Source: Herpomyces periplanetae (taxonomy: Eukaryota; Ascomycota; Laboulbeniomycetes; Herpomycetales; Herpomycetaceae). Taken from it: 64,000 nucleotides of DNA. The position numbers were made by a program, and so were the translations under genes. The stretch is taken from positions 47,828 to 111,827 of the forward strand of contig WMKJ01000033.1 in the NCBI GenBank assembly GCA_009733715.1. Direction: 5' to 3'. Each line of letters begins with the position of its first letter. Position 1 is the stretch's first letter. The notes below the pieces were generated by a model. That model was not told the DNA's origin. It ran no database searches and was given only the letters and a program-made list of their open reading frames with translations. Shown one piece after another: positions 1 to 64,000 of the stretch.

Positions 1-33
1 ATATACATTTTTATACATCCAAGTTACGTAGTC

Positions 34-1590
34 ATGGTTAAAGTAGGTAAGTTGCCCACATTCTTATTTGCTTCATAGTTAAATATTTTAATGTGCTAAC
101 GCTACTGCTCTCTAGTCGTTGCGGGAGCCGCAGGTGGAATTGGTCAGGTAAATCTTCCATTTGCGCGCATAAGCGCGCGTGCACCCTTTGTTGTTTGATA
201 GGCTTCCTTTGTTAAACAAATTTTTTAATGGGTTGTGCTACCAATGAATCAATCACTAACGCTCTAACTGTACGATTCCTGCATTTATTCATTACTTTAT
301 TACATCCAATGGATTCTAGCCACTTTCTTTATTGCTTAAATTAAGCCCTCTCGTCGACGAGTTAAGCCTTTACGATGTTGTAAATTCACCCGGCGTTGCT
401 GCGGATCTATCCCATATCGCAACGTCCACGGTAAGCTTGTTCACCTATGTTAAGTAGTTTTTTTTCCAATTCTGCCAATTCTAGTTAACTTGATCACATT
501 AATTCGCCATATTTTCTTGATAACCTAGAAATTGTCGGGAGGTTTTCTCCCCCAAGATAACGGCCTTAAATGTGCGTTCACCGGCGCCGATATGGTTATC
601 ATTCCAGCCGGAATACCGCGTAAACCTGGCATGACACGAGACGAACTTTTCAACACAAATGCAGGGATCGTTCAAAGCTTAATTCAAGGTGTCGCGGACT
701 TTTGCCCCAATGCTTTCATTTTGATTATCTCTAATCCCGTTAACTCTACCGTTCCTATTGCTGCTGAAACACTCAAGGCCGCTAATAAATTTAACCCACA
801 AAAACTCTTTGGAGTCACTACATTGGACAGCGTCCGGGCGGAAACCTTTCTCGCTGAACTGTCAGGTAGTTTAAAACCACAAGACGTTAAGGTTCCCGTT
901 GTCGGCGGACATAGTGGTGAAACAATTGTTCCCCTAATTAGTCTAGCGCAACCTGTCATGAACTTATCGGAAGACATTTTAAAGCAAGTTACCAAACGTA
1001 TGTAAAGCTTCGTTGACATTTAGCCCAACTGATTAATTGCACGATTAACTTATGCAATAATATAGGCATTCAATACGGCGGTGATGAAGTTGTCAAGGCG
1101 AAGAATGGGGCAGGATCCGCTACTTTGTCCATGGCATACGCAGGCTTTCGGTAAGACTTTCATGTATTATATATCCAATTGAATTTCAAGCCTGAAACTT
1201 TTGGGCTAATATTTTCTAGGTTTGCGGAAGATCTTCTTAAAGCTGTTCGTGGTGAACCATCTGTTCCAACATGCTCTTATGTTCACCTTCATGGAATCCA
1301 GGGTGGTGATGAAATAGCAAAGTTAACCGGATGTGATTACTTTGCCGGTCCAATTGAATTTAGCGTAAGCTTTACCCCTTTGATACCTTAATTAATTATA
1401 ATAATTTACACGAGCTAATTAAATGATATTATAAACCGTCAATTTACAGACATCCGGTGCCAAATCGATTAAAAACCTGCTTGGGTCAGCAAACGAGTAC
1501 GAAAAAGCTTTATTAAATGAATGTTACAAGAGCCTCAAGTCCAATATTGTGAAGGGCATTGAGTACGTCAAGAATAACCCTGTGAAGTAA
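34..1590 (+). CDS. MDH: Malate dehydrogenase, mitochondrial-type fold, seven exons
   Basis: NAD-dependent malate dehydrogenase, interconverting malate and oxaloacetate. Exons 34-46, 116-147, 320-430, 529-997, 1066-1150, 1220-1364 and 1450-1590 join in frame to 331 residues, the usual family length. Visible motifs: NAD loop GAAGGIGQ (8-15), substrate-binding arginines in IPRKPGMTR (81-89), NPVN (121-124), LDSVR (151-155) and the catalytic His180 in VVGGHSGE. The sequence belongs to the mitochondrial/peroxisomal MDH group of fungi, yet it begins [12 protein letters not shown] directly at the nucleotide-binding strand and ends NNPVK without a peroxisomal SKL. A cytosolic enzyme is therefore the simplest reading. 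Caution: the 33 bases before the ATG contain no in-frame stop, so an upstream exon carrying a transit peptide outside this window cannot be excluded. Confidence 0.95.
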
Positions 1591-2125
1591 GTTTAGATGT
1601 ATATTTTTGTGATATTCGATGAATTAGTGATGGAGTGGGAGTATCACGTAACGGGTTCATTGGCCGGAATGGATGAACTGTGCTTGTACACTTTGTCACT
1701 ACTCCCGACGGTTAATGAGATGCTAGAGGAAGAAGTTTCAATGTCAGTGGTTAGGGGATACGGCAAGTTTATACAATGAATGTGGAAGTAGAGGCTGCCA
1801 TTAATTAGTTTCGAGTAGCTAACTTTTCATTTGCGAATAAATCAATTCACATGCTCGCGGAATCGTATGTGACTATAGCAGACTATAAGATGATGATCAC
1901 TGATAATACCAGCGTTTACCAAGGGCTGGACTTAGTAGTATTAGCATATTGATTGGTTGGTACGGCACATGTGCGTGAGATGATCGCATTAGTATCGGGA
2001 TAAGAGTAAACTAAGTGGCATTTAAATAATGGATGACATGTGTATGTATGTTATGTGTGAGATTAATAGTTCCCTGTGATATTTTAAGCCTGCGCATAAG
2101 TAAGTAGCAAGGTAAACAGGTTTGC
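1591..2125. other. Convergent 3' spacer, no gene seen
   Basis: Lies between the 3' ends of malate dehydrogenase and the TRAPPC6-like gene. The short open frames here have no recognisable family or codon signature. No tRNA or repeat was seen. Confidence 0.6.
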
Positions 2126-3676
2126 CTAACCGGTAGATTTAACCTTTTTAGTATGGGTAGTGTTCCCCGGAGTAGGCGTCGAATTTGAAGGTAGTGATGG
2201 GGAATTAGAATTAGCAGCGGATACTGAAGCACTTGAAGTTACGTTAGGTGGAGGTGGTGCAACACGGACTTGAAAAACGGCCACTGGCAACTCTGTGCAT
2301 TCAGCTTGAACAGTGGCAGCAGGATAACCGAATGAGGCTAAAGCTCCAAGAATTATACCTGCGGGAAACTGTACGAAAAATTGGGCGGCGCATAGAGTAA
2401 TGTTATCTGGTAACTTGATGGTGCATTGTTCGGGTACACGTACACACTTTGGTATATTGGGTGCAGTGGGATGCGATATGCGACTTATGGATCTAAACTT
2501 ATTATCCGTTAAAACAAAGATTCCCTAAATAATCATCAATTATAAAAGGTTAATTCTCTCGAGATCAAATATACACGTTACGATTAAATTAAGCTCTTCC
2601 CACGGAAGAATAGCCTCCACCGTCTTCCCTTCTTTCAAAATATCAATTAATTCAAACCAGATGCTTACACGATGATTAGTCTTTAGATTATCAACTTGTT
2701 TACGGTATAAAAGGGTCCAAAGATCTTTACAAATAAATTTGATGATATCCAAAGCATCCATCAAGTGAAACTGTGCCGAGCTTGCGGAGGAATAATTTCC
2801 CGACACATCGGACGAATAAAATTCCGTACACTGGGGATGAGGCGGAGCGTGACTAAGCAGAGCAAAGGAGCTGATTAATCTAGCTGAATTGGACGGGGGA
2901 AAGTGAGGGAAGATGTAAAGGGAAACGTACCGTTCGACGAGCGATCGACCCACGCGGAAGCCAACACTGCGTAATCGAGATACGATTTCTTCACGCATGG
3001 GATCTAAAGCATATAGTGCAGCAATACTTTCTGCAGAGTTAATAGAAGGAAGAAGAGAGTTAAGGTATTCTTCATGTTGGGGTAGGAGAGGGAATTCGAT
3101 GGATGTAAACGGTAGGGATGTGGAGAGGGATAATTTTTGAAATGACGAGTCGATTTCATCCTCTCGTGTTTCTAAGCACCGATTTGGAGATGTAGCATTT
3201 CGCGTTCGAAGTTCGCGTAGTGCAACATCAGTTAGTATGCGACACATAGCAGGAACTAGTTCCATTAATAGGAATTCAAAACATGAGTTTGTAGCTGGCA
3301 TGTTAATATTCCCAAGGAAATTTGACATGGCGCTAGATGTATCATTGGATGTCGGGCGCGCATATCCCGTTGTTGAAGTATTGGTACTAATCGCAGCAGA
3401 TGATGATGTTGGACCTGATACCGATGTTGATACGGGTGCTGTGGTGTTGGTCAGTGAACTAGTGTTAACCGTAGTATTACCCGATGAAGTTGAATTAGAA
3501 TTGTTGGTGATTGTAATCCCACTCGTTAAATTAGCAAAAAATGAGAGAGGTTGACTTGTAACAGTTGTTGAAGTTGTGCTGATAGAAGTACTGGCTGTCT
3601 TTGAGAGATCGCTACCACTCAAACCGTTAGTTCGTCCAACTCCAGCCTCTTTCTCGTCTGATGCAACTGATGACAT
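2126..3676 (-). CDS. TRS33: TRAPP complex subunit 6 (Trs33/TRAPPC6) with long Ser/Thr-rich N-terminus
   Basis: Subunit of the TRAPP tethering complexes, which activate Rab GTPases at the Golgi. Exon 1 is 3676-2669 and exon 2 is 2524-2126 (intron 2668-2525, donor GTAAGC); together 468 residues. The Bet3/Trs33 fold begins near residue 125 (NSCFEFLLMELVPAM). The key family signature spans the intron: KFICKDLWTLLYRKQVDNLK TNHR in exon 1 continues as GIFVLTDNKF in exon 2. The rest of exon 2 carries the conserved hydrophobic strand around FPAGIILGALASFGYPA. Family members are usually 160-270 residues. The extra length here is an N-terminal stretch of about 120 residues rich in Ser, Thr and Asn, an insertion before the central helices, and a Pro/Ser-rich tail. 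Function is assigned from the family; the extensions have no known role. Confidence 0.9.
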
Positions 3677-4573
3677 TTGGTGATTAAGTTACCGTATAGA
3701 GTGCGTTTAATGTGCACACTAAACTGCATGAATCATTCCCAGAAACAATTGTTCCCGTGCTTACACTTAACAATTCACCCTATGGATGCAATAAAGCTTT
3801 GAACTTAAAATAACTTCTGATGTGTATAAATTAACATGTAAATTCTTAGCTACCCAGTTTTTTACATGTAACTGGCATTATTATTAATTAATTCGCTTTG
3901 ATCATACTATTTCATTTAAACTTGCATTTACATATGCATCCTCCCCAAGTTTATCTTAATCTAACCCTAATACACCCATACACTTAAATACACCCCTATA
4001 TTCACTATACCAACTCCCTCCCCTCTCACTCCTTCCGGAATCGGAAAATTCCCCGGCCCGCTTCCCTACTCGCTTATATAATACTACAACAAAGGATGGT
4101 CAGGGAACAGTGAAACACTGCCACAGGGGTACTCTGAAACGACGTTTGTTCGCAAGAACTTTTCTGCGAACGTGGCTAAGGCGACTGGAATGGGGGACGG
4201 CCACGCAGGCAAACCATGAGAAGCAGCGCTTCCATTTGAACAGTGATCTTGATCACGGCCACTATCATGATCAACTATATACGCTCATTTATACACTAAC
4301 CTATCCGTTCGTTTACACTTTGATTAACTTGACGTTTTACACTTATACTTACACGTAGGGTCACACTAAGCTCACATTGACGGATCGGTTGCAAAACCAG
4401 GCCTGAGCTTGCTCATTTCCCGCCAGTAAATTCAGTGGGATGAACAGGGCGCTGGTATTGGTTTTAATAGTTACTGTTGTTTAGCAAGGGTTAAAATAAA
4501 TATCCCACACTGGAGATATACGAGTTAAAGCGCTCAAGTAACCATACGACGCGGTTCATCCTAGACCGTGTAA
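3677..4573. other. Divergent promoter region of TRAPPC6 and YIPF6-like genes
   Basis: A 0.9 kb spacer between divergent starts. It holds a telomere-like CTAACCCTAAT at 3961-3971 and two short perfect hairpins: CAGTG-AAA-CACTG at 4108-4120, and GTTCGCA (4148-4154) pairing with TGCGAAC (4165-4171). A short open frame at 4110-4358 looks fortuitous. No known RNA family was recognised. Confidence 0.5.
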
Positions 4574-5863
4574 ATGGCGCGATCCAAGAATAGCAAGTCA
4601 AAACGAAATAACGCGAATTCTGACCTGGTCTTTGAATATGATGAACGGGAATTGGAAAGTGGCAATTCAAGTGTAAATCAGCGTAGGTAATCAGTTTCGG
4701 ATGTCCATGCATTCGTATAGTTTAACTTGCGAAAGCGTGTATACTTATCACATTAACACAAGAAACCTAGCATGGCCAGCTAGTGGGGAATCATTAATTA
4801 CGAGCACGCACGTTAACCGCTAACAATGAGTTTGATTAGATTCATTACCAGTACGAGATGAATTCAGTGGAAGTTCAAGTCATTCATTACACTTTGGCCA
4901 AATATCAAAAGATCCTTCAACAATTCGAGAAAATGACGCTTCCACATATACACGACCGGGAAATCGGACTCAGAGTCCATCAAATTCAATGTCTAGTGTT
5001 AACTCGTTACTTTCCTCTAAAATTATTCCGGGCGAAGACCGTCAAGCTGTATCTTCTACAATCGACGAAAGTGTATGGGAAACTTTGCGACGAGACTTAC
5101 TTTCAGTTTGGCTTAAAATGCAATTAGTCCTCTGGCCGCAATATTTACTAGGCGGTTTTCTTAAATCATCACCCGGAACGCCAAATCACACCGCGGAGTT
5201 AGACGCACAGGAACGCGGCGATTCAACCTCTCCGTTAACTGCTACACCATCATCATATCCTACATTTCAGCGTACCAGCTTCTTTCGAACTATCGCCGAT
5301 AAATCGCTCGGTCTCATTAATAGGTGGCCAGATGCTGCAGATACTGTGTTATACACTAACATAAATGAAAGTTTACGCGACTGGGATTTATGGGGTCCGC
5401 TACTTTTCTGTTTGCTGTTGTCATTTTTACTGTCACGAGGCGCCCAAGATGATCAAAAAAGTCTGGTTTTCTCAAGTGTATTTGCACTTATTTGGATTGG
5501 TAAAATTATCGTTACCGTGCAAATTAAACTGCTCGGCGGAAACGTGTAAGTTTGTCTGTTCCACTTGACTGTTATTACCATTACCCCGTTAATGCTAACT
5601 TTTTCGTACAAAGTTCCTTCTTCCAGTCCATGTGTATAATAGGTTACACTTTGTTTCCAATGGTCATAGCTGCTTCATTATCAGCTCTGGGAATCCCCAT
5701 GGTCCCACGCATCCCCGTCTATATCGCGCTAATGGCTTGGTCTTTGGCCGCAGGTGTAAGCATTCTCGGTGGATCAGGTGTCGTTAAGAATCGGGTCGGA
5801 TTGGCTGTTTATCCTTTGTTCGTATTTTACGCCGGTATAGGCTGCTTGTGTTTTGTTTCATAA
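4574..5863 (+). CDS. YIPF6: YIPF6-type Yip1-family Golgi membrane protein
   Basis: Five-pass Golgi membrane protein of the Yip1/YIPF family, which associates with Rab GTPases and helps maintain the Golgi. Exons 4574-4682, 4852-5545 and 5614-5863 give 350 residues. Donor 1 is GTAGGT after CAG C, the only choice that keeps the frame through exon 2. The soluble N-terminal half is Ser-rich. The membrane domain opens with the YIPF6 hallmark LRDWDLWGPL. It is followed by five hydrophobic segments: LLFCLLLSFLL, VFALIWIGKIIVTVQ, SMCIIGYTLFPMVIAA, PVYIALMAWSLAAGV and VGLAVYPLFVFYAGIGC. The YIPF6 signature KLLGGN-V-SFFQSMCIIGY straddles intron 2, which supports that splice. It sits beside a TRAPP subunit that also works at the Golgi, but the pair is divergent and may be coincidental. 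Confidence 0.9.
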
Positions 5864-6112
5864 ATTTTCGTACAAGTTAAAGGGAGGGTATACTATCTGT
5901 TGCATTAAAGGTTTTCATATTCCTTACGAGCCAACGCTTGTCTTATCGGCTGAACGGGTGCACTTTCGAATAATCTTTGTCAATTCTGTGCGTGTATATC
6001 TAAAATATGGGATATTAATTTGCAATCGTCTTTGAAAGTTTGTCCAGCGACAGCCGTATCGAGTCCAACCCCGGTTTTTCTTCCGTTTCATACTAGCTAC
6101 ATGAGACACTTA

Positions 6113-6848
6113 TTATATTAAAGGTGCACCTTGCCAGGTTAGGTAGAATTCACGTTGATATATCATCCAAATAATGCTACACAAACTAACCAAAGCCGGA
6201 CCAGCCAAACCAGCACTTGGCCGAGTAGTTCGATACACTATACACTCCAGGGTAAAGTGCAATGCAGCGATCAAAAATGTAAATAGAGTAATGGTGTACA
6301 CAGGTGGCGAAGTTATATTAAAGGCAGCGATAATCCGTACGATTCCTGATGTAAACGTCCACGTAGCGAACAACCGTCCCGTTAACGGAGTGATATCATT
6401 TGATAATGACGATCCCGAATCGTGTGTATCTTGATCAGCAGGGCGGTACTGAGATGACCAATTTAATTCAATGCCTGTCCAATTTAAATCCTTTCGCTTA
6501 GCTGCGGCTCGCGAAGCGAAGAATTGAGACAGTGACGGAGTTCCTAATCCATTACCATCCCCACAGTATACCCGTTTAACAAAACGAATTGTTGTGTAAG
6601 CTTGTACACCATTGACGAGCGATATACAGCCAATCTAGCGTGGCATTTCAGCATAATTTCCCGCGCTTCTTTGGTTCGCGGCTTTCAGCCAAGCAAGCGT
6701 GTGTTGTTTTAGCCATTCATGTTAACCATTGTACACTATCGAGCGTACTCAAGAAAATTCAAATTAAGTGCACAAGACTTACCAAGGCTAGCCAGGACGG
6801 TAACCAACCAGGTTGAAGAGCAGATACTATATCCACTATTTGATCCAT
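6113..6848 (-). CDS. ERG28: ERG28, scaffold of the sterol C-4 demethylation complex
   Basis: ER membrane scaffold that holds the sterol C-4 demethylase enzymes (Erg25, Erg26, Erg27 in yeast) together. Exon 1 is 6848-6783 and exon 2 is 6634-6113; 195 residues in total. The N-terminus PGWLPSWLAL-IGCISLVNGVQAY matches the first membrane segment of the family and crosses the intron. The conserved block ITPLTGRLFATWTFTSGIVR follows. The C-terminal segments include HFTLECIVYRT and a GLAGPALVS motif before a last hydrophobic stretch. An insertion of roughly 50 polar residues after the first membrane segment makes it longer than yeast ERG28 (148 residues). The promoter is shared with a divergent 3-ketoacyl-CoA reductase, another ER lipid enzyme. 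Confidence 0.93.
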
Positions 6849-7141
6849 TTTTAAAGTATCACAATTCGCCCTGTCGCGAATATCACGTTAAGCTCCTCAC
6901 TTTTAGTACTGTCTTGTTAGCCCGTTGAGGGTGTAAAAATCTTCATAAACCCACAAACTTCACTGCTGAATTTAAATGTATCACGTATTCCTGAAATAAC
7001 ACGTTGCAGCTTGCTGATTCACGAGTAAAATTTAGCCAAAATAAATAAAGCGAAATTCCCTGCACTTCAATCCCAATTTTTTTTCTGTCTTTGAAGGACT
7101 GTACCAAACCCTCAGGCACATGACTTATCCAGAATATATTT

Positions 7142-7164
7142 CACGTGTACTGTGCAACCACGTG
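7142..7164. promoter_or_regulatory. Two CACGTG sites in the ERG28/ketoacyl-reductase divergent promoter
   Basis: CACGTG at 7142-7147 and 7159-7164, about 300 bp before the ERG28 start and 185-205 bp before the reductase start. CACGTG is the classical E-box bound by bHLH factors such as Cbf1. By eye, C-rich plus-strand sequence to the left changes to G-rich sequence to the right here. Confidence 0.45.
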
Positions 7165-7346
7165 ATTGCAGGATGAATCGGCCATGTGCGTATACAAAAG
7201 TGTTGAAGATGAGTGAACCCACGAAGGGGGGATGATTTGCAATTTTATCTTGATATGCTTATTGTAAAACTCGTTGGGTCTTAACAGTCGTGCATTAAGG
7301 TTAAATTAGCATTGAAAGGTTTTACGGAATTTTAATCTTAGGAAGA

Positions 7347-8479
7347 ATGGGGGGCATGTCTGAATTAACGGGAAACATTCCGGGTAATGTGCGCGAAGGG
7401 TTGACGATTATTGGACTCGCGTTCCTCGTGTATAAGCTGTTATCGTTGGTTCGAGTTCTCGCTAGTTTATATATATTGCCCGGAGTTAATGTGAGTAGGT
7501 ATGCATGCGTTCATGCATGCATATTTGTTCATATATGCTGAATGCTGTAAACGTATGACTGACACGATACAAGTTGTCTCGTTTCTTGAGTAAAGACGGC
7601 GAGCGTAACTGGGCAATAGTAACGGGTGCATCGGATGGGCTGGGTCGTGAGTACGCATTACAATTGGCACGACGTGGCTTTAATATACTTCTTGTTTCGC
7701 GTACACAAGAGAAGTTGGAAAGCGTTGCGAGTGAAATTAAAGCAAACTTCCCCCGTTTGGAAACGCGCTTAATTGCCATTGATTTTAGCCAGCCGTATTC
7801 CCCATGTGATAATAATTCAGTACAATGGGATAATCTGGATAAATTAATTCAAACTCTACGCATATCAATCCTCGTAAACAATGTCGGCTTATCACACGTT
7901 ATGCCTGTCGCCTTTACGGATACTGACCCGCGCGAAATGCGAAGTATTATTGACGTTAACTGTCACTCGACATTGCGCATTACTCGAATGGTTGTTCCTG
8001 GAATGATTGAACAGAAAAGTGGACTTATCTTGACCATGGCATCATTTGCAGGTGGAGTGTTTCCTACCCCATTACTCGCTACATATGCTGGAAGTAAAGC
8101 ATTCCTAACAGCCTGGAGTGCTAGCTTAGCAGCTGAACTCGAACCCTATGGTATTACGGTACACTGTATACAAAGTCATTTGGTTGTGTCGAATATGTCT
8201 AAGCTTCGTCGGGCCAGCTTACTGGTTCCGACAGCAAAAGCTTTCGTTTCATCAGCTTTATCGCGTGTTGGCCGGTCGGGTGGATGTCAAGATATTCCAT
8301 ATACTGGTACGCCGTACTGGTCGCATGCTATGCTACAGTGGAGTATTCACTCTACCTTAGGTCGGTTTAGTCGTACTATACTTGGTGTTAACTTACGCAT
8401 GCACCAAGATATTCGAAAACGGGCTCTCCGGAAACAGAAACGCGAGGCAATGAAGCAGAACGAGCTCAAGACTCAGTAG
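7347..8479 (+). CDS. KAR1: 3-ketoacyl-CoA reductase (17-beta-HSD12/KAR family)
   Basis: Short-chain dehydrogenase that reduces 3-ketoacyl-CoA in ER very-long-chain fatty acid elongation. Exons 7347-7490 and 7574-8479 give 349 residues. The N-terminus holds a hydrophobic segment (LTIIGLAFLVYKLLSLV) that would anchor it in the ER, then PGVN-LSRF across the intron. SDR landmarks are in place: TGASDGLG (65-72), NNVG (150-153), and the catalytic Ser205, Tyr219 and Lys223 in YAGSK. The C-terminus is basic (KRALRKQKREAMKQNE). It shares its promoter with ERG28. Steroid or other ketone substrates are possible in this family, but elongation is the conserved role in fungi. Confidence 0.92.
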
Positions 8480-8839
8480 TTCCGTCAGTGCATATACCTG
8501 TAAAACATTTTATGGTTAAATTGAATTGGCTACGCAGACTAATCCTAGATGAACGGATGATTATGGTGGACGGCAAATTGGTGGATGAATTCTACACCTG
8601 TAATTGTACGATCAGTGCATACGATACTCGCTCTTCCTATGCGGAAATTCATGTATTTTTATAGTAAATTTTTGCATGAGTTACAGTTAACTAATGAAGT
8701 ATTGACTTGAAAGATCCGGACCCGTAAAGAAACGTAGTTGCATCAATACAAATACTAGACTCAGGTACACAATAGGGGATATGGTTCTGTGTATGAAAAT
8801 GCATATATACCTGCATGCATACACACGCAATTGAAACTG
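8480..8839. other. Convergent 3' spacer, no gene seen
   Basis: AT-rich spacer between the reductase and seryl-tRNA synthetase 3' ends. It contains a GCATGC-type palindromic patch near 8800-8825 and nothing else recognisable. Confidence 0.5.
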
Positions 8840-10550
8840 CTATGGAGGGGATGGTCTTACTGGTAAAGAGCGCGATTCAGCAAGCGTGGAGGGTTTATTT
8901 CGCATACTCGTGGAATCTTTGGGCAACTCTTTAACGTATGGAATAAAGTCGGGAGTATCAGGAATGTATTTGCGCAACACCTGCGGCACGTTGACGCCCT
9001 AGACAAGGGTAAGCTGCAGAATACGCACATTCACCCACGTATACACATATATAAGGTAATGCACCGGTCGGCTGGGCACGGTACGAAAGGCATGGTTACG
9101 ACTGAAATGAGCACGGGAGAGCACGTTCATTACTTACGTTTTGGGTTTGATGATTCTCGAGAATACAACATAACGTGCGTTCGGTAGCGCACAATGTAGC
9201 GTTGAGAGCGTGCACGTACTTTTTCTGGGAGTCAAGCAACTTTTTAGGGCCGTATCGAATGTCTAATTCTCGAGTTTGATAGTCGGTGCAATTGGAACAA
9301 CTGACAAGTTCTTTATATTCGCCCTGATAGGGAAACCAAGCTTCTAGGTCATACTTTTTAGATGCAGCATTGTTCAAGGCTCCTGATACTATCGACACAA
9401 CGCGGTATGGCAAGCCCAGTGACTTGTAAAAGTCTTCGGCCACGGCAATCATTTCCTCGAATTGATTCCAAGAATCTTCCGGACGACACAAAACAAATTG
9501 TTCAACCTAACAAACTAAGTGTTAACAAAGTATATGTGTAGATGAGTGCATAGGGCAGACGTGTTTAAAGCAACTTACTTTTTCGAATTGATGAACGCGA
9601 AAGATACCCCACGCATCCTTACCATGCGCTCCGGCTTCCTTTCGAAAATTAGTACTGTAGCCTGCATACTTTGTGGGAAGTTGACTTTCCAAAAACCATT
9701 CTCCCGCATGAATAGCACTGAGGGGCTGCTCACTTGTCGCAATTAAGTACTTTTCAGACGTAGAATCAGCCGAGGGGTCGGTGTCACCAGTAACTTTGTA
9801 CAATTCTTCGTCAAATTGTTCAAGTTGAGCAGTTTTAGCCATACATTCCTTCAGCATGAAATAAGGTGGTTGATTTGGTGTATAACCTCTTCGCCAAAGA
9901 AATTCCAGGCTATAATTAATCAAAGCTTGATTCAAAAACACCCCTATGCCCGTTAAACAATAGCCCCGATGGCCAACGATCTTAACGCCACGTTCAGGAT
10001 CGTAACCGTTTAAACGGGTTAGCACTTCATGATGTGACAAGCTATCTGGCCATCGTACTATATCATATCCATCGGGCTTCCACGTACGCTGAACAACATT
10101 ATCATCTTCATTTGCACTGACTGGAACCGAAGCGTGGACGTAGTTGCCGATTTTTTTCAATTTAGCGGTTAGAGCGAGTAACTTTTCACCGGCGAGGGCT
10201 TCCTGGCGTCGTTTAAGGTTAACTAACGTATCTTTTTGGCGTAATAAATCTTCAACAGTTATACGCGCATCAGTGTCCTTGCCAGCTGTTGCTGTATCAT
10301 TAGTATCCTTTGCCGCTTGGACTGTGCCGCCACCACTGCGTTGTTCTTTCTTAACACGACCTATTTCACGTTGTACAGCGTTAATCTGTGAGTTAACTTG
10401 CGTAGCTTCATACTGCGTCGCCCGATGGTCTTCCCAGTCACCAATGATTTCATTAACGCTCGCTACATTAGCGAATCGTTTACGCTGACTTTCTCTCACA
10501 CGTTCCGGATCACCACCTCGTTCCGCGATAAAATCTATCACGTCAAGCAT
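8840..10550 (-). CDS. SES1: Cytosolic seryl-tRNA synthetase, three exons
   Basis: Class II synthetase charging tRNA-Ser. Exons 10550-9579, 9506-9138 and 8998-8840 give 499 residues. I start at the ATG of [16 protein letters not shown] because it matches the family N-terminus; the codon upstream in the same frame is GTG. Order of parts: an N-terminal coiled-coil arm (residues about 25-130) with an inserted Gly/Thr/Lys patch, then the catalytic core. Motif 2 is [16 protein letters not shown] with FRVHQFEK, and motif 3 is [14 protein letters not shown]. The core reads through both introns: [13 protein letters not shown] and [17 protein letters not shown]. The charged C-terminal tail ([11 protein letters not shown]) is typical of eukaryotic cytosolic enzymes. 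No transit peptide is visible. Confidence 0.95.
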
Positions 10551-11631
10551 CTTCTTGATCACCTTCACCTACTCGTAAATTCGTCTTAAATATTAAACCT
10601 TACACGTGTTGACAGGCTCAAAAGGTTAACTCGACTTTCCCATTTCCGCTTACACGGTCAAACGTACATACATCCCTAAACCCGCGTATGCATTGCAAAA
10701 AATGTTATCTCCTTAACCCACCATCGCCACGTGGAGAAATTTTTGTCCACAAACGTCGCTCAAATTTCCCATTACTAATTCGGAGAGCATATTGACAGTC
10801 ACGTGTGGAATTGAATACATAGCTATCATGTGATGGGTTTGAAGGGTTGACAATTGGGGAGTAAGTTTATATGATAACCAAACGTTCGGGAAAGAATAAT
10901 ACTTATACCAGCGGAGTTACACACAGCGATTTTTACATTTTAGTACTCATTAATATAAACGATACGAAGCGGTACAGTAGGGTACGATGTGCTTAGAGGA
11001 TAGGTTTGCAAGAGTTACACAAATCACAGCATAAAATGAGAAGAAATAAAATAAAGACTAACGTATAGAAATGGGAAAAGCAATTGAAAGCACAAAGTAT
11101 GGGATGTATGTATACATGCTCACCAGGATTATGTGGCAGTGAAATTGGAATTTGACGCATTAGCAGTGAGGCGAGCCTATATAAATTTATGTGTGGGGTT
11201 GTGAGAGTGAGTAGGGAAATTGGAGAAAATGTATATATGCGTGCGTGTTTGCTTGTAAGGTGATTGATAGTACACGACAGAGAGAATGAACGAAGAGTGC
11301 ACAGGGAGTCGAAAATTGCAAGGGAATAACAGATCATGTATCGGTTAAACGAGCTTACTACGAGCAAGTAAGTCGAAGGGAAAGTTAAAAATTGGGCATC
11401 AGATGGGGATGAAAAGGCAAAACTGATACAGATAGCTCACATTTTGCGCTGGTATGAGCACTTGTAAAGGGAGGAAATGAGGTTATGAACGTAAGAAAAT
11501 GATATCAAAGGAGGTATAAGGCAGTACGGCAAACAAGTGGCGAGTTCACGAGCATAGTGACGGTAATTTAGTAGTGAGTGAGTGAGGATACAAACTAATG
11601 ACAATGAAAATGGTGGAGAAGTAGTAGGGAG
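10551..11631. other. Spacer between Rheb 3' end and SerRS promoter
   Basis: About 1.1 kb. The left 250 bp is the SerRS promoter with two CACGTG sites. From about 10,810 rightwards the plus strand is strikingly purine-rich. Open frames here, including one of 124 codons at 10993-11367 on the minus strand, are low-complexity and unconvincing. Confidence 0.5.
10728..10805. promoter_or_regulatory. Two CACGTG sites upstream of seryl-tRNA synthetase
   Basis: CACGTG at 10728-10733 and 10800-10805, about 180 and 250 bp before the SerRS start. The plus strand switches from C-rich to G-rich immediately to the right of the second site. Confidence 0.45.
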
Positions 11632-12533
11632 TCAGGACACGATACACTTTGCAGCCGACTTGACGTCGAGAGGAGTGCTATTAAGTAGCTCGATTTCATT
11701 GATAATGGACTCAAATGCTTTGGACACGTTTTCGTCTAATTGAGCACTAGTTTCAATGCAAATACACTTTAACTCTTGGCCTAATTTGCGGCCCGTTTCT
11801 TTATCAACCTGGCGCTGACTAGGCTTCAAATCGCATTTGTTGCCTACGATAATCATGGGTAGAGTATCAGCACCCTGAATTGGGAGGATAGTTAGCTAGT
11901 GGACAAATTGGAATATACACTTGTGAAAGGGCAGGGCAAACAAAGGAAAATTAGGGGAAAGAATACGTACGAGGTGGTTGAGAACTTTATCACGAATAAT
12001 TTTGATCATGTCGAAAGAATGTTTAGATGCGACGGAATATACCATAATACAGCCATGTATACCGATGAAATGTTTTGAATTTAACAAACTGAATTCATCC
12101 TATAGTGAGCGAACAAGTGGGATACACGGTTAGCGAGGTGAGTTAACTTAAATATATGGAAAATCATGAACGTGAAAGTGTGACTAGCGCAGTAAGTTTG
12201 TTAAAATAGTCCGACGTACTTGTCCGGCGGTATCGATAATTTCTAGGTTGAAATCTTGGTTTTTAACGCGAACGGGCTTGTTAAAAGTATTTTCGATGGT
12301 TGGATAGTAAGATTCAACGAAATGGTTTTCCACAAAGCGAACAGTGAGGGATGATTTCCCTGTATACGAGTAAGTGATACGAATGATCACAATAATGCCT
12401 TCAGTACACTGACCCTTGAACATTCCAAAGTAAAAGGTATTGAGGATATTTTGGGAGAATATTGTAACTTACCGACAGAACGACAGCCAACGATAGCAAT
12501 CTTGCGATGTTTCGGAGGTGCCGTAGACGGCAT
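11632..12533 (-). CDS. RHEB: Rheb GTPase, activator of TORC1
   Basis: Small Ras-family GTPase that activates TORC1 on endomembranes. Exons 12533-12473, 12359-12220, 12099-11971 and 11874-11632 give 190 residues. The P-loop GCRSVGKSS (16-24) carries Arg18 where Ras has Gly12, the diagnostic Rheb feature. Switch I reads YYPTIENTFNK, switch II reads DTAGQDEFS, and the base-specificity motif is NKCD. The protein ends KCIVS, giving the CAAX box CIVS, so farnesylation is expected. Each exon boundary falls at a family-consistent position: GCRSVG-KSSLTV, DTAGQ-DEFSLL, NHL-GADTLPM. A Gtr2/RagC gene, the other small-GTPase input to TORC1, lies at 48.4-49.4 kb. Confidence 0.95.
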
Positions 12534-12900
12534 GTTCGATTATATTAAAGTGAGGTGAGAATATATAAATTTTAAAATTAATGAGAGGCTAGCCGAGTTT
12601 AAGGTAAAGTGGACATGATGCGAGTGTAATTTAGTATGGTAGCCACATGAGTAGAAAGTTGGTTGGGATACAGGGTAATGAAGGGAGGATGTCACTTAGA
12701 AATGTGTGTAAAGGAAGTATGACAGCGCGAAAAAGTATAGAGATGTTAAAAGAATCGATAAAATTTGCCCTTAGGAAACGACAATCAGCAGTCAAAGAGT
12801 TTATATTTATGGGTAACTTTGTCGAACGAGAGCAGTGGGCAGATCTTGACAAAAGTAGCAAGTACGCCGGGACGAGATAGGGAAGCGTGAGTGGATAAAT

Positions 12901-13054
12901 GAGACGAGACGAGGGGAAAGTAGGGAGAAGGCGTGAAGTAGAAAGTTGAGATGGAAGGAAAAGTGGAGAAATGTTACGTTGGGATGAGGGGCAGAAATGT
13001 TGAGATGGGAAGAACAGAAGGAAGGAAGTGTGGTAGACGAGACGAGACGAGGGG
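12901..13054 (+). repeat. Direct repeat pair GAGACGAGACGAGGGG
   Basis: The 16-base sequence GAGACGAGACGAGGGG occurs at 12901-12916 and again at 13039-13054, 138 bp apart, inside a purine-rich tract. Confidence 0.7.
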
Positions 13055-13160
13055 AGGCGGAGGTGGAGGTGGAGGGAATGATTGTAGGTAAGGTAAGGCA
13101 AGCTTGGTTTAAGGTATGGTATGGTACGATATGATATGATATAGGTGGATGTATAGTTGC

Positions 13161-13181
13161 GGGTGCGGGTGCGGGTGCGGG
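13161..13181 (+). repeat. G-quadruplex motif: four GGG runs with TGC loops
   Basis: GGG runs start at 13161, 13167, 13173 and 13179, each separated by TGC. Three-base loops and four equal G-tracts satisfy the standard intramolecular G-quadruplex pattern. It lies on the strand opposite to the sense strand of both flanking genes, so transcripts would be C-rich here. Confidence 0.75.
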
Positions 13182-13409
13182 TGTAAGTGCGAGGGCGAGG
13201 GCGAGTGCAAGTGCGGGTACGGTTGCGGGTACAAATACATATACATATACTTGCACAAGTTCATGTACTAGTACAAAGTTTAGTTTATCGGTTGTCAAAA
13301 AGGCCAGAAATCATTCATGTCATCCCCACGACATTATATCGGCAGCATCAGCTAGACACGGCTCTCATGTTCCGTATATCTAATAATAATACGGCATTGA
13401 CTTGGGTAA

Positions 13410-15231
13410 TTAACCTTTTCTCGATTGTTCCAACTTCTGGATATCCAAATCATGACCCTCCGATCTCTTATATAAATCTCGTATATCATCAGTAGTTGTC
13501 TCAAAATGACTCGTGGCGTCATAACTCTTTGATATAAAAATGTTATCTTTCGTCCCATCCTCCAAAGGAGAGTATATCGGCGTGGGAGGATACAAAAAGC
13601 ATTCTTCCATTTTGCCTAATCTTTGGAACCCTGCTTTTAATTGCTCCTCCGGCTCCAAATTACCCTCCGATATTGTTGATACTATCGCAATATAATATCC
13701 CGATGGGCATACATTATGTGCCGATGATACCATTGCCACATAGATATCTAAAAATAAGATTGAATGTAAAATTCGCTGATCAGCACATTGAATATTCCAT
13801 ATCAATAACAATTCAAAAAATATTTATCATGCACCAAACACAATCAAATAACTAAATGCATGTACAATCAACTTCCAAGCTCCCCTCTAAACCATAAATC
13901 GTTGCTGTCTACGCGCACATCCACTCGTGCGTAGATGTGCGCTTATCGTTCTCCAATCAGTATGACCACTTACCATTCTTGCGACCAATCTGCGATTGGG
14001 GAATAATGAGTTGCAATGAATCTGCATTTTCTGTTCCTGCCACTGGGTGATTCAAAATGCAAACAGCTTTCAAGAGTGTATTGACTTTTCTAGATTTGTC
14101 GGGAAAATAAGTAGGATCAGCGAATATCTTGCTACATTTAGTCTCAAAGGTAAATTTTTCTCCATCACCTCGATCGTTCAAAGTTATCTTAACACCCCCA
14201 ATTCGACCTCCCTCATCATACTTCATCTCGTTTAACTCTGCATTCAGCATATACGTCCCACCGTATATGGCTGATAACCTTGCGAAAGCTTGTGGTAGTT
14301 CACCCAAACCATACAAAGGATAAATGTACGGTGATTTTCCATATCTAGCCATAGAATTGACGTACAAACGAATTCTTTCAATGGTACTCATTATTAAACC
14401 AGGCTTTTGTATGTATTCATCATCTGACTGGTACAAAGCCATAGCATGACCGATGAAATCTCGAGTTCCAGGCTCCAAGGCAAATTTATCAAACACATCT
14501 TTCATGGTACATGTTTGAACGTTCAAACCAGCGTGAGTAGACGGATCATTAAGATCAAAAGTTTTGACCCATTCCAAAAACTTTTTAGCACGCCGTTTTT
14601 CAAATAAACCCATCAAAGGTGAACGTAAAGCTTCCGCTGCATCCGATGGAACTTTGGCTATTTTTGCCGAACTATCGTGTCCTTGCTGTACATAGCTACC
14701 GGCGATCTGTTTAAATTCGAGGTACCGAGTTACATTTGTAGCGTTTAAAATATTTGTAAGTTCACCATTAGCCATTAATAGTTTTGGAACCAGATCGATG
14801 TTCCATGAGTTGGTTCGCCCGTATACTTTCCATCTTTCATCCTGTTGTTTAGGTGAGACTTTGGCACCACCTTGACCAGGCAGCAAGGGTGAAACATTTG
14901 CATATTTTTTGAATAAGTATTCCAAGTTTACCGAAGCTGCTTCACCTCCGTAATGATCATTTCGATCAACATGCAAAACCTTTTTACCACTGACACTAAG
15001 TATACTGAATATACGCCGCGTGATAACCAGAATGTCACATTTCCCACATCAGTAAATTGATAAAATCATCATCTTCATTTCTCTCCTCAAATTTACCCTG
15101 AAAGTACACATTCCGTCAAGCCTGGGATAACCGTAATCGTTAACATTAACCATTTAACCAAAAATATTTCGTTATAATTACTGACCCGTTCCCAAAACAA
15201 CCACATCATATTCTTTTGCAATATCGTCCAT
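13410..15231 (-). CDS. GDI1: Rab GDP-dissociation inhibitor (GDI), with a 25-nt micro-exon
   Basis: Extracts GDP-bound prenylated Rabs from membranes and recycles them. Exons 15231-15186, 15121-15097 (25 nt only), 15004-13974 and 13747-13410 give 479 residues. The N-terminus [44 protein letters not shown] matches the conserved GDI nucleotide-like fold across two introns; each piece is required to restore the frame. Other landmarks are NSWNIDLVPKLLMANGEL, YGLGELPQAFARLSAIYGG and, in the last exon, DIYVAMVSSAHNV and SHFETTTDDI. This pattern fits GDI rather than the larger Rab escort proteins. The tail runs somewhat longer than the usual 440-450 residues. It fits with the TRAPP and YIPF6 genes in the Rab cycle. 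Confidence 0.95.
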
Positions 15232-17387
15232 GTTAAATAGAAAAAGTTAACAAGTTATACAATCACTGTTATGTGTATACAAGTGTAAGTTGATGAGGTT
15301 CAAAAGCTTGAAAGTATGTCTACGTACAAGTCGTCAAATCTATCGATCTACAGCTTGTTCCCTTTCCATTCTCTTTCTTGATCGTTGGTTCGTTCTATTC
15401 GTGCCCTTGTTTTAATCAAAAGTTCTGTTCGCACCGCCATAACGTGGCGCGTCCGTTCTACTTGACCTGACGTATTCAAAGTTTTTCTTTTAACCGTATC
15501 AGGCAAGTTTTGGTGTGGTTTCACGCACACTATTAACCAATACGTGAAGTCACTTTAGCCGTTTACACCCTCCCGTCCACCCGCGCGCTAATCTTAAATC
15601 ATTGACTATTCCTGGCTACGGACTCCATGCAATTATTGCATGTTTCGTTGATGTAACTATCCAGCCAGTATAAATCGGTGTACTATCCCATTTAAATTTA
15701 CACTTGTTGCTTTGCCCTTGCTACCTCTCTAGGACGGGGTAATAGTCTAACGGAATAGTTTGTACAGGTGAAATCACCGTTGCTCAATCCTGTTTTGTTA
15801 TTCTGAATAGTCTTCTAAATACTGCAATTATATTACCATAACAATTTTAACCTACTCTTGTCCCATGGAGTCATGAATCGTGAATCCTGTGTATCTTGGT
15901 ACACCCGGATTCGCTGCGCCTCTTTAAATATGCCTGTCTATACATAGTCTAACCATTTACCTGCGATTTCTTTTACTTCACGATCTTTTTATGCGTCTGT
16001 GTGCACGGGCACACCTACGCCCATTTCTATTAGCCTCTTACATCCAAATGTACTCATAGCTATTGACCGGCATTTTCCAATGGTTAATCGAGTCTGGAAC
16101 CCGCAAATTGGTTTCTCTTACAACCTTTACATGATCTTATAGAACATTCGTTCAAATTTTCAATTATCTTATGCCATCCTAGTTTACAAATTAAACGTAC
16201 GTTTTACTTCCATGCTTGTTTTATAACACTTACCTTAGCATTCTACCAAAGCATCTCTTGGGCTTTTGGTACAGGTTTATTCACAGTGTAATTTTTACTA
16301 TTTCAATACACAACAGTTGCAACAGAATCGGTTGTGGACTTGGTAGTGGGCGTTAAGACAAATAGACTGCCTTCAACAACTCTGATTGTTTCATTATTCG
16401 ATAGTATTATTCCATGTTCACGCAACTTCCCAACTATGCATTCATCTTATTTGCCGCCCAACGTTTTGATCTCCACAATCGCATTGTTGATAAGCTTAGA
16501 CGTAATACCAATAACATGGTACAACCAATTCCTTACCTTGTGCATGGTAAATAAGCATATCATCTACTTAATTATTCATATCTTTAATCTATTGGACTAC
16601 ATTTTCAACGAATAAATCTTTGGAAAGGAAATTTGGGATCTATGTTGTGCCAGTAGTTAGCAGTCAGATACTCTCTTCCATAATGTACAAGCCAGTGATT
16701 ATATTGACGGGTAAAGAAACTTTATTAACTTGTCTTATCGCCTAGCTTCACTTCAGTTAATCTTAGCTGCGTATATTCAGGATAAGCCATGTCTCCCTAC
16801 ACTATCAAAAATCATATGAACGTAATTATCCCGATATCCGCAATGACCATAACCTAGTTAATCCGATAAATCTTTACCAGGCAACGTTTCGGATTACGGG
16901 CTCGTTATAAAATTAAAGCAGAGCACGTAACAATTCAGTTAGAATAATCTAGCATTTAATCATATTCACACAGAATCCGTAATTTTAACCTTATTATCAA
17001 ATGTTAACGTTAACACACTCTTGCCAGAGTAAATGATACACGAACGAAGACAAACAACTCAAACTTTCAATTCATATATTATATATCCTTTATTTCCTCC
17101 CAAACTCCCTAGTAGAACCACTATATTAGATTGACACAGCTTTAGTATAATCGGAGGAAGAAGGTAAGCAAAAAGAAGTTTTTATCAAGTAGGAATAACA
17201 CGTATTGTAAACCTGATGTGTTAAACAATGACCTGCAGGTTAGAGATACGAAAGGGATAAGGAAGCTTCCATTGTATAAAATAAAGTTAATTGCGCACAT
17301 AAGTAAGTGAAAGTTTCAGGAACGTGCCAAACTATCCAGGGGAAAATGTGCACGAGAATTAGAGAATAAGGCAAAAATGGGATCAGA
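15232..17387. other. 2.2 kb without a recognisable gene
   Basis: From the GDI promoter to the thymidylate synthase 3' end. The sequence is AT-rich with stops in all frames. The longest open frame (16334-16615, plus) encodes hydrophobic low-complexity sequence and is not credible. No tRNA-like A/B boxes with a matching acceptor stem, rRNA, or transposon terminus was seen. Confidence 0.5.
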
Positions 17388-18420
17388 CTAAACGGACATT
17401 TTCATGAAAATGGGGGAATGGGGATGGTAATCAAGTATAGTAAAATCATCGATCGACCAATCAAACAAACTGCAACCGGGTTCACGACGAATGGATAAAA
17501 GAGGGAACGGCCTAGGACATCGAGTCGTCTGTTGAAGCAATGCATCACGATGATCTAAATAAATATGAGCATCTCCCATAACATGAGTAAATGTGCCGGG
17601 GATCAGATCGCACACACGAGCCAGCATATGGGTTAACAATGAGTACGAAGCAATGTTAAACGGGACACCTAAGCCCACATCGCAGGACCTTTGATATAAC
17701 TGACAGTGAAGTGATCCTTTACTGGAGCGAGACGACTGCGAGCCAAATGAAACGTAGAATTGTGCAAGAATATGACACGGAGGAAGAACCATTTGAGGAA
17801 TGTCTTTGGGATTCCAAGCTGTTAGCATTATTCTGCGATTGAAAGGATCGTTACGAAGCTTATGAACTATATCTGTTAGTTGATCGACTCCTTGACCGTG
17901 ATAATCCGTACTACAATCAACATATTTAGCGCCAAAGTGTCTCCATTGAAACCCATATACGGGCCCCAAATCCCCTGATGCACGATCTGAAAATCCCAAT
18001 TTATCTAGGAACTCTCGCGATCCGTTTCCGTCCCAAATTTTTACACCTTGATTAGATAGACACTTGGAGTCCGTATTTCCTTCAATAAACCACAGCAGTT
18101 CTGCAATAATTCCGCGAATAAAAACTCGTTTGGTAGTTAATAATGGCAAAATTAATTCAATCTCTTCAGAGGATGAAACCCGTGATAATTGAAATTTTAG
18201 GCTTGCTGGTGCAAAAATCGAAAGTGTCCCCGTACCCGTTCTGCTTCACAATCACATTCCCAAGTAAAACTGATTAGCTTATCTTCAAGATATGAATCCC
18301 TACAAATGATCAAGCTCCCACTGACCGATCATCACGCCTTTCACCATCGCGTAAAATTGTGTTAATTAAACGTATATACTGCATCTCCTCGTGATTTTGC
18401 ACATCTTGAATAGTTTCCAT
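17388..18420 (-). CDS. TMP1: Thymidylate synthase, monofunctional
   Basis: Methylates dUMP to dTMP using methylene-tetrahydrofolate. Exon 1 is 18420-18326 and exon 2 is 18240-17388; 315 residues. The join restores the family N-terminus: [20 protein letters not shown] ending [13 protein letters not shown]. Conserved blocks follow: [36 protein letters not shown], the catalytic Cys187 in [30 protein letters not shown] (dUMP binding) and GDAHIYLDH. No dihydrofolate reductase domain is attached, which excludes plants, alveolates and kinetoplastids. The protein ends FMKMSV, close to the family's usual MKMAV, so the 3' end is secure. Confidence 0.96.
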
Positions 18421-18645
18421 ACTGAAAATGTATTCACCTTTTTCCTTCCAAAGGTCATTCGAGAATAACTATTTTTATTCATCTTCATGTTAGACAGGTG
18501 TACGACATTCCTTTATCTATGCCACTTTCCAGATCTCCCCAACTTGCCTAACGTCCCACTTGTTTCATGTTGACTTGCCTTATTCGCTCTTAACCAGATT
18601 TTGGTCGGTCCGCTTGCGCCCTAATTCTGACACTATTATGTTATG

Positions 18646-19974
18646 CTATTCAACAGTTAAGTCCAAGCCGATAATTGATGGGTCGCCCATTAAATTTGTT
18701 ATTAAACTCTGCGCCGCTCCCTTATCTCTTGCTGCGGCGAAGTATGCCACAAAAAAGTCCTCAGTTTTAACATCTCGAATCTTTTTCATTGACAATAGTC
18801 GTTTAATTGCGCGTGGTGAGTAGGCCATTGTATTTTCATCTAGAACTGATCTCAGTGCTACACGTATTGGATTCATTACGGCTTCACGACACATGTTTTT
18901 AATGTCACTTGCTGACATGCCGTCCGTCATTTTTACTATTATGTCAAGATCAACTTTGTCCTCGTCAAGTTTAGTATCACGTAGGATAACACGAAGTAAA
19001 GATCGCCTTTGCTGGTCAGCGGGAAATGGAACGTAAAATTTCCTAGGCATTCGACGTAAGATAGCTTCATCAATATCATTGATACGATTTGTTGCTCCTA
19101 GTATACACACTCTGTGGGCTTTGCCCGCTTCATCTACTGATGCTAGTCCGTCCCAATGGGTCATGAATTCTGCTTTAACCATACCGTTTGCCTCATTTTC
19201 GCCGGATCTTCGCGTACCAAGTAACGCATCAATTTCATCGATGAATATTACACTAGGTGCTAGCTTGCGGGCTAAGGAAAATACGGCGCTCACTAATTTA
19301 TTTGAATCCCCATACCATTTTTCCGTAAGTGTTGATATATGAAGATTGATAAATGTAGCGCCCGATTCATGAGCAAGTGCTTTGGCTAGCATAGTTTTAC
19401 CGCAACCAGGTGGTCCATGTAGCAAAACACCGGATGGAGCACCTAATAAACCCGATCGACTAGCGAACAATTGCGGTAATGTTAACGGATAAATGACAGT
19501 TTCGCGGAGCTCTCGAATAATATTGTCTAAACCTCCAATATCGGAGAAAGAAACGGGAATTTCACTGGGCATGACTATTTCCATTGCAATTGTTTGTTCA
19601 TATGGCGTGAGCTCTAATGCTTTGGTTGTCTTTGGTCGTTCTTTACGCCTGCGGCCACTGGTAGACTCTAATAATTTAGCGGCGCATCCACTTCCATAAT
19701 CTAAACCAAATCCACCTTTCTCATTATTAAATTCATCATCATCATTATCATTTTCATCGTCATCGCTGTCCTCGGCATCCTCAAGGGCAGCTTGCTGACA
19801 CTCCAACAATTGGTTTAACTTTCGAGCTACAGCATCAACTTTAGCCCGATCTCGATCTCGTGATAAACCACCGAATTCAAGTTTAGCAAGCAAAGATCGC
19901 ATAAGAAAGTATGCAACAACTGGTACAGCAGTCGCCAATATAACATCTGACAAATACTGCCATTTTCGAGCCAT
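18646..19974 (-). CDS. MSP1: Msp1/ATAD1 AAA-ATPase, outer mitochondrial membrane protein extractor
   Basis: Pulls mislocalised tail-anchored proteins out of the outer mitochondrial membrane. Single exon, 442 residues, starting MARKWQYLSD; the frame extends upstream but without another ATG. A membrane anchor at about 12-29 (ILATAVPVVAYFLMRSLL) precedes a linker that carries an unusual acidic run (residues about 65-85, mostly Asp/Glu/Asn). The AAA domain follows: SFSDIGGLDNI, Walker A GPPGCGKT (187-194), pore loop KWYGDS, Walker B FIDEID (244-249), and GATNRINDIDEAILRRMPRKF. The Msp1-specific sequence LTEKWYGDSNKLVSAVFSLA and RRMPRKF distinguish it from spastin or katanin. The C-terminal tail is longer than in yeast Msp1 (362 residues). 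Confidence 0.93.
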   Translation of the reverse strand: MARKWQYLSDVILATAVPVVAYFLMRSLLAKLEFGGLSRDRDRAKVDAVARKLNQLLECQQAALEDAEDSDDDENDNDDDEFNNEKGGFGLDYGSGCAAKLLESTSGRRRKERPKTTKALELTPYEQTIAMEIVMPSEIPVSFSDIGGLDNIIRELRETVIYPLTLPQLFASRSGLLGAPSGVLLHGPPGCGKTMLAKALAHESGATFINLHISTLTEKWYGDSNKLVSAVFSLARKLAPSVIFIDEIDALLGTRRSGENEANGMVKAEFMTHWDGLASVDEAGKAHRVCILGATNRINDIDEAILRRMPRKFYVPFPADQQRRSLLRVILRDTKLDEDKVDLDIIVKMTDGMSASDIKNMCREAVMNPIRVALRSVLDENTMAYSPRAIKRLLSMKKIRDVKTEDFFVAYFAAARDKGAAQSLITNLMGDPSIIGLDLTVE

Positions 19975-20893
19975 ACTGTTAAAGCGTTTCACTTGCTGAA
20001 GTTCAAACGATTTGACTAGTGTAAACCTTAGATTGCCTAAACTGAAAATATCTCTGTTTACCAAGTATATAAACACTTAGAATAGACAATTAAGCGGTAA
20101 TGCTTTGAGAAAAATGTGATACTGAGATGAGAGATGATTCTACCGTATCACGCGCCGTTACCCATCTCCCGCATTTAAAGGATTTCTCGCGTTCATTCAA
20201 ATCCCAAAATTACACTAGATATAAACATTAAATTATCACAAAGATACATATATATATTTTGCTTGCTTAAACACGGAAAACTTTTTCCAATGAAGATATT
20301 TTCTGTAAGCCTGTTCAAGAACATTTTAAACCTTCAACCGACTTTCACGTTCCCAAACACCTTTCCTGCCTGAGACACCACCGCCACAGATGACTAATGT
20401 GATGTGACTCGGAGCGGACTCGGAGAAATTTTATTTGAGCACACGAGGGAATTGAGATGGGGAAGATAGATGAAGAAAGGATTATAGTTATTGATACCTT
20501 ATGTTTTGTACGTCGAGTAGACACTAGACATGACAAGAAAACAAATTGCAATGCTTATACTTGGCATTCAATTCAACAAAAATTAAATAGGGTGAGGAAG
20601 TGTATAGGTGTTAGGGTTAGGGCAAGTGTGTAGCCGCGTAAGTTTATGTTCGAGTACAAGAGAAATTGTAAAAGTGTATGTGTAAGAGTGGACATGGGCA
20701 CGGGTGTGTATGTAGGTGAAAATGTAGTTTAGCTGTAAATGTAATAGCAAGTGCGCATCAGGTAAAGGATGCGTGGTTTAGTGTGACTTGAGTATGAACA
20801 AATGGTAATAGCCATTGTGCATACACGGGACCCTGCGTAACCAGGAAAGTTGTAATAATCGCGTAAACGAGCGGTAGAAAATCATGGCTAACA
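19975..20893. other. Msp1 promoter and NOT2 3' region
   Basis: About 0.9 kb between two minus-strand genes. It contains TTAGGGTTAGGG at 20611-20622. The plus strand turns from C-rich to G-rich near 20,390. No gene seen. Confidence 0.5.
20611..20622 (+). promoter_or_regulatory. Interstitial telomere-like TTAGGGTTAGGG
   Basis: Two exact TTAGGG units between NOT2 and Msp1. TTAGGG is the commonest fungal and animal telomere repeat and also a binding site for Tbf1-type factors in promoters. Two units are too few to imply an old chromosome end. Confidence 0.45.
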
Positions 20894-22899
20894 TTACAGT
20901 GTCGGGTGGGATTGGTGCGGTAAGTATCGGTGTTCTAGATGATCATAATTGAGCAAAAACTCCCTCTACAATGTCCCAAAATACCAATTAGTGAGGTCGT
21001 TGGATAAGTTTTTACCGAGTGACTTACCCTCTCTTTTCGCCATTCCATTGCGTCAAAAAAAATATAATAACCTTTCTCCTGTTTTTCACCAAACCGCATA
21101 GGTAATCCAAAACTTTGATCTTTCATCATCCATTGTTGCAACTCTTTATGCCAACGCCAGTCCCGCGAATAGAGTTCTGAAGCTGCAAACTCTTGTAAAA
21201 TATCCCGGGGATACTGATAGAATATGGCAAATAAAGTTTCGTCAGCAAAAGAACTCATCTTCGTTTGCAGTGGAGGCACGTTCGTCACAACATACGCCGA
21301 CGGGATCACAAACTCTGGTATCACCGGGCGTGATGACGATTCCTGTATCGGGGATGCGAATGTTGGGTACAAGGGTGAAAAACTACAAAATATTACGACC
21401 AATCAGTCTGCTCGTCCTCGAATCGTCCAAGAAGGGACTCCAACTCACTCAGATTTGTTCAAATCCAGTCCCAGTGTACTCAAATCTTGTCCCAGGATAA
21501 TGGGTGGCCCGACCGATGTATCATCCGAGATTGCAGCTAGCAAGCCCGGTAATCCAAATCGTTCCAATTCAGATATATCGTACAATTTTTTTTGCCTTGA
21601 GTCAGCACTGCTTTTACTCGACTGAGTTGGTTCAGTTGTCGCACTATAGTAAGGATAAATAGCCTGAGTTCCCGCTTGGGATGTTCCTGATGGACCAGCT
21701 CCCAACTAAATTCTCATTATAAAAGCACGCGCCAAATAAGAATTCATAAAAGTAAGAATCACCAATCAAGTTATTTAAGTTAACGCGAACTAGATACGCA
21801 CCTTTTTTACTGATTCCGATAATAGCTGTCCATTGCGCCCTGATTCGACACCTACATGAAAGCAAGCTTAGCCATAAAAATTTTCACCATGATTTAACCA
21901 GATCGGGGATAACAATCGGGAGTACGTACCTGTCGAGGCAGCTCGACTATCTAAGTTCGAATCAACTGAGCTAAAAACAACTAAATTTAGCCCACTTTCA
22001 AGCAAACATACGGTATAAAATATGACAAAAAAGGAAGCCGAATTTCTTGCGTACTTATTTCCATTTGGTAAATTAGACGTGGCAGTTTGGACTAATCCGG
22101 TCGTCCTTCTATCCTGATAAAGTTCCGTATTGATGGACCCATCTGCATTTGAAAATTCATCTAGCATGTTTGGTTGACCGTGGGCGGGTTGGCCTTGTGT
22201 AGTCGTTAGTCCAATTGGTAAACCAATAACTCCTGGCCCGGAAAATTGACAATCGTCGGAATTTGAAATGAATCGAGAATTGACGTAACCACGGACATCT
22301 TCCGACAATGTCGGTTGATTAGCTGGTCGTGTATTAATTTGTGGACCGACTGAATGATTTGTCGCGCCATGTTGCTGCAAACGTGAATTAGATATTTGTT
22401 GTGGAGGCCGAAGAGAAAGATTATGACGTATAAGTTGCGGTGCCGGGTTATGATGAGAGGAAGCTGTTGTTGCAAGATTAGAGAAATCACTATGAATAAG
22501 GTTAGTTTTTGCAAGTTAAGAAAATTGAGTTGATGGAGCAACATAATTGTTAAGCAAGTGTAAAGATGAAGCTTTTTTTTTATATTGAGAGTGTGCGGCA
22601 AACGTTGACTTTAACATCCAATAAACGAATGAACCAAGAATAACTCACGCCAATTCATTAGTTTGAGGAGGTTGCGCGACGATTGTATGAGAATAACCTG
22701 AGTGTCCCGATGCGCTAGGTCGGGAAGAATTAGAGAGAGGTGGTAACCCAGGCTGCCCGGCATATGCCCAACCTGACGTACCACCGCTTGGAAGTTTTCC
22801 ATTCTGAACTCTACCCGATAACATCGGAGGTATATTTCGATGATGGGATTGCTGAGAAGGATACATGCCACCGGAATTTCGAAACGAAAGGGGGCCCAT
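20894..22899 (-). CDS. NOT2: CCR4-NOT complex subunit 2 (NOT2/CNOT2), seven exons
   Basis: Core subunit of the CCR4-NOT deadenylase complex. Exons 22899-22649, 22489-22055, 21970-21930, 21851-21802, 21705-21449, 21382-21028 and 20965-20894 join in frame to 486 residues. The N-terminal half is Gln/Ser/Pro-rich and disordered. The conserved central block is KLYDISELERFGLPGLLAAI followed by a linker ending LNKS-DFSPLYPTFASPIQ across intron 5, matching CNOT2. The NOT2/3/5 box then reads FADETLFAIFYQYPRDILQE, ASELYSRDWRWHKELQQWM and GYYIFFDAMEWRKER, finished by REFLLNYDHLE in the last exon. Exons 3 and 4 are only 41 and 50 nt. The last intron is 62 nt. The final 10 residues have no family support, so the exact stop is slightly uncertain. 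Confidence 0.9.
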
Positions 22900-23387
22900 G
22901 ACTGATGAATATCAGTACTTGAAGCCTTAAGTGCACTCGGACGTATAGTCCAAACAATGATTCCAGAACCACGTAGCTGGTATTAAACCGGTAAACTCGA
23001 TCGATCCCAAGGAAGGGTTACTCGTGAACTATAGCATCAACGAAAATGTGTTTAGTGTGAGCAAAGTTACCGGTCCGCGAATGTTCTACCCCTTGAGATG
23101 CAAAATTTCCCAGTAAGAAGTATATAGATGGGTATATAAATTGAAGTACGAAATGCAGGAATGATGCAAAAGATATGTTTTCAAAGATCAGTGCGAGAAA
23201 TTCGATTAAATTAATGCAAACGAGAAGAAAATCGTGTTAAGTGCAAGCGTGCCATACGTAAAATTATGAAAATAACTTGCCGACTAAGCTGGTCCCGCGT
23301 AACAAATATAACTCGGCCCGTACTCCCCAATCACGTTCCATGGTCGGCATCCCGTAATGCCTGTCCCGGTCCCCATCTCAGCCCACT

Positions 23388-23393
23388 CACGTG
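23388..23393. promoter_or_regulatory. CACGTG upstream of NOT2
   Basis: About 490 bp before the NOT2 start. The 110 bp to its left on the plus strand are clearly C-rich (many CCC runs); the 150 bp to its right are G-rich. Confidence 0.4.
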
Positions 23394-26300
23394 CCGCATG
23401 ACTAATTGTGTTTGCTTAGATAATCGCGGTATTGATTTGGTAATAACTTGACGGGTTTGTGGGCGAAGAATTGGGGATTTTGGAGGAAAGTTTATCTGGA
23501 TTTTACACGGTATGATAGGTTTGGATGAATTTGGAGTGGATTAGTACTTTTGAATATATCATTTATCGGTGAATTAGTTGATTGGGAATCATTGGTTATT
23601 TCTCGTGATATATATCGTACAATTTTCCAAAATATTTTCCGCGGTTTGGAAATTTGAAGATGTCTGATTTATATTTACAAACCTCTGTATATTGGAGAAT
23701 TTCTAGTTCAGTTGATTATCACCGTTTTACTCTTGCTTCAGCATTCATCTTCACACGCGGTTTACCCATTCGGTCCAATTGATCGTTATTTTAGATTGTC
23801 CGTGCAAAGTTGAGCCGACCACACTATACTTTTTTCCCTGTTAAGTCATCCATACATAGATTTATTTTCTATTAAGAAACTGAGTTTTTTCACTGGATTT
23901 TAGCGTCAAATTGCAATTATGATTCCATTCCTATAACATGTGAGCAACTCTTGGAAACTTTGATTCAAGCTTACTTGAAAAATTGCACCGGCAAAATTCT
24001 ATCAATTCTCAATTCCCTTGACACGGAATTTCATAATGGACACTTTTTCGGAACCGGCTAAAGAATAATACACCATTATGCTTGTACACTTGTGTCATTA
24101 CTTCTTTATTTTGTCAATTGATTAAGCAACCCGGCATTCGTGGTGTAAACGTGCGCAATGTCTAAAAGTTTGCAAGTGAAGAAGTTCATAACGTTTATTA
24201 CACCTGGACTTCCCTTCACAGTTAAAACGATTGGAACCACAGTTGAAACTCAAGTGTTTCTTTGGTTTAATTTATTCACACAATGTTATAATCTTAATAG
24301 TTTTACATTCAAGGTTAAGAAAGAACAGTAATACATCTTGCACTCTATAACCTATGATGTCTTACTAGAGAGTTTCGTACCTGTGAAGTTTGATAATTTT
24401 TACGCAGGGAAAGAGTTTTTGCTATTTTCGATGCAAATGCTGTAGGATTCGAGTGATGATTCCAATTTTGGAGATATATCCAACGTAGAAAGTTAAGAAC
24501 AATAATTTAGTTATATGCATTCTAAGACAACATGCTTGAGCTAATTAACATAATTAGAGCATTGTTATCAAGAAAAACTAAATCGATAAGTCCTCGTTGC
24601 CTTAAAAAGACACTACTTATCGTACCACATTTATATTGCACGTTTGCGCGAAAATGAAAGCGCAAATTCGTGAGCTAAAGCTGTCAAACAGGTCAACATG
24701 CCCCTATTTAATTTTAGCAGGGTTTGGTTAACAGATTGTTGGAAATTTTTGGAAAATATGACGACTCAGACAAGGGATGTTAGGCGGACAGATAGAAGGA
24801 AGTGTAAATGTGCTTAATCTGTATCATTAAATGGCGATTGCCAACCCAGTGGTGGGGTTAGAAGTTATAATACATACTCTTGAAAAATTGTGCTATTACA
24901 ACGGAGATTTGAACGTGACAATAGGTTTATCATTAAGAGTTATTATCAGTATTTCAAGTTAACATGGATTGTTAGATAAAAGTCATCCGTTTACTCGTTA
25001 GATTACCGCCTTTTTTTCCTTTACCAACTCGTTGGACCAGCGCGCTAATGATTAGAAGTGAACGTTATCTTACCAATTCCAAAGATTCTTTATTAACTTG
25101 GTAACTAATAATATCTATTGGTATCATGATTCTCTGTCACGAACACCTTAACACACTTTATTAAGTTGACGAACTGTACCATGCCTCCGATTGGATAGAG
25201 TATAATGCAGTGCAATGAGATGCGATGCGCTTCGTTGCAATATAACAGGACGCTATGTCTTCATATAATTTCTGTCTGCGTAATATTTGAACGACACTGC
25301 TGGTTTGGTTTTATCTGGTTAAATCAGGTAATAATAGGCTGAAAGCCCTGGTTCTACCATATGAACAGGATTCCTCTTGTAAAGATGCGAAAATTTGGTG
25401 CCATGTCCCACTGATTTAAACTTCCAGCTTAACGGGAATTCGTTAGAGATTTTATTCTGGTGTACATTGAATCTCATGGCCGTATCCAATTGCCTTAACA
25501 TTATAACCAACTGTGTCCGGAACAATTGACGAAGCGTATAAGTTTCTGCCGCCAGCTATATTTGCGCAAACCTTTACCTTAATCGCCATCTAGTATAGCT
25601 ATATAACCCAAAAGCAATTGCGTTAAACTACCAATTTGTACTCCCTCATGACGCTGAAGAAAGAAGTCCAGCGTTTTCAATTACTATGTAGTCATTACCT
25701 AGTAGTTAATTAATGCGAATTAGCTATATTGTCTGTGGACTGGCTGGTATACATTTTCCGGGCCGTCCGTTCAGAAGTCGAATTAAACGGATGAGAGTAC
25801 CACATTAATTATCCAGGGTATTTACAATAATGAATTCTATTTAGTTGGCAAAGTTAATCTTCCTTAAGCCGACTAATTTTTATTAAGGAATAATTACCTT
25901 ATTATATACAATACACTACACTACACTCTAAGTGGTTGATGCGGGTTTTCTAATGTTTTAACGGGTCGAGTGATTAAACCATTTTACCTTTACTTGGAGA
26001 CGGTGTACTCTTGTGTGTTTCCATAACACTTACCTTGAACTAGATATGTAAGATGCTGAAAGATTATTGTGAAATTGGTCGTATTGTTATGGGAAAATTT
26101 CTAACCAATACAAAACTAGGCAAATATTAAACGTCTTGGATGATTCGGGTGGGCGTGGTTGTACAAATCTTGCGCTGATTATCGCGCTTTACGAGAAAAG
26201 TTTAAACGATGAAGATGCAAGTGGGTTCTTATCATGATGATTTATACCCAGTTTAGCAATGAGTATATTAAAATCTTAGTATTAAATGGTGGGGTGGGCG

Positions 26301-26454
26301 GCAATATTTGTCTAGGATATTTCGTATAACCAATTGATTAAGTCAATCCTAACCAACGGTTTTCACTATCCTACATTTACCAATGCTAAAAATCCTAGCC
26401 GAAGATTGTTACTTTAATAGGGTATTTATTTTTTTAGCAACGCTCCAACCGGTG

Positions 26455-26520
26455 TGTGCATGCATGCGTCTATTCATGCATGCATGAGGGCGCGCGTGCG
26501 CGCGCGAGTGAGCGCATTCG
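26455..26520. repeat. Alternating purine-pyrimidine patch with Z-DNA potential
   Basis: GCATGCATGC-type palindromes lead into GCGCGCGTGCGCGCGCG at 26490-26506. Such alternating GC runs are the classic Z-DNA-forming sequence. Related GCATGC clusters occur at 7499-7524, inside the ketoacyl reductase intron. Confidence 0.6.
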
Positions 26521-28467
26521 TGTGTACAATGATATTGATTATTTCTTACTTTTTACATGAGTAAGTACGGTGAAGCTTTCGCAGCTGAGCAATAAACATT
26601 GAAAAAGTCACTTAGCAAGTGTGAGTGTTAACGCATATTAACGGTATTTTTGACTAGGGAGCATCTTGAAGAATTAGTTGGGGAAGTTTTGTTAATTAAG
26701 AGCAAGCAAGTTAGTTAATGCATAAGTATATAAGGAAGAGAGGAACTTGATGGATGTTCTACGATTATACTTGTCCGTAGAAACTTTGACGCAGTCAAGG
26801 TTAGGAGATTTTTTGGTCTCACTCTGGCATATTTGTCGCAATTAAACCAACATAAGTGTCATGAATTACGATAATGACATGGGCAACACCAATTGATCGG
26901 ATAATCTAGAGACTAAATGCTCGTCAAAGTGGTGCTGGTAAGTAACAGATCATGATGATGTGAGGCGTAATATCCCTAATAACAGAAATATTTACCAACT
27001 AGACCAATATTGTGGTGGTAACGGTGGTTATACATTCCCTCAAGGAGGAAATTAAGGTGATTGGGAAGGAGAATGGTTATAACATGGCATGGCGTAGTAT
27101 AGAATTACATACTTGATAATTCAAGTGTATTGGTCAATTTTCAAAGGTAAACCTGCCCACTTGTGCATGGAGATTCTCGTAATTGCGGGCTTACAACTAA
27201 CCACAGTACACCAGGCTTGCAGGTTAGTTACACTAATATCATCGTGACTTATTTCTAGATGATATCACTGACGAATAGGAGGAACTCTTATCAGTTTGTC
27301 ACACTTGGGTTGTATTAGATGCACGATCGAAGTCGTCTTGGTTCAGCATTAATTAGAAGAGTACAGAATTCTCATGACTCTTGCGATGGGCGGGTATTTT
27401 GGAGTAAACACACATTACGTTCAGGTTCGGGATCGTAAACTATAGTTCCATTGTACACACACATCCTTTTGTAAGTCGCACCTTATCATCCAAGCATTTA
27501 TACTAATCTTCTGATGTTTAGTCTAGTCAACATGGACAATGAGTGGATGGGGAAAGGACTTTTCAGATCTGGATTGATTTAGTCTCAGGTAGTGTGGTAT
27601 GATTGAACTCTGTTGTGTTGTATATTAGCTTAAGATCCTCACCCTGGAAGCGTACAAACCTCTAGATCAAATATTCTAATCTTTTATCACTGTGGACTTT
27701 ACCCTTGGGGGAGTTTTAACTTCAGTGTTCACACATTTTTTAGTATCTTTACCTTATATATATTTAGCATTCATTTTTACTTACCCATGAAGATAGACGG
27801 ATTGTTTCTGCCTATTTTTACACATTAATTCTTTATAGACTAAGTTGAAGATCACCTAGATATATTTCAGCGCTGGTTCCACTTTACGGAATCATTTTGT
27901 GAAGTATATACTGGAGAGATTTTTTTCGTCTTCGCTCGTTTTGAAATTTGACATTGTAGCGCTCGTTTACTCTTCAGTCCATTTATCCATTCGCCTGGTT
28001 AATGGACACAGAATATAATTTCACCTACATTCATTAAACAATTCTTTATTGAATATAGAGCGAGTAGGATTTCTTTACGAAGAAAACCGTTTGTTTTACA
28101 CAAAAGCTTGCTTGATTACTTTGAAGAATCTACGAATTACAATCAATTGACTACTGAGGTATCGTAGGATTTGCTAAAAGATATCCAATGTGAACTTGTA
28201 GTTTGTTGTGATAAGATTAATGATAGTCTTCCTTGGAATTGTATACTCTAGTTTCATTACTTGACTATACGAGGAGAAAATCAGATTTGCAAGGGTAAAT
28301 TTTACCGGATAAAAGCGGATTTGATTTGTCTAATTGATCAAAGATTTGGTTAACTCAATTGAAGGTTAGGCCAAACATTTCAGTTCGGGAAATATATTTA
28401 GGATTTGGCCGGTTGACGAAAGTAAATTTTTTACTGAAGGAAATTTGGGGTTAAGATAATTTGAATC

Positions 28468-30720
28468 ATGATGCGAAACTTGATTATTTTGACCATAATT
28501 GGGATAAGTGGCTTTAAGGCAGATATTCCAGAAGCCTATCGCAATCCACCACAATTATTACCATTGTTCATGTATACACCGGAAAAGGTTAACCAAGTAT
28601 CAGAGGAAAAGCATGGTAAACTTCTTCGAGTTGTAGATGAGATTGTAGCGACGGTTCCAATGGAAAATGCTACATTTGAAAATACAGTATTGCCAACAAT
28701 ACAGGTGGACAATGAGATTTATAAAGAGCTTTACACTATGTACACACTTCAATACATGATGCCGGATCCTGCGTTGCGTGAAGCTAGCATGGCAGCTTCA
28801 CGATTAGCGGATGAGGTATCCATTAAAATTGATACAAGGGAAGATTATGCAAATTTGGTGAAAGCAGCATTTAAATCAAGTTCAACACAAGGGCTCAAAG
28901 AAAGGGATCCTGAAGCGTACTTAATTATTTCAAGAATGGTTGATGGGTACAAGAGAAATGGAATTGACATACCAGCAGGACCGAAACGAGATCGGTTTGT
29001 CGAACTCATGAATAAAATGGTTGTCAATCTTAGCAAGTATAATGAACAAAAGGTGAACTTAGTATCTGGAATTGAATTAACGCCGGATGAGCTAAAGGGA
29101 GTGTCGAATAAAACGTTAGCACAATTTGAGAGAAACCGAAAGAATGGGGACTATTATATATCGTTTACGCCTAAGAATCAATTAGGATTGATTCGAGAAT
29201 TGACTAATGCAACGGTTCGGGAAAAGCTGATGGTTGGATGGGAAAATCGCTGCAATGAAAGTATACCAATATATAAGGAAGTTTTAAAAGACAGGCATGA
29301 GATAAGTTTACTGCTTGGGTATAAGAATTATGCAGAAGTGAAATTGGCTACTCGGATGGCACGAACTCCAGAAGCGGTGATGGAGTTTTTGACGGATCTC
29401 AAGGAGAATTTAGAAAGTGGAAAGCAAAGGGAATTGGATGAATTGCTGCAATTAAAGAAAAAAGAAGCTGAAGAAATCGGAGTGGAACTAACGGGAGACA
29501 CGGATAAGTTGTATATTTGGGATTGGATTTACTATACATCCAAGTTGGTTCCTGCAGACCGACCAGCAAAACAGTTCAGTTACTATTTTCCTTATCGAAC
29601 GTTTATGAATGGCATGATGGAAACTCTGGAAGGAATATTCAGTATTAAATTCGTGCGACTTGATCATGAAAGTATCAGTACACTTAGTCCGTCGGGAAAA
29701 GCCGACGATATAGTGTGGAATCCCGACGTTGAAGTGTACAGTGTTTGGAATGACAAAGAAGCAGGTAATGATTTTCTGGGATATTTATTTCTAGAATTGT
29801 TCAATCGTGAAGGTAAACGGACCCATCCTTCTCAATATACGGTGGTGCCTGGCTTTGAAAATGGTGATAAATCAAGAACGTATCCCGTAGCTCTAGTAAT
29901 GATGGGAATAGACAAATCCAAATATAACGATAGTACTCTATTGGGACTTTATGAAGTTCGAACTATTTTCCACGAATGTGGTCATGCAGTTCATACTCTT
30001 GTCAGCAGAACAAAGTACGGAGCTTTACATGGAACTAATGTTGCGACGGATTTTGTTGAAGCTCCAAGTCAAATGTTGGAAAACTGGGCTCAAGATCGTG
30101 AAGTTTTGAATCGAATAAGTTCGCATGTAGCCTACGAAAGCCCCCAAACCGAAGAGATTTGGCGTAGCAGTCTGACAGAAGACGACAAGGCCAAATATCC
30201 TCCCGGCCAGCTTCCTCCTCGAAAGATCCCCAAAGATGTAGTTGACGATGTTATGGAATATTTGAGTTCCGACTTTCTTTCGAACCAGCTTCAGCTGGCC
30301 CTGGGATTTGCCGATATGGCTGTTCATCAGCTCAACCTGTATCCCGATCCCAATTCCATCAACGTTGCTGCAATCTTCAATCGAATCCGCCTGGATATGC
30401 TTGGAATGTACGGTCCAAACAATACATCTGGGTCAAGCCCCGACAACATGCTGGATTACGGTCATCAATATGCCTGTTTTGGCCATTTAATGGCAGGATA
30501 CGCTGCGGGCTACTACGGTTATTTCTGGAGTCAAGTTTATTCTCTCGATATGTACGCTGCAAACTTTGCTGCCGACCCCATGAATCCTGCTTCTGGTCTA
30601 CGCTACCGTAAGGCCATCCTAGAACCCGGCGGTTCCGTAGATATGGATGCTGCTCTTCGTTCATTTCTAGGTCGTCCCCCCAATAAAGATGCTTTCTACA
30701 AAAAACTCGGGATTGCTTAA
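28468..30720 (+). CDS. Secreted M3-family metallopeptidase (saccharolysin/thimet oligopeptidase type)
   Basis: Zinc oligopeptidase cleaving short peptides. Single exon, 750 residues. The start gives a hydrophobic leader (LIILTIIGISGFKA), a probable signal peptide, whereas most family members are cytosolic or mitochondrial. The catalytic site is intact: HECGH at 502-506 (zinc ligands and catalytic Glu503), and third zinc ligand Glu531 in DFVEAPSQMLENW, as in fungal Prd1. The C-terminal domain has GHLMAGYAAGYYGYFWSQVY, typical of M3A peptidases. It stands directly upstream of a paralogue that lacks the active site. Base composition changes inside the gene near 30,130: the first two-thirds is purine-rich with A/T-ending codons, the last 600 bp pyrimidine-rich with more C-ending codons. 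Substrate unknown. Confidence 0.92.
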   Translation: MMRNLIILTIIGISGFKADIPEAYRNPPQLLPLFMYTPEKVNQVSEEKHGKLLRVVDEIVATVPMENATFENTVLPTIQVDNEIYKELYTMYTLQYMMPDPALREASMAASRLADEVSIKIDTREDYANLVKAAFKSSSTQGLKERDPEAYLIISRMVDGYKRNGIDIPAGPKRDRFVELMNKMVVNLSKYNEQKVNLVSGIELTPDELKGVSNKTLAQFERNRKNGDYYISFTPKNQLGLIRELTNATVREKLMVGWENRCNESIPIYKEVLKDRHEISLLLGYKNYAEVKLATRMARTPEAVMEFLTDLKENLESGKQRELDELLQLKKKEAEEIGVELTGDTDKLYIWDWIYYTSKLVPADRPAKQFSYYFPYRTFMNGMMETLEGIFSIKFVRLDHESISTLSPSGKADDIVWNPDVEVYSVWNDKEAGNDFLGYLFLELFNREGKRTHPSQYTVVPGFENGDKSRTYPVALVMMGIDKSKYNDSTLLGLYEVRTIFHECGHAVHTLVSRTKYGALHGTNVATDFVEAPSQMLENWAQDREVLNRISSHVAYESPQTEEIWRSSLTEDDKAKYPPGQLPPRKIPKDVVDDVMEYLSSDFLSNQLQLALGFADMAVHQLNLYPDPNSINVAAIFNRIRLDMLGMYGPNNTSGSSPDNMLDYGHQYACFGHLMAGYAAGYYGYFWSQVYSLDMYAANFAADPMNPASGLRYRKAILEPGGSVDMDAALRSFLGRPPNKDAFYKKLGIA

Positions 30721-31267
30721 CAGTCTCGTTCTCATCACGTCCTTCAATATCGTGATCCCCACCCAATTCTCTCGTTGAATATCCTTTGCTCATTCTGCTC
30801 ACTTTCTTTGCATAAGGGCTCCGGCTTATAGCTTATTCTTTCATTAAATTCTCCCTCACCTTGCTATATCATGCCACCCATGCCTTATACATTCATTTAC
30901 CAAAAGCCCATTTCCATTTTCCCATCCTCCAATATTTTATACGTGCACTAGTTTTGTGCCCTTTTTGTTGCTAAGTTTCTAATATACTTGTACACTTTAA
31001 TTCTTCATTCCCAATTCCAAAAATTTCTATGCTTCCAACTTCCTTAGGACTGTATTTCCTAATCTAGTAATGCATTCATCCAAAGTAATCTTCCAATGGA
31101 CCGCATAGTTTTAATTATTCTTTTCATTATGCGCAATTTTCTTCGCTCTTCACGCCCTGCTGTTGTTTTCCCCAAAAACTATCTTATATTGCCTTCTGTT
31201 TCCTCCTTTTCTCTCACCGTATAACTTCAATTCCGGTGTCTTTCCCCATCTATACTTCCAATCCTTC
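30721..31267. other. Spacer between the tandem M3 genes
   Basis: Pyrimidine-rich on the plus strand, no gene seen. It must hold the terminator of the first M3 gene and the promoter of the second. Confidence 0.5.
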
Positions 31268-33659
31268 ATGGCTCCCAAATCCCTTCTTTTCGATTCTTTT
31301 TCCTCCCTACTCCTCTCCGCTACATTTCCCTTTTTACTTTCTGTTGCTCAGGGAAGCAAATTACCCTTCTTACCCACCTTTTCCCTCAGCAATACCTCCA
31401 TTCAGCGAATCGTTAATGAAACGGTAATTTACTTTCCTCCCCTCACAATTCACCTTTGATTTAGCATGCACCGTTACCTTAATTTCTAACCATTCTCCAC
31501 ACAGATCAGTCACCATATCTATCTACGAAATTTTATCGATGGCAATACAAACTCATCCGACACCCAAACCTTCCACAATACAGTTTGGCCTCTTGAATTT
31601 GAATCTCAATCTTCTACATACGATACATGTATACTTGAATCTATCGCTACCTTTTCAAGTAATTCTGTCCTACGACAACTTTGCACTCAAGGTCTCGCCA
31701 AAATCAATCAACTTACCGGCGTTAAATCATGGCCCATCAATTTCGCTCGCAAGGTTTTGTCCATAAACGGTTCCGATCCAACTTCCAGACTCTCCTCACC
31801 CCACCCCCTCCAGGACAATAAACTGTTAACCCATGTACATCGAATCATGAAACAAGCCGGTCTCCACTTACCCAATGATACCCAGCGGGACGCCTTGCGT
31901 GAACTTGATGATCGTATCAATCAATTAACTCACAACTTCACCACCATGTTCACCTTACCCATTACGTACAGCGAATATTCTCCCAAGAACTTTTCCTACT
32001 TTTACACTCCCTGGCATGCTACACACCCCTCTTCCCCCAATTTATCCTCCCTTGTTAACGATACTTCTCTCCAAAGAAAGCTCATCCACCGTCAGATGAA
32101 TGAGATATGTAAACAAAACCTTGAATCCTTGCACAATATCGCCATGGCTCGTAATCAACTTGCCGATAAAATGGGTTACAAAAACTTCCTAGATTTTGCC
32201 TTGGAAGGTCAAACTATAGGCGGAATTCCTCAACTTTACAACCTTCTAACAAATATGACCCAATTGCTACACCCGTTTAGACTGAAAAAACTTGGACAGC
32301 TGGAAAAACAACCGCTTTCCCAGTCAACACAAATTAGTTATCCCTATTCTGCTCACAATGATCTAAATATATGGGACATTCCTCGACTCTTTCACCCGCC
32401 CAAGCCGTCTCCCCCTCGACCCGATGGACTAACTTTCGAACAATTTTACCCATTCCGTCACACTCGCGACAAAATCATGCTCCTCTTCTCCGAGTTTCTC
32501 GGTCTAAATATCACCCTATTAGACAAAACTACCAGGTCAACTTTATCCCATAATGCTAAATCTTCTAAACCGAGTGAAGATCTCGTATGGAGTCCACATG
32601 TGGATATATTCGCCATCTCCAGCGATACTAAGAATGATAAACGCTTCTTGGGTTACTTATACATGGATTATAATTCTACTGACAACAGTGACGATGGAAC
32701 GTTCAACAGCGTCCAGGTTCGTACCATTAGACCTGGATTTTCAGTGTCTCGCGATAAATGGAGTCCGTCTATCGTAGCCATTATTGTTCCGTACACCATG
32801 AATACCGACTTTACTACACTACTCGATTACCGAAAACTTCAGTCTCTTTTGCGCGGTACCGCTAAAGCCCTAATAAATATACTCTCCAAAGGTCAATATC
32901 AATACTTTCGTCGTATTCCCGTTAACGATATAACCGATAGTGCTGTATACTCCGTCCTTGAATTTTGGTGTAAAAATATCGCTGTACAAATTAAACTTAG
33001 TACCCACGTTTCCACCATTGATGGTGAAGCTAAACGTCAATGGTACGCTGAACTAACCCCGGAGCAACGTACCAAAATCGATCAAAATGAACTTCCCCCC
33101 AAGACTATTCCACCACGTCTCGTACAAATCAAATCCTCAACAGAATTTCCTGAAATATTTGCCTTTACCGAAAGCTTGAGCAGAGCCTTGGTAGCCTTAA
33201 TGATGTATGATAGTTCAACTTTTGATGTGGATTTAAGTGAATTACCCCAAGCCTGGAAAAACCATCGAGAATTTTCCATGTTCATCGAACCCCGAGAGGA
33301 TTCTTATGACTCCGAATTGCCCGGTGACTATACATACGCATGTTTTGCTGAATTAGCCGGTCCCGGTATTTTGGAATTTTATCATGAACTTTGGTAAGTC
33401 TCCCCGTCACGATAATCCACCAATCCTAAACCCTTTTGCTAATTCGTACCATTACATCGATAGGGGAACGATCATTGCTGCAGAAATATATCATGTTTCA
33501 TTTAGCTATGATTCCTTGAATCGAACCCTTGGCCTTGATTTTCGTACCAAAATAATCGAAAATATACACCATCCCGAAATCATGACCTATATCAACGAAT
33601 ACATCGGCCATCCTGTAACACTAGACGGCTTTCTTTATTACTACCGATTGATCCATTAA
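31268..33659 (+). CDS. Secreted M3-family pseudopeptidase, zinc site lost
   Basis: Tandem paralogue of the neighbouring M3 peptidase. Exons 31268-31423, 31505-33393 and 33464-33659 give 746 residues, almost the length of its sister (750). The N-terminus (PKSLLFDSFSSLLLSATF, then PFLLSVAQG) is a probable signal peptide. Shared blocks include LADKMGYKNFLDFAL, SPHVDIFAISSDTKNDKRFLGYLY, LTPEQRTKIDQNELPPKTIP and YTYACFAELAGPGILEFYHE. At residues 502-506, exactly where the sister has HECGH, this protein reads RGTAK, and the DFVEAPSQ block is replaced by DITDSAVYSV. All zinc ligands are therefore gone, yet the frame is intact over 2.2 kb with well-formed introns. A catalytically dead, still expressed protein is the simplest reading. 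I start at MAPKSLL; an upstream in-frame extension exists but would bury the signal peptide. Confidence 0.85.
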
Positions 33660-33891
33660 CCATCTAAACTAACCGTGTGTCTGTTAATATGTTTCAACGT
33701 ACAGGCTCTCTCACACACCTATCCCCGTACATTCCCCTGAATATAGGGCTGCACACCTCATAATCCTATTCCCCATTTTCATCTTGACGTTACTTTATTC
33801 TGTTAAACTGTATCGCGTGCCAGTTAAATTACATTTGAGATGTCTGTACCGATCATTAGCAAAGTACACAGAATGATCATCGTTGGCATAG

Positions 33892-35559
33892 TTATATACG
33901 ACGTCGACTGCGTAGCGTAGACATGCGCTGACGCGGAAACTCTGGTGGACATTTCAGCTGTGCAATACGGTGTACTGCAGCTTCTGCTTTACTTCGTATA
34001 GCATACTTTTCGTACTGATTTTCCGGTACACGAGTAACCTGGCACCCCAATTCGCGATAATACTGCGTCATTCTACTCACCAATTCGTTTAGTTAATATT
34101 ACGATTTCCATAGATGCTTGAAAAATTCTATAAAAATAGATTAGATTAACCTACGCTTTATTTTCCAAGCCTAAATCATGCTTAAGATGGTAAAAATTAG
34201 TTGTCAATCCGTCAATGAGTAGAGCAAGGGCTGCTGCGTGCGTAATGATTAAATCTATATGCCATCGAGTTATCTCCCTAGTGCGAAACTAAATTAGTCT
34301 GCGCATGTTCACTCTTTGCAAAAATTACCACCCATATGTACCCATAAACCTACATACCCATCATTGGAAAATTTAGAACGCGAGCATTCCACCAAATTAA
34401 GCGTCCCCGGATACATTTTTTTAAAAACTTCGGGTTTAGGCCATCTTTTAGCAGACCGCTTCGCAGACGTTTTTGATCGTGACACGACATGATAAAGCTC
34501 AATTAAAAAGAGCAAGTACCGTAATAATTTCAAGCGTTCCACAGCTTGCGCCATCACGGTACTACTTGCTACTGAATCCATTTCGCAGTGGTCTACGCCA
34601 AAAACTTGAGGCAAGCCGGCACCCCGCAAGCGATGAGCAACGAAAATGCTACATGTGTCGATAGGCTTATTAGCGCTAAAACTTTCTTGCCACGGTTTCA
34701 ACGATATATTATGCAAGATTTGCTCGCCAAGTAACGATACCGCCGTATAGATTTGATCTGGCCTTTGTGCCGATAAATTTGCCCTTGGTACCGGCTTAGC
34801 TTCGCTTATCGCCATGTTCAGTATGCTTTTATCCGGAATATTAACCCCAGTTTCGGCCATATTTTCCAGTATAGCTGATTCCAGTTTACCTCTAACTTCT
34901 GCATTCTCATCCGTCATACTACGATTCAAATAACTTTCTTGCCGAGTTGAAATAATTTTTTTCATTTTCTTGTTACCAAATGTACTACCCAAGTCCTCGC
35001 GCATTTGTCGTGCATTACGAACATTTTCTGCCAACTGTTGTTGGTGCTGCTGCTGTTGTTGGGTATTGTCAAGTGCACTGCCCGATTCTAATGTAGTTGA
35101 ACCTGTCCCAGCATCTGTCGTTACTGGTGATGCGTAAAAATTTAATTTATGGGCTGGGATAACCTTAAGCTCCGCTGAGCCTGGGTCAAATACACCAACA
35201 TAATGCTTAAAGTAGCCATCTGGTGTCGCATGTGTTAACTCATTTCCACACACATCTAACTTAGCGTGCGCACGCGCATGTAAAAATAAAGCAGTCGGTT
35301 TAGGCCGCAAATCTGTCGTTCCTCGTAGCTTCGTCTTATCCAAATTTAATGACTCCGCCGTGTGTGCAAAAACTTTATATACTACGTCCGGCGTTAGTGA
35401 AAGACCTGGTGCTGTAGCCAGAATCGGATAATCGGCTACATTGTCGAGAATTTCAACGTTGGATGAAACGCACATATCTGGCCCTTCCTTTCGTTTAGAC
35501 AAATCTGGGACGTCCCCGTCTAATCCCGCCTCTTGTAAAGACCGTTTCAAAATGGCCAT
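33892..35559 (-). CDS. RPA49: RNA polymerase I subunit A49 (RPA49/POLR1E)
   Basis: Pol I-specific subunit needed for rDNA initiation and elongation. Exons 35559-34354, 34288-34155 and 34072-33892 give 506 residues. The N-terminal dimerisation part is followed by the family motif LGSTFGNKKMKKII and the linker, then the tandem winged-helix region in RWPKPEVFKKMYP, exon 2 (RWHIDLIITHAAALALLIDG) and exon 3 (MTQYYRELGCQV). A Gln-rich run (QQQQQHQQQ) interrupts the N-terminal half. Donor GTAGGT is used twice; it is the only choice that links exon 1 to exon 2 in frame. The last acceptor offers two AGs three bases apart (GAGTAG), both in frame. Start chosen at MAILKRS, the first ATG in the frame. Confidence 0.88.
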
Positions 35560-35687
35560 TAACACTTTCAGCAATTTAAATCTCAATAAATCCTTTTCAA
35601 TTTCCAAACCATAAATGACAACTTGCTAATCAACTGTACAAATTCGTCAAATCCATCTCGAAAATTAGTTAAATTACAAGGTAAAGT

Positions 35688-35693
35688 CACGTG
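35688..35693. promoter_or_regulatory. CACGTG upstream of RPA49
   Basis: About 130 bp before the RPA49 start. The plus strand changes from C-rich (RPA49 side) to strongly purine-rich immediately to the right. Confidence 0.45.
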
Positions 35694-35850
35694 AACACGA
35701 AAGACGAAGCACCATGTTCCTGTGTCAAGGTGGAATAAACGGGTTGGCTATACACGTATACAATAATCAAGGTGCTGAAGCAGTGGAGGGAAACGGGAAG
35801 AGATAGCGTATGAAAATAATGTAGTGTAAGTCACGAGAACTGAGCATATA

Positions 35851-36969
35851 TCAGTGTTTACACTTATGAGCTAATCGAGTAATAAAGGGTTTCAAGGATG
35901 TAATTTCACGGTGTAATCGAGAGAGTAAATGCTTTCGTTGAAGCCAATCATCAAGATACTTCAAGGAGAATTTCTTAAAGTTTTCAGACAAAGGTTTGTT
36001 TGTCGGGGATGTGGGACAATCTGTAAGCCGTGGGGATGAAGCATAAGGCCTGAGACGAGGCTGAACCAATGGGGCAGAAGGTGAAAAGTGACTATGGTGT
36101 CCAAGAGTTGTACTTGAAGGGCGTCGTTCAAAGCGTCGCAGAGACATTCGAACATCTTGATAACTACGAGGTATCATATTAACAGTAACCGCGAATTTTT
36201 CAAGAGAATTATTATCGTGAACTTGACAGCCTGACGTAACGGCACCATGAGTGAATGAAGGTGAAGAACAGGACTCATCAGACGTTACAGTGGCAAACTG
36301 AGACAAGGTTGTTGACGGTGTTAACAAAGACAACGACGATGTAGGTGATGGAGATGAACTTAGTGATGTAGCCGGCGAATAGTAAACAGGAGCGTGATAT
36401 CGGTTTCGAGTGCGACGGGCGCAGTCTTTGAACCTCGGAAGAGATGAATGTGACTGTTTATGACAACGTTGATGATAATGAAGATTATGAATCGACTGAC
36501 AAGCCTCTTGAGCGTATAAAGCATGATGAGCTCTACGAGCAGCTACTGCGCGAAGTTGTCGCGAAGCAGCAAAATTAGACCAGCGACCAGCGCTTCGACC
36601 TGGGGAATGAGTGCGTACAGGGGTAATACCTGCCGACGTTGAATTGGGAAGATGAGACTGTGGGGTAAATTGATACGGAACCGTCCTAACATGTGGAGAC
36701 GATACATGTAATAACGGGCATTGGGATTCCCGTGAAGGCCTAGACGAAAAGGAGAAATCGGCCGCAGACGGTGTGCATGCCACGGAATATGACGGAGGAA
36801 ATTCGGGTTGCGGATCCCAAGCAGGTGGAAAAGATGTGTAAATCGAAGTAGTGACAGGGCTTACATTAGATGGTGCCCGTGAGAGTATGGTATGGCCATC
36901 AGATGCGTGAAATTGGTAAACAGGGGCCGGGTCCAGCGGCAGAAGAGTTTCGTCAAAATCGTGAGACAT
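35851..36969 (-). CDS. Ser/Pro-rich basic protein of unknown function
   Basis: Single open frame, 372 residues from MSHDFDETLLPLDPAP. I do not recognise a family. The sequence is rich in Ser, Pro, His and Arg, with no membrane segment, and looks largely disordered: there are runs such as SSSPSPTSSLSLL and an Arg/His-rich middle. The only part that looks structured is the C-terminus, SENFKKFSLKYLDDWLQRKH followed by LLSRLHREITSLKPFITRLA, which could form amphipathic helices. The frame is open 63 codons further upstream, but the first ATG giving a polar start is chosen. The length of the open frame makes it likely to be real; a regulatory or nuclear protein is conceivable but unsupported. Confidence 0.55.
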   Translation of the reverse strand: MSHDFDETLLPLDPAPVYQFHASDGHTILSRAPSNVSPVTTSIYTSFPPAWDPQPEFPPSYSVACTPSAADFSFSSRPSRESQCPLLHVSSPHVRTVPYQFTPQSHLPNSTSAGITPVRTHSPGRSAGRWSNFAASRQLRAVAARRAHHALYAQEACQSIHNLHYHQRCHKQSHSSLPRFKDCARRTRNRYHAPVYYSPATSLSSSPSPTSSLSLLTPSTTLSQFATVTSDESCSSPSFTHGAVTSGCQVHDNNSLEKFAVTVNMIPRSYQDVRMSLRRFERRPSSTTLGHHSHFSPSAPLVQPRLRPYASSPRLTDCPTSPTNKPLSENFKKFSLKYLDDWLQRKHLLSRLHREITSLKPFITRLAHKCKH

Positions 36970-38944
36970 ATCGAAGCAACTAGAGTATAATGAGCGGGGA
37001 GTTTGTAGTGCGAAAACAGAATCGAGATAGGTGTATATATATGTGTGAGTATGTGCATGTATAAGCAAGCGTAAGCTGTGCGTGCGTGGGCCGTCAATAA
37101 ACGGAAATGAGAAATATAACAGTGAAGTCGAACTAGCCTGTGATACGCAGACAAGCAAGCGGATGGGAAAGATTAGTTAAACAAGCTTAGTTTATACCAT
37201 GATGTCGTAAATAAACTAAGAAGCTTGCATATGAACAAAGCGGCTAATTGGTCAAGGGGATAAGAACGGAAGAATAAGTAATTGGTGATCCGGGGTAGAA
37301 CATATACCAATAAGTGAACTGAAAACGATAGAAGGTAGACACGAGAAAGTGTATGTAAAAAAGGGTCTAGTATAGACGTTAAAGGTGGGTGAACAAAAGG
37401 CCCAAAGTAAGGTAGGATATAAGTGAATTGGCATAAAGGTAGCCGTTCAGAGAATCCTAAATACGCTATTGGATGTACCAACGGACAAAAGGCAAACAGA
37501 TTTGGCCTGACAACAGTTGAACTAAGGGAAAATCTAAGCTTTGACGTATAGGCGGAACATCAAATGGGGTAGAGTAGGGTATATAGGATTGAGGCCACAC
37601 TTGGCGGTAAAAAGGAAAAATATGATTGAAGAGACCAGAATGAGAATAGGATTAAAACTCATGGAAAGAATGAGCATTGATGAAGGCGGGGTCTGACCGG
37701 GGGGAATGAAGAATATCAAGCGCATGGTTGAGAATGGTAATGTCAACCAGACCGAGTGGACATTTGATTGTGTAAATTTACAAGGCGGCGAAGACGTGAA
37801 AGATGTAAAAGCGACGTTTAGCGTGGCACACGACACTGCCGTGTGCAGGGCAAACACAAGGAACAAGGAATTGCGGGGAAGCACTAGTAGGATGGGTTAT
37901 GTTCGATGAATTGTCTAAGGTTGCGCGATGCTTCTGGTCCGACCATTTGATGGGTAGCACAGCGAAAGATGAGCCAGTCGAAAAATTATGTTGCCATAAT
38001 AGCCATTAAAGTATGCCATCGTTGTGGCATAATTAAGAGCGTGTATAAATTGACAAATTATGCTAACTTTGGCTTATCATTTTAACGTGATCTGTTACAG
38101 ATAATGTGAGCACTGAGTTATCGTGTGCCAATTCTGAATATTTGATGAACCAATGTCTACTGATGCGACTCGTAATGGGTAACCATTAGACAATAGCCAA
38201 AAAAGTTTTTGCACGTCATTATCATGTGTGTTCGCGCTTGCAACTTAATTAAAGTTTTCATAGAAATTGTTAACCCCAAATCAAGAAATAGAATTGTAAA
38301 CTTGTTAACTCAAAATAGACAGTCTGCCTCAACTAGCACTTCCTGCGTTCCAGAGCAATCCAATTCTACAATCGGATTGTTAAACTAGCCAAGCGTTTGA
38401 AACACGGTTCAGCATACTAAAATTTGTCTTCATTAAACCATCATTATACCAAATGGATTGTTTGCTTACCCGTTCCAATCCAAAGATTAACCTTGAAAGA
38501 AATTCCCTGAAGAATGAACAGTACTCCGTAAACGATTCCACTTTTGTTGAACAAATGAATCCATTATATTAACCAATCAGTCTTTCAGTAACTAATTAAC
38601 CACGCAAATCCGACGCGTAAATTCGTCATGGAAATCTTGACGAACAAGAAATATCGTCAAATTCCCACTTTGCTTTGCTTTCCATTTAACAACTTGAAGT
38701 CCGGCCGGAACATTTAGTCTCCGGCACGCGACAACGGCATCGAGCTTAGTCATGGTTCGCTTAATTCAGTGTCACTGACACAGCACGTGCGTGCGGAGCC
38801 GGATGTCCGAGTAGCTCTTGGAAGGAAAAGCTGTGCTTTCACGACACGGATAATTTTGTGAAGTCAAATCAACTTTTGGAATTTTAGAGGATTAGAATTA
38901 ATCACTAGTACTTTGGTAACTTAGGAAACAAGTTAACGGGCATC
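36970..38944. other. 2 kb divergent spacer upstream of eS17
   Basis: No recognisable gene. The left part (37.0-37.9 kb) is purine-rich on the plus strand with unconvincing short frames; 38.1-38.76 kb is AT-rich and C-leaning; the last 180 bp are the eS17 promoter with a CACGTG at 38,784. Confidence 0.5.
38784..38789. promoter_or_regulatory. CACGTG upstream of ribosomal protein eS17
   Basis: About 155 bp before the eS17 start, at a change from C-leaning to G-rich plus strand. Confidence 0.45.
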
Positions 38945-39630
38945 ATGGGTCGCGTTCGTACCAAGGTACGGGGTTTAAATGCCGCACGGTGGTGATTTAT
39001 TCTTGATCAAAGTAAAATTTATTCACACACAAACTTACGCTGATACTATTGATCGAGCACATAGACTGTTAAAAAATCGGCAAAAAGTATAATTGAAAGA
39101 TATTATCCAAAGTTAACGCTGGACTTCGAAACAAACAAGCGTATATGCGATGAGATTGCTGTAATTTCGTCAAAGAGACTGCGTAATAAGGTACTGGTAC
39201 AAATGAGTGACCGAGGAATTGACTGGTATACTAAATATAATGTAATTACTAGATTGCCGGATTTACTACGCATTTAATGCGTCGAATTCAAAGAGGTCCA
39301 GTGCGCGGAATTTCGTTCAAATTACAGGAAGAGGAGCGTGAGCGAAAGGATCAATATGTGCCGGAAATTTCTGCGCTAGACTTCACACAAAACAGCGATA
39401 GTGGACAACTGGACATTGATCCTGATACAAAAAATATGATCCGACACATGGGCGTACGTTTACATATAATTTTGTCCACAAATTTGGCACCATGTTGTTT
39501 TATGTTACCCGCTAACTTATTTTAACATATCGTGTGTATACAGTTCGAAAATCTCTCCGTTAACGTCGTTCCTGTCATTGCGCAGCCCACCATTGACCGC
39601 CGAAGGTTCGCTGACCGCCCGAACCGTTAA
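38945..39630 (+). CDS. RPS17: 40S ribosomal protein eS17
   Basis: Small-subunit ribosomal protein. Exons 38945-38965, 39065-39190, 39253-39453 and 39544-39630 give 144 residues. The first exon encodes only MGRVRTK, the invariant start of eS17. It continues as [61 protein letters not shown] and [19 protein letters not shown], all highly conserved. The last exon ([10 protein letters not shown] to RFADRPNR) is more variable, as usual. All four introns/exon joins are required to recover the family sequence. CACGTG lies in the promoter. Confidence 0.96.
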
Positions 39631-40055
39631 GCTGCTCTTCCACCTTGAAAAGTTTGATATTTTTTACTATCATAATGTTAAACTTCAATTGAAGCTTTTG
39701 AACAGCTTATTCTTTGCGTGCTACATTTTTTCATTTGAGCTTGGAGTGTTGCGGCGCTATTTGATCGTAGACTTTCGAATATATGCCACTCAGTAGTTGG
39801 CGTGTGATATAATTATGATGCTTGAAGCAGACGTTTTATTAGCGTAGGCTAGCGAAAAGACTGCATCAGTAAAAGTCGACCCAAAACCGCCCAAGTATAG
39901 CTGAGTAAATAAGAGTATTCATAAATGTATAATCTTCATGGCTGAGTATAGACGACGAGTGGGAAGGGATAGGTAAGTAATAATCAGTGCGAAATATTAG
40001 ACTAGCCGTGTGGAAAAAGGTTAGCCGGTAATAAGAATTGACGGTTTAAACACAT
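39631..40055. other. Convergent 3' spacer, no gene seen
   Basis: 425 bp between the 3' ends of eS17 and the rhodanese gene; nothing recognisable. Confidence 0.5.
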
Positions 40056-40656
40056 TTACTTACATGCGCGCCAAATTTCTTTATTGTAATCCGAAGTTAA
40101 ATGTTGGTCTTCGCCGAAAAGAGATTGCCAACGGGAAAATCCCCCCGCAAGAATGAGAACTTCCTGATTCATGGGTAGCTAAAAATGAACGGATAATATG
40201 TTAACACGAAAATAACTGGTTAACATAGAAGTAAAAACTGACCAATTTATCTGATATGTCAGGTTGTAGCGTCGAAAGATGTTTCTTGAGACGATTTCGC
40301 TCGGTGAGATAGCGCATAGCAGTGTTGGGTCCGCGTTGTTGACTCAAGCTACAGTGAAAAATAACTGTGGAAAATGGAGCAAGACGGGATACTAATTGCT
40401 GTAGATAGGTAATATCGGAAGTATTATCATTGTAAAGTAAGGAAGCATCAGTAAGATCCTGGTCTGTAGGCTTGACAACTTGATCTAACTGAGAGTGTGG
40501 AAGATGAAGTGAACCACGGATATGACCACCGATATAATCATTATCGCGAACGTCGACAATTGCGATACGAGTTGTTTCCCCCGTTCCGGAATTCAGGCGA
40601 TCTGCTAACTCAGTAGGAGAAATGGTTCCAGGTCGATTAACGTACCCATCTGTCAT
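40056..40656 (-). CDS. Rhodanese/Cdc25-like phosphatase (Ibp1/Ych1/Acr2 type)
   Basis: Single-domain rhodanese of the Cdc25-like class. Exons 40656-40243 and 40178-40056 give 178 residues. The fold is visible as ISPTELADRL, AIVDVRDNDYIGGHIRGSLH (CH2A-like motif) and the active-site loop HCSLSQQRGP, which fits the CX5R phosphatase/arsenate-reductase pattern and the fungal Ibp1 loop in particular. It is completed in exon 2 by VLILAGGFSRWQSLFGED. Related fungal proteins act as small phosphatases, some as arsenate reductases (Acr2). The seven-residue loop favours those over thiosulfate sulfurtransferases, which usually have a six-residue loop. The substrate cannot be told from sequence. Confidence 0.85.
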
Positions 40657-41532
40657 TTTGTACGTGAATAAGATAATTCTTGACGAGACAAATAGCTTAA
40701 ATCACGCATTCACGAGTTAACAATGATTGAACAGTTCAATTCAAGCAGAAGAGTGTACATACACTGACAAAACGTCCTGGAAGAATATTTAGCGATCCAA
40801 AGTATCGCGAATGTGCTTCGTGACGTCTTCATGACATATCGGCCGGCAAAATATTTTGTCCGCATTGGAGTGGAAAGCCAGAGGGATTATGTCAAAATGA
40901 CGTAAATGGTTTAAGTGGGTGGAACGATAGACCGAGCGATGAAATTGAAGTGCGGTGGGGTAAAAGTCCAGAAAGAATATTGAGAAAAGCAAGTTAAACT
41001 AAAATATTAGATGAGTGAAATTAATACGACAACAAAATGATAAAAATCAACAAATATTACACTAATTGAAACATGTAAATCTGATAAGAGTAATCCATCC
41101 TACTTATAAGGCTCAAATAACACTTAATAACCATCCCACCGTAATCCCAATGTGTTTTATCTCAGGAGAATAGTTATCGGAAACGGAGAAATGATTATGC
41201 CGTTGATCACGAGAAGGCGGTTTGGCGTTGGCATTCCGGTCACGATGGATTAAACTAGATTCGGAGCAGAAGACAAATGGTGAACACGCTTGATTTGGTA
41301 TGGCGGATTGAGAAGTTGTGAGCGCGTGTGAAAACGCAGGAATTAATGTGATAAAGCAAGAGGAAAGATTGAGTGAATTACTGATAAATGGTGAGGATTG
41401 AGTGGTGTATGGTGTGTACAATTTATGAGGAACATGTGTACAGTGGAGGATTTTCCCAAGCTGCGAGGGTCGGTCAGGTTTGGAGTACGTATTCAAATAA
41501 GTAAATGGTGAATTTGTTAATTGAGCTTGTGA
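40657..41532. other. Divergent promoter of the rhodanese and EED genes
   Basis: 0.9 kb without a credible gene. A minus-strand open frame at 41113-41496 (127 codons) is low-complexity and matches nothing. Confidence 0.5.
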
Positions 41533-44084
41533 ATGGATATGGCTTATGGTATAATTGACAAAGTTTAACAGGGTTTACGAGATGATTCAATGGGTGTGTT
41601 TTTATCATCAATAAAATAGTGTACAACTACTCATGCTTAATGGAATATTTTAGTTCAACTGTACGATGTTAAATTTTACCCGTACAATGCACCACGACAC
41701 GATCCTGTATTCGCGGTAGTCGGTAGTCGAACGGTTTGTAGAACACGTATAAACCTACAATATACAAAGTCCATTGAGTTCGCTAATGAATGCTTCGAAT
41801 AATCATGTTAGACCATTATATGCCGACCTTCGTGCGATCGGAAAAATTTAATTCAGATTCTTCAAATATTCTATGACGATGAAGTATTTCATGTGATAAA
41901 TGTGCATGTCAACTAAATAACTAATTCGAAATTCTCTTGAACAGAATTGTGTATATCATAGCCTGACCTGGACAAGATTAGAGTTGAATGGTACACTCGA
42001 ACCATTGGTGATAGTTGCAGGCAAACCTCCCAAGATTAAAGTTATATCTGCCCTTAAAGGCGAACTTATTAGCGTATGTACATGCATCATACCCGCATAA
42101 ATGTTCACTTTTCGCATTCTTTCCTACTGGCAAAATTCAACGCAGGAACTGTCATTTATATTACCTTCTTAATTCAATTACACACCCATCCTTCACATTC
42201 TAATCAGCCTTCTCGCCTCTACAGACCCTCATAGGACACGGCCAGGTAAAGTTTCCACCCAAAGATTCTATCACGTGAATTTTGACGTAGGTGAGGCGCA
42301 GTTAATCAACGACTTGGCGATTTCGCCTGTCAAGCCACATGTATTGGCGTCGGCGTCGGCGGATAGTTCGATCCGGCTTTGGGATTTGCGACCGGAATTT
42401 TCAACATCGCCATGTATAGCTGCTTTATCGGGTGAAGGACATGAAAAGGATGTTTTATCAATTGTATGCCAGGCTTTACTTAAGTTTATGGTAAGTTGAC
42501 ACGTCAATGGCTAATGGTAAATGGATTAGGACTTTCATAGTTCAGGGCGGTATTTATTATCTGCAGGAATGGATTGGCGAATTAACCTGGTAAGATTGCT
42601 ATTTATTGCGTGGATGATCCATTAAGAAACAAAATTGACTTTTCATGTACATTAAACTGTGCCATTGTAGTGGATAATATCTGATTTACCCGACAAGTTT
42701 ACCAAACGCCGTTGCTTAAGAATTACGAATCCTCACTTTTCTTCACGAGATGTGCACTCCAATATTGTAGACTGGTAGGTGTGAAGGTATACTGGCGATT
42801 TATAATGGTGTTAACATTTAGTGGGACTTGATTAGCGTTAAATTTTACGGGAATCTGGTATTCTCGCGTTCAGCTAACGAATGTCGGATTGCGCTATGGT
42901 CAATTGTTGGCTTTGATGACTATATTAAAGCGTTCTCATCACATACACATACATGCTGTATTGAGACAGGGAACTCGGGATTTAAATCAAAGCCTACCGA
43001 GCAATATATACGTGATTGTGAGTGCACAAAATGCGTCATTTGTAACGTCTTGCCAGTTCCAAGTTTGGATATGGCACACGGAACTCGATCGGCCTTTAAC
43101 ATTTCAGGCGGACGAAGGCCACGGTCTACTGTAGGACAGGATGGAGAAACAAGCTTTCAAATCCTTATGCTGTTCGATTTACCGCAAAGTGATACATATT
43201 ATGCTCGGTTCAGTATATTCGAGCCAGCATATTCAAGTGAGACTACCGAGAATAAGCGAACAAAAGAAGAACATGATGCGCTTGTCAAGCAGGAAAATAA
43301 TTCTCTTAACGTTAAAGATCAATCTGAAACTTCTGAGACTCGCATTTATACACATCCTATGCTATGTGCAGGAAATGAACGATCAAGATTCTACTTCTGG
43401 GACTTAGACTGTATGGATCGTTGTACAGTGAGCATGGGCAGCTTATTCGTTCCGCTGAAGCGACAGCGTGTAGACGCACTGCCTATCGACAGAATAATGA
43501 CAACGAGTATTACATCAAGAACGTGTGAAGACGTTAAGCACGAACCAACAAATGAAATAGGCGGCAAAAACAATGTAGATGCGGTTCAACATACTAAGGA
43601 TAACGAGAATAATATTGATGAGGAACAGGACAAAGTCGGCCGGAAGTTTCTGTTATACGCTAAGAAGGCGAGTAATAATAACACCAACACTGACAAAACC
43701 GCAAATGAGCAAAAGCAGGGTGGAAGCAACAGTAGTAGTGCAGAACGTGAAAATGTATGGAGGGGAAGCGAACGTATAAGAAGGTCAATGTCCATGACTC
43801 CGCCCATTAATGTGACCGTTAAAACGCTCATGACAGCGAGTACCAAGGGTGGAATAAGTTCTTCATCTGTATCATCTGACACTATATCGCCAATAAATCA
43901 GGATACACAAGGAACGCACAGCGAATCATTAATGGGAGATCCGACGCGCGTGATAACTGCACACCGAGCCGAGACAGTACCCCGAATTGCATTTGTAGTT
44001 AGACAGATAGCGTGGAGTACAGGTGGCGAATGGTGTATAGGAGTGGGAGATTGTGGTGTAATAGCTGTATTTAAACGAGAATGA
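41533..44084 (+). CDS. EED: EED/ESC WD40 protein, Polycomb PRC2 subunit, with long insertion
   Basis: WD40 scaffold of PRC2, which trimethylates histone H3 Lys27. Exons 41654-41733, 41812-41883, 41945-42073, 42225-42245 (21 nt), 42296-42463, 42530-42589, 42671-42774 and 42836-44084 read in frame. They align along EED: LYDVKFYP, FAVVGSRT, ILQIFYDDE-NCVYHSLTW, VIVAGKPPKIKVI, LIGHG, VLASASADSSIRLWD, GHEKDVLSI-DFHSSGRYLL, SAGMDW, FSSRDVHSNIVD-CVKFYGNLVFSRS, FDLPQSDTYYARFS, FYFWDLD, RQIAWSTGGEWCIGVGDCG. The first coding exon is the weak part: 41533-41548 (MDMAY) joins in frame but with an unusual donor GTATAA. With it the protein is 632 residues, against about 440 for human EED. The excess is a disordered insertion of roughly 170 residues between the last two blades, plus a Cys-containing loop. 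Confidence 0.85.
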
Positions 44085-44105
44085 CGAAAGGGTGAACCAG
44101 CGAAA

Positions 44106-46588
44106 TTAATCACGTTTACCCCCGTTAGAGTGAAAGGACGATAACAAGCTCCCACGCCAGTTAAACGACTTTTCCGCATTATCCAGTAAGGAAGATGAAG
44201 AGGGTGAAGAGGATGCAAAAATTGAATGAGAATTATACGGTGAGCGATAGCCGTGATGATGACGACCAAGTCGGAGCAGTGAGAATGACGATGAAAGGTA
44301 ACGCCGCCGGAATGTTGTTAATAAGAAAATAAGTAAGAATAAGAATGAAAAGAAGATCAAAGGATGTCGTGATGCGTAACGTCGACATTTATATATAGTA
44401 CGCACTGGTAAGCTTGCCGTATACTTGGGAGATGGAGTAGCGGTCGAACCAGAAGTTTTGGATAGTATAGCTGAAAGAGTGTCCAATACAGCTCTGGGAT
44501 TTGTTGTTAAACGACCAGAACTCTTAACTGAAGTGTCCCAGAATCTAAAGTTCCATGGATCGTAGATAATAATTGCAGGAGCATCTTCCTGTTGCATTGA
44601 CACAATATTATCACGAGTAGGCGGCAAGTAACCAGCATAGAACGTGGATCCAATCCATTCCGCCCACTTTTCCGAATCAATCCAGGCAAACCGAACTGCT
44701 GATGAAAGTCGATCGGAATCTGCTAGGTTAACGTGAATTTGAAGAGCAGACTCAAGTGCACGCTCGTCTTTGGCCAGCTTGGCCCGATTAATCCGGTTTT
44801 GCTTAACTTTGCGCAAATTATCCAATTGTAATTTAGCCGCGTATTCATCATGTTTAATCCATTCTATAGCTGCTGTCTTGATATCGTGTATCGCTTTATC
44901 AAATTCACCCGTTTCGCTACTTTTTGCCTTGGACAATAGCCCGAGCACTATCAACCGTGGCTTATCAGTGGCTAGAATTTCACTGGAATTACTTTCATCA
45001 ATTTCTGGTACAATGGGTAGCCAAACGCTACGAATCCATTCCATTATTTTGTCAATGTTGCGCATATCCTTTGGAGACGTTTTATCGTAAAACGACCAAA
45101 GGCCATCACGAAGTACCATAAGTCGTGGAGCTGTGAATACTTTGAAACGACGGAATATTCGATAATCCCTGGTTCGAACAAAACGAGCTTTACCCAGTGT
45201 ATAAAGATTCAGTTTTTCAATAATTGCCACGTCTTCTGATGTGACGGCGAAATCATAAAAGTAGATAAATATCACCGGCTCGGATTTCTCCAGCAGGAGC
45301 AGCTCTTCTGAGTAAAGGCTTTCAACACCATCGTTAATTCGAGAAATTTTTGTTGCATAACGGGTCAAACTGTTCAGATCACGTCCACCATCATACTCCA
45401 AGCGTTCATTGCCCTTGACCGTATAAATGGTTGGATACGATTTAACCTTGAAAGTAGAGCATAGGGCTTTCTCTTCGTCACAATTAACTTCGCCGACGTT
45501 TAGCGTATCACGCATGGAACGAGCCAGTCCGAACCAAGCCGGCGCTAGGGCTTGACAATAGCTGCACCATGGTGTGTAAAATTTCACAATCCATGCAAAC
45601 TTGCTTCCGACTACTTTACTCTCAAAATCATCCTTTGTTAAAGCTACCGATTTTCCTTCGGGATTTAACAGGACAAAGGAAAACTGAATACTATCAGAAT
45701 CATGATGTTTGCCGCTGCCAAAGCCATCAAAATCAAAATCAGAATCATCACTACTCCCTATTTCTTCTTCGTAAACTGTCTTGAGATATTCCAGTGCTTC
45801 CTTTTTCTCTTCAGCATACTTTTTGTAGGCAGCATGATCCGGTGAATAAATATCACCAGTTTGGGGAAGTTCAATCTTTTCGTTTCTGTGAATATCCGGT
45901 TTGATAATTTTAATATATTTCTCGACCGTCCTACTATAATCATCAAGCATTGCTATTCCCACAATTTCTTCTTTAATAGATCCTTCATGATAAAGGCGTA
46001 CAGTAGGGTAGGAGGTAATATTCTGATTAGAACACGTTGTACCAAATGCTACGCAGTTAAGTCGTGCAAAGTTGAAGTTAAAATAAGTAGTAAAGTTAAC
46101 CCGTGCTGGATTTGCCTCCCCATTTAGGCTATGGTGCGCAGGAAAGCTCAAAGTTGAATAATACTCGTAAAATGTTTTCCAAGTTGGCGCTAACGACTGA
46201 CAATGATGACAATACGGGGAGAAGAATTCTACCATCCTAATTCAACGTAAAAAGAGTAGAATTGTGAGTAAAGTGTAAATATTTAATTGATATTGTATCT
46301 AACGACTTACCAGTAATCCCGTTTGATTGTATCGTTGAACGAATCCCCACTCAGTTCGGGGATTGGTGGAACGAATATATCGTTAAAGTAAGATCCGTTA
46401 CCATGAGGGCTCATGAGATTTTCAACTTTCAATCCGCCCAAATACTTTTCTGCCTTTTTGTATGCCTCGCTAAGTTTCTCACTTATTTTCATGCCAGGCA
46501 TCGGGGCCGGTGGCACGGAATCCAGCAATGATCCATGAGAAACTGGTAGGCTAGAAAGTCCAAGTAAACCGAACAGTAACCAAAGCAT
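44106..46588 (-). CDS. Membrane-anchored protein disulfide isomerase with two CxxC thioredoxin domains
   Basis: ER oxidoreductase of the fungal PDI-related group (Eps1/TMX3-like). Exon 1 is 46588-46311 and exon 2 is 46236-44106; 802 residues. The N-terminus LWLLFGLLGLSSLPVSHG is a signal peptide; the frame is open further upstream but this ATG gives the proper leader. Thioredoxin domain a carries SPYCHHCQSLAP (Cys102, Cys105) and domain a' carries TPWCSYCQALAP (Cys317, Cys320). Both are dithiol sites, unlike the single active domain of many membrane PDIs. Domains without CxxC follow, then a membrane segment near residue 735 (LIFFSFLFLLIFLLTTF) and a basic, Ser-rich cytosolic tail. There is no KDEL signal, consistent with membrane retention. 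It converges on EED with only 21 bp between stop codons. Confidence 0.88.
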
Positions 46589-47424
46589 TCTGTCTCCTAA
46601 CTGCTCATTAAACAACGTGGTTAAGTTAAATTCTACGCAGGCGAGATTATAACTCGATGCTCGAATCTCATGAGAAGACGTGTCATCCACTCCCTCTTGA
46701 ACAGTTAGATCACTAACACATACAAACAAGTAAGTTCCTTTGACTGCTTGATATCATCAAGCGTAAACGCAACCACCCTTCCGACAAAAGTTCCTCGTCA
46801 AGATAAATTTACTGTTTAAACTTTGGGATAGCCGTCAGAAAATTTAACACGCTTAATCTACTCCCCACTACCTCCTCTCTCAATATACTCGATTACTAAT
46901 CCATTTTGCGACGTAAGGCTGCTTTGCTTAGTCATTTGAATGGGTAATCCAACGTTGGGAAGAAGAAAGGATGAGGGGACAGTAGGCATGCAGATAAATA
47001 GATTAATGCATAGTTGGGATGGTTAGAACGTGCTAAATTTGAAGAGTACTTTTACGATTAGACACTCATTTATGGGGCTAAATTAATTTGTGTAATTTAT
47101 TCTCTGAACATGGAGAAAATTTCTTTTCACGCCTTCACTATTTATAATCTAAACTATCATCATTAATGCACTTAATTCTCACCCATCCAATCCTTGCGCC
47201 CCTTTCCCCCCAAACGTTTGCACCGCCACCTGGTGCCCCTTTTTGCCCCGTTCAATCCCGTGAATGTGTGCACGTGAGTATATGTCACGTGAATTATACT
47301 TGCACGCTTCTTAGGCAGCTTCGCAGATATGATGAGGTATAAGCCGAAATATTATTTTATTAGTTTGGTTTTGTGACAAATATAATAGTTCGACGGCTTT
47401 GGTTAAACGATTCAAACTATCAAA
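46589..47424. other. Divergent promoter of PDI and NDUFA5 genes
   Basis: 0.84 kb with no gene. The segment 47,160-47,270 is strongly C-rich on the plus strand and ends at two CACGTG sites. Confidence 0.55.
47271..47291. promoter_or_regulatory. Two CACGTG sites upstream of NDUFA5
   Basis: CACGTG at 47271-47276 and 47286-47291, each followed by A, 135-155 bp before the NDUFA5 start. The C-rich plus strand on the left ends exactly here. Confidence 0.5.
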
Positions 47425-48302
47425 ATGAAATCCAGTTTACGCTTATTAGCGGATATAGCCAGCAGACCAACTGGCTTGACTGGATTAAACGTTCATCCTA
47501 ATCCCAGATCAACTTTAATATACTTTTATACTCGAACACTTGAAAAACTCAAACGCGTGCCCGAACATTCCGTTTATCGAGTTGCTCTTGAAAACTTAAC
47601 GCGACGACGTTTAACCATTGTTCAGTCCGTTATACCCGATGGTTACGAAGCGTGGCAGGCCCGTGTAAAGGGACAAATCCATACACCAACTGTGTCATCT
47701 ACTCACACGGCCGAAACTGATACCCGTCCCGCTTACGTATTGGAAGAAAGTATCAGTAACCCGAATCTTGTCTTCATACATCCTAACGCACCATCTTCTA
47801 CTCCTGGTAACGAGATTGTTAACGCCCCTTCGCCTCCAAAGCCCTTACCCGAGGAGCCTGCGCTATCTGACGAACAGTAAGTCTAACGACATCACCCGCA
47901 TTGATGTTTTACATATCAGTCCGCCCTGTCGACTTATCATGCAGTCTTGCGCCCTGTAATTGTATTTAACCCTTGCCCGAATTCTGTCAACGATGACAAT
48001 ATGATTTAATTAACTTCAACATGTAATGCGCAGAATAAGCGATATCGAGCAGCGTATTGGCGCTGGTTTAATCGAGGAAGTAATACAAGTCGCCCAAGGT
48101 GAAATGGATCTCGTTGATACCATGATTGAAAATGAAGTGTATGTTCCTTGATCTGCATTCTTCTTGGTGTACGCGGCAACATGTCATTACCTTAATCAAC
48201 TAACAAGGTTATCAAACATTGCTATGCAGTTGGAACAATCTTGTTGAATCTGCGCTCCCTCATCAGTGGACTGCACCTGATCAGTCTGATCACCGAACGT
48301 AG
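47425..48302 (+). CDS. NDUFA5: NADH dehydrogenase (complex I) subunit NDUFA5
   Basis: Accessory subunit (B13 type) of the matrix arm of respiratory complex I. Exons 47425-47876, 48034-48138 and 48230-48302 give 209 residues. Family landmarks: RPTGLTGLNVHPNPRSTLIY, FYTRTLEKLKRVPEHSVYR and LTRRRLTIVQ in exon 1; QRIGAGLIEEVIQVAQGEMD in exon 2; W-NNLVESALPHQW in exon 3, matching the conserved Trp-containing end. It is longer than the human protein (116 residues) because of a Pro/Thr-rich insertion between the two halves. Presence of complex I rules out lineages that lost it, such as microsporidia and Saccharomyces. Confidence 0.9.
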
Positions 48303-48381
48303 CGTTCACTGTCCAAATCAGTTCCACGCGCTCGCGGCCGGTCGAATAGCTCGTGCTATTTGCTTTCATATAACGATTGGT

Positions 48382-49431
48382 TTAAACATTTCCGGCGTCA
48401 CGTAATATTCGTTTAATGGCCGACGCCAATAATCGTGCATTATAATCAAGCAGTGTCTTACACCATGACGAATTATCTGCCTTCATTATACACATTAACG
48501 ATAACCATTGCGTTATACCGCGGGCGTAAACGAACATCTGCCGGTTCGGCTCGAGGAATATGCTACTCTCATTGTAGGATGTATGGTTATGACCATCATC
48601 GTTATTGTTTACAAGATTATTCCCAGTTATATCATCATGCTCGTCAAGTTCACTATGGGACCAACTATTTTCATCTGCATGCTTATATATTTCACTGAGC
48701 TCGTTTACCAAATCCAAGTGATCGGAGCATAACTCATACGTCCACGAATCCGTTGGAGAAGCATCTGTTGCGACGTACAACTTTTGGGCTACGTTAAGCA
48801 AGTAAGCCTTCTCCACACGATTTTTTGCACACAAAGCCGTTAGCAAAGTTTCCAGAACGTGTAGCTCGGGCGTAAGCTTTTGAACTACTTTAGAAAGTGC
48901 ATCGTATACTGTATAATCGTAGATACTAGTTTGATGAAAACTCAACCGGATATTCATTAATCCATTGTCGTCTAGCTGATCACGTATTCGTTGAGTGATG
49001 TCGTGAAAAGTTATGCTACGAAAATCGTCTGTCAGACCATCGATTTTATGTACAAAGACTTCCAGAAGCGTGTCCAACTTCAGGTCGTTAATACGACACA
49101 CTAGACGACATAATCGATTAATTGATTCTAGATATTCATCTTGCGCATCGATTACCCAGATCAGGGCATCGGCGGAGCGAAGTAAGGCAGAATCACTTTC
49201 GTAGAGTGCTTCGAAAAATTTAACATGGCCAGCTGTATCACAAATTTCAAGTTGGGTAAACGTAGTAAACGACTGAAGTGTTTCATGAACTGTTGTTTCT
49301 AGGTAAAGACATTCATTAGGCGGCAACCTGTGAAAGACCACTTTGACAATGGAGGTTTTGCCACTACGGCGTTGACCCATGAACACGAGTAGAGGCTTGC
49401 GGTTTCGAGAGCGTAGTGGCTCGTCGTACAT
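48382..49431 (-). CDS. GTR2: Gtr2/RagC GTPase, amino-acid input to TORC1
   Basis: Rag GTPase that pairs with Gtr1/RagA on the vacuole or lysosome and recruits TORC1. Single exon, 349 residues. P-loop GQRRSGKTS (19-27) followed by IVKVVFHRLPPNECLYLETT is the RagC/Gtr2 pattern. ALIWVIDAQDEYLE, EVFVHKIDGLTDD and HQTSIYDYTVYDALSKVVQK continue it, and the C-terminal roadblock domain has KLYVATDASP and YELCSDHLDLV. Unusual: switch II reads DTAGH (65-69), a Ras-like version, where RagC and Gtr2 typically have DFPGQ. An Asp/Asn/His-rich insertion interrupts the roadblock domain. Together with Rheb in this window, both small-GTPase branches of TORC1 control are present. Confidence 0.92.
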   Translation of the reverse strand: MYDEPLRSRNRKPLLVFMGQRRSGKTSIVKVVFHRLPPNECLYLETTVHETLQSFTTFTQLEICDTAGHVKFFEALYESDSALLRSADALIWVIDAQDEYLESINRLCRLVCRINDLKLDTLLEVFVHKIDGLTDDFRSITFHDITQRIRDQLDDNGLMNIRLSFHQTSIYDYTVYDALSKVVQKLTPELHVLETLLTALCAKNRVEKAYLLNVAQKLYVATDASPTDSWTYELCSDHLDLVNELSEIYKHADENSWSHSELDEHDDITGNNLVNNNDDGHNHTSYNESSIFLEPNRQMFVYARGITQWLSLMCIMKADNSSWCKTLLDYNARLLASAIKRILRDAGNV

Positions 49432-49861
49432 GGTGTTGCAGGAAGTCGACAGGAAGTATTCTCAAACAGTTGGCTAGCACAAGGATACTGCAGAAGATGT
49501 TCAGCTAAATGAAATTGAAATCTTTTTAACTAATTGCGTAAAGTCGCGCATATCAAATAAGGTTTACGCTGGGAGAAAATCGGTCGCAGAGCCGCTGAAT
49601 AAACGCGCTGGTCTAAACAGTATCAACTTTTAAATGTGTATTACGTCATCGGAATGGCGTATCGTGGAAGGCAAATTGAAAATCGGCATGTTGAACAAGA
49701 CGAGATTATGGAAGGTGTAATTGGATGAGACGAAACAATAGAGAAAACTGTGAAGGTATCCACTGTGTGAGTGCCACGTTCCGCCAGTTTGCGACAACTT
49801 CAGCCGATTTGCTCCGAGTTAATTCCGAAAGACGAGTTTTGCACGTGACGAATCGTAATGA
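49432..49861. other. Gtr2 promoter and NSUN5 3' region
   Basis: 430 bp with no gene. Contains CACGTG at 49842-49847, close to the NSUN5 stop and about 410 bp upstream of Gtr2. Confidence 0.5.
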
Positions 49862-51382
49862 CTAATCAGAAAGGCCAGACCATTCATCTGTGTCGTAGAG
49901 GGAAGGGCAAATATCACGGATCAAAATAGCAGTAAAAAAGCCAATCGTGGCATCATCGCCACCTTTTTTACAGCGTATGCACGCATCGAGAATATTTGAT
50001 GGAATGGTACTAGAATCTAAAAGTGAAATTTCAGGGGCAGAATTATTGGGTGGTTCACCTCTATGAGACCAAGTTTGAAAATAAAGAGGTTGTTCCGAGC
50101 GTTGAAGTATACGCCATCCCCGGGTCTTAGCTTCAGGAGTGCAAAGAGCTTTATACACGACAGATTCATTTTCATAAGTATAAACAGAGCATGTAGAGTA
50201 GACTATTAATCGAGCAGAGGGAAAGTGCATAGCATGAAGCAGTAAACGTAATTGGAAGGAGGCTAAGGTTTGCAAGCGTTGGGTATGGGTGGAATGGGGA
50301 GGAATAGTTTGATTAGCAGCAGGTTTATTAGGCGTACGACAAAGTGAAACAGGTAGGGTAACATTGGGCCGTTCATCGCGCTCGAGGATACCACTACCTG
50401 AGCACGAAGGGTCGAGTAAAATGGCATTTACCAAACTAAACTTGGAAGATGAAGGTTGGGTAGATAGAAAATCTGTTGCGGGTAAATTGGTAACGAATTG
50501 GGCAGCATGAGCACGTTTTAACATATTTTGAAGAGTACGACTTCGTTGAGGACACTTTTCCAGAGCAATAATACGAGATTTTGGGTTCCATTGAGTTAAT
50601 AAAGCTGCTAAATGTGTAGTTTTATTACCCGGAGCAGCGCAGGCATCCAGTACAGTAAATGATTGATGAGATAAAGTTGAGCGTTGTAAACAAGAGTTTA
50701 ATAAGAGTGCAGGAAAACAGGAAGCCTTATCCTGACAGATTAACCAACCTAGTGCATAGGGAGTCAGCTCAGTTAATGAATGCTTAGGTGGCATGGCAAT
50801 TAAATCGGGCACATGAATGTCAAGATGATACAATTTACTCTGGGGAGAAGCGAAGCATATATCCGACAAATAAGGAGATTCTGTGTAATTCTTTTTGTGT
50901 AGCCAGTCCAGTAAATTTTCCATTGAGTAAACTATGGTGTTAACGCGCAACCAACGAGGATGTCGAAATGTGAATTCTGTTCTATCGGGTAAAGAATTGC
51001 GAAAAGCATCTACGGTAGCAAAGCCCTGGCGAATACGTAGTTTGGTAAACTCAGCGTGAAGTCGAGTTTTGTGACGAGTTATAGCTCGACAAAAAGGATG
51101 CTGAGCAGGAGCTCTAATACACTGTGCAGAACTTAATAATTGATCATAAATTAAGAGGACAGCAAGTACGGGTGTGATATTAGGCTCTGACTTGAGGAAA
51201 CCACTATTCTCTATAACCGCACTCAATACACTTGACCAACGAATTGCTTCGCTTAAAAGGGCAAAAATACGAAGTTGAAGTCGCCGATTTAACGAAGTTT
51301 CATTGAATACAGCAGACCGAAGCGATATATTTCCTTCCAAAGCAGAAAGTAAAATTTTTTCTGCTGAATAGTAAAAACTCAT
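49862..51382 (-). CDS. RCM1: NSUN5/Rcm1 rRNA cytosine-C5 methyltransferase
   Basis: Methylates a conserved cytosine of large-subunit rRNA (C2278 in yeast 25S). Single exon, 506 residues. The N-terminal domain typical of NSUN5 precedes the Rossmann core. SAM loop LDACAAPGNKTTHLA (245-259), then LLDPSCSGSG with Cys327, and YSTCSVYTYENE with Cys398. The two cysteines are the pair used by this enzyme class, one attacking the base and one releasing the product. RHPRWLRVNT (140-149) is the NSUN5-type sequence ahead of the core. No insertion or missing catalytic residue was seen. The gene ends with an acidic tail (DTDEWSGLSD). Confidence 0.94.
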   Translation of the reverse strand: MSFYYSAEKILLSALEGNISLRSAVFNETSLNRRLQLRIFALLSEAIRWSSVLSAVIENSGFLKSEPNITPVLAVLLIYDQLLSSAQCIRAPAQHPFCRAITRHKTRLHAEFTKLRIRQGFATVDAFRNSLPDRTEFTFRHPRWLRVNTIVYSMENLLDWLHKKNYTESPYLSDICFASPQSKLYHLDIHVPDLIAMPPKHSLTELTPYALGWLICQDKASCFPALLLNSCLQRSTLSHQSFTVLDACAAPGNKTTHLAALLTQWNPKSRIIALEKCPQRSRTLQNMLKRAHAAQFVTNLPATDFLSTQPSSSKFSLVNAILLDPSCSGSGILERDERPNVTLPVSLCRTPNKPAANQTIPPHSTHTQRLQTLASFQLRLLLHAMHFPSARLIVYSTCSVYTYENESVVYKALCTPEAKTRGWRILQRSEQPLYFQTWSHRGEPPNNSAPEISLLDSSTIPSNILDACIRCKKGGDDATIGFFTAILIRDICPSLYDTDEWSGLSD

Positions 51383-51395
51383 ATTTTCATATTAA

Positions 51396-51659
51396 TCAGA
51401 CAACACACAATCCCTGGGTACCCCCGAATTTTACACCCCACAAGTTAACCAATACTGTAAATTTTCCGTATCGTGAAACCCATTTGTCCTCCGTTGTAAA
51501 GCGAGCAATCCCCAATCCGAGATAAAGATAATCCTTTGGCCAGTGTACGTAATCAGCCTCATTGGTCAGCGGGAAAAGTTTAGGTCGAGGCTTAGTAAGT
51601 GTATGGTAGAGGGAAGGCGGGGTACGGGAAACTTCAAGTGTGGAGGACCGGGGAAACAA
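51396..51659 (-). CDS. Possible small gene or terminal exon, unknown function
   Basis: A minus-strand open frame just upstream of NSUN5 encodes protein-like, non-repetitive sequence, including PLTNEADYVHWPKDYLYLGL and TEDKWVSRYGKFTVLV. Aromatic and charged residues alternate in a way unlike the low-complexity frames elsewhere in spacers. There is no ATG in the frame, so if real it begins at a splice acceptor; a good branch-point-like TTACTAAG lies at about 51,595-51,602 on the minus strand. I do not recognise a family. It may be the 3' exon of a short gene, but I could not find its first exon. Only about 14 bp separate it from the NSUN5 start. Confidence 0.3.
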   Translation of the reverse strand: MFPRSSTLEVSRTPPSLYHTLTKPRPKLFPLTNEADYVHWPKDYLYLGLGIARFTTEDKWVSRYGKFTVLVNLWGVKFGGTQGLCVV

Positions 51660-52286
51660 GCAAGCAAATGATTAAACGCTGATATACCATCAGCAAAGTA
51701 TTAGAAAAGCGTACTGGGTGGATAAAGAGGAAAGATTATATGATTGAAACGGGTAAAGTTTGGTAAGTTGATAGTACTTTTGTTCATGGAATTTCCGGGG
51801 AAGGATAGGGTTAACGGGTTAATTCATGGGAAAATCAACATGTCAAAACAGTGAAGATATGTTCATGTAAAAGAGATTGGAGCAGGTTTCGGAAGGACAT
51901 TTATACATTGATGAAATCATTGTCCTAAGTACCAAGGAGGATTCGACTTGTGGACTCGATAAGAAAGTGAGATACTACTTCTCATACTGTTTAATCACTT
52001 AAAGGAATATAACCAGAGAGAACGTTTCATTTCCAGGGAGTGTAAAACGGTGATAACCCAAGGGATTCATATTGAATCGCGGAGTATAGTGAAGAAAAAT
52101 CCGATTAACTAACGGGTAAATGACATGGGATGATAAGTGAGGTTGTACTTATACGAAATTTAGTTGAAGTATTATAGTAATCTAGGCGTTAAACTTGAAA
52201 TATAACGTGAAAACGTTGGCTGCATCTGAATCTGAAAATTACGGGATAGAGTGAATACGGCAAAGGGAATCTTGATTGAGCTTAGA
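51660..52286. other. Promoter region of the PI4K-II gene
   Basis: Purine-rich on the plus strand, no gene recognised. It could also contain upstream exons of the doubtful small gene on its left. Confidence 0.4.
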
Positions 52287-54446
52287 ATGAAAAAGGAAAA
52301 TCGACAACGAACTGGATACGAAAGATTAACATTACGAGTGATGAACTGTGAAGATGAAGAGGAAGATAGACGGCATTTGCTAAGTAGGACGAGATCTGCG
52401 GATATTGAAACTGGTGAGCAAGAGGAAGATGAACTTGTATCAGCATTATCCGAATCATACCAAACACGAGGATGGAAACGAATGAACCGAAGGAAGTCAA
52501 GTGTAGACGTTAAAGCCATTAACGTTAGATTAGAGCAATGGGCCGATGACATTGCTGCCCGGTTACGAGCAAGCTTCATGCATACTAGCAAGAGTGAGTT
52601 TTCACGCGATAGTGGACCGATTGAAATATATATTTCGGTATTTCAGTGCACAGACTGGATAGAGAGATCCAAACGGTTTACTGAAGCGAATATGGGCCTT
52701 GATGGGATGTCCCGACAGAGACAGAATGAAAGAGTAACAAATTACCAGTTTCGATGTACGGTGGACAGCGTCCGCGAAGCTATATCTCGAGGTATACACC
52801 CCAGTTTGATATCGCAAGGTAGCTCTGGAAGTTACTTTGCTCGGGATATCGAAGGCCAAATTGTCGGTGTTTTTAAGCCTAAAGACGAAGAACCTTATGC
52901 ATCAAGAAATCCTAAATGGACTAAGTGGATACATCGCAACTTATTCCCTTTTTTCTTTGGACGCGCATGTTTAATACCCAACTTAGGCTATATAAGCGAA
53001 GCTGCATCGTACGTTTTGGATGAACGGTTAGGGACGAATTTGGTACCATTTACACAGGTCGTTTCATTAGCATCCAAATCATTTCACTATGATTATTGGG
53101 ATAGACGAGCATTCTTTAGAAAAAAGAAGCCGTTGGCGGAAAAAATTGGTAGCTTCCAATGGTTCCTGCGAGGATACCAAGACGCAAGTACATTTTTCAA
53201 GGAACATCCTTGGCCAGAAGATGAGACGAGATGGAGTTTAACGACTGCTTCTGCTACGTCGACTACCGCAACATCAAATAGTACAGTCAAAGGTGACGTG
53301 GGCGGGACTTGCGGCCTCAGCGGTGATAGCAGCGGGGATGGATTTTGGACGGAAGACCTAAAGGTGCGTTTTCGAGAAGAATTGGAAAAACTTGTGATCT
53401 TAGACTATATTATGCGCAATACGGATAGAGGATCGGACAATTGGATGATCAAGGTTATCGAAGAAGGTGAAGATGAAACTGTCGAAGGTCCAAAGGTTCG
53501 AAAGAAAAGTGTTAAAAGCATTAAAATAGGAGCCATTGACAATAGTTTATCGTGGCCATGGAAGCATCCTGATGCATGGCGAAGCTATCCTTTTGGATGG
53601 CTTTTCTTGCCAGTTTCACTGATTGGAAAGCCATTTTCGGAAAAAACAAGGAGAACATTTTTACCATTGTTAACGTCCAAAGAATGGTGGAGTGAAACTC
53701 AGTACCAATTAAGAAGAGTTTTTACTTTAGATGAAGACTTTCAAGAGGGAATGTTTGCTAAACAAATAGCAGTGGCTAAAGGGCAGGCGTGGAATGTAGT
53801 TGAAACTCTGAAGCGGAGAGATCATGGCCCACTCGAGCTGGCCGCACGGCAAAGGGTTCACGTTTGGGATGATATCATTGAGATGCCTCAATTAGAGTTA
53901 ATGGAAGAGTGGAGGATGGAATGCTCATCGAGTCGGCCTTACAATATTACGGGAAAATCAGACGACAAGAAGACAGTTGATTCACTATCCGGAGAGGGTT
54001 GTTCTAACAATCAAAATAAACCGGCTCAGAGAGCATCACTAAAAAAGGAGCGGCAGGTTGATGAAATGGACATAAGTTGGGCAAAAAAGCGGGATTCACT
54101 TATTTCGACGAATGATAACAGATTATCCAAATATTCGGCCACTTCAGATGATGAATCTGACCCGGAAAATGGACGAACTGCTATGAACGGTCGTGCAGTG
54201 CGCAAGAAGGTTGATATATGGACCAAGCTAAACCAATCGGGAAAAGATGATCGAAATAGTCAAGATTTTAGCCGTGATGCTGATGGAGGAGCTAGTGGTA
54301 GCATGCCAGGTAGTAGAAAAAGTTTACATTCCGATAATATGAGGGAAGAAATTGACGGAGATTTAAGCTGTGGAACGAGAAGACGGGTTATCGTTGAACG
54401 ATTGTGTCAGGTGGAGTCTAGTACTCCATTCTTTAGCTGTTGTTAA
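52287..54446 (+). CDS. LSB6: Type II phosphatidylinositol 4-kinase (PI4K2/Lsb6) ending in Cys-Cys
   Basis: Makes PI4P on Golgi/endosome/vacuole membranes. Single exon, 719 residues from the first ATG (MKKENRQRTG; a second ATG at 52341 is possible). Kinase landmarks: nucleotide loop QGSSGSYFARD (near 178), the lysine strand GVFKPKDEEPYA, NPKWTKWIHRNLFP, GYISEAASYVLDERLG, catalytic NTDRGSDNW (near 380), KIGAIDNSLSWPWKHP and WRSYPFGWLFLP. Between the lobes is a Ser/Thr/Gly-rich insertion. Mammalian enzymes are palmitoylated on CCPCC just before FGR; here that place reads FPFFFGRAC. The protein instead ends FFSCC, a possible lipidation site. The C-terminal 170 residues are charged and disordered. 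The 3' end overlaps the opposite Irc3 gene by 14 bp. Confidence 0.92.
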   Translation: MKKENRQRTGYERLTLRVMNCEDEEEDRRHLLSRTRSADIETGEQEEDELVSALSESYQTRGWKRMNRRKSSVDVKAINVRLEQWADDIAARLRASFMHTSKSEFSRDSGPIEIYISVFQCTDWIERSKRFTEANMGLDGMSRQRQNERVTNYQFRCTVDSVREAISRGIHPSLISQGSSGSYFARDIEGQIVGVFKPKDEEPYASRNPKWTKWIHRNLFPFFFGRACLIPNLGYISEAASYVLDERLGTNLVPFTQVVSLASKSFHYDYWDRRAFFRKKKPLAEKIGSFQWFLRGYQDASTFFKEHPWPEDETRWSLTTASATSTTATSNSTVKGDVGGTCGLSGDSSGDGFWTEDLKVRFREELEKLVILDYIMRNTDRGSDNWMIKVIEEGEDETVEGPKVRKKSVKSIKIGAIDNSLSWPWKHPDAWRSYPFGWLFLPVSLIGKPFSEKTRRTFLPLLTSKEWWSETQYQLRRVFTLDEDFQEGMFAKQIAVAKGQAWNVVETLKRRDHGPLELAARQRVHVWDDIIEMPQLELMEEWRMECSSSRPYNITGKSDDKKTVDSLSGEGCSNNQNKPAQRASLKKERQVDEMDISWAKKRDSLISTNDNRLSKYSATSDDESDPENGRTAMNGRAVRKKVDIWTKLNQSGKDDRNSQDFSRDADGGASGSMPGSRKSLHSDNMREEIDGDLSCGTRRRVIVERLCQVESSTPFFSCC

Positions 54447-56391
54447 ATTGTGATGGAGTACCATGTTGTTTAACACATTTATTATTGCGATGAGAACTCG
54501 ATAGAAATTGTCGAAGATGCCGCAGCCCGCCAAACCGGATTACCGTTATCAGGTCCGCTGCACAGCCTTTGGATAGACTGTACCTAACGCTGGAGTCGTC
54601 GGAGCAATGGGTAGAAGTGTTGGAATGGCATGGGGAAAGTTCGCTAAGATTAAATTTTTGTAGGAAGGATATCTGAGATGGTGAGGCAGGAAGTTGTCTC
54701 CAGGGAAGATTTTTGGAAATAAAATTTGGAGGAAATTTTCGAGTGGCAAAGTTATCAGCAAATTGGATAACCGACTCCAAGCTAGAGGAAGTATGAATTA
54801 TTCGGGCTCTTGTATATGTTAGAGAAACCTTTTCACCTTCGGTTTTACGCAATTTGGCCGTAAATGTTAATACGCATTCATCGTGAACCATCTTAATAGT
54901 TAGAAAACCCGTGTTAGGACATGCTAGAACAAATTTATCGAATTTTACATTAACCCATGCAAATTTGGAAAGACTGCGAATGTAGGAGTTGTCTAGAGTG
55001 CGGTGTAATAAGTCCTGGAATGAGGAGTAGTGGGCAAAGCCAAGTGTAAGATTTTCAAGATTAGCATAAGGTAAGGATGGAGAGGATTTTGATCTTCTTG
55101 GAAGTTTAGTTGCTTCAGTGGATGCCAGGGACGAATGTCTGAGGGGAGATTGTGGAGATGGTACGATGGAAGTTTGTAAGTTAAGAGGTTTAAAGGAAAA
55201 AACAGCTTTATCGATAGATGAAACAAAGTCGATAACTAGACAATCATCTTTTCCGGGATATAAACGCAGTCCTCTTCCGATAATTTGAAGCAGTGATGAA
55301 GTGGTATTGGTGGGGCGGAGTAAAAGGATGCAATCAACACAAGGGAGATCGACACCCTCGGTTAGTACGCCGCAGTTCAGTAAGACGGGAAATTCATTAC
55401 GTTGAAAGGATTGGAGCAGTGTTGAACGTTCGTGGTAACTAGTGCGGGCAATGACAAAGTGAGCATTGATTCCTCGGCGTAAAAACTCTTGGGTTAACGC
55501 TTGGGTATGGTCAACGTTAGCACAAAATACCAGGGTGGATCGGCGGTCTTGGGCCAACTTCAACCAAGTTCTTACGACAATTTCGTGTGAGGTTTGTGAA
55601 TTAATCAGGTGTAACGGTTGTTTGATGGCGGGAGACTTGGGGAGAGTTGAAATCAGGTTTGGCAAGGTTAACGAAGTAAACTTGACGTTGCATAAATATT
55701 TTAATTGGAGCATATCAGGTAAAGACATTGAATAGGCGACAGTATCAAAAATCCGATTTAAAGAAGTAGGCTGATCATCCGAGACGAAGGATGCAGAGAG
55801 TCCGAGTAAAACTGGTGATGAGTTTGGCGATTGATTTATATCTAATAGATTAAAATAATTGAGGATCTTTTGGTAATTAGGAGCCAAGGCGTGATGAGCT
55901 TCGTCGATGATGATTAACTTAACGTTAGCAGGATTAAATCTTGAAAGACGATTACACTTGGATAGACTTTGGTGGGAAGCGAGGACAATGTTTGAACTTG
56001 ATGGACAAGCGTGAGAAGAAGCCATTTCGATGTCTAATTTAAGGTGGGGATTTATTTGCCGACAGGCGACGGCAGCTTGGTAAATCAATTCTAAGCGATG
56101 GGATAGAACAAGGGTTTGAAACCTTTGGTGATGATTGTGCACACGATTGATAAGGTTTGTATAAATCAAAGTTTTGCCACTACCCGTGGGAAGCGATACG
56201 GCGATTCGACGATTGCCTTGGGAAATTGAGGAAAGGATAGCCTGAATGCATTGTTCTTGGTATTCACGAAGAGGAGGGGGCTGAGGTAAGGGTGTCTGAT
56301 TTGAATAGGTGAGCCGACTAAATTTGGAAGGGAAGGTAGATTTGGAGCGAAGTATGAAACATGATACAGAGCTTGAGAAGAGCCAGAACAT
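54433..56391 (-). CDS. IRC3: Irc3-type mitochondrial DEAH helicase
   Basis: Superfamily 2 helicase needed for mitochondrial DNA maintenance in yeast. Single exon, 652 residues. The N-terminus (MFWLFSSSVSCFILRSKSTF) is hydroxylated, basic and free of acidic residues, fitting a mitochondrial presequence. Helicase motifs: REYQEQCIQAILSS (Q-like), Walker A LPTGSGKT (67-74), DEAH (163-166), GLSASFVSDDQP, LVFCANVDHTQAL, LNCGVLTEGVDLPCVDCILL and QIIGRGLRLYPGKDDCLVID. The arrangement and the RLYPGKDDCLVIDF segment match fungal Irc3. A long C-terminal domain follows, with conserved aromatic blocks (FAWVNVKFDKF). The 3' end overlaps the PI4K gene by 14 bp. Confidence 0.9.
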   Translation of the reverse strand: MFWLFSSSVSCFILRSKSTFPSKFSRLTYSNQTPLPQPPPLREYQEQCIQAILSSISQGNRRIAVSLPTGSGKTLIYTNLINRVHNHHQRFQTLVLSHRLELIYQAAVACRQINPHLKLDIEMASSHACPSSSNIVLASHQSLSKCNRLSRFNPANVKLIIIDEAHHALAPNYQKILNYFNLLDINQSPNSSPVLLGLSASFVSDDQPTSLNRIFDTVAYSMSLPDMLQLKYLCNVKFTSLTLPNLISTLPKSPAIKQPLHLINSQTSHEIVVRTWLKLAQDRRSTLVFCANVDHTQALTQEFLRRGINAHFVIARTSYHERSTLLQSFQRNEFPVLLNCGVLTEGVDLPCVDCILLLRPTNTTSSLLQIIGRGLRLYPGKDDCLVIDFVSSIDKAVFSFKPLNLQTSIVPSPQSPLRHSSLASTEATKLPRRSKSSPSLPYANLENLTLGFAHYSSFQDLLHRTLDNSYIRSLSKFAWVNVKFDKFVLACPNTGFLTIKMVHDECVLTFTAKLRKTEGEKVSLTYTRARIIHTSSSLESVIQFADNFATRKFPPNFISKNLPWRQLPASPSQISFLQKFNLSELSPCHSNTSTHCSDDSSVRYSLSKGCAADLITVIRFGGLRHLRQFLSSSHRNNKCVKQHGTPSQFNNS

Positions 56392-56670
56392 GACTTAACG
56401 ACTTACGTTTACGCGTATAGTTGGAAGATGTAATGGATAAAGTAGGTGATAGGTTCAAGAGAGGATATAAGCGATTATTAGTAGATGGATGAAAGGGACG
56501 GCGGGGCGGGAGGAGAAGATAACGTTTCTTTTTCCCTAGGGTAAAGGGTATTGAAAAATGGGGGAATTATGAGGCATGATTGAGGAAGTTTAGTTGAAGG
56601 AATTGATGAAGCTTTAGGATAATCCTGCGACGTCAGAATATTGGGAAAAAGTTATTTAGTCAAAAGAAGA

Positions 56671-58431
56671 ATGGAAGAAAAGAAAGTAGAAGAAGTGGCA
56701 AGGGGGGAGCGGGAGAATTTATACAAAGAAACAGAAGGCAAGCGAGCAAGAGTGGAAGGAACGAGAGTCTCTGAATCCAGCAAGCGCATCCGGTTAGGCG
56801 AGAACAGATTTGGTTGTGGGAAGAGCAATATTGCAAGCGAACTTTTGGAGTATTGGGATATATTGTTGGAGGAGAGTTCACGGGTTTTTGGGGAAGATGG
56901 TGGGAGTGAAGAAGAGGTATGGGGTGAGGGGAGGGAAGGGTTTGAGGAATCGAAAATTGGAGTGTCAGTATGGAGTGTCAATGAAAAAAGTAGATTTTTT
57001 CGTGGGTTAAGAAAGTTTGGGAGACATGAAATTGAAAAGATATGCGACTTGGTTAACGGGAGAAAAGGGCGATTGGAATATGAAAATCAGAATATAACTA
57101 GAGGCTCACGCAGGCAAAAGGTGGATGGGGATGAAGTGGTTTATAAGTCTATATTTGAATGTAGATTGTACGAAATGCGACTTAGAGCAAGTCTTGAGAG
57201 AGCGATGGAAGAAATTGAAGTAAAACGATTAGTATTTCGGGCAAATGGGGCTTGTGAATTCGCGATGGAAGTTGGCAATTTTCAAGTTGAAAGTGAAAAT
57301 GCAAGTAGTGATGCTAGGGGCATATGTGCAGATGAGGTTATAGGGAGAGGAGAAAATTATCCCAATGAAGAGGAAGTGGGCGTGGGTAGCTCAAGGGAAG
57401 AGTTACTGAGTTATAGAGAAATTCCAGCAGCTTTTGAAGTTCAGGAAAATGGACGGTTGTATAACTTCCTAGAGAGTGCAGCGGCGTACTGGACGAAGGT
57501 AACGTGGGAAATGGATGTTAAACGGGAAATTGAGGAATTTGGAGAATTTGCACTTTTGAATCAAAACATAGCGGATAGCCTGGGTACGGTTAAGCAAGCA
57601 AGAGAGAATGATTTACTTGATCATGTTAAATCGGCGAATTTACTGAATCTGGCAAACTTTCTTGTTTTATCTCGTAATATATTCATGTCACCGTTTGCAC
57701 CGTGCCCATCACCGTCGATTTTTCATTCGGCATTTGATGCTTTCCACAAAATTGTCGTTGATCTTGTGAGGAAAATTGTTCAAACTACTGTTAAACTTGC
57801 CGAACAAAGGGTTAATCCTTGCAGTGGGAATTTCAGCGAACTGGAAGCTTCATCACCATCAGTATCGGGACCTCATTTTCGTAAACGATTATTTCAGAGA
57901 TTTGTTAACAAATCTGACGTTAAGCTTGCGCTGAGTATATTAAATCTTGAAACCACGGCATTTAATTATTGGATTGACGTTGTGAAGCGGTACAAACTTT
58001 CCATTTATACTCGTCCTGTTCACTCGAATTCATCCCGGTATCCTATTTTTCTAACGGCTGATCAAGCACGTATAGCCTTACAGTATCAATCATCTAAATC
58101 CATGTATGCATATATTGAATCTCTTGTTTCCCATGATGAAAATAATTCGCCTAGCACGGTAGACTCATCCGGGGTATCAAGTTCACTGACTGATACTGAG
58201 GATGAAGAAATGTTGGAGGGTGTGGAAGATGATGATATAGATGCACTGGATATTGCTGAGTCCCGCTGTGAAGAACAGCGTCTATGTCAATTATTCAATT
58301 TGGATAATTCAATAATCCATCACGAAACTACCAAATTTCGGCAGGTGAAATCATTTGAAGATCTGCGTGATTTTCACCGTGCGAGTTGGTCCGATGCACA
58401 TATTAATCAATATCCGCATTTACAAAGTTAA
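56671..58431 (+). CDS. SANT-like protein, possibly Rrn5 (Pol I upstream factor)
   Basis: Single exon, 586 residues from MEEKKVEEVARGE; the frame opens earlier but only at TTG. The N-terminal 60 residues are basic, nuclear-localisation-like. A SANT/Myb-like helix set sits near residues 98-135: SVWSVNEKSRFFRGLRKFGR followed by HEIEKICDLV. The preceding LLEYWDILLEE and following YKSIFECRLYEMRL fit the layout of Rrn5, a subunit of the Pol I upstream activation factor. The similarity is weak and other SANT proteins remain possible. The C-terminal half has LLNLANFLVLSRNIFMSPFA, then an acidic stretch (LTDTEDEEMLEGVEDDDIDA). Coding-strand composition flips from purine-rich to pyrimidine-rich near 57,650, inside the gene. 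It shares a 280 bp divergent promoter with Irc3. Confidence 0.55.
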   Translation: MEEKKVEEVARGERENLYKETEGKRARVEGTRVSESSKRIRLGENRFGCGKSNIASELLEYWDILLEESSRVFGEDGGSEEEVWGEGREGFEESKIGVSVWSVNEKSRFFRGLRKFGRHEIEKICDLVNGRKGRLEYENQNITRGSRRQKVDGDEVVYKSIFECRLYEMRLRASLERAMEEIEVKRLVFRANGACEFAMEVGNFQVESENASSDARGICADEVIGRGENYPNEEEVGVGSSREELLSYREIPAAFEVQENGRLYNFLESAAAYWTKVTWEMDVKREIEEFGEFALLNQNIADSLGTVKQARENDLLDHVKSANLLNLANFLVLSRNIFMSPFAPCPSPSIFHSAFDAFHKIVVDLVRKIVQTTVKLAEQRVNPCSGNFSELEASSPSVSGPHFRKRLFQRFVNKSDVKLALSILNLETTAFNYWIDVVKRYKLSIYTRPVHSNSSRYPIFLTADQARIALQYQSSKSMYAYIESLVSHDENNSPSTVDSSGVSSSLTDTEDEEMLEGVEDDDIDALDIAESRCEEQRLCQLFNLDNSIIHHETTKFRQVKSFEDLRDFHRASWSDAHINQYPHLQS

Positions 58432-58850
58432 CGAAAACTGCCAATTTGGTTTTCCTTAAAGTACATTTTACAAAGGATGTAGAAACCAAGTTTGGTATGC
58501 ATAAAAGTTTCTATTTTTTGCATTGCATCACCGGTATTTTTGTAACCTGAAAATCTTCCCCGATCCCTTCCCTTCTTCCATCGCCACACAAACGGATGCT
58601 CGGGTCTATTCACGTGATCATTTCGGAACTCCCGTGACCCGTTGCTCGCTTAACAGCTGACTCAGCAGGTGCGAAGGGAAGATTCTGAGTAAGCGGCGCA
58701 CAAGGTAAATTTAGGAAGGGGAGACGAAGGTGTGTGGGATGGAATGGATTTTGCGAGATTTTTTTTCCATATTTTTGACGGATAAGTTTACGGGAAAGTT
58801 TAAGGATACTTTTGGGATTTAGCAGGTTACGATTTATTATTTAATTCATC
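58432..58850. other. Promoter of ribosomal protein eL8
   Basis: 420 bp; plus strand C-rich up to about 58,660 and sharply G-rich after it. CACGTG at 58611-58616. Confidence 0.5.
58611..58616. promoter_or_regulatory. CACGTG upstream of eL8
   Basis: About 240 bp before the eL8 ATG and some 50 bp left of an abrupt C-to-G plus-strand change. Confidence 0.45.
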
Positions 58851-59921
58851 ATGGTAAGGGGGATTTTACGTCCGTGTTTTGTGAAGACAGGAAGAAATAT
58901 TTGAGAGTGTCGATGTGCCCACTCGTTCTTATGTACAAGGCTGAGCAAGGGTGAAATGATGTTTACACGGTGAATATTATTGAAACTTGCTCGTAGAAAA
59001 GTTTGGGGAATTCGTTTAGTAGGATTGGCCCATGGTTAACGATTCTTCATACTTTTCAATGACAGCCTCCCAGTGGAAAAAAGCCGGCACCGGCCCCTTT
59101 CGCTTCATCAGCGAAGCCAGCCGTTAAGAAACAGCCAAAGGTAAGTTTTAGTATTTTTAGCAGGGAATTAAATGTGTACTTAAGTAATTAACTGGACACA
59201 AAATTTACAGAACCCGCTCATTGAACGACGACCTCGAAATTTTAATATTGGGCAAGATATTCAACCTAGGCGAAATCTATCGCGGATGGTAAAATGGCCG
59301 GAATACGTTCGTCTTCAACGGCAACGCAAGATTCTTAATCTTCGTCTTAAGGTTCCGCCCCAAATTGCCCAATTTTCACATACACTGGACCGAAATCTTG
59401 TTACGCAAACGTTTAAACTCTTGAGCAAATATCGACCGGAGACTAAACAGGTGAAAAAGGAACGTTTACTAAAGGAGGCTACGGCAATTGCAGAAGGAAA
59501 GAAGCGAGAAGATGTGAGCTCTAAGCCTTACTGTGTTAAGTATGGTCTTAACCATATTGTGGGGTTAATTGAGAATAAGAAAGCGTCGTTAGTACTTATT
59601 GCAAACGATGTAGACCCCATTGAGCTTGTTATATTCTTGCCGGTACTCTGTCGTAAGATGGGCGTTCCTTATGCAATTGTCAAGGGTAAGGCGAGACTTG
59701 GTACAGTTGTATATCAGAAGACGGCTACGGCACTCGCTATTACACAAGTTCGAAGTGAAGATAAGAGTGAACTGGCCAAGTTAATCTCTGCTATTAAAAC
59801 GGGTTACCTTGACAAGCACGAAGATTTACGGCGACAGTGGGGTGGGGGGATTATGGGAATTAAAGCTACAACAAGAATGGCAATTCGACGAAAACATTTG
59901 GAAAAATCTACTAATGTCTAG
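58851..59921 (+). CDS. RPL8: 60S ribosomal protein eL8 (L7a) with a single-codon first exon
   Basis: Large-subunit ribosomal protein. Exon 1 is just the ATG (58851-58853), followed at once by GTAAGG. Exon 2 is 59066-59140 and exon 3 is 59211-59921; 262 residues. The joined start reads [20 protein letters not shown], matching the MAPGKKVAPAPF start of yeast Rpl8. Exon 3 begins [20 protein letters not shown] and contains [65 protein letters not shown] and GKARLGTVV, all near-invariant. The alternative acceptor CCCAG four codons on would break the frame. An intron right after the start codon is known in ribosomal protein genes. Confidence 0.95.
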
Positions 59922-60352
59922 TGATGTAGTCATACCAGTAGGATGATCAAGATATCATCACGTGTGTACTAAATTTGTGGTAATTCCATGCATATAGTAC
60001 TTCAATGATATTAATTTGGAATGATTTGTCTGGGAATGGTGGAGATGAGGAATAGAATTTTAAAATTTGTCAAATCAGCTTGGATGAACAGGTACATGAG
60101 GATGTGGAGCACGTTCGGTAGCTGTGCTCGTTTGACTGTTGTATTTTACTCTTGTCATATACGTAGACATGATCATGGATTAATGCGACGACGGGTTTTA
60201 ATGAAACTTGATTACTTTAGATCGTGTATTAAATTTTGAGGGGGTCTTCCCGTGGTAAGTTAAAAGAGGTTAGGGTGTTTGGGGAAGAAAGAGATGGATT
60301 AGAGGGGTTGAAGTGAATTTGGAAGGGGAGGAAGGCAAGTACACGTGGGAGT
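59922..60352. other. Convergent 3' spacer, no gene seen
   Basis: 430 bp between the eL8 and P1 stop codons. A 72-codon frame at 60021-60239 has no recognisable content. Two CACGTG sites (59959 and 60342) lie here, not in a promoter position. Confidence 0.5.
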
Positions 60353-61000
60353 TTAGTCGAATAGGCCGAAGCCCATATCATCGTCGGATTCATCTTTCTC
60401 TGGATTAAGGGTAGCGAGTAAGCGGAAGTCTGGGAAGGGAATTGTAGGATTGACGAGGGGAATTGGTGGGATATTATTTCGAGGTACTTACCTTCTTCTT
60501 TGGCAGGTTTACCAGAACCAGCGGCGGCATCACCTTTGGCAGACGCAGCAGCGTCACCAGATGTACCGGCTGCTGAGGTAGCAGCCGCGGCAGCGGGAGC
60601 ACCTGAACCAACGTTTAGGAGAAGCTCTTTTACATTTTGGCCGGCTAGAGCCTATGAAGGAAGGAAGATGGGCAAGTTAGCGAATTGACCAAGGAAAAGG
60701 TAACGGATAAATTGGTGATAGGTTAGATTAGCGTAGAAGGCTTAGTTTTAGGAGCGATTTACCTTTGTAAATAAGGTCGTCCAAATAGGTTCAACGTCGG
60801 TGATGTTAGCGGCTTTGAGGAGACTTTGTAATTTATCAGACTAAAATGAGCACAAGCAGTAAGTATAGGTGTATACATTAATACAGTAAACGCAGAGGAA
60901 TGATTTGAGTAAGATGAAACGAGAAGCTTACAGAAACGTCAATTCCATCGTCAGCGAGTATTAACGCTGCGTAGGAAGTGGCGAGTTCTGCGTCGACCAT
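60353..61000 (-). CDS. RPP1: Acidic ribosomal stalk protein P1
   Basis: Stalk protein that recruits translation GTPases. Exons 61000-60932, 60840-60763, 60651-60492 and 60399-60353 give 117 residues. The P1 N-terminus MVDAELATSYAALILADDGI distinguishes it from P2. The helical domain continues across introns as DVS-SDKLQSLLKAANITDVEP, IWTTLFTK-ALAGQNVKELLL and NVGSG. An Ala/Gly-rich hinge and a charged stretch lead to the invariant tail ESDDDMGFGLFD. The last exon is only 47 nt and carries that tail. The length is normal for the family. Confidence 0.95.
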
Positions 61001-64000
61001 GGTGAAAGAGGGAAGTGTGTATACGTCGAAAGATGGATGTGGAGGAAGGGCAGACTTGAAAAGGATGAGAAAATGGTTTGAAGCAGGGTAAGGCGTGAAA
61101 AAAAGATGGAAAAACAGACGTCGAGCAGATAAAATGTTCAAGACGAAAGAATGGAAAGCGGAAAAAAAAAACCACGAGAAAATGAAGCTTTTCCACTCCC
61201 AGCTGTAAGCAGAGGGAACGATTCGCTTAATTTTGACACTGGCACACAACGATCACGGGATTTGCGGATTGCTGGGGGATGTGGCGATGCAGGACGCACC
61301 GCCACTGGTGCGGGGCCGGTGTCGGCAGGACGGTCGGTAGGGTCGGCATTGTGATTGGCATGGATTGGGAAAGAAATGGCTATTTAACGCTATACTTGAC
61401 AGTGATTAAGACGATCGGATTAATTAACAATGTAGTGAGGACAAGGCGCAGCAACGGTATAGATACTGATAGGATTACTATAGTGAGTTGAGTGGGGTGC
61501 AGGTTTGTGATTTGGATGATTTAGGTTGGGCGTGCGGACAATTATTTTGAATAAGCTGGGAGTTCATTATTCAATCATACAGTATAAAGTTCAGTGAATA
61601 CTGACGGGAGAATGTTGGGTAAGGATAATTATAAAGCCAGGTTGAAAGTAACATTTCTGTTGAATGAAGGGTAATAATTGCGAAGAAATCTTACAGTGTA
61701 CAGCACACCGTATTTGCTTACACTGGGGAAGTATTGGGATAATCATCGTGGTGACGGTAAGTTTATGATCTCAGGTTGAGACGATTTCATTTGTACGGTC
61801 GAGTACTTACGTGGGCCCTTGGTTAGGCGCAGTATTAGGCTTATTTGTGTAAAAATCACGCTTATTCGACCAATAAGAAGGGAGAGGGCAAGATAAATGT
61901 TTTGAAGAAACTAAGTTGAACATACCATGGCGTAGTTTTATCATTGCATTAAGTACGAATCGGACTGTCTTGGGTTGGGACAGGACTTGGTATCCCCGGT
62001 AGTTTAGACGTCGGTAGATAGGTAGATAAAATTCTCTACGTTAAGACTGTAAAACCATGCATGTATGAGTAGGCGCGCGTACTGGTTGATTCATTATTCG
62101 ATAAGTCATTGAAGCAATTTACTACGGTTAGCCTACAATGGAATGATGAATGGGTAGATTAGTATAGATATGACGGGTGGACGAGCGTGTTTAATGGCTA
62201 ATGGGCTCTATACATGTTTCATATTAGTGCAGAGTAGCATGGAAGGGAAATTCCAACGAGATTCACAGGATAAGGTATTAAGTGCAAATTAAACCATCAC
62301 CACCCCCATGACTTATGTAGATGAAAAGGAATAATTGGCCATTTGAGTGAATTTTACACGTTCGTTGGCACGTACGTATGCACGACCATTATCCTAGGCT
62401 TAATTAACGGATCATTTGTTACACTAGTTATGATATGTGGGCTTGGTTAAGGACATTTAAGATTAGTATTGCCACCCACTCGTTCCATTATATAAACGAT
62501 TTTGCCTTTACCCGATTGACTTAATGGCGGCCTGGATCATTCAGGCTATTTTACTACAAGGCGCCGCACGGTTTGAGGGTGCAGGACATTGGGAGATATG
62601 GAAATTAGGGAATAAAGAGTTTGGGAAATTAATACAACGAGTATGGAATGGTAAAATGGTTGATATTTGGGTATATGAGGAGCGAATGTAAGAATGGAAG
62701 TTGGAGCTGGTGGATTTAGATGGGGTAATTGTTCAGCGGTCATTACAAGTGAGATGCTACACAAAGTTGCGATACTCGAGATTAGACACACGTGCTGGCG
62801 GGATGTATGTACGGATAAATGCAAAATGTGATCACGATAACGCCATGTATTGCATCGAGTAATGGATGTCCCAAGTGCGACGGAGAGTGAATTGTAGAAG
62901 GGAGTTTATGGGTAGAGGAGGGAGTGTACTGGAGGGAATGTATACGTTATATACGTGACCTTACATGTGTGCGGGCGAGTGCATGCCCAACATTATGTTT
63001 TGGTTGGGACAAGGACTATGCATGGGTAAGAACGTCGTCGAATTAACGTGTCAACTTCACATTAAGGGCCTGTTTCCCCTGCCTGGCTTTGCCTTGGAAC
63101 GGCATGGGATGGCGTTGGATTGCATGTTAGGTTTTTGCAAGCTGGGATGAGGTGACACGTTCTCACGTTAAACTGCCCGTCAGGCAATTGGCAATTATGA
63201 GTATGAAACCTTAGTAAAGGTAAGGGGCACAAAATGGTTTTATTTAAGGCTGACATGGGCTAAGTGAAGTTTAACATTGACGAAGTTTACAGGTAGCATG
63301 GATTCAGGGTGCATGCAAACAAATAAGAAGAACGGCTACTTAATAGACCAAATAAACTAGTATAAGTGTGGGAGAGAGGAAGCAGGTATGGCAATTGAGG
63401 TAATAGTAGGGAGGAAGCCCTAGAGAAAGGCATATTAATGGGCGCTATACATATCCTTGGTGAATGATTCCTTTACGGTAAAGGCGTATGTGACAGCGTT
63501 GATAGTGGATGATTTAGCCTATTATACGCAGGTATTCAGGCATGCGTGGGTAGGAGGGTAGAGGAGGTTTGATCAATGAGAGGGGTGATTGTTCAAGTTA
63601 ACACGGGAACAAGTTTTTGGCATGATACGGGTGGGTAAAGCAGGCATATGATTCATGGAACGTTTAAGGATATGATGAAGGGATTGTATGGATGGTACGA
63701 ATGGTTCGTTTACAGTGGGCAAGTTATTACACGGTCAAACGGGGAGTTGGAGGGAGGAGAAGAAAGTATATTATTTTTTGTTTCAAGTCAATGGATGGGT
63801 ATGACATTAATGTTCAGGGCAAAGGGAGGGGAAATGTGGTAGAAGGTAGAAGGAAGGGAGATCCTGACAGTGAATTAGAGAATGAAGTAGGGTATAGAGG
63901 GGAAAGTTGGAAGGGGAGTTATAAAGAAGGGAAACAAGAGATTCAATATATGCATACATGGATTTAGATGATTGATACTGTAAGGCTATACATGCTTGAT
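61001..64000. other. 3 kb without a recognisable gene
   Basis: From the P1 promoter to the window end. The plus strand is strongly purine-rich (long G/A runs around 62.6-62.95 kb and 63.35-63.95 kb). Open frames are under 100 codons, low-complexity and unconvincing. No RNA gene, repeat family or transposon was recognised; a gene lying beyond the window end could have its 5' or 3' flank here. Confidence 0.5.

Follow-up and report, generated by a model that had tools for sequence, protein, structure and literature searches.

A tandem M3 metallopeptidase paralogue of Herpomyces periplanetae that has lost its zinc site: a candidate exported pseudopeptidase

What might a gene of the metallopeptidase family M3 still do if its reading frame is open but its catalytic site is gone? 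This question is raised by two neighbouring M3 genes of Herpomyces periplanetae, here termed g1 and g2, which lie head to tail on the same strand with 547 bases between them, within the 64,000-nt stretch of DNA that was analysed (the window). The features of the two genes are as follows:

28468 to 30720, forward strand: g1, the intact sister gene; one exon, 750 amino acids, an M3 peptidase of the thimet/neurolysin type with HECGH and a hydrophobic segment at the N-terminus
29971 to 29985, forward strand: HECGH zinc/catalytic motif of g1 (residues 502-506)
30049 to 30072, forward strand: DFVEAPSQ block of g1 (residues 528-535, including E531)
30484 to 30522, forward strand: C-terminal helix of g1 with conserved His and Tyr (residues 673-685, by alignment)
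31268 to 31423, forward strand: g2 exon 1; 52 codons, hydrophobic segment at the N-terminus that is probably a signal peptide
31424 to 31504, forward strand: g2 intron 1; GT..AG, 81 bases
31505 to 33393, forward strand: g2 exon 2; 629 codons and 2 bases, bulk of the M3 fold
32828 to 32884, forward strand: zinc-helix equivalent of g2 (residues 494-512, which are residues 442-460 of the exon 2 model plus 52); a helix in the g1 model at the same numbers
32852 to 32866, forward strand: RGTAK of g2, replacing HExxH (residues 502-506)
32930 to 32953, forward strand: ITDSAVYS of g2, replacing DFVEAPSQ (residues 528-535, by alignment)
33008 to 33103, forward strand: inserted segment W..(E/Q)LPP..IP of g2 (within residues 554-585, by alignment)
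33350 to 33388, forward strand: C-terminal substrate helix of g2 (residues 668-680), conserved His and most Tyr replaced
33394 to 33463, forward strand: g2 intron 2; GT..AG, 70 bases, splitting the codon of W682
33464 to 33659, forward strand: g2 exon 3; completes the M3 fold at its C-terminus and carries the stop

Joining 31268-31423, 31505-33393 and 33464-33659 yielded one open frame of 746 amino acids, in agreement with the first-pass annotation of this DNA, which had described g2 as full length with clean introns. The exon 2/3 splice was backed by homology, as the M3 profile match runs on through exon 3 and Trp occupies the position of W682 in 13 of 16 relatives, and the exon 1/2 junction was spanned by a weak profile match only (residues 35-199, 10 bits). 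The gene occurs once in the 13.79-Mb assembly (220 contigs), as an open frame without stops; no further copy or allele was found there, g1 being the sole other match. Matches to chitin synthase (3) and to Fungal_trans (7, from 8 candidates) in the assembly mark it as fungal. With regard to introns, g1 has none and its tandem sister two, for which gain, loss or a retrocopy origin are options.

Membership of g2 in family M3 was indicated by Pfam PF01432 (Peptidase_M3), which matched residues 242-712 with 57.6 bits at a cut-off of 27 (g1: 332 bits), and by a PDB search that reached neurolysin (E 2.1e-7); none of the NCBIfam families matched exon 2. Among the 17 proteins compared, g1 was the best match of g2 (phmmer, 114.6 bits; next, 50.9 bits), which bore out the earlier view of g2 as a tandem paralogue of g1. 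The two proteins share 21.6% identity over 611 columns by BLAST, and over the whole alignment the identity of g2 to its relatives was 13-20%. In the best tree g1 and g2 group together as putative sisters (support 73/61), g2 standing on a long branch; P0015 (47% coverage) was left out of alignments A3/A4 and of the trees. Both proteins also carry the inserted W..LPP..IP segment after residue 553, which is partly present in P0001 and P0002 and is a gap in 13 of 17 sequences, and by this loop, as aligned, g2 fits the fungal thimet-like subgroup of g1.

Splicing and translation confirmed the numbering by which RGTAK occupies residues 502-506 of g2 and HECGH residues 502-506 of g1. When g1 residues 490-525 were slid gaplessly along g2, the best offset was 490 with a score of 23 (next 8; mean -34.7, sd 12.8), and a profile built from g1, P0001, P0002 and P0003, with g2 left out, aligned to residues 228-739 of g2 at 136 bits and placed RGTAK opposite HExGH with high posterior. 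Thus, judged by these alignments, the register of the two motifs is not due to chance.

In this register, H502, E503 and H506 of g1 correspond to R, G and K in g2. The loss of the Glu-containing DFVEAPSQ block, which had likewise been claimed earlier, was also observed: the block aligns with ITDSAVYS, D528, E531 and S534 being replaced by I, S and Y. We take E531 of g1 to be the downstream zinc-ligand Glu, from its role in the M3 family. The ExxS third-ligand motif, given as the downstream zinc-ligand motif of M3A in the relevant part of PMC7804941, is therewith absent from g2. Within the C-terminal helix, the profile alignment showed His673 of g1 replaced by Glu, Tyr678 by Gly, Tyr682 by Phe and Tyr685 by Glu, with Tyr683 kept; the 17-sequence alignment was offset by one residue at this helix and also retains one Tyr in g2. 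By these alignments, g2 has lost more than the zinc site: in the C-terminal helix the His is changed, and so is Tyr at three of four positions. Over 15 columns of the active-site region, which were chosen by hand from g1 positions, g2 kept 2, g1 all 15, P0002 12 and the other 14 sequences at least 13 each. As g2 kept 23 of 55 other conserved columns, the excess at the site was marginal and not significant (Fisher p 0.066), and the divergence of g2 is therefore general and not confined to the site. Drift in base composition was considered as a cause of the site loss and rejected, since the change from HECGH to RGTAK adds Arg, Gly and Lys, which was judged to go against a pyrimidine-rich drift. 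Alternative splicing that restores an HExxH segment had been named as an outcome that would overturn the pseudoenzyme reading; no H[EDQ]xxH motif occurred in a search that covered the six frames of 31001-34000 and the spliced protein with its annotated junctions. By the criterion of lost catalytic residues in an intact frame, g2 is a pseudopeptidase at the level of its sequence, and from what is established for the family we infer that M3-type peptidase activity is absent, because g2 has neither the zinc ligands nor the catalytic base and retains few of the residues that hold substrate.

The AF2 model of g2, which covers exon 2 only, took the form of a helical clamshell of the thimet/neurolysin type; its confidence was 74.8 (g1: 86.5), and its input alignment consisted of 16 M3 homologues and so favoured an M3 fold. 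The protein is thus predicted to keep the M3 clamshell. Matches to ACE2 and to viral proteins in the fold searches belong to the wider fold, the latter including four giant-virus-type proteins that bear a peptidase or M3 peptidase annotation (Indivirus, Bodo saltans virus, Hokovirus and Hyperionvirus; E <= 0.001, exon 2 model). The PDB titles comprised E-to-Q mutants, human neurolysin with peptide products and an organellar oligopeptidase with substrate; E-to-Q structures with bound peptides make a non-cutting M3 binder plausible in principle, although g2 is far more altered.

The signal peptide that the first-pass annotation had assigned to g2 is plausible as judged by hydropathy, but the N-terminal peak is not distinctive (2.12, against a maximum of 2.05 elsewhere in the protein). 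For g1 the N-terminal peak was distinct (2.53 versus 1.66 elsewhere). The g2 protein contains 13 N-glycosylation sequons, compared to a shuffled mean of 6.4 (reached by 18 of 2000 shuffles), and g1 contains 8, compared to 4.1 (91 of 2000 shuffles); the excess in g2 agrees with export. The A. niger thimet oligopeptidases are described as cytosolic in the pertinent passage of PMC7804941, whereas both g1 and g2 have an N-terminal hydrophobic segment. That the active sister might be exported has a precedent in another fungus, Onygena corvina, whose M3 metalloprotease was found in culture-broth fractions according to the corresponding section of PMC4628079. There, the fraction degraded pig bristle and EDTA strongly lowered this degradation, so that the Onygena enzyme is taken as active, unlike g2.

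The assembly yielded three M3 genes in all: g1 and g2, both with an N-terminal hydrophobic segment, and a mitochondrial-type gene on contig C212 (831 amino acids, intact HEMGH, basic N-terminus), which grouped with P0014 (100/100) and which, from family features, is presumably a mitochondrial intermediate peptidase. No ordinary cytosolic thimet-type enzyme was found among the three. Ten neighbouring ORFs between 7574 and 56391 were scanned against Pfam and appeared housekeeping-like: RNA polymerase I A49 (34309-35607), Rab GDI, seryl-tRNA synthetase, an AAA ATPase, a thioredoxin-domain protein, a PI kinase, a Gtr/Rag GTPase, an NSUN5-like methyltransferase, a helicase and a short-chain dehydrogenase. 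No peptidase occurred among these ten, and neither tRNAs nor Rfam families were found within the window. The GC skew of the whole window had a mean of 0.07 (sd 0.19). It fell to -0.49 (1-kb window from 30751) in the stretch 30501-32500, across the 3' end of g1 and g2, and rose to +0.57 (1-kb window from 56251) in the stretch 56001-57500, around the gap between two divergent ORFs. Third codon positions shifted gradually from G-rich to C-rich along g1, and the coding strand of g2 is pyrimidine-rich.

In the explanation that we prefer, an exported M3 oligopeptidase of the thimet/neurolysin type would have been duplicated in tandem to give g2, which would then have lost both zinc His residues, the catalytic Glu and the Glu that serves as downstream ligand, together with most of the His and Tyr residues that orient the substrate, while the clamshell fold and a spliceable open frame would have been kept long after the loss of the site. 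The protein would be made, exported via the secretory pathway and glycosylated, and it may act extracellularly or within that pathway as a non-cutting binder of a peptide or protein, e.g., as a trap, a carrier or a cell-surface interaction protein. That g2 is an inactive, selected and exported pseudopeptidase as such appears very likely to us. That it acts by binding is a suggestion from the sequence which we favour only slightly; the retained frame, fold and export signals would fit such a function. The explanation as a whole, an exported M3 pseudopeptidase acting by binding, we regard as reasonably probable. The particular roles offered earlier (decoy, regulator or receptor-like protein) were guesses. 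As the canonical substrate-holding residues of g2 are also gone, we think that binding by a remodelled channel or by the outer surface is likelier than that g2 simply competes with g1 for its peptides.

It appears unlikely, on the other hand, that g2 serves g1 as a dedicated partner or regulator, binding g1 or its substrates and tuning the activity of g1. Such a role would suit two adjacent genes on one strand that group together in the best tree and to which the genome search added just one further M3 gene, that of mitochondrial type, and an inactive alpha subunit serves an active beta subunit in MPP of family M16, as described in the corresponding section of PMC11266112. However, tandem duplication alone accounts for the adjacency, and the loss of most substrate-holding residues does not favour competition for the same peptides. 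Also, neurolysin and thimet oligopeptidase are monomers, which counts against a partnership.

Alternatively, g2 might be a dying or recently dead duplicate whose frame is still open for lack of time. We consider this quite improbable, even though the conserved columns are lost throughout, the base composition of the g2 stretch is strongly shifted and the end branch of g2 is very long, at about 3.8 amino-acid substitutions per column (3.53 and 0.28 summed over the midpoint root) versus 0.93 for g1. The codon score would also suit decay: 0.033 for g2 (best of six frames), compared to 0.121 for g1 and 0.118 for the mitochondrial-type M3 gene. Similarly, g2 alone as query matched none of 7988 candidates scored, whereas g1 found 15 matches among 7996; the word filter of this search was estimated to miss most relatives below about 45% identity, so that the absence of g2 orthologues is weak evidence. 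Alignment A1 (g2 exon 2, g1, P0001, P0002 and P0003) found none among 6322 candidates but missed its own members as well and thus carries little weight. Survival of the frame was used as the measure of selection, synonymous sites being taken as saturated at about 20% protein identity between g1 and g2. When neutral evolution of g2 was simulated (200 runs per step; indels ignored, hence conservative), the frame remained open in 41.5% of runs at 0.01 substitutions per site, in 6% at 0.03, in 0.5% at 0.05 and in none at 0.1. A neutral phase longer than about 0.03-0.05 substitutions per site would therefore very probably leave stops, yet 13 of the 15 active-site-region columns have changed, and the splice sites, the split codon of the conserved Trp and an M3-matching C-terminal exon are all still present. 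Since dismantling of the site is implausible within so short an unconstrained phase, maintenance of the frame after activity was lost is indirectly supported by the sequence; the retained frame may also be compatible with a very recent gene death. Of the earlier proposal that g2 is under selection, the intact frame at very high divergence has thus stood, but orthologues for a dN/dS comparison were not found among the candidates scored.

Some apparent pseudoenzymes turned out to be enzymes, as recounted in part of PMC11266112, and g2 has many His residues (26 from residue 29 onward, compared to 12 from residue 21 onward in g1), which might suggest that the old scaffold houses a new metal site or another enzymatic activity; this is highly improbable, as no HExxH-like motif is left and the rise in His accompanies a pyrimidine-rich coding strand and more Ser, Thr, Phe, Leu and Ile than in g1. 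Although the exons of g2 are read from the DNA, a gene-model or assembly artefact in which another exon arrangement restores the motif is scarcely credible, since RGTAK lies inside one continuous open exon of 1889 bases that stays in register with g1 along a gapless stretch of 36 residues, no HExxH-like motif exists nearby in any frame, and g2 is single in the assembly with an open frame without stops.

An inactive, exported M3 protein can be set beside several known systems. From thimet oligopeptidase and neurolysin (M3A; PDB 1s4b, 1i1i) g2 differs in lacking HExxH, the downstream Glu and, in the substrate helix, the His together with three Tyr out of four. Ecm14 of family M14 is, like g2, fungal, and is itself secreted and conserved without detectable peptidase activity, as stated in the relevant part of PMC7706225. 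It differs in that it is conserved throughout ascomycetes (same part of PMC7706225), whereas orthologues of g2 were not found among the candidates scored, and in that it keeps its zinc-binding residues, according to the Ecm14 passage of PMC11266112, while g2 has lost its own. Gone early of Drosophila (M13) resembles g2 as a member of an HExxH family with all key active-site positions substituted; its extracellular part is needed and ligand trapping has been suggested, but it is an animal type II membrane protein (all from the corresponding passage of PMC11266112). By analogy, Gone early may be the nearest model for the mode of action of g2 and Ecm14 the closest fungal one. Within family M3, P0002 from the fungus Conoideocrella luteorostrata belongs to the same inserted-loop group and has HQLGH where HExxH is expected, with the C-terminal His replaced by Ala, so that from its sequence it is probably another inactive fungal M3 protein; unlike g2, it keeps both zinc His residues and a DFVEVPS block. 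A close pairing of P0002 with g2 in the tree was not favoured, though the test did not reject it either (p-AU 0.147).

The first-pass annotation had known of no described precedent. In its favour, the metallo-pseudopeptidase tables (Tables 1 and 2) of a 2024 review (PMC11266112) comprise M1, M12, M13, M14, M15, M16, M24 and M41 but not M3; family M3, thimet, neurolysin and oligopeptidase are terms absent from the text of that review, and no paper on an M3 pseudopeptidase was found in a literature search limited to open-licence papers. Against it, HQLGH in the Conoideocrella relative indicates that degenerate M3 proteins are not unique to the genome of g2. The MEROPS database lists non-peptidase homologues for many families, so there may be an M3 case that is annotated yet unstudied.

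A further step, in which g1 and g2 form a secreted pair of enzyme and pseudoenzyme, g2 controlling or shielding the peptides that g1 degrades, and comparable degenerate M3 proteins arise in other fungi, is speculative and rather unlikely. If such a pair exists, g2 would be a first functional M3 pseudopeptidase. While g2 is one gene in one genome, known from sequence, the HQLGH protein of Conoideocrella hints at repeated losses of this kind among fungi. With the M3 zinc site wholly erased in an intact, probably exported copy beside its active sister, g1 and g2 lend themselves to a natural comparison of what the M3 channel can do when it does not cut.
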